Source: Methanospirillaceae archaeon
Lineage (GTDB): Archaea; Halobacteriota; Methanomicrobia; Methanomicrobiales; Methanospirillaceae
Direction of reading: 5' to 3'
Length of the DNA: 39,285 bases
Assembly: GCA_016926505.1 (NCBI GenBank)
Contig: JAFGOM010000082.1
Span: 1 to 39,285, forward strand
The position numbers were made by a program, and so were the translations under genes. Below, in pieces: positions 1 to 39,285 of this stretch. Numbering within the stretch: the stretch's first letter is position 1; the number at the start of each line of letters is the position of its first letter. Under the pieces are notes generated by a model. That model made no database searches and was not told the DNA's origin. It saw nothing but the letters and a program-made list of their open reading frames with translations.

Positions 1-86
1 AATTTCACCGGACACACTGTTCAACAGTAACGGAAAGGGTGCTTAGGATCAAACGGACAGGGTGTTCAATTTTAGCGGAATATACA
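1..86. mobile_element. Probable IS21-family element end (partial)
   Basis: Two imperfect direct repeats of 27 nt lie at 9-35 and 54-80, 45 bp apart and identical at 20 of 27 positions. Both contain CGGACA, TGTTCAA and CGGAA at the same spacing. The outer one reads TGTTCAATTTTAGCGGAA and is followed by TATACA. Multiple terminal repeats of this GTGTTCA...GCGGAATA type are what I recall from the ends of IS21-family elements, whose termini carry several transposase-binding repeats. The element tip would be near 86. No istA or istB sequence is inside the window, so the body would lie to the left or the end is an orphan remnant. Confidence 0.5.
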
Positions 87-473
87 TGCAACAGCCTCTT
101 ATGCAATAATGATATACATTCAGACTCATGCTGAATAGCCGGGTGAATAATTTCTATCGGAACAGCACAAAAAGTTATGTTCTTTTAGCCATCGGATCCG
201 AAAAAAATATTCAAGAAAATCTCTGGCAACAACGAAAAATTGTGAAACAACCGAATATTTTATAAGAGACAATTACCGTGTTACATTAAAAATGGGAAAA
301 TTCAACTCATTATAAAATAACGACATTTGTCGTCATTTCTGATTATAACATATCTGCTTTTGAATCGTACTGAAGAATATTTTCTGAAAAATCATACTCA
401 GAAACAACGATGAAAAACGGAATACTGTATCAATCTCTGAAAATTTGTCATAAAAATATTAACGAAAAACAGA
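87..473. other. AT-rich non-coding spacer
   Basis: About 390 nt between the putative IS end and tRNA-Arg. I find no open reading frame with a plausible start and family signature on either strand. It contains many short A and T runs and one small hairpin (ACGAC-ATTT-GTCGT near 328-341). Nothing else is recognised. Confidence 0.6.
465..469 (-). terminator. Oligo-T terminator of tRNA-Arg
   Basis: Five T residues on the minus strand, 4 nt after the mature 3' end of the tRNA. A short U-tract directly after the gene is the usual archaeal termination signal. Confidence 0.5.
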
Positions 474-545
474 CGCCCCGACCGGGACTTGAACCCGGGT
501 CAAAAGCTCCGCAGGCTTCTAGGATATCCACTACCCTATCGGGAC
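474..545 (-). tRNA. tRNA-Arg (anticodon GCG)
   Basis: Read on the minus strand the 72 nt fold into a cloverleaf. The acceptor GTCCCGA pairs with TCGGGGC. The T-arm CCGGG-TTCAAGT-CCCGG is perfect. The anticodon stem GAAGC/GCTTT encloses loop CTGCGGA, giving anticodon GCG for CGC/CGU arginine codons. The D-arm is weaker, with a G10-U25 wobble and a 13-22 mismatch if A26 is kept. No intron is present. CCA is not encoded, because TCT follows the discriminator G. Confidence 0.95.
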
Positions 546-581
546 AAAAGGAATAAGGTGCTTTTATATGTTGAATCTGAT

Positions 582-597
582 GGCATAAATATATGCC
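582..597 (-). promoter_or_regulatory. Palindromic TATA-like element upstream of tRNA-Arg
   Basis: The sequence GGCATA-AATA-TATGCC is a perfect inverted repeat whose centre reads as a TATA box (ATATTTAT on the minus strand). It is centred about 45 nt upstream of the mature tRNA 5' end, compatible with a start site about 18 nt before the tRNA. A second TATA-like stretch, CATATAAAAG on the minus strand, lies at 561-570. Which of the two is used cannot be decided here. Confidence 0.4.
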
Positions 598-624
598 CAT
601 AACAGAATATCATCGGGTTGGATA

Positions 625-1422
625 TTACATTTCACGTTTCGTCATCAGGTGGAGCACCATGACCATCCCGATCATCTCGTTGGCAGAATCACGAACAGAT
701 GTTGCCTTCACGGTCACGTGACGAAAAGACCCGTCCTTCATCTTCACGGCAATGTTCTGCTTAATTCCGATCACAAGACTCTCCCGTACTACATCATTAA
801 ACGCATCAGGATACATCTCATTTGACCGGGTATCATAAAAGGTCAGGTAATAATTAATCGAGCGGGTGATTGCATCGTTCCGCTCGATATTGAGAATATG
901 CTCGGCATAAGGATTTAAAAAAAGTATCCTGCCACGATCATCAAGGATAAAATAGGCATCAAGCTCAGATAACATTGCCTGTGTAAGTTTCTGAACCTTT
1001 GTGTGGCTGAAATTTCGTGCTTTCTTGAGAAGCAGATCGTTTCGTATCGCGATATCGATATTTGAGTAGAGATCCTTTGCGGTAAAGGGTTTGATGATAA
1101 AGCTCGAGGCCTCAACCATCGAAGCCCGGGAGAGTGTCTTATCATCATCGGTAGCAGACACAAAGATAACCGGAACCTTGAAAAGAGCAGTGATAAATTT
1201 CGTTGCTGTTATTCCATCGATGCGATCTTTCAGACTGATATCCATGAGAACAACATCAGGGATATGCTCGGCGCAGGCATAGATTGCATCTTCTCCGGAA
1301 GATACCTTCCGGGTCACATGGTACTCATGCTGCAGCAAAAAACGCTCGATAAGAGTGGCGATAATCTCATCATCCTCGACAATGAGCACCTCCTTTACCA
1401 CCGTCCCGGCATTATAATCCAT
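625..1422 (-). CDS. Response regulator with receiver and PAS domains
   Basis: 265 residues. Residues 10-125 form a CheY-like receiver domain: acidic cluster E16-D17-D18, phospho-acceptor D61 in VVLMDISL, S89 in FVSATD and K111 in KPF. Residues about 148-260 resemble a PAS sensor domain (YFILDDRGRILFLN...). There is no histidine kinase or DNA-binding domain, so output would go through a partner or the PAS module, as in many methanogen two-component proteins. The start is supported by GGGAGG 6 nt upstream of the ATG. No cognate kinase is in the window. The signal sensed is unknown. Confidence 0.9.
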   Translation of the reverse strand: MDYNAGTVVKEVLIVEDDEIIATLIERFLLQHEYHVTRKVSSGEDAIYACAEHIPDVVLMDISLKDRIDGITATKFITALFKVPVIFVSATDDDKTLSRASMVEASSFIIKPFTAKDLYSNIDIAIRNDLLLKKARNFSHTKVQKLTQAMLSELDAYFILDDRGRILFLNPYAEHILNIERNDAITRSINYYLTFYDTRSNEMYPDAFNDVVRESLVIGIKQNIAVKMKDGSFRHVTVKATSVRDSANEMIGMVMVLHLMTKREM

Positions 1423-1531
1423 GACTGCCTCCCTGTTTACCAGAATCCATATTTACCCGATATGATAGTATTCAAAAATCTCCAATGACCAGAGGATACA
1501 AAAGACGGATTTTTGATATGATTCCCGGACA

Positions 1532-2230
1532 TTACTTGTATTCCTTCTTTGTATAGGAATGTTTTTCAGAAACACCCCCCCTTGCCACGATGTACAGCCA
1601 TTCGTAGATAGATTTGAGCGTCCCGAACTGCTGGTACCGCCGCATGGAAAAGCCGACCTTTAGGTGATTATCAAACCGGATCTTTCCATAATGACGCATC
1701 CGCCGTGCTATCTCGAGATCATCACCCGCATCCACCGTCTGGTATAGACCAGCCTTGATAACAACATCGCGTACAAACGCGGTGTTACAGCCAAGCGTAA
1801 AGTAGATGGTTCGTGTCACATACCCTGTCCGGGCAAACGTATTTGCAAGGAAAAGAGAGAGGGAGTTTTTTATTCCACCCTCGATAGGATACACAGGACC
1901 ATATGCCAGAACAACATCAGGATCTGCAAAGATCCTGTCCAGTGTCTCAAGCCAGTCGGAGGGAAGGAGGGTATCGGCATCGGTAGTGGCAACAATATCG
2001 CCCCTGGCCCTCCTAATTCCGTCATTGCGTGCCCCACCGACCCGGGGACTCTCCTGGATAAAGACCAGATCCGCATACCGCTCTGCTATCTGGCGGGTAT
2101 TATCTTTTGAACCGCCATCAACAACGATAATTTCGTAGGAATCCCGTGGAAAGGTCTGGTTTGCCAGGGACACGAGGCAGGACTCGATATTCTCTTCTTC
2201 GTTAAATGAGGGTATCACAATAGAGATCAT
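1532..2230 (-). CDS. Family 2 glycosyltransferase (GT-A fold)
   Basis: 232 residues. It begins with the classic GT2 N-terminus (ISIVIPSFNEEENI), followed by VVDGGSKDNT. The metal-binding DxD motif is D84-A-D86 in TTDADTLL, and a GDDLE acidic motif at 169-173 could supply the catalytic base. No obvious membrane segment is present, so it is probably peripheral at the cytoplasmic face. Its start overlaps the stop of the upstream GT4 gene by 4 nt (ATGA), implying translational coupling. It probably transfers a sugar from a nucleotide sugar to a lipid or glycan acceptor; neither donor nor acceptor can be read from the sequence. Confidence 0.88.
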   Translation of the reverse strand: MISIVIPSFNEEENIESCLVSLANQTFPRDSYEIIVVDGGSKDNTRQIAERYADLVFIQESPRVGGARNDGIRRARGDIVATTDADTLLPSDWLETLDRIFADPDVVLAYGPVYPIEGGIKNSLSLFLANTFARTGYVTRTIYFTLGCNTAFVRDVVIKAGLYQTVDAGDDLEIARRMRHYGKIRFDNHLKVGFSMRRYQQFGTLKSIYEWLYIVARGGVSEKHSYTKKEYK

Positions 2231-3204
2231 GAATTCACCAGTACAGAATAGAGATCAACATGGCGCTGTGCGATCAATCCCATATCAAAGGGAGAGGTAC
2301 TCTCCCGTGCATCGTTTGCAGCGATCCGCAGGTGCGTCTCATCATGTATCAGATCCGTTGCATCCTCTACCGTATCAAAGAATGAGATCCGGGAACCGAA
2401 GATCTCCTGGAATTCAGGGATGTTTCGTGCAAGTACCGGGACGCCTGACGAGAGCGCTTCTAAGATAACGAGACCAAAGGTCTCGGCGTACGAAGGCATA
2501 AAAAAGAGATCTGCTGCACAGTACGGGGCACGGATATCAGATACAAACCCGGTAAAGAGAATGTTATCATGTTTTTTCTCCTTTAACTTCCGAATCCTGT
2601 CATAATGCTTCGAGAGCGGCCCGTAGGGAAACCCCCCGACCCAGACGAACCGGGTATGGGGATTCTCTTCCGCAAGAGCAAAGAGATCATATATCCCCTT
2701 CCTTGGGGACTGCTGCGCAACGGTAAGAACCATCTTCTCATCCTCACCGATACCATACGTCTCCCGAAACAAGGCTCCTTTTTCAGGGTTCGGGGCAAAA
2801 TAATCCCTGTCAACACCGTTTGGTATGTAGGTTACCGGCATATCAGGAACCATCTCTGCCACTTCACGCATGCTGGTCTCTGATATCGCAACAACATGAT
2901 CAAAACGGGAGTATATCCTTGGGTACAGGTGATTAATGCTCGTGGAACATGCAATATTTCCATTGTTAATTCTCGGGGTTGAGTGAGCGGTCAGGATATG
3001 GATACCGGGATCGAACCGTTCATGGGCAAGGGCAAAAGGTCCGAAGGTATGGTAATGTGAGATATCAGATGCAAAATCACGAAATTTCCAGCCGGGATCG
3101 ATATCAGGGTACGAGAAAAGATGCCGGTATAAGGAACGGGCAGCAGTAGCACACCCGATATACTTAAAAAAAAGCATATCCTCGACGATAAAATTGATTC
3201 GCAT
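2227..3204 (-). CDS. Family 4 glycosyltransferase (GT-B fold)
   Basis: 325 residues. The C-terminal half has the GT4 nucleotide-sugar site: PNGVDRDYF, then VAQQSPRKGI, FTGFVSD, and the EX7E motif in ETFGLVILEALSSGVP. The N-terminal domain is compact, so the protein is somewhat short for GT4 (usually 350-400). It overlaps the upstream flavoprotein gene by 1 nt (TAATG) and the downstream GT2 gene by 4 nt. The three genes therefore form one translationally coupled unit, probably making a glycolipid or surface glycan. Donor and acceptor are unknown. Confidence 0.88.
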   Translation of the reverse strand: MRINFIVEDMLFFKYIGCATAARSLYRHLFSYPDIDPGWKFRDFASDISHYHTFGPFALAHERFDPGIHILTAHSTPRINNGNIACSTSINHLYPRIYSRFDHVVAISETSMREVAEMVPDMPVTYIPNGVDRDYFAPNPEKGALFRETYGIGEDEKMVLTVAQQSPRKGIYDLFALAEENPHTRFVWVGGFPYGPLSKHYDRIRKLKEKKHDNILFTGFVSDIRAPYCAADLFFMPSYAETFGLVILEALSSGVPVLARNIPEFQEIFGSRISFFDTVEDATDLIHDETHLRIAANDARESTSPFDMGLIAQRHVDLYSVLVNS

Positions 3205-4511
3205 TATCTTCCTTTTACATAATCAAGGACAGATCGGATGACACCGTCCATATTCAGGTACTCAAACTGCGAAAACCTGCCGACAAGTGAGATCCCGTAC
3301 GCATCAAAGTAGTCCCGGATCGTGGCGATTGTTCTCTCATACCCGCTGTCATACACAACGTACGCAAACCTGCTTCTCGCAGCCGTTGTATACCGTACAT
3401 CCTCTGCTTTTAAGATATTCATCTCTTCGAGAGAGGCGATAATACCGGTTGTCAGATCTGCATCACGGGTCAGATCGATCGCATCACCGGCATTGTACGT
3501 AATCTCGGCAAGAACTGAACTGTGACCCGGGGGAGAGACAAACGAAGAGTATCCTGAAGGAAACGAGATACGGTTCGCCGGTGTCAGGTTCTTCTCAGGA
3601 AGATACATCCACGAGACAGGGGGAACGTCTCCCGTAATCCCGATGCCGATACAGCAGATGGAGTTGTAAACCAGCGATTGTATCGCATCAGTTATCTCCC
3701 GGGGAATATCAGGAATGCATGGGGCAAGAATCGGGAGAGGAATCGTACTGATGCAGTGGTCAGCAGTAACCGTCCTGGTACCATCCGATACCGTCCAGGT
3801 ATTTCCCGTTCTTTTGACGGATCTGACAATAAATTCTGTCATTATCCTGTCTTTTACCGGATCCGCAATCGCATCAATGAGTGAAGCAATACCACCCCGT
3901 GCAGGATAGGAAAAGACCGCCTGGTGTGCATACCCGGTTGTCTCTATACCGATTGCAGACCTGATGATATCCTCAACAGGGGGTTTCGGGACCCTGCCGT
4001 CCACCCAGTGCAGTGACATTTTATCGAGGGGATAGTTCCAGATCTTTTCGTTATAGGGAACCATGTAGGTCTCTGCGATCCCCTTCCCGAAGGTATAATA
4101 GATCCAGTCCAAGAACGTCTTTGGGGGCGGCAGATCACCTCTTTCCAACGCAATCAGGTTTAAGATATACTCATGCAGGCAGAAGAACCGATCATCAGGG
4201 GGAAGATCAGACAGGCCGTTCTCAAACGGGTACTTCACGTACCTGCCCTGGTAAAAGATTTTGGTATTGCGTTCCCGCTGCTCCCGGTTTTGTTCTATCA
4301 TCTGGTTCATGAACGCGAGAACCTCATGATCCCGGGAAAAAATAATGTGGGAACCCCCGATATCAAAGGTAAAACCCTTTTCTTCCCGGGATCTGCAGAG
4401 TCCTCCGATGGTCTCCTCACCCTCGAGGACGACGACATCCTCACCTTTTTCCACCAGAAGCCGGGCAAGAGTAACCCCTGCCAGTCCGCCACCCAGAATA
4501 ACCGTCTTCAC
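3204..4511 (-). CDS. UDP-galactopyranose-mutase-like / protoporphyrinogen-oxidase-like FAD protein
   Basis: 435 residues. The N-terminus is a Rossmann dinucleotide fold for FAD (VILGGGLAGVTLARLL, then VVVLEGEETIGGLCRS). It continues with FDIGGSHIIFS, YPFENGLSDLP and PYNEKIWNYPLDKMS, features of the UDP-galactopyranose mutase / amine-oxidase superfamily found in polysaccharide clusters. The C-terminus carries a second FAD-contact region (ISLVGRFSQFEYLNMDG). It is the first gene of a coupled unit with two glycosyltransferases, which favours sugar-nucleotide or glycan chemistry over heme synthesis. True mutase activity (UDP-Galp to UDP-Galf) is an inference; the protein diverges from classical Glf. 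Confidence 0.75.
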   Translation of the reverse strand: MKTVILGGGLAGVTLARLLVEKGEDVVVLEGEETIGGLCRSREEKGFTFDIGGSHIIFSRDHEVLAFMNQMIEQNREQRERNTKIFYQGRYVKYPFENGLSDLPPDDRFFCLHEYILNLIALERGDLPPPKTFLDWIYYTFGKGIAETYMVPYNEKIWNYPLDKMSLHWVDGRVPKPPVEDIIRSAIGIETTGYAHQAVFSYPARGGIASLIDAIADPVKDRIMTEFIVRSVKRTGNTWTVSDGTRTVTADHCISTIPLPILAPCIPDIPREITDAIQSLVYNSICCIGIGITGDVPPVSWMYLPEKNLTPANRISFPSGYSSFVSPPGHSSVLAEITYNAGDAIDLTRDADLTTGIIASLEEMNILKAEDVRYTTAARSRFAYVVYDSGYERTIATIRDYFDAYGISLVGRFSQFEYLNMDGVIRSVLDYVKGR

Positions 4512-4534
4512 TTCACTATAATGGGTGGTGGCAT

Positions 4535-4543
4535 GATATATGA
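4535..4543 (-). promoter_or_regulatory. TATA box of the glycan operon
   Basis: The minus strand reads TCATATATC, centred about 28 nt upstream of the flavoprotein ATG at 4511. This predicts a transcript with almost no leader. It sits just downstream of the symporter gene's oligo-T tract, so the two transcription units are separated. Confidence 0.5.
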
Positions 4544-4549
4544 TTGACT

Positions 4550-4555
4550 AAAAAA
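4550..4555 (-). terminator. Oligo-T terminator of the symporter gene
   Basis: Six T residues on the minus strand begin 3 nt after the symporter stop codon. They precede the TATA box of the next unit. Confidence 0.5.
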
Positions 4556-4558
4556 GGG

Positions 4559-6064
4559 TTACTTCGGGGTCCTGACATAGGGCCCGGTAAGGGTCGCATC
4601 AAGCACTTCTTCTGATACCGGCCGGGTAAGAAGACTTACGACAATCATCGCAATGATTGCAACGATAAAGGAGTACATGCTCCAGTGCATCGGTAACGGT
4701 TCGACATACTTGGTATAGTACCCAAAGATACCGGCAAAGGCAAGACCACAGAACATCGCGGCAATTGCACCTTCTTTTGTTGCACGGCGCCAGTACAGAC
4801 CGGCAAGAAGCGGCACGGCAAACGCAGAGAGCATGACACCAATCCCCATCCAGATAAGAAAGGCAAGGATCTCGGGAGGGTTGATGACGAGGATGATGGT
4901 AATAATAGCCGATACGAGCACGGCAACCTGGCTGACCCTGAGCACCTCGCGGTCAGATGCTCCCGGTTTGAGGATATTTTTGTAGATATCCCACGAGAAC
5001 ATGGAACCGATAGTAAGCATGAGCCGATCGGTGGTAGACATCACTGCGGCAAGAACGATGACACCAAAAATAGCCCAGATAAAGATATTCGGCATTGCAG
5101 ACTCAACACCGGCAAGAAAGATGTAATCCTGTGCATTGGCAGCATCAGGAAGAGTCACCAGTCCTTTCGCAACAAGCGGGATGCCGGCAAACCCGGTGTA
5201 CTTCAGAAGAACCATGATCACGAGGTAGATAAGGAACCCGACAACCGGTGCCCACTTGAAGTACCTGATATCCTTGACAACGATCATGTTGTTTATCACA
5301 TGCGGGGCACAGGCGAGACCAATGGTCAGCAAAAAGAAGAAAGAGACGAGATAGATCGGAGTAAATACCGGCCCGCTCTCCATCCACGGACTCACCATAT
5401 GCGGCCCGACAGCATTCATCGCCTCGTTGATGACGGTAAATCCACCTGCAGCATTGATTACAATCGGCGCCATAATGAGCACACCGATAACTATCATCAG
5501 TGACTGAACCAGTGTCGTGACCGAGATTGCCCACAGACCGCCGATGACGGTATACACGGTGACCACAAACCCGCCGATGAGGAGGGCCTGCCAGTACGGC
5601 ATCCCGAACAGCCACACGAGCACGATACTAATCGCGGTTAACTGACCAGCAAGATAGATGACAGAGACGACAATTCCTGCCAGTGCACTTAAAAACGGAA
5701 GTGCCCGGGGGCTCTGGAACCGCTTTGCCAGGTAATCCTGCACGGTCATGTAATTCTCTCTCTTTGCTACCTTGTAGAGTTTCACCCCGAAAAAGATGAT
5801 ACAAAACCCGATACAAAGCGGAACAAATACCTGTTCCCAGATGGTAGGCCAGCCCATCCGGTAACCCAGTCCGGGAACTCCGAGAAGAGACATCCCGCTG
5901 CATACCGACCCGAACATCAGCAGGGTAAACATCCAGAATCCAAGCGATCTCCCTGCAATGAGATAGTCCGCGGTCGTTGATATCCGTCTTGACGCCCAGA
6001 CTCCGACTCCTATCATCGCAAGACAGTAGATAACTACAACAACGACAGATATCAGGTCAGTCAT
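4559..6064 (-). CDS. Sodium:solute symporter (SSS family)
   Basis: 501 residues, about 12-13 hydrophobic segments along the whole length. The N-terminus (IGVGVWASRRISTTADYLIAGR followed by GFWMFTLLMFGSVCSGMS) and the later AVMSTTDRLMLTIGSMFSWDIY are hallmark regions of the SSS/PutP family, which couples Na+ entry to uptake of amino acids, pantothenate, acetate or similar solutes. The substrate cannot be deduced. GAGGAGG lies upstream of the start. The gene overlaps the preceding 37-codon gene by 8 nt (ATGACTGA), so the pair is coupled. Confidence 0.92.
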   Translation of the reverse strand: MTDLISVVVVVIYCLAMIGVGVWASRRISTTADYLIAGRSLGFWMFTLLMFGSVCSGMSLLGVPGLGYRMGWPTIWEQVFVPLCIGFCIIFFGVKLYKVAKRENYMTVQDYLAKRFQSPRALPFLSALAGIVVSVIYLAGQLTAISIVLVWLFGMPYWQALLIGGFVVTVYTVIGGLWAISVTTLVQSLMIVIGVLIMAPIVINAAGGFTVINEAMNAVGPHMVSPWMESGPVFTPIYLVSFFFLLTIGLACAPHVINNMIVVKDIRYFKWAPVVGFLIYLVIMVLLKYTGFAGIPLVAKGLVTLPDAANAQDYIFLAGVESAMPNIFIWAIFGVIVLAAVMSTTDRLMLTIGSMFSWDIYKNILKPGASDREVLRVSQVAVLVSAIITIILVINPPEILAFLIWMGIGVMLSAFAVPLLAGLYWRRATKEGAIAAMFCGLAFAGIFGYYTKYVEPLPMHWSMYSFIVAIIAMIVVSLLTRPVSEEVLDATLTGPYVRTPK

Positions 6065-6170
6065 CCATTACCTCCTCGAACATAAAAGCCCAGATAAGCA
6101 GGCAGATAGTGGAGATGATAATCGCTCCACCCACAGTAATAACCGTTATTTCAGGTAGTCCAGCTATCAT
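6057..6170 (-). CDS. Small single-helix symporter accessory protein
   Basis: 37 codons from ATG at 6170 to TGA at 6057. It begins MIAGLPEITVITVGG, continues with one hydrophobic helix (about residues 14-31) and ends in the acidic tail FEEVMDD. Its last 8 nt overlap the start of the SSS symporter, and the symporter's ribosome-binding site (GAGGAGG) lies inside its 3' end. This matches the small accessory proteins encoded directly before some archaeal SSS symporters and, by analogy, MetS before MetP in the NSS family. A role as membrane-embedded partner of the transporter is inferred. No strong Shine-Dalgarno sequence precedes it. Confidence 0.7.
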   Translation of the reverse strand: MIAGLPEITVITVGGAIIISTICLLIWAFMFEEVMDD

Positions 6171-6445
6171 TCATGCTACTATCTGTCATGACACAATATA
6201 ACACATTCGAGTTGTATCTCATGTCAGACACTATTCTACCGTACCGGGGGTGGAGGCATTCTGCCGGAATGTAATCTTTTATCCAATAGAGGTAATGATT
6301 CATTGAGAGAAACGGGAACATAATTGAGAATAATCCTGACGAGAATACAAATGGATTGAGAAATACCCATGCAAGATGTATCGGCAGGAAATTCATCAGG
6401 CTATAGGAAAAAAAGAAGAGAGTCCTTTCACGATCGGATCCCGGA

Positions 6446-7051
6446 TCACACATCCCCGATGACCGGACTTTTTAACACATTTCGTAATGACTCGGCAAGT
6501 AAGCGGTTGCAATCATGGGATAGGGGATCACCATGACCCGGATAAATCACGCTGATATCATTGGCGCATATCCGCTGGTAGGCATGAATAAACGGTCTTT
6601 CAAAAGTATTAGAGGTATTCCAGAAATAGAGAGCATTGTCCCCTGAAAACAGTATTTTCTCCTCCCTGCAGTATAAACAGATGGAGTTACACGTATGTCC
6701 GGGAAGATGAATAACCTCTGCACTCCTGTCACCGATGAGAACCGATTCCCCGTCCACCACAAGATGGTTTATTCCTTCCCGATTATCTGAGAATGCACAG
6801 ATTCTGGGATGATACATATCAATAATGGCTGGCAGCAGTGAGACGTGATCAAAATGCAGATGGGTCAGGATGACCTGGTCAACCGAAACAGAATTGGTAT
6901 TCAGTATATCAACAAGAAGAGGAAGAATCCCGGGATCGCGGCCCACATCAATAAGAGTGGTCATTGCATTGGTATTTCCCGTATCATCCATGATGAGATA
7001 CACATTCGATGTGTAGGTAATACTCTTCTTTGTAAGGTTTAGGATGCGCAT
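6446..7051 (-). CDS. Metallo-beta-lactamase-fold hydrolase
   Basis: 201 residues. The complete dinuclear metal site is visible: H64-x-H66-x-D68-H69 in THLHFDH, H119 in LPGHT, D138 in FSGDNAL and H173 in YPGHGDP. This resembles the glyoxalase II / MBL-fold hydrolase branch. There is no flavodiiron or beta-CASP domain. The substrate may be a thioester or other hydrolysable metabolite and cannot be predicted. The gene stands alone; the nearest upstream gene is 235 nt away, and that gap shows nothing recognisable apart from AT-rich stretches. Confidence 0.85.
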   Translation of the reverse strand: MRILNLTKKSITYTSNVYLIMDDTGNTNAMTTLIDVGRDPGILPLLVDILNTNSVSVDQVILTHLHFDHVSLLPAIIDMYHPRICAFSDNREGINHLVVDGESVLIGDRSAEVIHLPGHTCNSICLYCREEKILFSGDNALYFWNTSNTFERPFIHAYQRICANDISVIYPGHGDPLSHDCNRLLAESLRNVLKSPVIGDV

Positions 7052-7286
7052 CTCTTTCTACAACCGTCCTTTGTGTTCTTTACCAGGACCATCATTCTCC
7101 TTAACATACATGATTTACCGCTATCTTTACTTTTATGTCCTGTCGTTCTCCTTTCATAAACCAATAATAATGGGGATTTTCATGGCGACAGTTCCTCATT
7201 GATGCATTCATACCCTGATATCTGCTCCTTCTTGTATTCTGTCACCGGGTACTGGTCAATAATGAATAGTATTCCGAATGACACCC

Positions 7287-7934
7287 TTATATCTTCTGAT
7301 ATAACTGCGCATTTGATACAACCCGGGTAAACATGGTGTTCATATCGTCGGGTATCTTCTGTGTATGTTCATGCAGTAAAAACCCGCCATAATCCAGGGA
7401 TTCATAAAACATCTCCCATACCCTGCTTCGCATCTCATTATTAAAATGAAGCATCACGTTTTTGCAGATGATACAATGAACATTGCTCCGAATCGGCTGA
7501 AGCGAGAGGATATCATGGGTATGAAACTCAACAATTCTCATAATATCAGGAGATATCCTGCAGTATCGGGGGTCTTCGGGATCACCAAAAAAGTACTTCT
7601 CACGGATATGTCCGGGAATCCGAACCAGAAAATCAAGAGGATACCTCCCCGACCGGATGACAGGGCCAAAGGTGCCATCAGTATCGATATCAGATGCAAT
7701 AAGCCTGATACGTGAGAACAGATCCGGATCCAGCCGTTCCCGAAGGAGTATCGCGAGAGAATACGGCTCCTGGCCCATGGCACAACCGGCACTCCAGAAA
7801 GTAACATGAGAGAGTCCATTAATATAAGGGATCAACTTCTCAATTGCCAGAACCATCGGATATTCATCGCGAAAGAAGAAACTAAATGCCATATTCTGAA
7901 AGATTAATGCATGATACCGGATCTGGTCCGGCAC
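7287..7934 (-). CDS. CheR-type methyltransferase lacking the N-terminal domain
   Basis: 215 residues, shorter than CheR (about 270-290). The catalytic SAM-dependent domain is present: FFRD near residue 20, the SAM loop WSAGCAMGQEPYSLA, ASDID, SGRYP, and IICKNVMLHF, equivalent to the CRNVLIYF motif. The family methylates glutamates of chemoreceptors. The usual helical N-terminal domain is missing. The frame starts at GTG (7932-7934), and an in-frame TGA at 7947-7949 blocks extension. An internal ATG at 7892 would cut close to FFRD. No cheA, cheB or receptor gene is nearby. It may be an orphan methylase or a decayed cheR. Confidence 0.8.
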   Translation of the reverse strand: MPDQIRYHALIFQNMAFSFFFRDEYPMVLAIEKLIPYINGLSHVTFWSAGCAMGQEPYSLAILLRERLDPDLFSRIRLIASDIDTDGTFGPVIRSGRYPLDFLVRIPGHIREKYFFGDPEDPRYCRISPDIMRIVEFHTHDILSLQPIRSNVHCIICKNVMLHFNNEMRSRVWEMFYESLDYGGFLLHEHTQKIPDDMNTMFTRVVSNAQLYQKI

Positions 7935-8035
7935 CGGTAGTAATAATCACCATGTACTCTGGTATCGTATAAGAGTATGGTACAGGAAAAGAGATCTGCT
8001 TTTTTCCCGGAGATATGACCGGGCAGAATCAAGAT

Positions 8036-8995
8036 TTAATTCCTGCAAAGAACCATGATCCTTCTCGTCAGGCTCCGGTGGATCCGCTGCTCAAAGAACC
8101 GGGTGACCAGAAAAAACTTTGCTGCAATATCTCGGATATCCCGGTGTGATACAACAACGGCAACCCCTTTTTTTGAGAGAACACGATTCATCTCAACAAA
8201 TGCAGAATAATACAGATTCTCAATCCCACCACCATAAATAACCACTGACTGGCCATACGGCATATCAGTCACGATCCGGTCGACCGTCCCGTTTAATAAG
8301 GGGAGCTTTGTTGCATCGGCAACAAAGACCTGGGCCCCCGGCAGGTTCATCCGGGTACCTGCAACCATTTGAGAACATGCATCACTTCCGATACAGGAAA
8401 TCCCCATCTCTCTTGCTTCAATGAGGGTTCCCCCGGTACCACAGAACATATCCAGCACGAGATCCCCGGGTCCTGCTCCTGAAATATTGAGGAGTGCCCT
8501 GATATAGCGTGGCATCATCACCCCGGGGTGAAAAAAAAGACGGTTGCCTGGTTTTCTCGCATGATAGGGATCCCGATCGAGTTCCCAGATGACCCGTCCA
8601 AAGTAACAGGTATCTTCAGATATCACTGCCCGGAATATATGGACCGGCTGAGAAACGGAAACCGGACCTTCAATCAGGCTGCCTATCATCCGCTCCATCT
8701 CGGCTGTTGAAGTTTCCAATCTAAAATGACCAATCTTTTTTACCCTGCCACAAAAAGGCTCTTTACAGTGGATCCCAAGTCGGGTAAGCATCCTGCCAAA
8801 ATCATCTGCGTCTGCCCTGCATTCACCAAGAAACTCTAAAACAGTATGGGTCAGTGCCAGGCGGGAGACAAGAGCAGGATCAATAACTTCAAGAAGGGCA
8901 ACCTGTGGCCTGAATGATATCAGGTGACCAACGCTCTCGGCCTCGGCACGTGGCAGTTCAGGGTGATCTCCTGACAGGATAAAGACCAGTTTCAC
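8036..8995 (-). CDS. tRNA (guanine-10-N2) methyltransferase, Trm11/TrmG10 type
   Basis: 319 residues. An N-terminal THUMP-like RNA-binding region (about 1-150) is followed by ARKPGNR-LFFHPGVMMPR and a SAM methyltransferase domain: LDMFCGTGGTLIEA at 181-194, GSDA, and the catalytic motif D244-M-P-Y247. Family members mono- or dimethylate N2 of G10 in tRNA. The motif is DMPY rather than the textbook DPPY; Leu or Met variants probably occur in this archaeal subfamily. It reads alone, about 210 nt downstream of cheY. Confidence 0.88.
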   Translation of the reverse strand: MKLVFILSGDHPELPRAEAESVGHLISFRPQVALLEVIDPALVSRLALTHTVLEFLGECRADADDFGRMLTRLGIHCKEPFCGRVKKIGHFRLETSTAEMERMIGSLIEGPVSVSQPVHIFRAVISEDTCYFGRVIWELDRDPYHARKPGNRLFFHPGVMMPRYIRALLNISGAGPGDLVLDMFCGTGGTLIEAREMGISCIGSDACSQMVAGTRMNLPGAQVFVADATKLPLLNGTVDRIVTDMPYGQSVVIYGGGIENLYYSAFVEMNRVLSKKGVAVVVSHRDIRDIAAKFFLVTRFFEQRIHRSLTRRIMVLCRN

Positions 8996-9208
8996 GCCTT
9001 ATGATGTAGCCTGTAAACCAGAAAAGGCTTGTCGGTTAGAGATCCCGCATCATTACCTCTGCAGATCAAAAAGAGCCGGATCCCGTTTATTCTGAATAGG
9101 TACGGCAATCTTTTAAAAAAGAAAAAAGGCAACCAGAAAAACAGGAGAAGACGTTATCTGAAAAATACCCTCATTAAGCATAAGAGGCTTTCATAAATAA
9201 CGCGGATA

Positions 9209-9568
9209 TCAGGGCAGGATCCTCTTTATGGCTTCAGAAAGATCACTGACGGTGAATGGTTTAACCAGGTACCCCGATGCACCATACGAAGCAGAACCTT
9301 CGACATGATGTGCCTGTTCTGAGGCAGAGCACATAAGAACCTTCGCCTTCGGGTCAGCAGTCCGTATCTCCTGGAGTGCCTTAATACCATCCACATTTGG
9401 CATTAAAACATCCATAATGACAACATCCGGATGCAGTGTCCCATAGAGTTCAATTGCCTCCGGACCACTTGAGGCTTCTCCCACAACCTCATGTTCAAGT
9501 TTGTGTAACATAACCCCAATGAGACGCCTCATGTATTCTGCATCATCCACTACCAGGAATCGTGCCAT
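9209..9568 (-). CDS. CheY-like single-domain response regulator
   Basis: 119 residues, receiver domain only. Acidic pair D8-D9, phospho-acceptor D53 in VIMDVLMP, S81 in MCSAS, aromatic switch Y100 and K103 in VKPF are all present. It resembles archaeal/bacterial CheY and would be phosphorylated by a histidine kinase such as CheA encoded elsewhere. The start follows a short AT-rich leader without a strong Shine-Dalgarno sequence. It lies between dnaJ and the tRNA methyltransferase with no other che gene adjacent. Confidence 0.9.
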   Translation of the reverse strand: MARFLVVDDAEYMRRLIGVMLHKLEHEVVGEASSGPEAIELYGTLHPDVVIMDVLMPNVDGIKALQEIRTADPKAKVLMCSASEQAHHVEGSASYGASGYLVKPFTVSDLSEAIKRILP

Positions 9569-9624
9569 AGGAAATTATTCAACACAGGGAGCAATAATAG
9601 TTTTGAGGTTAACCGGGAAGATAC

Positions 9625-9630
9625 AAAAAA
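9625..9630 (-). terminator. Oligo-T terminator after dnaJ
   Basis: Six T residues on the minus strand about 20 nt after the dnaJ stop, in a pyrimidine-rich stretch. This is the likely end of the grpE-dnaK-dnaJ transcript. Confidence 0.45.
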
Positions 9631-9649
9631 GGAGACGGATATAAGTGAC

Positions 9650-10804
9650 TTACTCCTTGTCACCGATGATATCATCGACTATTTTGTCAAAAAAGCCTTT
9701 TTTTTGCTTTGAATCGGAAGGATTGTGACCTTCCAGTACAAGGATCTGCTCATACAACGCCCTTATCTCTGAGTTAATACTCTTCGGGATCACAATATCT
9801 ACCCGTACCAGCAGATCCCCATGCCTTCCCCTGCGTCTGACCCCTTCTCCGGCAACCCTCAGTTTCTTGCCTGACTGAATCCCTGCAGGAACCTGTAACT
9901 CAAGTTTCTTCCCGTTTATTGTCGTAATCTCAACCCGGGTCCCGAGAACGGCCTGGGCAGGAGAGATGTGGGTCGTAGTCTCAAGGTTATCACCGGTCCG
10001 GGTAAAATTCTTGTCCCCGGTGACATGAATCTCAATATAGAGATCCCCGTTTGGGGCACCGTAATCCCCGGCTTCACCATATCCTTCCATCCGCAGGCGC
10101 ATACCGCTTTCGACACCTGCAGGAATATGGACAGATACCGTTCGCTGGACCCGTTCATGACCAGACCCGTGACATGCTGAACAGGGTTTTTCTGGAATGT
10201 TACCGCGTCCCTTACATTGGTCACATGTCGTCTGCCTGATAAAATTGCCAAAAGGCGTCTGGCTTTGCTGGCGAACCTGGCCGGTACCACCACAACGGGG
10301 ACACTTTTTCGTCTTCTTTGTCTCACTCCCGGATCCATTACAGGTCTTGCATGCCTCAGCATGCATCAGTTCAATCTCCTTATCAGACCCAAAAACTGCC
10401 TCTTTTAACGTTATCGTCATCCGTTTCAGGAGATCAGCACCACGTTGTGGTCCCCGGCTCCTCCCTCCGAAACCGCCTCCGAAGATATCACCGGCAAAGT
10501 CAAATATATCTCCGAATCCCGAAAAGTCAGAGCTGAACCCTCCGCTATACCCACTCCCGCCATAGGAGCCCTTCGAGGCATTCGTGAACCGTTCATGTCC
10601 CAGTTGATCATACTGCGCACGTTTCTGGGGATCAGAGAGGACACTGTATGCCTCGTTGATCTCCTTGAATTTCTCCTCTGCTCCTTTATCCTTGTTTACA
10701 TCAGGATGGTATTTCCGTGCAAGGTTGCGGTACGCCTTCTTTATCTCACTCTCTTCAGCTTTTCTGGAAACGCCAAGGATGTTGTAGTAATCATCCGCAA
10801 CCAT
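9650..10804 (-). CDS. dnaJ: Chaperone protein DnaJ (Hsp40)
   Basis: 384 residues from the ATG at 10804 ([14 protein letters not shown]); an in-frame extension to 10843 would run into dnaK and is rejected. The J-domain carries H33-P-D35, the motif that stimulates DnaK ATPase. It is followed by a Gly/Phe-rich linker (about 70-115), four CxxCxGxG zinc-binding repeats ([32 protein letters not shown]) and the C-terminal substrate-binding domains. This is a complete type I DnaJ. It lies 10 nt after dnaK and is the third gene of the operon. Confidence 0.97.
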
Positions 10805-10814
10805 CTGCTCTGCC

Positions 10815-12653
10815 TCAGTCCTTCTTCTCGGTGAAGTCGGCATCGACTACATCATCATCCTGAGAACTGCCTGAACCGGCAGTCTCCTGACTGGCAGATG
10901 CCTGCTGCTCCTGCTGAACCTTCTCATACAACTTCGTGGTAACGCCAAAGACTGCCTCTGTCAACTCTTCCATCTCTTTCTTGATAGCATCGGTATCATC
11001 ACTCTCAAGGGCCGCCTTAACACTCCCTACCTTCTCAGAGATCTTCTCCTTGTCTTCAGAGTCAAGCTTCTCATCATTCTCTTTTAACATCTTCTCTGCC
11101 TGGAAGACAGCCATGTCAGCGTTGTTCCGAAGTTCGATCTCTTCTTTCTTCTTCTTATCAGCTTCTTCGAACTTCTTTGCATCATCAACCATCTTTTCGA
11201 TCTCATCATCAGAGAGTTTCTTGCTTCCCTTGATAGCGATCGCCTGCTCGTTGCCGGTTCCCATATCCTTGGCACTGACATTGATGATACCGTTTGAGTC
11301 GATATCAAAGGTAACCTCTATCTGGGGTATCCCCCGGGGTGCCGGTGGAATGCCGGTGAGCTGGAACTTTCCAAGCGTGATGTTGTCTGCAGCAAGTTTC
11401 CTTTCACCCTGTACCACGTGGATCTCCACACTTGTCTGGTTATCTGCTGCGGTTGAGAATATCTGGCTCTTCTTTGTCGGGATAGTAGTATTACGCTCGA
11501 TAAGAGGCGTTGCAATACCTCCGAGGGTCTCGATGCCAAGGGTAAGCGGGGTGACATCCAGTAAGACAATATCACTGGTCTCACCGGCGAGGACTCCTCC
11601 CTGGATAGCTGCCCCTGCAGCAACACACTCATCTGGATTGATTCCCTTGTCAGGATCCTTTCCAAGGATGGATTTGACCTTCTCCTGGACGAGAGGAACC
11701 CGGGTTGAACCGCCGACCAGCAGAACATGATCAATATCCTTTGCAGTCAGGCCTGCATCAGACATGGCCTGTTTTACCGGGCCGATGGTCTGCTCAACAA
11801 GATCCCCGATTAATTGTTCAAACTTTGCCCGTGTCAGATCGATATCAAGGAATTTCGGTCCTGATGAATCGGTGGTAATATAGGGCAGGTTGATGTTGGT
11901 CTTCATCGTCTGCGAGAGCTCGACCTTCGCATTCTCGGCTGCATCACGCAGACGCTGCATTGCCATGGGATCCTTTGAGAGATCGATACCTTCCTTCTTC
12001 TTAAACTCATCGATGAGGTACTCAACAACCCTCTGATCAAAGTCATCTCCACCCAGGTGGTTGTTACCTGCGGTAGATTGTACCTCAAACACACCATCAC
12101 CAAGTGTCAGGATAGAGACATCAAAAGTCCCGCCACCAAGATCATACACAATGACCGTTGCGTCACCCTCCTTGTCAATACCATACGCAAGGGCACTTGC
12201 CGTCGGCTCATTGATTATCCGCTCGACATCAAGTCCTGCAATCTTTCCTGCATCCTTTGTTGCCTGACGCTGGGCGTCATTGAAATAGGCAGGAACCGTA
12301 ATGACTGCTTTTTTAATGTCAACACCAAGGTATGCCTCTGCATCGGTCTTTAACTTCTGCAGGACCATTGCTGAGATCTCCTGCGGAGTATATTCCTTTC
12401 CATTCAGGGAATATTTTTTATTTGTTCCCATGCTCCGCTTGACAGATATCACGGTCCCTTTCGGATTCGTCACTGCCTGGCGTTTTGCAAGACTACCAAC
12501 CAGACGTTCTCCTTCCTTGGAGAACGCGACAACTGACGGGGTTGTTCGCCCTCCCTCTGCATTGGGGATGATCGTTGCTTTTCCACCCTCGATAATTGCC
12601 ATACATGAATTGGTAGTACCAAGGTCTATACCCAGAATTTTTTCTGAAGCCAT
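10815..12653 (-). CDS. dnaK: Chaperone protein DnaK (Hsp70)
   Basis: 612 residues starting [16 protein letters not shown]. The chosen ATG at 12653 has GAGGAG upstream and lies 4 nt after the grpE stop; an ATG-like start at 12668 would overlap grpE. The nucleotide-binding domain shows [21 protein letters not shown] and [10 protein letters not shown]. The substrate-binding domain begins near [14 protein letters not shown], and the tail ends in an acidic segment ([14 protein letters not shown]). It is an ATP-driven chaperone of bacterial type, acquired laterally by several methanogen lineages. It works with the adjacent GrpE and DnaJ. Confidence 0.98.
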
Positions 12654-12657
12654 AATG

Positions 12658-13200
12658 TTACTCCTCACAACCTTTTGATACGATTACTTTTGCGTGTCTG
12701 ATTATCTCATCATCTTTACAGTATCCACGACAGGCAACATCAATGATGGTACCTTCCTCTTTATCAGAAGGAACCAGGGCGATCGCCTCATGTTTTAAGG
12801 GATCAAACGGTTCTCCGACTGATGCAAAGGATGTGATTTTCTGGCGATCCAGGATCGATTCCAGTGCCTTTTTCAGGTTGAAGATCTCTTCTTTTGACGA
12901 CTCAGAACCACATGAAATGGCACGTTCAAAGTTATCTGACATCTCCAGCAGATCCCGGGCAAAGGAAGAGACAATGCTCTTTGTCCGGATCTCAAGATCG
13001 CGAATACTACGTTTTCTGACATTTTCAAGATCTGCAGCAAGTCGCAGATAGCTCTCATGAAGCTCGTCATAGCGTTTCTGTAACTCTTCCAGAGGATCGG
13101 GACTTATCTCTTCTTCACATTCCATCTCCGGTTCCGGTTCGGATTGTTCTATCTCTGGAGAACACTCATCTATGACATGCTCATCTGCGGGCTTGTTCAT
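12658..13200 (-). CDS. grpE: Nucleotide exchange factor GrpE
   Basis: 180 residues. An acidic disordered N-terminus (about 1-35) leads into the long dimerising coiled coil ([25 protein letters not shown]). The beta-domain follows, with the signature FDPLKHEAI and the end motif [28 protein letters not shown]. It releases ADP from DnaK. First gene of the operon; the ATG at 13200 lies about 32 nt downstream of a clear TATA box, giving a very short leader and only weak Shine-Dalgarno complementarity. Confidence 0.96.
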
Positions 13201-13231
13201 GATTCTTCACTTATCTATTGTATTGTAGTTC

Positions 13232-13239
13232 TATATAAA
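13232..13239 (-). promoter_or_regulatory. TATA box of the grpE-dnaK-dnaJ operon
   Basis: The minus strand reads TTTATATA, a near-consensus archaeal TATA box, in an A/T-rich context with a purine-rich BRE-like stretch just upstream. It lies about 32 nt before the grpE ATG, predicting a leader of roughly 10 nt. Heat-shock control is plausible but no specific operator is evident. Confidence 0.6.
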
Positions 13240-13338
13240 TATTTGTGCATTTCCATCTTTTGTCCGTAATAAATACAACGGTAATAATATTTTTAAAACG
13301 TGATTAAACGAAGAATTTTAGAGAAATAAGCGATATAA

Positions 13339-13491
13339 GTTGATTTTGCTTTATATTCACCAGAAGTTAGGATAGTGTGCTGCATCCATATCAGACTGAC
13401 AGAAGTTCTGCAGGCAGATATTGGTCCCGTCATGAAGACCGGATTATTATCTGCTACAAAAACCGGGAGCATTTTCATTGGTAATCCATCA
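13339..13491 (+). pseudogene. Possible remnant of thiD (HMP-P kinase), internal fragment
   Basis: In the grpE-purH gap (13201-13570), the plus-strand frame from 13339 to the TGA at 13492 encodes 51 residues without a proper start. Its middle, LTEVLQADIGPVMKTGLLSA, resembles the ThiD segment usually written QLxAVLxDIGxDAVKTGML. The preceding YSPE matches the LSPE/PPE that often comes before it. Nothing before or after in this frame continues the kinase fold. I read it as a decayed piece of a hydroxymethylpyrimidine (phosphate) kinase gene. The match is from memory and could be chance. The rest of this gap contains the grpE promoter and no other recognisable element. Confidence 0.4.
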
Positions 13492-13570
13492 TGATCCGGC
13501 AAAACTTCAAAGCATATGCCCGATCTGGTTTTCAATTATCTCTAATAAAAACAAAAACCAATAGGATACC

Positions 13571-15055
13571 ATGAAGCGGGCTCTTCTCTCGGTCTGGAAC
13601 AAAGACGGAATACAACAGCTGGCAAACGCATTGCATAACGCAGGCATTGAGATCCTTAGTTCAGGGGGAACCGGAACAACACTCAACGAAGCAGGTATTC
13701 CTTTTATTGAAGTATCCCAATATACAGGCTTTCCTGAGATGATGGATGGACGGGTAAAGACCCTCCATCCCCTGATACATGGCGGACTACTGGGGAGACG
13801 GGGTAAAGATGATGCAATAATGGCAGAGCACAACATCAGACCCATCGATCTGCTTGTGGTCAATCTGTATCCTTTCGAAGAGATGGCAGAACAGGGCCTT
13901 CTTCTTGAAGAACTAATAGAATTCATCGACATCGGGGGACCGGCAATGATAAGAGGAGCCGCAAAGAACTACCGGGATGTTGCAGTTATCATTGATCCTG
14001 CTGATTATCCTCTTGCTCTCCATGCAATCAAAAACGGAGGTTTTACCGAAAAGGATCGTCTTTATTTTGCCAGGAAGGTATTTGCACGAATGGCAGCATA
14101 TGATGGGGCGATCAGCAACTACCTCTATTCCCTTGACAAAGAGTTTCCTTCCGTTTACAGTACCCAGTTTAAGAGCGGCAGAATGCTTCGGTACGGAGAA
14201 AACCCCCACCAGACCGCTGCAGTATATGGAACTGAGGGAATCGCAGCAGCAGTTCCGCTCCAGGGAAAGGAGATGTCATATAATAATTACCTTGACCTCC
14301 ATGCTGCGGTTCTTCTTTTGCGTGAGTTTTCCGGCTGCACTGCAGTTATTGTCAAACACAACAATCCCTGCGGAGTTGCATCTGCAGATACCTCTCTGCA
14401 GGCATATATCACGGCACGTGATTGTGATCCCGTATCCGCTTATGGATCCATCGTTGCCGTAAATGAAGAGGTCGATCTCTTTCTTGCCGAAGAGATTGCA
14501 TCCACCTTTGTTGAGGTCCTGGCAGCTCCCTCGTTCTCTCCTGATGCACGCAGTATCCTTGCTAAAAAAGAGAACCTGCGGATTGTATCACTCCCAAGAC
14601 CCGCTGAAAAACCCCAGATCCGCAGTATTGACGGAGGGATTCTCATTCAGAAAACGAAAAATATTCCTGAATCCTGGACTGTCGTAACCGATCGGGACCC
14701 CAGTGCGAAGGAAGAAGAGTCCATGCGATTTGCAATGAAAGTCTGCAAACATACCAAGAGCAATGCCATTGTGTTTGCCCGGTCTGACCGCGCATTGGGT
14801 ATTGGTGCAGGACAGATGAACCGGGTCGAATCTGCGAGGATTGCTATCATGAAATCAAATGAACCACTGGATGGATCCGCAGTTGCATCTGATGCCTTTC
14901 TCCCGTTCCCGGATACCCTTTGTGTTGCCGCTGATGCAGGAGCTACAGCCCTGATCCAGCCAGGCGGATCTATCAGGGACAATGAGGTCATCGAAGAAGC
15001 AAACCGTCGCGGGATGGCAATGATATTTACCGGGATCCGCCATTTCAGACATTAA
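13571..15055 (+). CDS. purH: Bifunctional PurH: AICAR formyltransferase / IMP cyclohydrolase
   Basis: 494 residues, close to the bacterial length of about 510-530. The N-terminal IMP cyclohydrolase domain (1-190) starts RALLSVWNKDG and carries SGGTGTT and MMDGRVKTLHP. The AICAR transformylase domain (about 195-494) carries RYGENPHQ, the catalytic K262-H263 in VKHNNPCGVA, the DPVSAYGSIVA motif and QPGGSIRD near the end. It catalyses the last two steps of purine synthesis to IMP, classically with 10-formyl-tetrahydrofolate. Most archaea use PurP and PurO instead, so this is bacterial-type. An AGGAT sequence precedes the ATG. Confidence 0.97.
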   Translation: MKRALLSVWNKDGIQQLANALHNAGIEILSSGGTGTTLNEAGIPFIEVSQYTGFPEMMDGRVKTLHPLIHGGLLGRRGKDDAIMAEHNIRPIDLLVVNLYPFEEMAEQGLLLEELIEFIDIGGPAMIRGAAKNYRDVAVIIDPADYPLALHAIKNGGFTEKDRLYFARKVFARMAAYDGAISNYLYSLDKEFPSVYSTQFKSGRMLRYGENPHQTAAVYGTEGIAAAVPLQGKEMSYNNYLDLHAAVLLLREFSGCTAVIVKHNNPCGVASADTSLQAYITARDCDPVSAYGSIVAVNEEVDLFLAEEIASTFVEVLAAPSFSPDARSILAKKENLRIVSLPRPAEKPQIRSIDGGILIQKTKNIPESWTVVTDRDPSAKEEESMRFAMKVCKHTKSNAIVFARSDRALGIGAGQMNRVESARIAIMKSNEPLDGSAVASDAFLPFPDTLCVAADAGATALIQPGGSIRDNEVIEEANRRGMAMIFTGIRHFRH

Positions 15056-15222
15056 CCCCCCCACCCATGCACGTTTCATGTTATTAGAAATACCAATTTA
15101 TATAAACTGGAATAAAAAACCATCCTCATTCCCATCCATATACACCTTTAAAATTCTGATTCTCTTCTTCTCTCCGGAATATTTCAGGATAAAGTTATTA
15201 AAAAGGAAAGAGAAACCACACA

Positions 15223-15232
15223 ATTTTTATAG
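15223..15232 (+). promoter_or_regulatory. TATA box upstream of the CARDB-like gene
   Basis: The sequence ATTTTTATAG lies about 26 nt before the ATG at 15254. This spacing predicts a leaderless or nearly leaderless mRNA. Confidence 0.5.
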
Positions 15233-15253
15233 CGTAAAGAAAGATACTCATTC

Positions 15254-16801
15254 ATGTCCAGACAAGGAAAGATAACTGGCATCGTTCTCCTTATGCTGCT
15301 TATCAGTATCCCTCTTCTTTCCTATGTAGCAGCTGACAGACCGGCAGATCTTACCATCTCAAAACTTGAATCGCAGGTGATCAAGAGAGACTCAGGAAAT
15401 ACCATTGAGGTGATAACCGATCTCTACAACCAGGGGGGATCTCCTATCGGACCGGTTGAGATTGATTTTTACCTGGTTAATGAGGCATATCTTGACGACC
15501 CGACCCTGCCAGATGCGTATTCACAATGGGGAGGATTTTCAGTTGTTGATGACCCTATCGGGATAAAACAGTACTACCAGGATATCGCATTCTTCCCGCT
15601 TCCTGATATTGATCAAATGGATAACTTCTACATCCTTGCCGAGGTGAATGCCGATCAGGAGATAGATGAGATGTCATTTGCCAATAACCAGAAAGTCACG
15701 ACATATGCCATTCCCGGGATTGGCAAGCAGGGCCTGACCAACCCTGAACGTGTCCCCGTTGCACGACCAACCCTGGTAGTCAGGCCCCAGTCAGGGGATT
15801 ATGGCAAGCCGGATCTCATGATCTCTGATCTCGATGCGTATATTCGTACCAGGGGAACGAACCGGGAAGTCGCGATATTTACCGACCTGTACAACATTGG
15901 GACCGGCCCTTCAGGTGAGACGACATTAGATATCTGGCTGGTAAATGACGTGTATCTCAACGATCCCACGAGTCCTGCTGCCGAGAAGTACTCGTTTGGC
16001 CACAAGGAAATCCTCGAATTTATAGATCAACGGATGATCTATACAGACACCACCTATAACCCGCTTCCCAAGGTTGATATCTCCAACCCTTATTATGTCA
16101 TGGTCCAGGTCAATCCTGACTCCTCCATGGCAGAGGATGATTACACGAACAATATGGCAGTTACCACCTACCCAATCTCTGAAGAGGGACCGCGAATAGA
16201 TGAGATAGAAGGGGTCTCACGACCGGGACAGGCAAAAGAAGGAGCTCTTGAGTTCCTTGAGACCGGGCTTACTGCTCTTGATGATATCGATGATCTGATC
16301 GATCTCACCAATACCGCGGCAGCAGACGGCCTTGTAATAAAAGCAAAGTTATATGCCACCCAGTTAAAGACAGATGCCCAGTTTGCCTATATGAACCTGG
16401 ATGCCATGCAACTGAGTGAAGATAACCGGGCCATCGGGTATGATCTCCTGCGGTACTTTGAGTTCCTGACACAAGCTGCAGAAGACTATGTCAGCTATGC
16501 ATCATCACCATCTCCATCAGGAACAACATCAGGAAATGAGGCTGCCAAGTACCTCTCTGACGCAGAAGCACAGATTGCCAGTGCAAACACCTATTTAACG
16601 ACCTACCTCTCCAATATCGCAGACTGGGACTTTTCCATGGTTGGAGGAGAGAAATCACCTGAAGAATGGACGCAGTATTATATCGACCGCTATGACACTC
16701 TCATCAGCAAGATGAAGACCTACAAAGAAGCAACCGTTCAGGAAACACCAACCCTGCCTGAAATGGGCAGGAAAACCAATGCACTGATGAGCAACCTATA
16801 A
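15254..16801 (+). CDS. Secreted protein with two CARDB-like domains
   Basis: 515 residues. A Sec signal peptide is clear: positive start (MSRQGK), hydrophobic core (about 8-25) and an AADRP cleavage region near 27. Two homologous beta-sandwich segments follow (about 30-155 and 185-320). Each has PADL/PDLMISdL, TDLYNqG, a YLVNEAYLDDPT or WLVNDVYLNDPT block, and ends in NN-x-VTTY, typical of CARDB-type adhesion domains. The C-terminal third is alpha-helical and rich in Ala, Thr and acidic residues. There is no C-terminal membrane anchor, so it is probably released or attached to the cell envelope. Function unknown; a surface or matrix protein is likely. Confidence 0.8.
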   Translation: MSRQGKITGIVLLMLLISIPLLSYVAADRPADLTISKLESQVIKRDSGNTIEVITDLYNQGGSPIGPVEIDFYLVNEAYLDDPTLPDAYSQWGGFSVVDDPIGIKQYYQDIAFFPLPDIDQMDNFYILAEVNADQEIDEMSFANNQKVTTYAIPGIGKQGLTNPERVPVARPTLVVRPQSGDYGKPDLMISDLDAYIRTRGTNREVAIFTDLYNIGTGPSGETTLDIWLVNDVYLNDPTSPAAEKYSFGHKEILEFIDQRMIYTDTTYNPLPKVDISNPYYVMVQVNPDSSMAEDDYTNNMAVTTYPISEEGPRIDEIEGVSRPGQAKEGALEFLETGLTALDDIDDLIDLTNTAAADGLVIKAKLYATQLKTDAQFAYMNLDAMQLSEDNRAIGYDLLRYFEFLTQAAEDYVSYASSPSPSGTTSGNEAAKYLSDAEAQIASANTYLTTYLSNIADWDFSMVGGEKSPEEWTQYYIDRYDTLISKMKTYKEATVQETPTLPEMGRKTNALMSNL

Positions 16802-16810
16802 TAATCACCC

Positions 16811-16817
16811 TTTTTTT
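16811..16817 (+). terminator. Oligo-T terminator after the CARDB-like gene
   Basis: Seven consecutive T residues begin 9 nt downstream of the stop codon. This is the typical archaeal intrinsic termination signal. Confidence 0.55.
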
Positions 16818-16979
16818 ACCGACATATCACTTCTCCCTGATACTGAGGCCGGATTATACATTTTCCCTCCACATGAACTTTTTACAGAGCAATACATCAT
16901 AACGGTAACAGACAGAGTATCGGAAAAGAAGAGCAGGTAAAGACCGATACATTATTAGCTCTCATTCTGATCTGTATGT

Positions 16980-17597
16980 ATGATTCAGTGCTATCCCATC
17001 CGTGAACTGATACAGATAATGGTATCCTCTATCGGGACAATAACAGGATCCCTCTCTGAAGAGGAGACAAATACGTTTCTCCTGCTTATTGAGAAGGCAG
17101 AACGGATTTACGTAGCTGGAGCAGGCAGATCCGGGTTTGTTGCTAAAGCCTTTGCGATGCGCCTGATGCATCTTGGTATGACATCGTATGTTGTAGGAGA
17201 GACCGTAACCCCGGCATTTTTAAAGACAGATACCCTCGTTGCCTTTTCAGGATCAGGAACAACTGATTCCATCCTTGAAGTCTGCCAGACCGTTCAGAAG
17301 ATAGGGGGTACCCTCTGCCTGATAACAGCATCCAGGAACTCACCCATGGCAGCGTTAGCTGACAACCTGGTCGTGTTAGACACCAGTGAGACAGGATACA
17401 TGCAGGAGGGTCCTGATCATTTTGATATCAGACAGATTACCGGAGAACACCGGTCCCTCTCTCATCCCTGTCCACCCCTGGGCACTCTCTTTGAGACCTG
17501 TGCACTCATCTTTACAGATTCCATTATCACAGCACTGATGGAGATGAAGCACTGCAGCATGGAAGACATTGTGCACCGGTATACCAATATGCAGTAA
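16980..17597 (+). CDS. hxlB: 6-phospho-3-hexuloisomerase (PHI)
   Basis: 205 residues, the expected length for PHI. A single SIS domain is visible: VAGAGRSGFVAKAFAMRLMHLG, VGETVTPAF, FSGSGTTDSI and ITASRNSPMAALAD. The family isomerises fructose-6-phosphate and D-arabino-3-hexulose-6-phosphate. In methanogens it acts with hexulose-6-phosphate synthase to make ribulose-5-phosphate for nucleotides. No synthase gene is adjacent. The ATG at 16980 was taken; the ATG at residue 14 is a possible alternative. An oligo-T run at 17721 may end the transcript. Confidence 0.88.
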   Translation: MIQCYPIRELIQIMVSSIGTITGSLSEEETNTFLLLIEKAERIYVAGAGRSGFVAKAFAMRLMHLGMTSYVVGETVTPAFLKTDTLVAFSGSGTTDSILEVCQTVQKIGGTLCLITASRNSPMAALADNLVVLDTSETGYMQEGPDHFDIRQITGEHRSLSHPCPPLGTLFETCALIFTDSIITALMEMKHCSMEDIVHRYTNMQ

Positions 17598-17720
17598 GAG
17601 AGTTAGCATCGGCAATATCTTTCGGAAAATTCAGGATTTTACCGATCAAGACCCACCGGAAAAATCATACCATTGTTGCCCCGGCCCACAACCCTGCCTC
17701 CTGAAAGAAGTTATCTCCTC

Positions 17721-17726
17721 TTTTTT
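17721..17726 (+). terminator. Oligo-T terminator downstream of hxlB
   Basis: Six T residues in a pyrimidine-rich stretch about 125 nt after the hxlB stop, between the converging hxlB and methyltransferase genes. Confidence 0.35.
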
Positions 17727-17772
17727 CACTCTCCCACTCCCGTATGGCATTCCATGAATTCGGCCATCATCC

Positions 17773-18366
17773 TTATTTTTCTGATTGTATGACCGGCTGT
17801 AACCGATAAACAAACAGGGATTCGCCGCCTTCTATCATCTCCCCTGCAACCATCACAAACGAAAAACCGGTATCAGTAAAGAGTTCCTCGCATGTTTTCA
17901 CCCCACAAAGAGACGATATCAGGAGAAGGATCTTCCCGTCTCCTGCAAGATTGCAGGATATCCCTGCCAGAAACCTCCTGATGAAAAGAAGGCCATCAGG
18001 ACCACCGTCAAGGGCGTACTCAAGCCAGTCATCAATCCTTTCTTCCGGTTGCGTAGGCAGATAAGGAGGGTTACAGATGATAATATCAAATTGAGAGCAG
18101 ATTCCCCTGCACATATCGGTCCGGATAACCTCAATTCCGCGTCTTCTCGCTGCCTTCACTGCGTAGGGGTTAATATCGGTTGCGATCACGGTGCATGATA
18201 CCATCTCCTGCAATGCAAACGCTATCTCTCCACTACCGGTCCCGACTTCCAATATCCTCTCGTTACCGCGGATCTCATCCCTGACCGCTGCAAGAAGCAG
18301 ATATGTGTCAGCTTCAGGCTGGTACACCTGTTCTGATATCATAAATCCGGTTTGCAATGGTTGCAT
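17773..18366 (-). CDS. HemK/Mtq2-like SAM-dependent methyltransferase
   Basis: 197 residues. Near the N-terminus VYQPEADTYLLL matches the VYxPxEDTxLL motif of archaeal HemK2/Mtq2-type enzymes. SAM motif I (ILEVGTGSGEIAF), TDINPYAV and the catalytic NPPYLP follow. Relatives methylate the glutamine of the release-factor GGQ motif; here that role is an inference. The gene overlaps the end of rsmA by 53 nt if it starts at 18366, or by 29 nt if it starts at the ATG at 18342, which places the conserved region closer to the N-terminus. Last gene of the rpo4-rsmA unit. Confidence 0.85.
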   Translation of the reverse strand: MQPLQTGFMISEQVYQPEADTYLLLAAVRDEIRGNERILEVGTGSGEIAFALQEMVSCTVIATDINPYAVKAARRRGIEVIRTDMCRGICSQFDIIICNPPYLPTQPEERIDDWLEYALDGGPDGLLFIRRFLAGISCNLAGDGKILLLISSLCGVKTCEELFTDTGFSFVMVAGEMIEGGESLFVYRLQPVIQSEK

Positions 18367-19105
18367 AATCTTCCAGGTATAACTGTTCGGGTCGCGAAGA
18401 GAGGATCTCTTCCGGGAGTGTACCTATCAGATCTTCTGCTTCGCGAGTACCGATTCTGTCACCTGCCATCCTGATGATGGTCCGTACCATCTTTCTACGT
18501 CCCGAGAAGAGAAGCTGCACAACCTCTGCATAGATGGCATTATCATGGATCCAGAAAAGTGGTGGACGGGGTTGTATCAAAAGAACAGTGGAGCGAACCT
18601 GCGGGGGTGGCATAAAGGATCCGGGTGAGAGATTAAAACACCGCTTTACACGTGCATATGTCTGTACCATCACCGAGAGACGTCCACAGGAACGGCTGCC
18701 GACAGGTGCCATCATCCGATCGGCAAACTCTTTCTGATACATGAGCACCGCATCGGTAAAAGAGGTACGCAGGAGATTACAGGTTATCTTTGATGACGCT
18801 GAGTACGGCAGATTTGCAACCACGTACTCTCTTTCCGGGAGAGAGATCCGTGCGGCATCACCGTGTATGATCTCGCACCTGCCTCCTGCAATTTCAATAG
18901 AGAATCGCTCTTTTAATGACAGGACCAGGTCAGAATCAAGCTCTATCGCGGTGACGATTGCTCCCTTGTCCAGAAGTGCCCGGGTAAGCAGGCCGGTTCC
19001 AGGTCCAATCTCTAAAACCTGCCGGCCGGATACATCTAAAATATCTGCAATTCGTGCAACTGCACGTGTGTCTGTCAAAAAATGTTGATCAAGCCGGGTC
19101 TTCAT
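18314..19105 (-). CDS. rsmA: 16S rRNA dimethyladenosine transferase RsmA (KsgA)
   Basis: 263 residues. It starts with the family hallmark LDQHFLTD, followed by VLEIGPGTGLLTRAL (SAM motif I), IELD, IHGDA and the catalytic NLPYSASS. The C-terminal domain contains PPPQVRSTV and FSGRRKMVRTI. It dimethylates two adjacent adenosines near the 3' end of 16S rRNA during small-subunit maturation. Its start overlaps the upstream DUF655 stop by 4 nt, a neighbourhood conserved in many euryarchaea. Confidence 0.97.
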   Translation of the reverse strand: MKTRLDQHFLTDTRAVARIADILDVSGRQVLEIGPGTGLLTRALLDKGAIVTAIELDSDLVLSLKERFSIEIAGGRCEIIHGDAARISLPEREYVVANLPYSASSKITCNLLRTSFTDAVLMYQKEFADRMMAPVGSRSCGRLSVMVQTYARVKRCFNLSPGSFMPPPQVRSTVLLIQPRPPLFWIHDNAIYAEVVQLLFSGRRKMVRTIIRMAGDRIGTREAEDLIGTLPEEILSSRPEQLYLEDYATIANRIYDIRTGVPA

Positions 19106-19662
19106 TTTGATGTGAAGACATGATACTTGATCTCAGGATCTGCAATCTCCTCAAGGATCCGGTTAATAATCATCTTATCAGGATGAGGGATCGCCTTTAT
19201 TCGTTCCGATATATCTGAAAAACTAAGAAAGGGTTTTTTCTCACGTTCTTCGAGTATCTCCCACATCAGTTTCTTCCCGATTCCGGGTAGAAGATGAAGC
19301 ATGTGAAGTTTTGGGGTTATCGAGATAGACTTGTTGTAATAATCAACATACTCAGGCTCGCGCTCCCGTACAATCCTCTCAACGACAAAGGGAAGTTCCT
19401 GGGAAGCACCATGAGTAAGTTCATCATACCGCAGACGGCGTTTGACCCGCTCAATTTTCTTTCTCTCTTCGTTGCCAACATAAACCAGTTCACCAATATC
19501 TATATTACCGGTTTTCGGAACAAGTTCAAGGAGTTTGAACTGCTCTATGCCAACTGCCTGAACGATCGGATCCCGCTTGTACACCGGACGGCGATCGCTG
19601 GGATAACCGTTTGGTAATACATCAAGAACGATAGCATTCACTTCTTTCTTTTCCGAACGCAT
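19102..19662 (-). CDS. DUF655 family putative nucleic-acid-binding protein
   Basis: 186 residues. The N-terminal half resembles an S1-like/OB beta-barrel (VLDVLPNGYPSDRRP...VGIEQFKLLELVPK). The C-terminal half carries a helix-hairpin-helix stretch (LHLLPGIGKKLMWEILEERE), a common non-specific nucleic-acid-binding motif. This matches the archaeal DUF655 family, found between rpo4 and rsmA in many genomes. The biochemical role is unknown; the context suggests RNA or ribosome work. The start is fixed by GGGAGG 4 nt before the ATG. It overlaps rsmA by 4 nt. Confidence 0.88.
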   Translation of the reverse strand: MRSEKKEVNAIVLDVLPNGYPSDRRPVYKRDPIVQAVGIEQFKLLELVPKTGNIDIGELVYVGNEERKKIERVKRRLRYDELTHGASQELPFVVERIVREREPEYVDYYNKSISITPKLHMLHLLPGIGKKLMWEILEEREKKPFLSFSDISERIKAIPHPDKMIINRILEEIADPEIKYHVFTSK

Positions 19663-19680
19663 CTTTCCTCCCTTGTAATA

Positions 19681-20031
19681 TCAGTAATGGGTGAGGATCA
19701 ATTCAATAATGGCATCTATCTCTTCTGCAGTATGTGCATACTTATCCTTGGTAAAAATTGCCCGAACCTCATCCTTGGTCTTTGGCATGGTATTAACCAG
19801 GCGGTATGCCACTTCAGGAGAAATCTTCTCTTGTTTCTGCAGTATCTCTACCAGTTCTTTCGATTTCTCCCGTGAACTATGGGATAACTGATTCGCGTGC
19901 TCTATGCTTTTCCGAAACTCATAAGACATCTCCTTTCCCTTCTCAAGACGGGCTGACTCGATGGTAAGCAACTCATCGCGTAACTCAGGAAGTGTCATCA
20001 ACTCTTCACGGATGATGCCTTTTATCTTCAT
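19681..20031 (-). CDS. rpo4: DNA-directed RNA polymerase subunit Rpo4 (RpoF)
   Basis: 116 residues, typical for archaeal Rpo4/RpoF, the homologue of eukaryotic Rpb4. Recognisable parts are the N-terminal LPELRDEL, the Glu/Lys-rich helix and the C-terminal HRDC-like helix bundle (VRAIFTKDKYAHTAEEIDAIIELI). It pairs with Rpo7 to form the polymerase stalk. Position directly after L21e and before DUF655 is the conserved archaeal order. It is 21 nt downstream of L21e. Confidence 0.93.
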   Translation of the reverse strand: MKIKGIIREELMTLPELRDELLTIESARLEKGKEMSYEFRKSIEHANQLSHSSREKSKELVEILQKQEKISPEVAYRLVNTMPKTKDEVRAIFTKDKYAHTAEEIDAIIELILTHY

Positions 20032-20052
20032 ACGGATATCTCACTCGTGACG

Positions 20053-20346
20053 TTAGTACTGCTGGGGCCTTAAATGCTGGGGTCGTGAGATTACAACCTT
20101 TGTGGCATTCCCGTCAGGTACCTCAACAATCCATGCGCGCCCTCGTTTCCCAATAACCGTTCCTGTTTTCCCATGGAAACGTCGTCCGGGCATCCCTTTC
20201 TGGATACTTGGTTCAAGAACAATGTGGACCTTCTGACCCATATCAAAGTTCTGAATTACGCGTGTTATCGGGAGAACTCCTCGTTCACGCAGGTTCTTCT
20301 TAAGTTTATATCGTGTTTTTTTCCGTGGACCGTTATGATGTGCCAT
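20053..20346 (-). CDS. rpl21e: Large-subunit ribosomal protein L21e
   Basis: 97 residues, basic, starting MAHHNGPRKKTRYKL. It contains the conserved FHGKTGTVIGKRGRAWIVEV core of archaeal/eukaryotic L21e and ends PQHLRPQ. It is a structural protein of the 50S subunit. It lies 10 nt downstream of pus10. Confidence 0.97.
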   Translation of the reverse strand: MAHHNGPRKKTRYKLKKNLRERGVLPITRVIQNFDMGQKVHIVLEPSIQKGMPGRRFHGKTGTVIGKRGRAWIVEVPDGNATKVVISRPQHLRPQQY

Positions 20347-20356
20347 TACTCATTCC

Positions 20357-21631
20357 TCATTTGTGTATTCCTTCTACTGCCACGACATCGAGTTCTATCA
20401 CCCGTGCCGGACAACCAAGGATAGCGGAGAGACTGGGTATTGTCCTGCCCCCGTCCCCTGATATTAATTCCTTGATATATAACCCTGCTTCACCGGTTAC
20501 CTCGATCTCAAGGAGATTTTCTTCTGCCCTGATGCAGGCAATATCAAGAACCTTTCGTTTCCGGATTTTGTCTGCCCTTCGGTGCACTACCCTTTTTGGG
20601 GTGCGCTGCTCTATTTCAGTCATCTTTAACTGATTTATCGCCTGCAGAAGGGCATCCCCGGGGACAGACCCGTCTATATCGACCAGAATCCTGTATGTTT
20701 TATGCCCCTTGCTGGTTTTAAGGGTTTCCACCTCACTCCGTGCGCTCCATACCAGATCCGTTACCGCAACGCGACCTTTTGCATCGGCATTTATCACATC
20801 CTGCAGGTGCTCTAATGAGATATTCCGTCTTTTCGGTGTTGATATCTCCATGATAAATGGTCTGCCGGATCCCACCATCACGGCATCAATATCTTCCCTG
20901 CCGGCACCATGAAGAGTGGCACCACTACCCATAAAGAGATTTATTGCAGGTCTGCCGATAAGTTCCTCAACTGAATCCGCATACTGTTTCCCGGTCCCGT
21001 TACAGGCCTCACATCCGGCACCCCTGCAATGACGACAGTCCCAGTGTGTCTGGGGAATGCCGCGTTCGTACTTCAGGTACCTCCCGTAAAAGAAGAGCGG
21101 CCGGATCTGTACTTCCACGGTCTCATTCTGGATATCAAGGAGAATAACCACGTCCGGATTTTTAAAATCCACGGTAAGACCAATCGCAAGACTTACCTGC
21201 TTGCCAATCTCCCGGTTTACCTCTGATTTGAGAGGTTCCGGATCGGTTAAATGATAATCACTCCATATCATCTCCTCACTCTCACTCATGAGAGGAGGAA
21301 TACGACACCCCATCAGGAATGTTTCACATTCTATTCCGATGAGGGCATCTTTTATCCGCTCAACCCATACTGCAGTTGTATCAAAAAAATTGCCGCATAT
21401 CCAGCAGGATTCTCTCTGGTGCTCATATGGCACATTGTCTTTAAGAGCAGTATAAATCCTGATTGATCTCCCCCGTTCATCATTTGAGAGACCAAAGGAT
21501 CGTTTCGCATAGAACCGGCCAAGACAGTGATCACAGATATCTCCGTACTCCATAATATTCCGGTACAGTGCACCCATGGAGAGAATCGTATCTGCCGGTA
21601 AACCTGATTCTTCTTTATCCTCTACGTTCAT
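20357..21631 (-). CDS. pus10: tRNA pseudouridine(54/55) synthase Pus10
   Basis: 424 residues. The N-terminal accessory domain has two zinc-binding CxxC pairs (C33/C36 in ICDHC, C76/C79 in CWIC). The central part holds the family signature IPQTHWDCRHCRGAGCEAC. The catalytic domain contains ATLHGAGREDIDAVMVGSGRPF, where the Asp following RED/I is the expected nucleophile, and GLYIKELISGDGGRT near the C-terminus. It makes pseudouridine at tRNA positions 54 and 55 in archaea. GGGAG is found upstream of the ATG. It leads the L21e-rpo4-DUF655-rsmA unit. Confidence 0.95.
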   Translation of the reverse strand: MNVEDKEESGLPADTILSMGALYRNIMEYGDICDHCLGRFYAKRSFGLSNDERGRSIRIYTALKDNVPYEHQRESCWICGNFFDTTAVWVERIKDALIGIECETFLMGCRIPPLMSESEEMIWSDYHLTDPEPLKSEVNREIGKQVSLAIGLTVDFKNPDVVILLDIQNETVEVQIRPLFFYGRYLKYERGIPQTHWDCRHCRGAGCEACNGTGKQYADSVEELIGRPAINLFMGSGATLHGAGREDIDAVMVGSGRPFIMEISTPKRRNISLEHLQDVINADAKGRVAVTDLVWSARSEVETLKTSKGHKTYRILVDIDGSVPGDALLQAINQLKMTEIEQRTPKRVVHRRADKIRKRKVLDIACIRAEENLLEIEVTGEAGLYIKELISGDGGRTIPSLSAILGCPARVIELDVVAVEGIHK

Positions 21632-21838
21632 ACCTGACTCCCATCATCACCTGCTACTCCTGTACATCAATGAACTCCCGTAGTATTACTTAATAGAAAA
21701 TACAATTTTCGATATCTTCCCAAAAATATCAATTAAAAAACCATTGAGTGGTCTTTACTTATCATAAATTCACTTTATTAAAAATACATGATAAATCTAC
21801 ATGTTGTATGTACTCAGCAGTACAAGATTATTTACATT

Positions 21839-21847
21839 GATATAATT
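21839..21847 (+). promoter_or_regulatory. TATA box of the AT-rich glycosyltransferase gene
   Basis: The sequence GATATAATT is centred about 24 nt before the ATG at 21867. This fits a leaderless transcript, and no Shine-Dalgarno sequence is visible. Confidence 0.45.
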
Positions 21848-21866
21848 CTATTACATAATTGATCGA

Positions 21867-22958
21867 ATGAAGATATTATTTATTGCAAATGCAGCATGCA
21901 TCCATCCTGTTCGGTTTGCACAATACTTTGCAGATAGGAAATATGATGTCCATTTTATCACTTATGTTCCACCAGAAGAATTGCTCTCCAATGTGAAAAT
22001 ACATATTCTCCCCTCTTTTTTCTCAAATATATTCTTGGATTTTTTTCCAAGACAGTTTATTATCCATAGTATTATTAAAATCGTTGATCCGGATGTCATT
22101 CATGCTGTCTACATCAGCAAGTTTGGATGGCATATCATACCTATCCGAAAAAAACCGATTTTTTTAACTGCACTGGGATCAGATATTCTTCTAACACCCT
22201 ATAAAAATCCAATCTATTATATCTTTACAAAACTAGCGTTGCAAAAAGCAGACATTATTTATGCAGTCTCAAAACATATTCAACAAAAAATTATTTCTGA
22301 ATATCAAATCCCAGAGTATGTTGTTAAATATTTACCTATTGGTATTGATACATCTATTTTCTATAACGAAAAATTAGAATTACCCCTATCAACTCCCATA
22401 ATCAGATTATTTTCGAATCGGGGATTTCGAGCTGAATACGATCCGATAACCATTATTGATGCTGTAGGAATAGTCTTTAAAGAATATCCACATATTACAT
22501 TAACTTTAAAAGGACATGCTTCCGAAAGAAAACAATGCGAGGACTATGTTTTTCAGAATGGTTACGATTCATTCATTCAGTTTCTTGAACGTACAGACTA
22601 TGCGTGTGTTATCAATGATTACAAAAGTGCCGATATTTTTATTTCTGCAGCTATATCTGATGGTACACCGGTCTCAATGATTGAGGCGATGGCATGTGGT
22701 CTTGTTTGTGTCATGAGTGATGTCGGAGGTGTTTCTGAATGGATAATAGATGAGTATAATGGGTTACTCTTTCCTCCGAAAAGACCGGATATCCTTGCAC
22801 AAAAGATAAAATTTTTAATTGATAATCCAGAAAAAAGGCAGATTATGAGAGAGAATGCACAAAAAACAATTCTATGTCGCGGTAACTGGACAAACCTGAT
22901 GAAACAGATTGAAAATGATTATCACAATATACAAAGAGTTACTGAAATTGCGCAATAA
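21867..22958 (+). CDS. Family 4 glycosyltransferase, AT-rich, probably laterally acquired
   Basis: 363 residues. It has the GT-B/GT4 architecture: N-terminal acceptor domain (MKILFIANAACIHPVRFAQYF), a middle TALGSDILLTPYKNP, then LPIGIDTSIF, RLFSNRGF and LKGHAS. The nucleotide-sugar site SDGTPVSMIEAMACGL is a variant of EX7E in which the first acidic residue is Asp. Substrate unknown. Its composition is visibly much richer in A and T than every neighbour. It is on the opposite strand inside the otherwise co-directional translation/targeting block, with an AT-rich 235-nt upstream region. Both points suggest recent insertion. Confidence 0.87.
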   Translation: MKILFIANAACIHPVRFAQYFADRKYDVHFITYVPPEELLSNVKIHILPSFFSNIFLDFFPRQFIIHSIIKIVDPDVIHAVYISKFGWHIIPIRKKPIFLTALGSDILLTPYKNPIYYIFTKLALQKADIIYAVSKHIQQKIISEYQIPEYVVKYLPIGIDTSIFYNEKLELPLSTPIIRLFSNRGFRAEYDPITIIDAVGIVFKEYPHITLTLKGHASERKQCEDYVFQNGYDSFIQFLERTDYACVINDYKSADIFISAAISDGTPVSMIEAMACGLVCVMSDVGGVSEWIIDEYNGLLFPPKRPDILAQKIKFLIDNPEKRQIMRENAQKTILCRGNWTNLMKQIENDYHNIQRVTEIAQ

Positions 22959-22980
22959 CTGCATAACCACATCCGAATCA

Positions 22981-23571
22981 TCAGCCGAATAAAACTTCTG
23001 CCCGGTCCCTTTCGTTATGCACAAGCACAATGGCATGATCTGCATGCAAAACCCGGGGACCAAGTGAGAGGGGAATACACGCTGCACCGGCAATCGCATC
23101 GGCTTCATCCGGGGTAAAGTTACCGTGATCGCTTAAGAGATAATTCTCACACCCTGCGAGAGTGTCTTCCCTGCGGATATCTCTTCCCCCCTCATCAAGG
23201 ACACAAAACCGGTATTCAGCAAGTAATTTTTCTAATCCGCCTCTTCGAACCGTTATTCCCTGACCTGATTCACGAAAGATCGCACCACAGGGAATTCTAA
23301 GAGCCTTCTGGATATGGGATGCAATGTTCCGTTCATCAGGAGAGAGGTGATGCACCCGGCTGCCATCAAACAGGATCGTCTTTGGAGCATCCGGTTCACC
23401 GAGAAGAATCAGGTAACAGAGGGTGTTTTTCCGGATCCCATGAGAAAGAAAAAGCGATGCTGATACACACCGGCAGAGAAGATCCATTCTGCCTGCCCCT
23501 CCCGGGAGATCGGTCAGTGAGAAGTCACTGCTGGTCCTGGCGACATGACCGATTATTGCAAACCTGATCAT
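22981..23571 (-). CDS. trmY: tRNA (pseudouridine(54)-N1)-methyltransferase TrmY
   Basis: 196 residues, SPOUT-class (former DUF358). It starts FAIIGHVARTSSDFSLTDLPGGAGRMDLL. The C-terminal trefoil-knot region contains LSDHGNFTPDEADAI and SLGPRVLHADHAI, where SAM binds. It methylates N1 of pseudouridine 54 in tRNA, using the product of Pus10, whose gene lies 1.3 kb away on the same strand. It begins 2 nt after the srp54 stop, so it is the last gene of the SRP operon. Confidence 0.95.
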   Translation of the reverse strand: MIRFAIIGHVARTSSDFSLTDLPGGAGRMDLLCRCVSASLFLSHGIRKNTLCYLILLGEPDAPKTILFDGSRVHHLSPDERNIASHIQKALRIPCGAIFRESGQGITVRRGGLEKLLAEYRFCVLDEGGRDIRREDTLAGCENYLLSDHGNFTPDEADAIAGAACIPLSLGPRVLHADHAIVLVHNERDRAEVLFG

Positions 23572-23573
23572 GA

Positions 23574-24890
23574 TCAGGAGGAACGTGAGAATCGCTTCAT
23601 TAACCGCTGCATATTCCGATCCCCGCCCTTTAATCCCTTAAATGCCCGTTTCATCGTTTTATGGTATTTGAGCAGTTCCCGGACTTCTTCAGGGGTTCCA
23701 CCGGCACCCCGCGCAATCCGGTGTACCCGTGAACCGCTTATCACCGAGGGATCATCCATCTCTTTTGACGTCATCGAGTCCATGATTATCCGGTACCGTT
23801 CCATCTTGCTGGCAGTACCATCAAGGGCTTCTGCAGGAAGATCCATCCCGCCCAGGGGCAGCATACTCATCACCTGTTTCAGGGGACCCATCCGGTTAAC
23901 CGCTTCAAGCTGCTTGTACATATCGCGGAGGGTAAATTTGCCTGACAATAACGCGTTCGGATCTATTTCATCCTCTTTTAAACTCTCCTGAACACGCTCT
24001 GCAAGTGCCCTCAGATCTCCCATCCCAAGCAGCCGGGAGATAAAACCAGGAGGATCAAACCATTCAAGGTCCTCAATTGTCTCACCCATCCCGACAAATA
24101 CAATTCCGCTCCCGGTCTCACCAACTGCCGATAATGCCCCGCCCCCTTTTGCGGTACCGTCCATCTTGGTGATGATAACGCCATCAATACCAATTGCTTC
24201 ATGAAACCGGCGAGCCTGTTCCCGGGCCTGCTGACCAAGCGCAGCATCAATAACAAGCCACCGGTGAGTCGCACGGGTGATATCGTTTAAATCTATAATC
24301 TCCTGTATCAGTTCATCTTCCAATGCATGCCGGCCCTGGGTATCAATGATAAGAATATCTACACCGGATAAATGAGAAAGTCCTTGCCGAACGATAACCC
24401 TCGCATCCTCCTCTTCAGGATTCCCATAACAGGGAACATGAATTCTGTCACAGAGCGTTTTTATCTGGTTGTAAGCGCCCGGGCGAAATGTATCGGCACA
24501 GATAACACCTGTTTTCGTCCCTTTTCTCTGGAAATACCGTGCAATCTTTGCAACAGAAGTGGTCTTTCCACTTCCCTGCAGACCTGCCATCAGGATCGTC
24601 TGATGCGAAAGGGAGATCTCAACAGGAGAGCCGACGAGTTGTATCAGTTCCTCATACACGATTCGCAGGACATGCTCCCTGACTGTCGTTCCCTTTGGCG
24701 GTTCCTCCTCGAGAGACCGGTGTTTAATTGCCTGGGATAGTTGCATCACCTGCGTAACGTTGACATCGGCCTGGATCAACGCACGCTGGAGATCCTTTAC
24801 CAGTTCATCAACAGCTGCTTTATCAATAACCGTCTTTCCTGCAAGTTTCTTGAGTGCATCCTTGAGATTACCGCCCAGACTTTCTAACAT
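23574..24890 (-). CDS. srp54: Signal recognition particle 54 kDa protein
   Basis: 438 residues, full length. N domain (1-85), G domain with P-loop GLQGSGKTT at 103-111, DTFRPGAYNQI, the G3 motif DTQGR at 183-187, TKMDGTAKGGGALS and GMGE; then the Met-rich M domain (about 300-438) with FTLRDMYKQLEAV and the RIARGAGG signal-sequence/7S RNA region. It binds SRP RNA and nascent signal peptides and docks with FtsY. Oddity: the G3 box has Gln185 (codon CAG at 24336-24338) where almost all SRP GTPases have Ala. It overlaps ftsY by 1 nt. Confidence 0.97.
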   Translation of the reverse strand: MLESLGGNLKDALKKLAGKTVIDKAAVDELVKDLQRALIQADVNVTQVMQLSQAIKHRSLEEEPPKGTTVREHVLRIVYEELIQLVGSPVEISLSHQTILMAGLQGSGKTTSVAKIARYFQRKGTKTGVICADTFRPGAYNQIKTLCDRIHVPCYGNPEEEDARVIVRQGLSHLSGVDILIIDTQGRHALEDELIQEIIDLNDITRATHRWLVIDAALGQQAREQARRFHEAIGIDGVIITKMDGTAKGGGALSAVGETGSGIVFVGMGETIEDLEWFDPPGFISRLLGMGDLRALAERVQESLKEDEIDPNALLSGKFTLRDMYKQLEAVNRMGPLKQVMSMLPLGGMDLPAEALDGTASKMERYRIIMDSMTSKEMDDPSVISGSRVHRIARGAGGTPEEVRELLKYHKTMKRAFKGLKGGDRNMQRLMKRFSRSS

Positions 24891-25981
24891 CAGGCATCTC
24901 CGCTCAGCAGTTCGTTTACAACCGACACCGGATCAAAGGCTACAATATCATCATATCCCTGCCCGATCCCGATAAAAAAGAGAGGTTTTTTTGCAGCATA
25001 CGCAATCGATATCGCTGCTCCCCCTTTCGGATCCATGTCCACTTTTGTCAGGATTATCCCGTCCATACCAACGGTATCTGCAAAATCCTGAGCCCGTACC
25101 ACGGCATCGTTCCCGGCAACAGCTTCATCAACATATAAAACCAGGTCCGGCTCAATAACCCGTTTTATCTTTGCAAGTTGGTTCATCAGGTTTGCCTTGT
25201 TATGGAATCGGCCTGCTGTATCTCCGAGCACAATGTCTATCCCGTGTGCCTTTGCATACGCGACAGTATCAAAAAGAACAGCTGAGGGATCCGATCCTTC
25301 CTGGTGTGCGATGACCTTGAGTCCCAGTCTCTTTCCATGGACATCAATCTGCTCAATGGCTCCTGCCCGGAAGGTGTCTCCGGCACCGAGAACAACAGAA
25401 AATCCCTGCTTTGTGAGAAATTGAGCTACTTTTGCGATCGTCGTGGTCTTTCCGGTTCCGTTCACCCCGGTAAAGAGTATCCTGACAGGTCGGGGGTGAT
25501 TTCTGATATATGAAATGAGATCAAATCCCTCACCAAGAACCGACAGCAGGGCATCTGACAGGGATTTTGTGATAATATCATCGATTGATCGTCCAATCTT
25601 TCTTTTTGAACCGACAAGGTCTTTTCTGACATGGTCAATGATTGCATCGGTAGCAACAAGGGCAACATCACTCTCAAGGAGGCTCATCTCCAGTTCAAAG
25701 AGAGGCTCATCAAGATTCTTTGATGAAACAATAAATTCCCTCTCCCTGACAAGGGTAGAGACTTTCCTGATAAAAGAAGGTTCTTGTTTCTGATCTCCCT
25801 GGCGCTCTGTTAAAGAAAGATCCAAAGGTCCCTGTGTTTCGTCCCTCTCAACACACCCTTCCTGAATTTGGGATGAAACGGACCCGGTCCGGCCGGAATC
25901 ATCTTTAGGACTGACCTCGGTAACACTCTCTTCCAGTGATCTTCTGACAGAAAATATCTTTTTTTTAAGACCCTCTAACAT
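24890..25981 (-). CDS. ftsY: SRP receptor FtsY
   Basis: 363 residues. An acidic/charged A region (about 20-70) is followed by the N domain and the SRP-type GTPase: P-loop GVNGTGKTT (172-180), AGDTFRAGAIEQ, GDTAGRFHNK, TKVDMDPKGGAAIS and GIGQGYDDI. It is the membrane-associated receptor for SRP and pairs with the adjacent srp54 product. The G3 box is the canonical DTAGR, unlike its partner. It is 39 nt after prefoldin alpha and overlaps srp54 by 1 nt (TGATG). Confidence 0.97.
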   Translation of the reverse strand: MLEGLKKKIFSVRRSLEESVTEVSPKDDSGRTGSVSSQIQEGCVERDETQGPLDLSLTERQGDQKQEPSFIRKVSTLVREREFIVSSKNLDEPLFELEMSLLESDVALVATDAIIDHVRKDLVGSKRKIGRSIDDIITKSLSDALLSVLGEGFDLISYIRNHPRPVRILFTGVNGTGKTTTIAKVAQFLTKQGFSVVLGAGDTFRAGAIEQIDVHGKRLGLKVIAHQEGSDPSAVLFDTVAYAKAHGIDIVLGDTAGRFHNKANLMNQLAKIKRVIEPDLVLYVDEAVAGNDAVVRAQDFADTVGMDGIILTKVDMDPKGGAAISIAYAAKKPLFFIGIGQGYDDIVAFDPVSVVNELLSGDA

Positions 25982-26020
25982 CAGGACTCCTGCACTGCAT
26001 CATTGATGATAACCTGGAAT

Positions 26021-26494
26021 TTATCTGATTTTTTGAGAAACACCGGTAGAGACACCCTGTCGTCTGCCCTGCTCCTCCTGCGACTGTTTATAGAGATAAT
26101 CCAGCCGGGTTGAAATATCACGGATTTGAGACTGGAGTCTGCCAAGAGCTTCAGATAAATTCTTGTAGGAAGCATTCATCTCAGTGATTCGTTCCTGCAG
26201 AAATGAGACAGAATCTTCCTTGGTCTTTGAGACAACAACATCTGCACCGATATTTACCAGGTAATGATCAGGATTTTCGACCCTGACGCGGGTATTTACT
26301 CCTCCACCAAGCGGGAGCAGGACGATCCCTCCATCACTCTCATGAATCATACGAAGCGATTCAATCGCTCCATTCCCTTCCCGAATACCCTCTTCCATGA
26401 TGGCAAGCTGACGCGAAACCATCTCGGCCTGCTGTGAGTATTCCTGCAGGTACATCTGCAGGGACTGGACCTCCCGGGGATCGACCGATGACAT
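26021..26494 (-). CDS. pfdA: Prefoldin alpha subunit
   Basis: 157 residues. The N-terminal and C-terminal helices form the coiled coil (LQMYLQEYSQQAEMVSRQLAIMEEG and LQERITEMNASYKNLSEALGRLQSQI). They flank the beta-hairpin core VLLPLGGGVNTRVRVENPDHYLVNIGADVVVSKT, which is the prefoldin alpha signature. It forms a hexamer with the beta subunit and hands unfolded proteins to the thermosome. It starts 1 nt after the L18a stop, in the conserved L39e-L31e-eIF6-L18a-pfdA-ftsY order. Confidence 0.95.
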   Translation of the reverse strand: MSSVDPREVQSLQMYLQEYSQQAEMVSRQLAIMEEGIREGNGAIESLRMIHESDGGIVLLPLGGGVNTRVRVENPDHYLVNIGADVVVSKTKEDSVSFLQERITEMNASYKNLSEALGRLQSQIRDISTRLDYLYKQSQEEQGRRQGVSTGVSQKIR

Positions 26495-26495
26495 C

Positions 26496-26687
26496 CTACT
26501 CCCCGGATATTTCTGTTATCGAGGTTATCCTGATGTATGGTCGTTTTAACCGGTGTTTACTTCCGATCTGAGTGAAAATCCGTTCTTTTGCCTGGTTTTC
26601 ATTCGGAGCGCTGATTGTCTTTTTATACGGTTTCCAGGTATCTTTCTCCTGGTATGTTCCGATAACCTCAAACTGTTTCTGTTCCAT
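26496..26687 (-). CDS. rpl18a: Large-subunit ribosomal protein L18a (LX/L20a)
   Basis: 63 residues starting MEQKQFEVIGTY. The ATG at 26687 was chosen because it lies 4 nt after the eIF6 stop and has GGTGA upstream; an in-frame extension to 26831 would sit entirely inside eIF6. The sequence KPYKKTISAPNENQAKERIFTQIGSKHRLKRPYI matches archaeal LX/L18a. It is a small structural protein of the large subunit. Confidence 0.92.
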   Translation of the reverse strand: MEQKQFEVIGTYQEKDTWKPYKKTISAPNENQAKERIFTQIGSKHRLKRPYIRITSITEISGE

Positions 26688-26691
26688 AAAA

Positions 26692-27354
26692 TCACCCGTA
26701 AAATCCAAAAATATCTTCAATTCTTCCCAGTTCAAACCCACTCGTCTCATCACCGGCCATATAGCCGTGTGAGTTCGCAATAAGACCGGTTCCAACAAGA
26801 ACGTTACCCATATTAACCGAACCGACACCAACCGGGAGATCAGTTACCTCTTGTATTGCTGCAATCTCACCGGGCGTTGCCCGCGGGTTTACAATGATAC
26901 CATTGTTGGTTGCAACACCGGCCATTCCGACGGTCTTTATCCCACCCAGAGTAAGCCTGATGACAGGCACATCAAGAAAAGATTCGATCATTTTTACCAG
27001 ATCAGAATCCATGTCAGGATGAACTGCTGCAAATGTATCGTTGGCAAGAATAATGTTTCCGGCCGCATTCATACCTTCGTGAAGAAGGAGGAGATCACGC
27101 CATTCTTCAAGGATAAGACGTTCCTCCTCCCTGATAAGACCGGTTACAACAAATCCGTTGCTGTTACCTGCAAGGAGTGAACCAACAATGGGACTGCCAT
27201 GAATCGTTGTCTCCAGTACCTTCACAGAGAGGTTTTTCTGTACTTTTTGTGTATACTCTTCTCCTGCCTGCACAGGAACAATCGCGATGTCTTCAAATAC
27301 GCGAGTAAAAACGCCAATGTGTGGATCGCCAGTAAATGAGACCGTTTGGTCCAT
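26692..27354 (-). CDS. eif6: Translation initiation factor 6 (aIF6)
   Basis: 220 residues from the ATG at 27354 (MDQTVSFTGDPHIGVF), which follows the L31e stop by 1 nt and has GAGGAG upstream; the longer frame to 27396 would overlap L31e. The pentein repeats are visible, for example GSPIVGSLLAGNSNGFVV, GMAGVATNNGIIVNPRAT and GTGLIANSHGYMAGDETSGFELGRIEDIF. It binds the 50S subunit near L14/L24e and prevents premature subunit joining. Confidence 0.96.
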   Translation of the reverse strand: MDQTVSFTGDPHIGVFTRVFEDIAIVPVQAGEEYTQKVQKNLSVKVLETTIHGSPIVGSLLAGNSNGFVVTGLIREEERLILEEWRDLLLLHEGMNAAGNIILANDTFAAVHPDMDSDLVKMIESFLDVPVIRLTLGGIKTVGMAGVATNNGIIVNPRATPGEIAAIQEVTDLPVGVGSVNMGNVLVGTGLIANSHGYMAGDETSGFELGRIEDIFGFYG

Positions 27355-27355
27355 C

Positions 27356-27619
27356 TTACTCCTCAGCAAGTTCTGCCTGAACCTGCCCGTCCTCAAACTT
27401 CATTGCACGGATACGCACCCGGGACGGAGGATTCTGACTGCCCTGCTTCCATATATGTTCATTGATTCCCATATCAAGTCTGACATCCTCACTCTTCATG
27501 TGACGTGACAGAAATTTCCTGATATCAGTCATCGCGGTTTTACTTCGTTTCCAGCGGGGAGCACGCCGTACCTTCCCCAAAGGAATAACATAGATCTGCT
27601 CTTTCAGCTTTTCTGTCAT
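27356..27619 (-). CDS. rpl31e: Large-subunit ribosomal protein L31e
   Basis: 87 residues. The conserved [22 protein letters not shown] and [25 protein letters not shown] blocks identify L31e. It lies near the tunnel exit of the large subunit. It follows L39e by 2 nt. Confidence 0.96.
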
Positions 27620-27621
27620 AA

Positions 27622-27774
27622 TTATACCTTTAACGTACTTCTACGCCAGTTCCGGCGTTTTGGATGGGTTGAAACCTTCCGGTTCGTCTTTACCATAACC
27701 CACTGGGGAACCCTTCGGTTCTGCTGGGTCTTCTTTGATAGGCGTATTTTTCTGCCTTTGGATACTTTACTCAT
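27622..27774 (-). CDS. rpl39e: Large-subunit ribosomal protein L39e
   Basis: 50 codons from ATG at 27774 to TAA at 27622. It reads [18 protein letters not shown]..., continues through [13 protein letters not shown] and [10 protein letters not shown], and ends in TLKV. This very basic extended protein lines the peptide exit tunnel and is diagnostic for archaea and eukaryotes. A GAGG Shine-Dalgarno precedes the ATG, and the ATGA overlaps the stop of the upstream PP-loop gene by 4 nt. Confidence 0.96.
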
Positions 27775-28382
27775 AATGATTCCTCACAAACTCCCGGTAT
27801 CTGTCTTGCTACAACCAGTGACTGCTGATGCGCTGAAGGAAAGAGATCCCCGATACAATGGCCCCGTTCCTGCAATGCCTGCCGTATCTCACCTTCGTAA
27901 TCACCATTCCGGATCATTCCGGTCTCGCCATACAAAACAACCAGGTATCGTTCCACCAGTCGCTGTACTTCCCGCTTTGAAAATCCCAGAAGGGGACGGA
28001 TATAGGAGCAACCTGAAAGGTCAGCAAAGGACTGAACCTGGGATCGGGTGAGCATCGGGACCCGGTCATCAAGGCGGGTTCCATCTCCCACAACATCATA
28101 GATCTCTGACAGCACAGTAAGAGCTTCCCGATGAACCGTATTGATTGCTTCATTCACATAGCCGGATCGAAGTATCATGGCAATAACCTCATCAAGAAAG
28201 TTCTCCCGGAATACCCTTTTTTTAAAAGGGAATCCGAGTGCATTGGCAGCTTCTGATACTGATGCCATCCTGTTTTCCGGATCAAAGACGAAGGTATTAA
28301 GTTCAACCTCATAATCACGTGATACCATGATTGCAGCAAGGGAACTGTCTTTGCCTCCACTAAACAGAATTCCTGCCTTCAT
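27771..28382 (-). CDS. PP-loop ATPase family protein
   Basis: 203 residues. The N-terminal PP-loop ([16 protein letters not shown]) marks the ATP-pyrophosphatase fold shared by asparagine synthase, tRNA thiolases and diphthamide/lysidine enzymes. A later [13 protein letters not shown] region is also typical of the fold. No zinc fingers or THUMP domain are present. Location in the archaeal L39e/L31e/PDCD5 cluster is widespread and suggests RNA modification or translation, but the substrate is unknown. It overlaps both neighbours by 4 nt. Confidence 0.85.
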
Positions 28383-28711
28383 CCCTTTCTACGAATGTTA
28401 AACTCACGTTTCTGCGGCATTGCCTGTTGCAACATCGCTTTTAGTTGTTCATCCGTAATCTTTTTCGGAATCCTTCCACTCTGGGCCAGTGATATCAGTT
28501 GTTGCTCCACCGATGATACGAATTCAGGACGGGTGAGTTTTATTGCATTCAGTCGTTCCCGGGCTTCAGGCTCCAGTATCTGCATAAGTGCCATCTGGAC
28601 CTGTGCATCCTGCTGCTTCTGACGCGCTGCTTCTTCGGCCTGCATGGATGCCTGTTCCTGTAATTCGGTCATCCTTTTTCTGCGTATTTCAGCTAGTTCG
28701 TCGTTGCCCAT
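28379..28711 (-). CDS. PDCD5-family DNA-binding protein
   Basis: 110 residues. Helical N-terminus rich in Arg/Gln/Ala (ELAEIRRKRMTELQEQ), then LMQILEPEARERLNAIKLTRPEFVSSVEQQLISLAQSGRI and a basic tail. This matches the archaeal homologues of human PDCD5, thought to bind double-stranded DNA and possibly to assist chaperonins. It lies 23 nt after S19e and overlaps the PP-loop gene by 4 nt, the usual archaeal order. Confidence 0.93.
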   Translation of the reverse strand: MGNDELAEIRRKRMTELQEQASMQAEEAARQKQQDAQVQMALMQILEPEARERLNAIKLTRPEFVSSVEQQLISLAQSGRIPKKITDEQLKAMLQQAMPQKREFNIRRKG

Positions 28712-28734
28712 CCTGTATACCTGGTCTCTTCTGA

Positions 28735-29163
28735 TTATTCTGTCTTCTTTTCTTTCTCAATAGCGTATGCAACACCATCAAGGAATGACGCACCGGCCGG
28801 AGAGATCTTCCTGCCGGTCTTGTCATGCATAATAAAACCTGCAGTCTCCAACTGTTGTAACGCTTTCCTGATGATGGATCCGCTTCCTTTCACCCAGCGT
28901 GACGGTTTTGAACCGCAATCCTTCTTCCCGCCATAGACGGAACGTAACCTCTCTACACCTACCGGTCCGTCAACATAGACGCGCCTGAGTAGCGCTGCAG
29001 TCCGGGTATACCACCAGTCAGGATTCTCAGGTGGCATCTCCTTGTGTGCCCCTGTCTTTGCAAATTCTGCCCACTCAGGTGCTTCTATCTCTGATTTACT
29101 TTTCAGTTCCTCTGCGACACGTGAAATAAGCCTGTCAGCAGGGACATCGTATACTGTTGTCAT
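28735..29163 (-). CDS. rps19e: Small-subunit ribosomal protein S19e
   Basis: 142 residues. It contains the S19e signature: VYDVPADRLI at the start, PDWWYTRTAALLRRVYVDGPVGVERLRSVYGG, SGSIIRKALQQLETAGFI and the C-terminal SPAGASFLDGVA. It is needed for small-subunit maturation. It has its own TATA boxes 35-60 nt upstream, so it probably starts a new transcript within the block. Confidence 0.96.
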   Translation of the reverse strand: MTTVYDVPADRLISRVAEELKSKSEIEAPEWAEFAKTGAHKEMPPENPDWWYTRTAALLRRVYVDGPVGVERLRSVYGGKKDCGSKPSRWVKGSGSIIRKALQQLETAGFIMHDKTGRKISPAGASFLDGVAYAIEKEKKTE

Positions 29164-29198
29164 CGGTTGTCAACTCACTGTTACAAATTGATAATCTC

Positions 29199-29208
29199 TA
29201 TTTATAGG
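29199..29208 (-). promoter_or_regulatory. TATA box upstream of S19e
   Basis: The minus strand reads CTATAAATAG about 40 nt before the S19e ATG, predicting a leader of about 15 nt. A second TATA-like stretch (AATATATAAAA, minus strand) lies at about 29221-29231. The 74-nt gap between the CRM-protein gene and S19e is the widest within the 29.8-26.0 kb series, consistent with an internal promoter. Confidence 0.5.
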
Positions 29209-29237
29209 GGTGCCCGGGTTTTATATATTTCTGGTTT

Positions 29238-29501
29238 TCAGTTGCCGGAATACACAGACCGGTCACCTAAAATAAATGTGTGTCCTCTGATCTGCAAAAG
29301 AACGGTTCCGGTCTCTTGAGCAACCATATACGGATCAACCTCTGCGCTCTCGAGCCATTTAATCTTAATAATTTTGCGTGTTTTCATCTGGTTTTCTATC
29401 TCTACAACGATACCCGGAGTTATCCCGGATCTCCCTATCCAGATGGTTGGTCTGATATCCTGCAACCCCTGTTTTTCTGCTGGTGTTTTTCTTCTTCTCA
29501 T
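29238..29501 (-). CDS. YhbY/CRM-domain RNA-binding protein
   Basis: 87 residues, one CRM domain. It has the GxxG-type loop IWIGRSGITPGIVVEIENQMKTRKIIKIKW and ends TGTVLLQIRGHTFIL. Bacterial YhbY binds pre-50S particles; the archaeal homologues sit beside RNase P and S19e genes, suggesting rRNA processing. It overlaps the upstream RNase P gene by 4 nt. Confidence 0.9.
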   Translation of the reverse strand: MRRRKTPAEKQGLQDIRPTIWIGRSGITPGIVVEIENQMKTRKIIKIKWLESAEVDPYMVAQETGTVLLQIRGHTFILGDRSVYSGN

Positions 29502-29824
29502 CTCTGGTCCCTCCTCTTTTTAAGAGGATATCTTCGCTGATATCCACATTGCAGACAGGTGACAGTCACGACTCCCCGGTAAATTCTGATGCGCGATGTC
29601 TTTGCGGGTACGAAGTACCGGCAACATCGCCTGCAAAATTTTCTGTTATGGATCGCACAAAGACGAATCCGTTCCCGCATCGCGATCTGACGAGCCCGTT
29701 TCACACAGAGATCAGACAGATTCAGTTCCCCTTCTGCTGCAAACCGTTCTGCCTGATAAAAGAGAATATCGATCCTCTCCCGGGCAATATTCTTCCGTGA
29801 CGGTCTGCGGTTGCGTGATCCCAT
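29498..29824 (-). CDS. rnp4: RNase P protein component 4 (Rpp21/Rnp4)
   Basis: 108 residues, strongly basic. Two N-terminal helices (RIDILFYQAERFAAEG, LCVKRARQIAMRERIRL) precede a zinc ribbon with C64/C67 in CRRC and C90/C93 in CLQC. This is the archaeal Rpp21 homologue, which pairs with Rpp29 to help RNase P RNA cleave pre-tRNA 5' leaders. It is 14 nt after purN and overlaps the CRM gene by 4 nt. Confidence 0.92.
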   Translation of the reverse strand: MGSRNRRPSRKNIARERIDILFYQAERFAAEGELNLSDLCVKRARQIAMRERIRLCAIHNRKFCRRCCRYFVPAKTSRIRIYRGVVTVTCLQCGYQRRYPLKKRRDQR

Positions 29825-29838
29825 ATCCTGCTCTGTCT

Positions 29839-30462
29839 TTAAGGAAAGCCTGACGGGTTTTTGAGCACCGTTACTTTCCGGCCTTCTCTTCTGATTCTGT
29901 CCTCACATATCAGCCTTAATACCTCTGGAAGTGCCTTGTGCTCCTCAACAAGAATGCGATCGGCAAGATGTTCTTTATCATCATCATCAAGGACCGGTAC
30001 AGAACGCTGCATAATCACCGGCCCGTTATCCATATCTTTTGTCACAAAATGCACGGTGCACCCTGCAATCTTTACCCCATACCGGAGTGCCTGTTCCTGG
30101 GCATGCAGTCCGGGAAATGAAGGCAGTAATGAAGGATGAATGTTGATGATGCTATCAGGAAACGTTTGGATGATTGAATCTCCAAGGAGTCGCATGTATC
30201 CGGCCAGAGCAATGATATCCGGGTTAAGTTGAACCAGAAGATACAATAACGCTTCTTCGTAAGCTGATTTATCTGGAAAAGATAAGAAATCCAGAACATG
30301 AGCAGGAATATTCGCATCTCTGGCGATATCGACGGCAACTGCCAGAGGATTATCACTAATAAGAGCGATACACTGCGCTCTGATGTTATCCTCCTGGATC
30401 GCAGATACGATTGCCTGAAAATTCGACCCTCTTCCTGATGCAAGAACAACAATCTGTTTCAT
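29839..30462 (-). CDS. purN: Phosphoribosylglycinamide formyltransferase PurN
   Basis: 207 residues, the usual length. The N-terminus VVLASGRGSNFQAI forms the phosphate-binding loop for GAR. The catalytic triad is visible as N107 and H109 in INIHPSLLPSFPG and D145 in MDNGPVIM. It formylates glycinamide ribonucleotide with 10-formyl-tetrahydrofolate, the third step of purine synthesis. This is the folate-dependent enzyme, not formate/ATP-dependent PurT. It lies between corC and rnp4 on the same strand. Confidence 0.95.
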   Translation of the reverse strand: MKQIVVLASGRGSNFQAIVSAIQEDNIRAQCIALISDNPLAVAVDIARDANIPAHVLDFLSFPDKSAYEEALLYLLVQLNPDIIALAGYMRLLGDSIIQTFPDSIINIHPSLLPSFPGLHAQEQALRYGVKIAGCTVHFVTKDMDNGPVIMQRSVPVLDDDDKEHLADRILVEEHKALPEVLRLICEDRIRREGRKVTVLKNPSGFP

Positions 30463-30493
30463 GTACCCTTCCTTTGTCTTTTATCCCACTCTG

Positions 30494-31759
30494 TTATGAT
30501 ATGGGTACGGAACGTTCCTGGATTAATTTCAGGCGTAATATCCGTTTTCCTTTCATCTGAAGAACATTTAACCGGATCTGGTGTTCTTCCATGAAAAGAC
30601 TCTCTCCTACTTTTGGGATATGCCCGAGTTTGTCGATTAAAAGACCTGCAATTGTCTCATAATCTTCAGAGACAGGGAGATAAAGGTTAAGTTTCTTGTT
30701 GAGATCACAAACCCACATCCTGGCATCCACTGAGTAAACTCCTTCATGAATAAAGAGGAGATCTGTCTCTTCGGTATCAAATTCATCGAGAATATCACCT
30801 ACCAGTTCCTCTAAGACATCTTCGATGGATGCAATGCCGTCAAAACTGCCATACTCATCGAGTACTATTGCAAGATGGACTTTCTTTCGTTGCATCTCAC
30901 GCAAAAGATCGTCTATCTTTTTTGTATCAGGTGCAAAGAACGGTTCTGAAGTAAGAGACGATATCGGAAGATCCCTGAGGGGATCGAGCACACTATGGAA
31001 TACATCCTTGATATTGAGCACCCCTACAATTGAATCAATCGTCTCATGATATACCGGAAGTCGGGAAAATCCGGTTTCATGGAAGATTTTAAGGGCGTCT
31101 TCAGGAGATTTGGAATCCTCTATCATAACAACATCGATACGGGGGGTCATCACCTCACGGACGATGGTGTCCCCGAATTCGAGGACACTGTACAGCATCT
31201 CCTGTTCTTCCTGCTCAATCGTTCCTTCTTCTTTTCCGACATCGATCCATTCACGAATCTCATCCTCGGTGACTTCATGATGAGAGAAGGGACTTCCTCC
31301 AAAGGTTCGAACCACCCGGTTAAAGATCCAGATGAGCGGGGAGAAGATCCGGGAAAGGAAAAGGATGGTAGGAGAAAAAGCGAGTGCAATCTGATTTGTG
31401 TACCGTGCAGCGTACATCTTTGGCCCAATCTCACCAAAAATGAGCATAATAATAACGACTACAACGGTTGCAATGGTAATGGCAAGACCGGTTGAACCAA
31501 AAAAAGCGAAAGCAAGGGCTGTTGCCATTGAGGCTGCTGCTACATTCGCAATGTTGTTTCCGATAAGGATGGTTATCAGAAACCGATCCGGATCTGCCTT
31601 GAGGGCAGAGAGTGCTTTTGCACCTTTTCTGCCTTCATTTACCAGGGTGCGTACCCGTGCACGGGTTATCGAAAAGAGAGCAACCTCAGAGCCGGAGAAG
31701 AATGCTGATAAAACAAAGCAGATGATGGAAAGGATAATCAGGGTATAATATTCAATCAT
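30494..31759 (-). CDS. CNNM/CorC-type membrane protein with CBS pair
   Basis: 421 residues. The DUF21/CNNM membrane domain (1 to about 150) has four hydrophobic segments and the conserved FFSGSEVALFSITRARVRTL and IFGEIGPKMYAARY. Two CBS domains follow (about 205-330; VMTPRIDVVMIE, LAIVLDEYGSFDGIASIEDVLEELVGDI), then a CorC_HlyC domain (about 345-415). Proteins of this architecture are linked to Mg2+ or other cation efflux, gated by nucleotides at the CBS pair. It is 31 nt upstream of purN. Confidence 0.92.
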   Translation of the reverse strand: MIEYYTLIILSIICFVLSAFFSGSEVALFSITRARVRTLVNEGRKGAKALSALKADPDRFLITILIGNNIANVAAASMATALAFAFFGSTGLAITIATVVVVIIMLIFGEIGPKMYAARYTNQIALAFSPTILFLSRIFSPLIWIFNRVVRTFGGSPFSHHEVTEDEIREWIDVGKEEGTIEQEEQEMLYSVLEFGDTIVREVMTPRIDVVMIEDSKSPEDALKIFHETGFSRLPVYHETIDSIVGVLNIKDVFHSVLDPLRDLPISSLTSEPFFAPDTKKIDDLLREMQRKKVHLAIVLDEYGSFDGIASIEDVLEELVGDILDEFDTEETDLLFIHEGVYSVDARMWVCDLNKKLNLYLPVSEDYETIAGLLIDKLGHIPKVGESLFMEEHQIRLNVLQMKGKRILRLKLIQERSVPIS

Positions 31760-31833
31760 CAGTTTTCACACGAACTATATCGATCCTGTTTTCAGAATAT
31801 GCACTAATGTATACTGCCATCTGATAAAAATTA

Positions 31834-32661
31834 TTATCCATCAAAGATCGCTCTGATAAACTCGCCTTCTCTCTTTAAAACAGATATCTTCTCATCTGAA
31901 CCGGGGGGAATATTTGCCGTCAAATCATTTATCTCAGAAGTAATAAGCCCGGAATATCCTGCATCACGAATTGCCTCAAGGATTAATGTACTACCGGAAT
32001 CTCCGGCAACCGGCTGATGAAGACCGGCAGGCCCGGGACGGGAAACATGGATATTTACTGCTTTATCGATACATCTGTCGATAAAATCAAGTGCCGGTTG
32101 CAGGTCTGCATCCCGGTATGCATGGCAGATATCAATCGTGCAAAAAAGCCAGGGAAATGACTCAAGACATTGTATCATCTCCTCTGGATTGGACAGGAGT
32201 GCATTAACACGGGGTTCCATATTCTCAATTGCCACCACACAGGAGCAGCTGCTCTGTACTGATTGTACTGATTCAAGAAGGTGAAAAAGACGTTTCCAGT
32301 CAAGATCTCCAACCGGCCGGTGAGCGGTTCGTCTTCCCGGATGGATTGTGCATACCGATGCATGAATGGCGTCTGCAAAGGTAACTGCATTACATGTCCA
32401 CTGCACAGATATCTCTGCTACATCAGGGTTAATAGAACAGGGATTGAGATCAAGAACCGGTGCATGAACAGAAAGGGGCCACAGAGCAGGATACTTTCTG
32501 CTTATCTCTAAAAAATAGGATTCAGGTAAACCACGCAACCAGAAATCAGGGGTTTCAAGCCAGAATTCAAGAGAATCCAGTCCGGTCAGATTAATGCAGG
32601 CAAATATCTCATCAAGACATTTTTCATGAAGAAACATACTTGACGCTGCAATCCGAACCAT
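31834..32661 (-). CDS. TIM-barrel sugar-phosphate isomerase/endonuclease IV-like protein
   Basis: 275 residues, AP-endonuclease-2/xylose-isomerase-like barrel. Likely metal ligands lie in SVHAPVLDLNP, TIHPGR, AIENM, TIDICHAY and HVSRPG, with a C-terminal Glu in ITSEIND, matching the strand-by-strand pattern of the superfamily. It could be an isomerase/epimerase or a nuclease. The divergent neighbour xseA makes a DNA-repair role thinkable but not demonstrated. Only 38 nt separate the two divergent starts. Confidence 0.8.
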   Translation of the reverse strand: MVRIAASSMFLHEKCLDEIFACINLTGLDSLEFWLETPDFWLRGLPESYFLEISRKYPALWPLSVHAPVLDLNPCSINPDVAEISVQWTCNAVTFADAIHASVCTIHPGRRTAHRPVGDLDWKRLFHLLESVQSVQSSCSCVVAIENMEPRVNALLSNPEEMIQCLESFPWLFCTIDICHAYRDADLQPALDFIDRCIDKAVNIHVSRPGPAGLHQPVAGDSGSTLILEAIRDAGYSGLITSEINDLTANIPPGSDEKISVLKREGEFIRAIFDG

Positions 32662-32699
32662 ATCGCTATCCTTATTGTTATCTATGGAGTACCATTAAG

Positions 32700-34121
32700 A
32701 TGATGCCTGAATCGTACAATATGACCCTTGATGCATGGACAGAAAAAAAAGATCCATCAGGTATGCAGAGCAGGGTCTGTACGGTCAGTGAAATTGCAGA
32801 CCGTATCTCAGGGTTACTCAGTGATCCCGGATTATCCGGAATCTGGGTACGGGGGGAGATAGCCAATTACAATCATCACCGGTCAGGACATCGCTACTTC
32901 TCACTATCAGATACCGAATCCGGAAAAAATGCCATCCTTGAGTGTAAGATGTGGAAAGGATATGCAAAACATATCAGGTTTACCCCGGCAAACGGACAAT
33001 GTATCGAGGCATATGGATCCATCGAGAACTATATTCCTCACGGCGCATACTCACTGATTGTTACCCAGATGCGGCCTGCGGGTATCGGAGAGACGTTTCT
33101 TTTAGTGGAGCGATGGAAGAAAGAGTTGCAGGAAGAAGGATTGTTTGCACAAGAACGGAAGAAAAACCTGCCCCCCTATCCTGAAACAATAGGAGTGGTG
33201 ACCTCAAGTACCGGTGCGGTCCTGCATGATATCAGGAATGTATTGTCATGCCGGTACCCGATACATATCCTCCTTGCTCCCACTGCTGTTCAGGGTGACG
33301 GAGTACAAACCGAGATTGTTAAAGCGCTTCATTCCCTTGAGGGCAGGGTCGATATTATCATTATTGCCCGGGGAGGAGGCAGTTTCCTTGATCTCTTCCC
33401 GTTCAATCATCCGGATCTGGTCAGGGCCATCGCAAACTGCAATACTCCGGTTGTGAGTGCCATCGGCCATGAAGTAGATGTCACTCTCTCTGACCTGGCA
33501 GCAGACAGACGCGCATCAACCCCTTCCCATGCAGCTGAGATCTGTGTTCCTGACAGGAACCAGGAGTTACACAACCTGCAGGTACAGGCAGGAATTCTTA
33601 GTCGATTACTTCTTAGAAGAAAGGAGAATGCATGCCGGGATCTCAATACCATTCGTGAGAGGTTGTCTTTTTTAGGGATGAAGCAGAAAATAAATGCAAA
33701 ACACCAGGAACTGGTCGATCTCTCAGATAAAATGGACCAAAACCAGAAGATGCATATTCATAACCAGCATATGACAGTCAGGGAACAGAAAGCACGAATA
33801 CATGCAAAAAGTCCGTTGGGAATCCTGATTCATGAAATCCCGGAACGCAGAAGATACCTTCAGGCACAAAAAGAACGCATTACTATGGATCTTACTATAC
33901 GCTTCCGAGAAGAAAGAAGTGAGCTGGTATCAATACAAAAACTTCTCTGCACGGTTCATCCCAGGATGCTTCTCTCCCGGGGATACTGTATCGTGCGGAA
34001 AGGAGATGAATTCGTGCGAAGTGTATCTTCACTCAGAAAAGAAGATATCATACAGGTTATTTTTTCCGATGGTTCAGCTGATATCAGAGTGCAGGAGATA
34101 CGAAAAAATGAAAAAGTATGA
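32700..34121 (+). CDS. xseA: Exodeoxyribonuclease VII large subunit
   Basis: 473 residues from the ATG at 32700; ATGs at 32703 and 32721 are alternatives, and an in-frame ATG at 32640 overlaps the divergent gene. The N-terminal OB fold (TVSEIADRISGLL...GIWVRGEIANY) is followed by the catalytic domain: IGVVTSSTGAVLHDIRNV, IIIARGGGSFLDLFPFNH and GHEVDVTLSDLAADRRASTPSHAAEI. A long charged coiled coil (about 310-440) and a closing beta segment (LSRGYCIVRKGDEFVRS) complete it. It degrades single-stranded DNA to oligonucleotides with XseB. This bacterial-type enzyme is uncommon in archaea. Confidence 0.95.
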   Translation: MMPESYNMTLDAWTEKKDPSGMQSRVCTVSEIADRISGLLSDPGLSGIWVRGEIANYNHHRSGHRYFSLSDTESGKNAILECKMWKGYAKHIRFTPANGQCIEAYGSIENYIPHGAYSLIVTQMRPAGIGETFLLVERWKKELQEEGLFAQERKKNLPPYPETIGVVTSSTGAVLHDIRNVLSCRYPIHILLAPTAVQGDGVQTEIVKALHSLEGRVDIIIIARGGGSFLDLFPFNHPDLVRAIANCNTPVVSAIGHEVDVTLSDLAADRRASTPSHAAEICVPDRNQELHNLQVQAGILSRLLLRRKENACRDLNTIRERLSFLGMKQKINAKHQELVDLSDKMDQNQKMHIHNQHMTVREQKARIHAKSPLGILIHEIPERRRYLQAQKERITMDLTIRFREERSELVSIQKLLCTVHPRMLLSRGYCIVRKGDEFVRSVSSLRKEDIIQVIFSDGSADIRVQEIRKNEKV

Positions 34122-34320
34122 AGAACTCATCGATGAGCTAAAGGAGATTGTGTATCAGATTGAAGACGAGAAAACGAGCCTTGAAGAAAGTATCGATCTG
34201 TATGAACGAGGAACAACTCTCATTAAATTATGTGAAAAGCGACTGACAGAGGCTGAGTTGAGAATCTCACAGCTTTCTGCCGATGATACAGAACAGAACG
34301 GTACACTGGTATCTGAATAA
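34108..34320 (+). CDS. xseB: Exodeoxyribonuclease VII small subunit
   Basis: 70 residues from the ATG at 34108 (MKKYEELIDELKEIV); longer in-frame starts lie inside xseA and are not used. The family core is present: ELIDELKEIVYQIEDEKTSLEESIDLYERGTTLIKLCEKRL. The small subunit forms helical hairpins that wrap the XseA coiled coil. It overlaps the end of xseA by 14 nt, and GGAG lies upstream of the ATG within xseA. Confidence 0.94.
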   Translation: MKKYEELIDELKEIVYQIEDEKTSLEESIDLYERGTTLIKLCEKRLTEAELRISQLSADDTEQNGTLVSE

Positions 34321-34530
34321 ATATTCCTGCGCTATCGGACAGCGTCTCATGAAAAGAATCATCTTTATCAGGTGATAACGAATATTCTTTCAGGTACCAC
34401 TTCATCTTGATAAAGCCCGGGAATTTGTTGTTTCAATAGTGCAGGTCTAATACATCCAAAACATGAATATAGAACCAAAAAAACCGGCAACCTTTTGGGA
34501 GTCTTAATAACCAATAATAAGAGGGGAAAT

Positions 34531-34962
34531 ATGACAGAATACACAAAACGGTCATGGCATTGCCTGATTATTACATTCATTGTCCTGATCTGTTCAACCG
34601 GCTGTTTTTCCTACAGTGAACCATCCATTGCACTTGAGGCAGCTGCTACCCTTGTTTCTGCAGACGAATCTACCATGACAGTTACCTATGATATCAGCAG
34701 TCTCATCAAAAATACCGGGAGCAATAATGCGTATGACGTGCGTATCCTTGTTCTCATTAGTACTTCACCGGATCAACCGGAATACCGGATGAATTCAGCA
34801 ACAATTGATGTGGGAACGTTGTTAAAGGGAGAAACAACAACAAAGGCGCTAACCCTCCCACTTGAGGTAACCAGACTTCACTTTGATAAACTGGCATCAG
34901 GAGAGGAAAAACCCCACGTTGAGGTAAAGGTAAGCCGAATCAGTTCTAATATCATGGGATAA
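34531..34962 (+). CDS. Small putative exported lipoprotein
   Basis: 143 residues from the ATG at 34531, which has AGAGGGG 4 nt upstream; a longer frame to 34495 lacks such a site. Residues 1-25 form a signal peptide with hydrophobic core LIITFIVLI and lipobox-like STGC, making Cys25 the candidate lipidation site. The rest is mainly beta-strand (MTVTYDISSLIKNTGSNNAYDVRILVLI, TTTKALTLPLEV), resembling a small CARDB/DUF-type immunoglobulin-like domain. No function is recognised. Confidence 0.7.
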   Translation: MTEYTKRSWHCLIITFIVLICSTGCFSYSEPSIALEAAATLVSADESTMTVTYDISSLIKNTGSNNAYDVRILVLISTSPDQPEYRMNSATIDVGTLLKGETTTKALTLPLEVTRLHFDKLASGEEKPHVEVKVSRISSNIMG

Positions 34963-35311
34963 ATCAAAAAATCCCAAATGCATATCTGTCTGACCTAATC
35001 TCAGGATCATACCCATTCATTACCTTATCTTTCATTTTTTTGCAGAAATTTAAGTTTGAAGATAGATTCAGGATAAATCCGGAAAATTTTATCCATAACA
35101 CAAAAGATGCGCTTTTTCTTTCAATTAATTGAAAATTCTTATCGGAAGAGTACTGACAGCAGACCGGTAACCAACAACAAGATGGAATAATTTTTCATGC
35201 ATACTTTGATAGGAAGAAGAGACAGATATGTCTCGATATCTCTGCCTGAAAAACGCAAGTCTGCCGTAATGGCATTGCTGATGAGACGAAGTACCGGTAC
35301 TGATAATTGAG
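34963..35311. other. Non-coding gap with a perfect palindrome and a short ORF
   Basis: 349 nt between the lipoprotein and rhomboid genes. It holds a T7 tract near 35034-35041 (possible terminator of the lipoprotein gene) and a perfect 16-nt palindrome TTTCAATT/AATTGAAA at 35119-35134. A 37-codon plus-strand ORF at 35197-35310 (MHTLIGRRDRYVSISLPEK...) has its TGA one base before the rhomboid ATG. The ORF has no recognised family and no strong ribosome-binding site; it could be a coupled leader peptide or chance. Confidence 0.5.
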
Positions 35312-37465
35312 ATGATAAAAAAAATAATTATTAAGGGGTTTGCATGGAGCACTTCAGAGATCCATGCCATTCTTCAGTATCAAAAAAAGCAGGGAATGCG
35401 ATACCTCTTACGGGTACTCTTCCTCCCGGCCAGTATCCCGTTAATTCTGGCAATAATTCATTATGCCGTATTGCGTGGAATAAAATCCCAGAATACTATC
35501 ATAAGTTATGTATACCTCAACTACTCCTCGCCCAACCTGATCGGAGCATTCTTCTCAAACTATGCACATAATATATCGAACGTAACACATCTTTTATCAA
35601 ACATCCTGTATTTTGAGATTATCATCATACCGATACTTATTCTGAACTATTATCTCTTTCCCATCCATAGTATTCGGTTTTCAAGGAAATTCTTCTCGTA
35701 TAGTTGCATTTTAACCTTTATTCTCGGCCCGTTTGTAATATCAGGTTTGAGTTTATACTTTGGACGTATGCTTAATTATGAACTGGGAGTCGGGTTTTCA
35801 GGGATTAACTGGGCATTTGCAGGCCTTTTATTTTTTCTTATCATCAGTGTCATGTTCAGGTATCTGAAAAAGAACACGATATGTAATGATTCACTAATCA
35901 CTATCCATGCAGGGATTGTGGTGATGTCATTTGTGATGTTCTTCCCGGTCTGTGTTATCCTATCTTCCATTAAATATGGCGGGACAAATGTCTTTGCCCA
36001 TATGAGCGGATATCTGTTCGGCTGGCTTACTTTTCCCCTTCTTGCATTCCTCCTTGAAGTACATGAGAAAAAGAGTATCTCTATCACACAACCATCAATA
36101 TTCTATCGTGCAAAGACTCGCATACAAGCAATAATGACCCTTATTTTCCCGGTTTGGAAAAGAAGAGAACAATTACCAGAGCCGGTTCCTTCCCAGACAT
36201 TATCAGAAGAAAAAACAGATCGGGTTGATCTTTTAAAAGAAAGAAAAGATGGGATTTATGGGAACCAATCTCCTGGTAATGATTTAGAAATAGGGTCGGA
36301 AAAAAGGATTTTTTTATCCGGATGGGAAAAAAGAAGCACTTCAAATTCTTTCAAATCATCACCTTCTGATAATCCAGGAACAACAATTGATAAGAGATCC
36401 TCTTTTATGAGAAAACCTGCTTTTTTTCGATCTTTTTCTCGTAAAAAAAGACCTGTAATCAGGGAGTTCTCATTTAACATCGATGATGAGATGAAAAAAA
36501 AGCACGGATTTTACCGGTTTGGAAAAGATAAATATTTCTTTCGAAGAAGAAAATACAAGCACTCATCCTCGCATATATCACAATACCACACAGAAAGTGA
36601 AAAAGAACACAGATTCTTTAAGAGAAACAGAAAAACGCAACCTGCTTCTTTCCCTGCAGATAATACCAATAATTTGCACATAGTAAAAAAGCATGGTTTC
36701 CGGGTCAGTTTGTTTCCCTGCCGGTTACAATCTCTATTCTCTCTTATTCATCGATTTCTTATTCGAATAAAGAATATATGCAGTATTCCATTATGGCTGA
36801 TACAAAACAGATGGAAGAAAAATGAAAGAGAGAAAAACAATACAAAATGGAATGTATCAGCCACTCCTGATAGATCAGGAGTGAAATGGAAAAGATTTTT
36901 GTTTTTCCCATTCACATTTAAGACGTATCAAAAAATTCGAAATGCATCAATTACTCTTCGATCGCGGTTTTTGGACCGGATTTATAGAATCCGGCATAAA
37001 GAAGGCGTATTCCATCCTTTAAAAATCCAGCAAAAAAGACAAATGCCGGATACCGAGAGAGATACTATCTCTATTCATTCAGGTACAGATGTTTTACCTG
37101 ATAAAACTGGTAATACGCACGATCTATCAAATCCTTCCAAACCTTTACCTGATACGATATCACTATTTTCTCAATTAAAAAGAAAGATAGTTGATCAGAT
37201 AGTATCCTGTAGTACCATGGCTTCTTCGTGTTTCAGAAGAGGAAAAGATAAAATAATTCTGAACAGAAAAAAGACATACCACTATTCAGGCACATCGGCT
37301 GACAAAAGGAGAATATTCCATGGATCATTCCCGTCAGTACAATCCCGGGAGAGTACTTTGTATAAAAAAGGGATTTTGAGAAGAATCAGGATCAGATGTA
37401 AAAATGCTGTACTTTTCCCGATAGCCGTCATCAGAAACAGGATCAAAAGATCAGGATTGCGATAA
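35312..37465 (+). CDS. Rhomboid-family intramembrane serine protease with long basic tail
   Basis: 717 residues. Residues 30-250 contain six hydrophobic helices with rhomboid landmarks: H93-x3-N97 (HLLSN) in helix 2, the serine motif G161-F-S163-G164 at the start of helix 4, and the catalytic histidine H230 in HMSGYLFG (HxxGxxxG) in helix 6. The Ser-His dyad appears intact, so proteolysis of membrane proteins is expected. Residues 251-717, predicted cytoplasmic, are low-complexity and roughly a quarter Lys+Arg. They contain degenerate repeats: GKDK segments at 401-420 and 641-660, and N-x4-P-x3-I-x-NR at 488-500 and 698-710. The gene is more AT-rich than its neighbours. Tail function unknown. 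Confidence 0.75.
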   Translation: MIKKIIIKGFAWSTSEIHAILQYQKKQGMRYLLRVLFLPASIPLILAIIHYAVLRGIKSQNTIISYVYLNYSSPNLIGAFFSNYAHNISNVTHLLSNILYFEIIIIPILILNYYLFPIHSIRFSRKFFSYSCILTFILGPFVISGLSLYFGRMLNYELGVGFSGINWAFAGLLFFLIISVMFRYLKKNTICNDSLITIHAGIVVMSFVMFFPVCVILSSIKYGGTNVFAHMSGYLFGWLTFPLLAFLLEVHEKKSISITQPSIFYRAKTRIQAIMTLIFPVWKRREQLPEPVPSQTLSEEKTDRVDLLKERKDGIYGNQSPGNDLEIGSEKRIFLSGWEKRSTSNSFKSSPSDNPGTTIDKRSSFMRKPAFFRSFSRKKRPVIREFSFNIDDEMKKKHGFYRFGKDKYFFRRRKYKHSSSHISQYHTESEKEHRFFKRNRKTQPASFPADNTNNLHIVKKHGFRVSLFPCRLQSLFSLIHRFLIRIKNICSIPLWLIQNRWKKNEREKNNTKWNVSATPDRSGVKWKRFLFFPFTFKTYQKIRNASITLRSRFLDRIYRIRHKEGVFHPLKIQQKRQMPDTERDTISIHSGTDVLPDKTGNTHDLSNPSKPLPDTISLFSQLKRKIVDQIVSCSTMASSCFRRGKDKIILNRKKTYHYSGTSADKRRIFHGSFPSVQSRESTLYKKGILRRIRIRCKNAVLFPIAVIRNRIKRSGLR

Positions 37466-37595
37466 CCTCCCTAACTTATCCGGTTTCTGATGGGATGATA
37501 ATCATCAAATTTCCTGATTTCATACTGAAATTGTGTTTTTTAGGACAACTGAATGAATACCAGTACAAGCGCCGGATAACAGAGAACCCGTAGAG

Positions 37596-37790
37596 ATGCA
37601 GATCATACTCCCCGATAAATCCAGTCGTATTATTTCAAAAGATAATGTACCTATCAGAGAGATCCTTCTTGACCTGGGATTTGCTCCATCAGGTGTTATC
37701 GTAATAAAGAACGGATCTGTAGTTCCCGATGATCTCATCGCCGGAGATGATGATGAGATCAGGATAATCAAAATCGCTCATGGAGGATAG
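37596..37790 (+). CDS. ThiS/MoaD-like sulfur carrier protein (TtuB/SAMP type)
   Basis: 64 residues, ubiquitin-like beta-grasp fold of the ThiS/MoaD size. It starts MQIILPDKSSR, contains REILLDLGFAPSGVIVIKNGSVVPDDLI (the ThiS-like second half) and ends in Gly-Gly (IAHGG), the tail that is adenylated and thiocarboxylated by an E1-like enzyme. It lies 19 nt before a TtuA/NcsA-type gene, so it probably donates sulfur for tRNA 2-thiouridine. It may also act as a protein modifier. Confidence 0.88.
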   Translation: MQIILPDKSSRIISKDNVPIREILLDLGFAPSGVIVIKNGSVVPDDLIAGDDDEIRIIKIAHGG

Positions 37791-37809
37791 AGATAAAAAC
37801 GGATGATAC

Positions 37810-38739
37810 ATGGAGCGTGACAATCATTGTTCATTCTGTTCCAGGGCGGCAGTCATTCTGGGAAGTGATGAAAAAACAAGACTATGCCAGGATCATCTTT
37901 TAGAGGATCTACTCAGACGTGTCAATGATACGATACAAACGAATAATCTGATTCAGCCAGGAGATCATATCGCGGTTGCCTTATCAGGGGGAAAAGACAG
38001 CACTGCCCTGATCCTGTTGCTCTCTTCAATCCTGAAATCCCGTACAGATATTACCGTAACCGCGATTACAATTGATGAAGGTATTACCGGTTACCGGGAA
38101 GAAACCCTCCAGAATGCTAAAAATATGGTAAAAATCCTCGGAATTAATCATTATATTCTCTCTTTTGCCGAACTTTTTGGAAAAGATCTGGATCACCTTC
38201 TTTTAGGAAAGACCCATAGAGCGTGTACAATATGCGGAGTGTTACGCAGAAAAGCACTCACTGTGGCAGCCAGGACTATTGGTGCAACAAAGATAGCAAC
38301 CGGACATAACCGGGATGATGAGGCCCAGTCTGTTCTTATGAACGTAATGCGGGGAGATATTACACGACTGGTACAGGATAGCAGAGAGGGAAGCCCGGGT
38401 TTATTTTTACCCCGGATAAAACCACTATCTGCAATCTATGAAAAGGAACTTTTGATCTACCTGTATGTCACCGGTCATTACATTGAATTGCCGGAATGCC
38501 CCTATGCATCAACTGCACTCAGGAGAGAGATCCGGGAGATCATTTCTCTTTTCAGATACAAGCATCCAGAGGCCTGTGATGGCCTTATCGATTTCAGGGA
38601 CAAAGTCAGGAATTGTAACCTTCTCACCCCCGATCCGAATACAATACAGCACTGCAGAATATGCAAAGAGCCCTGTAATGGAGATATATGTCAGGCTTGT
38701 CTGATACTCCGTCCAACAATCCCGAAATACCAGTTGTGA
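37810..38739 (+). CDS. tRNA 2-thiolation enzyme, TtuA/NcsA type
   Basis: 309 residues. An N-terminal zinc finger (C7, C10, C26, H29) is followed by the PP-loop S59-GGKDS64, which adenylates the target uridine. The three cysteines expected to hold a catalytic 4Fe-4S cluster are C139 and C142 (ACTICG) and C230 (PECPY). TGHNRDDEAQ is the conserved acidic motif, and a C-terminal zinc ribbon CRICKEPCNGDICQAC ends the protein. The family thiolates tRNA uridine 54 or 34 with sulfur from a TtuB-like carrier, here the gene just upstream. GGATGAT precedes the ATG. Confidence 0.93.
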   Translation: MERDNHCSFCSRAAVILGSDEKTRLCQDHLLEDLLRRVNDTIQTNNLIQPGDHIAVALSGGKDSTALILLLSSILKSRTDITVTAITIDEGITGYREETLQNAKNMVKILGINHYILSFAELFGKDLDHLLLGKTHRACTICGVLRRKALTVAARTIGATKIATGHNRDDEAQSVLMNVMRGDITRLVQDSREGSPGLFLPRIKPLSAIYEKELLIYLYVTGHYIELPECPYASTALRREIREIISLFRYKHPEACDGLIDFRDKVRNCNLLTPDPNTIQHCRICKEPCNGDICQACLILRPTIPKYQL

Positions 38740-38790
38740 TAAGGAAAGTAACAGGTTTCCTACAAAAAAACTCCTGTCAACCGGTATTAT

Positions 38791-39036
38791 TTACGATATT
38801 GTCCTGTCAGACATAAGACGGTTATAGATATCCTCACCAACACATTCCCGGGCATATTTACACCATTTAATGCAGGAGATAAAATCACTGAAGATAATAA
38901 ATCCACAATTCGAACAGGTCGCCTGGATCTCATCTGAAAATATCTCAATCTCCTCTCCACACCGGGGACAGTTCTTTATTGAGAGTGTTGGTGTCCGTAG
39001 ATTTACACTTCCCGGACAATAATCAGGTATCATCAT
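38791..39036 (-). CDS. Small Cys-rich zinc-ribbon protein
   Basis: 81 residues; the ATG at 39033 is an equally possible start. A zinc ribbon is formed by C23/C26 (CPRCG) and C41/C44 (CSNCG). A second cluster C55-x3-C59-x5-C65 in CIKWCKYARECVG follows, a motif I associate with small methanogen proteins and the ends of some HD-domain proteins. It could bind a second metal or Fe-S cluster. Function unknown. It lies just downstream of the 5S rRNA, on the same strand. Confidence 0.8.
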   Translation of the reverse strand: MMIPDYCPGSVNLRTPTLSIKNCPRCGEEIEIFSDEIQATCSNCGFIIFSDFISCIKWCKYARECVGEDIYNRLMSDRTIS

Positions 39037-39207
39037 AACCTCTTCTTTTTGATTTCACAAAAAATACCGGATACAAATGTTAAATATACAATATACACTG
39101 ATATTGTTTTTGGAACAATCAGAAAACAATCGCATAAGAAGTATCTTACCAATAATCGATAATGAAGAGCAATCAGATAAAATAAGAGCAATAAAACATG
39201 AACAATA

Positions 39208-39285
39208 GCAGCGAGGGAGTTTTCCCGAGAACTCTCGTATCTCAGTACAGGCTCCTACGTGAGGCGTCTTAACTACCGGGTTCGG
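39208..39285 (-). rRNA. rrf: 5S ribosomal RNA, 3' part (cut by window edge)
   Basis: On the minus strand the last 78 nt read as the 5S 3' two-thirds: CCGAACCCGG-TAGTTAAG, then CTCACGT-GGAGCCTGTACTGAG and GCGAGAG-like arm IV, ending CTCCCTCGCTGC. The CCGAAC...AGTTAAGC loop and the CTCGGGAA segment are diagnostic. The 5' part is outside the window. A T-rich stretch follows the 3' end. It probably closes an rRNA operon entering from the right. Confidence 0.9.

What the first reader, a model, noticed from the sequence alone, without database searches (positions are those of the whole stretch)
35312..37465. Rhomboid protease core fused to a ~465-residue basic, internally repetitive tail
Seen: six membrane helices with HxxxN (93-97), GFSG (Ser163) and HxxGxxxG (His230), followed by residues 251-717 that are about a quarter Lys/Arg by eye. 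The tail carries degenerate repeats. Residues 401-420 and 641-660 share R, GKDK, R, K, H and S at the same offsets (9 of 20 identical, offset 240). Residues 485-503 and 695-713 share R, KN, P, I, NR and K (offset 210), and P280 lies in a similar FPVW setting. Known: typical rhomboids have short extensions. Inference: the tail could bind nucleic acid, anionic lipid or a substrate, making this a new tethered-rhomboid architecture.
Basis: partly seen in the sequence, partly recalled or inferred. Interest (0 to 1): 0.75.

Follow-up and report, generated by a model that had tools for sequence, protein, structure and literature searches.

The report
Archaeal rhomboid protease with basic tail
This methanogen gene encodes a genuine but divergent rhomboid-type protease embedded in the membrane, joined to a 430-460-residue, strongly positively charged tail of unknown function that no relative examined carries.

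Summary
The 717-codon frame 35312-37465 is intact and residues 30-253 are a rhomboid. Across 25 Methanomicrobiales sequences, eight of nine invariant columns are the rhomboid signature (H93, N97, G161, S163, G164, H230, G233, G237). Ten homologues score to Pfam Rhomboid, and every high-probability structure match is GlpG.

The tail is the odd part. Homologues have open frames of at most 351 aa, and most end in a seventh hydrophobic helix missing here. Residues 254-717 are 22% Lys/Arg, with no homologue in 231 genomes of the order, or in phages or plasmids. A chance frame this long has P about 2e-12; no frameshift explains it.

Best reading: a single-copy rhomboid whose C-terminus was replaced by a duplicated, probably disordered, cytosolic basic tail, perhaps an electrostatic tether. 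The architecture is well supported. Tethering is inference: one genome only, poor codon usage, no expression data. New variant of a known kind; moderate interest.

The parts
35312..37465 (+). Intact 717-aa ORF: divergent rhomboid protease plus long basic C-terminal tail
   Evidence: longest stop-free run in the window
35399..36070 (+). Rhomboid membrane core, residues 30-253, six TM helices
   Evidence: Homologue profile E=7.5e-79 in own genome; AlphaFold2 pLDDT mostly 80-97; top PDB fold matches are all GlpG
35588..35602 (+). HxxxN motif, His93 and Asn97 (TM2, oxyanion-hole residues by analogy with GlpG)
   Evidence: Invariant in 25 sequences
35792..35803 (+). GFSG motif with predicted catalytic Ser163 (TM4)
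   Evidence: G161, S163, G164 invariant
35999..36022 (+). HxxGxxxG motif with predicted catalytic His230 (TM6)
   Evidence: H230, G233, G237 invariant
36071..36181 (+). Residues 254-290: position of the seventh hydrophobic helix of most homologues; here basic and not hydrophobic enough to span a membrane
   Evidence: Max 19-residue KD hydropathy 1.94-2.75 in 18 homologues; at most 1.1 anywhere in this tail
36182..37462 (+). Orphan basic tail, residues 291-717, pI 10.8, 22% Lys/Arg, mostly low-confidence or disordered in the model
36368..36823 (+). Repeat unit A, residues 353-504
   Evidence: Self-alignment score 81, exceeds all shuffles
37100..37453 (+). Repeat unit B, residues 597-714, homologous to unit A
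36716..36838 (+). Predicted basic helix 469-509 (moderate confidence), end of unit A
36920..37000 (+). Predicted basic helix 537-563; weak similarity to 672-710
37154..37267 (+). Predicted helix 615-652 (low confidence)
37349..37453 (+). Predicted basic helix 680-714, end of unit B

Best explanation
This is a real, single-copy, divergent rhomboid intramembrane serine protease of a Methanomicrobiales methanogen. In this lineage the short C-terminus of relatives (a seventh TM helix in most) has been replaced by a 430-460-residue, highly basic, mostly unstructured tail that grew partly by internal duplication. Shown by computation: the fold, the conserved Ser163/His230 dyad with His93/Asn97, the uninterrupted fusion frame, the duplication, and the absence of the tail from relatives. 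Inferred: the core has six TM helices, so both ends lie in the cytosol. Mechanism I consider most likely: the core cleaves membrane-anchored substrates, as other rhomboids do, while the positively charged tail with its basic helices acts as a cytosolic electrostatic tether that holds the protease against anionic lipid head groups or a cytosolic polyanion, and so restricts where or on which substrates it acts. The tether step is the leading guess (about 0.35), not a shown property.
For: Rhomboid: eight of nine invariant columns are the catalytic and structural signature; 10 of 25 family members hit PF01694, best 9.7e-7; the family profile's only PDB match is GlpG, weak at E=0.51 but aligned at GxSG and the TM6 His; Foldseek ranks 1-33 (full model) and 1-24 (core model) are all GlpG, probability 0.96-1.00, TMt 0.52-0.70. 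Tail is coding sequence: 463 codons open where 5.6% stops per codon are expected (P about 2e-12; longest simulated run 170); the other forward frames hold 21 and 34 stops; the duplication exceeds all of more than 1,000 shuffles. Replacement of the C-terminus: 18 of 24 homologues end in a hydrophobic helix, absent here. Cytosolic tail: basic residues sit on the N-terminus, L2, L4 and the tail. Single copy: one family-profile match and no PF01694 match in the genome.
Against: The window protein itself does not hit PF01694 or NCBIfam, and the Foldseek E-values are modest (best 2.8e-3). Tail codon usage is the poorest of the genes tested in the window, with GC by codon position 0.36/0.42/0.31 where most neighbours have GC1 above 0.5. 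Predicted tail helices are not more amphipathic than shuffled sequence. The tail occurs in one genome, so selection on it cannot be measured. Low pLDDT of an orphan sequence cannot tell disorder from an unknown fold. No binding or protease activity was tested.
Confidence: 0.55

Rival explanations
1. Read-through or neutral extension: the original stop was lost, translation ran into adjacent AT-rich DNA, and the tail is a young, largely functionless, basic, disordered addition.
For: The tail is an orphan; GC 0.36 is like local intergenic DNA, with poor codon usage and an abnormal GC-by-position pattern; GC3 falls from about 0.45 in the core to 0.18-0.38 in the tail; there is no conserved operon context.
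Against: Chance of 463 open codons is about 2e-12. The internal duplication is old enough to have diverged to 37 identical of 118 aligned residues while the frame stayed open. The strongest DNA-level self-matches are short, marginal and out of frame, so it is not a fresh tandem duplication.
Confidence: 0.22
2. Fusion with a formerly separate protein: the tail descends from an independent basic nucleic-acid- or ribosome-binding protein that joined the rhomboid by gene fusion, recruiting the protease to a cytosolic polyanion.
For: pI 10.8, 22% Lys/Arg, basic helices; GC3 break near residue 270-300.
Against: No Pfam or NCBIfam match and no homologue of the tail, separate or fused, in 231 genomes of the order or in the phage or plasmid collections.
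Confidence: 0.12
3. Substrate- or partner-recognition arm: the tail binds a cytosolic protein partner, such as a AAA protease or the cytosolic part of substrates, as extensions do in YqgP and RHBDL4.
For: Precedent: the YqgP cytosolic domain senses metal and YqgP acts as an FtsH adaptor (PMC7231995); RHBDL4 has a C-terminal ubiquitin-binding motif (PMC12615303).
Against: No recognisable binding domain; strong basicity throughout is unusual for such arms. A ubiquitin-like SAMP/ThiS gene lies next door, but it pairs with ncsA in relatives without the rhomboid.
Confidence: 0.11

Closest known systems
GlpG (E. coli, H. influenzae) rhomboid protease, MEROPS S54, PF01694
   Same: Six-TM core; HxxxN in TM2, GxSG in TM4, HxxGxxxG in TM6; all high-probability fold matches
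   Different: About 10-17% identity over the fold alignment; GlpG's extension is a small N-terminal cytosolic domain and it has no long basic C-terminal tail
Uncharacterised divergent rhomboid family of Methanomicrobiales (Methanocalculus, Methanoculleus, Methanoregula homologues)
   Same: Direct homologues of the core, 26-38% identity in local matches, same invariant residues
   Different: Open frames of at most 351 aa; most end in a seventh hydrophobic helix; none has the tail
Haloferax volcanii RhoII (PMC4343526)
   Same: Archaeal rhomboid with six TM segments plus a soluble extension
   Different: Extension is an N-terminal AN1 zinc finger, not a C-terminal basic repeat tail
Bacillus subtilis YqgP (PMC7231995)
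   Same: Rhomboid with large extramembrane domains that adjust substrate handling
   Different: Folded metal-sensing N-terminal domain and an extracellular C-terminal TPR array; here the tail should be cytosolic and has no recognised fold
RHBDL4 (PMC12615303)
   Same: C-terminal extension used to choose substrates
   Different: Carries a ubiquitin-binding motif; not known as a long, highly basic, internally duplicated tail

Membership tests
Rhomboid protease (S54, PF01694) | Ser in GxSG of TM4 and His in TM6 (catalytic dyad) | tested here: met
   S163 and H230 invariant in 25 sequences
Rhomboid protease (S54, PF01694) | HxxxN in TM2 | tested here: met
   H93 and N97 invariant
Rhomboid protease (S54, PF01694) | Six-TM rhomboid fold | tested here: met
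   Core pLDDT 86, pTM 0.83; Foldseek top hits all GlpG; E-values modest because of divergence
Rhomboid protease (S54, PF01694) | Match to the PF01694 profile | tested here: inconclusive
   Window protein: no match; 10 of 25 family members match, best 9.7e-7
Rhomboid protease (S54, PF01694) | Intramembrane proteolytic activity | not testable with these tools
   Needs a cleavage assay
Rhombosortase (TIGR03902) | Match to the rhombosortase model and a GlyGly-CTERM substrate in the genome | tested here: inconclusive
   Window protein: no match; 3 of 25 family members only weakly, best E=0.018; substrates not searched
iRhom-type pseudoprotease | Loss of catalytic residues | tested here: not met
   Dyad and oxyanion residues intact and invariant
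AN1-finger archaeal rhomboid (RhoII type) | N-terminal AN1 zinc finger | tested here: not met
   No such domain in Pfam; the N-terminal 30 residues contain no Cys

The most novel reading that the evidence does not exclude
A prokaryotic rhomboid protease has exchanged its seventh helix for a lineage-specific, internally duplicated, polycationic cytosolic tail that tethers it to a polyanion or the inner leaflet and thereby controls which substrates it cleaves: a charge-tethered rhomboid architecture that I did not find described.
Probability: 0.35. Interest if true: 0.6.

Novelty: new variant of a known kind. Interest (0 to 1): 0.36.

Why it matters
Regulation of prokaryotic rhomboids is poorly understood, and most described extensions are folded domains or short motifs. 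A polycationic, duplicated tail on the only rhomboid detected in a genome would be a simple way to test whether electrostatic tethering sets substrate choice. It is also a clear case of an orphan extension standing where relatives have a conserved C-terminal helix, and it draws attention to a divergent rhomboid family that canonical models barely detect, in an order where strong Pfam-scoring rhomboids are rare.

Tried and rejected
Frameshift or sequencing artefact: the other two forward frames after residue 243 carry 21 and 34 stops, and neither encodes a hydrophobic helix.

Codon-position evidence for selection on the repeats (identity 0.45/0.50/0.36): rejected, because codon-shuffled controls with long alignments give the same pattern (0.43/0.49/0.34), an artefact of aligning by protein.

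Amphipathic membrane-binding helices: not supported; maximum hydrophobic moment 0.58 against a shuffle mean of 0.56.

Third copy of the repeat at 264-290: not significant.

Out-of-frame DNA repeat (36124-36163 with 36489-36528): 1 of 100 shuffles as high, marginal. A gapped DNA self-alignment with loose gap costs ran into the global regime and was discarded.

The weak own-genome hit on contig 20 falls in a short frame beside an ABC-transporter-like reading and looks like chance. Pfam DUF6199 and DUF2427 hits of the window protein are below cut-off.

Conserved operon: none; neighbours differ between families, and the downstream SAMP-ncsA pair is conserved without the rhomboid.

The tree leaves the window protein on a long unresolved branch, so the order of helix loss and tail gain cannot be dated. 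Scans of genome contigs and viral contigs with the full protein found no relative.

Full report
What is there. The window is contig 91 of a 2.94 Mb genome in 121 contigs. Its homologues in named records are Methanocalculus, Methanoculleus and Methanoregula. ORF 35312-37465 (+) is 717 aa with no internal stop. It lies between exonuclease VII genes (32640-34320), a small CARDB-like, lipoprotein-like ORF (34495-34962) and a SAMP/ThiS plus NcsA-like pair (37596-38739).

The core is a rhomboid. Neither Pfam nor NCBIfam recognises the window protein, and PF01694 finds nothing in the whole genome although it finds rhomboids in all 14 control genomes. Searching the order with residues 30-254 gave matches in 29 genomes, and a profile of 25 sequences gave 45 of 232. 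Across the 25, nine columns are invariant: P74, H93, N97, G161, S163, G164, H230, G233 and G237. Eight of these are the HxxxN, GxSG and HxxGxxxG signature. Ten members reach PF01694, best 9.7e-7. The profile's only PDB match at E up to 1 is GlpG, at 0.51, aligned at GxSG and at the TM6 histidine. AlphaFold2 gives a confident helical core (pLDDT 86, pTM 0.83). In both Foldseek searches every high-probability match is GlpG. E-values never passed 0.001, so the claim rests on the agreement of independent lines rather than on one score.

The tail is unusual. Open frames of the homologues run to 351 aa at most, those of the listed PF01694 rhomboids in 394 genomes of the phylum to 354, and those in the order to 358. 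This one is 726 codons, the longest stop-free run in the window. Residues 254-717 hold 102 Lys/Arg and 39 Asp/Glu, pI 10.9. No homologue of the tail was found in the order (the weak hits at E=0.003-0.7 are short and many span stops), in phages or plasmids, or in Pfam and NCBIfam. Most homologues end in a hydrophobic seventh helix with mean hydropathy above 1.9, whereas no 19-residue stretch of this tail exceeds 1.1. A homologue from the same family (L004) and a few others also lack that helix, so its loss alone is not unique.

Is the tail real coding sequence? For: with the local base composition a stop is expected about every 18 codons, and the chance of 463 open codons is about 2e-12. The tail also contains a diverged internal duplication, residues 353-504 with 597-714, score 81, beyond every one of more than 1,000 shuffles of several kinds. 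Against: its codon usage is the poorest of the genes tested, GC is highest in codon position 2, and GC3 drops sharply after about residue 270. I tested whether codon-position identity between the repeats shows selection; it does not, because codon-shuffled controls give the same numbers. With one genome only, selection cannot be measured.

How it may work. A six-TM rhomboid has both ends in the cytosol, and the basic residues of the N-terminus, loops 2 and 4 and the tail agree with that. AlphaFold2 leaves most of the tail at pLDDT around 30 with helices at 261-286, 469-509, 537-563, 615-652 and 680-714; for an orphan sequence this fits disorder but does not prove it. The most economical mechanism is an electrostatic tether: the tail holds the protease to anionic lipid or a polyanion and limits its reach. 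The helices are not more amphipathic than shuffled sequence, so lipid insertion has no special support. A neutral read-through extension remains a serious rival.

Comparison with known rhomboids. Extensions on rhomboids are known: an N-terminal AN1 finger in haloarchaeal RhoII (PMC4343526), a metal-sensing cytosolic domain and an extracellular TPR array in YqgP (PMC7231995), and a C-terminal ubiquitin-binding motif in RHBDL4 (PMC12615303). What differs here is the kind of extension: long, basic, internally duplicated, without a known domain, and standing where most relatives have a seventh helix. I rate it a new variant of a known kind.

Noticed in passing
window 37596-37790 (+): 64-aa ubiquitin-like protein ending in Gly-Gly (ThiS 1.1e-4, SAMP2 4.4e-4), directly upstream of an NcsA-like tRNA thiolation gene at 37810-38739; the pair is conserved in three relatives (L096, L097, L098).
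   Followed up: partly
Order-wide: Strong Pfam-scoring rhomboids are rare in this order (25 of 231 genomes match, mostly weakly), while a divergent rhomboid family that Pfam barely detects is present in 45 of 232; in the phylum sample 295 of 394 genomes match.
   Followed up: partly
window 32640-34320 (+): Exonuclease VII large and small subunit genes in an archaeon.
   Followed up: no
window 21867-22958 (+): Glycosyltransferase gene with a strongly deviating GC3 (0.26 against 0.37-0.61 in the other genes tested), possibly recently acquired.
   Followed up: no
window 36143-36163, 36312-36332, 36508-36528: A 21-base sequence recurs three times inside the tail in different reading frames (71-95% identical); marginal against shuffles and unexplained.
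   Followed up: partly
window 34495-34962 (+): Small lipoprotein-like ORF (LIITFIVLICSTGC, CARDB-like) just upstream of the rhomboid; a possible substrate only by position.
   Followed up: no
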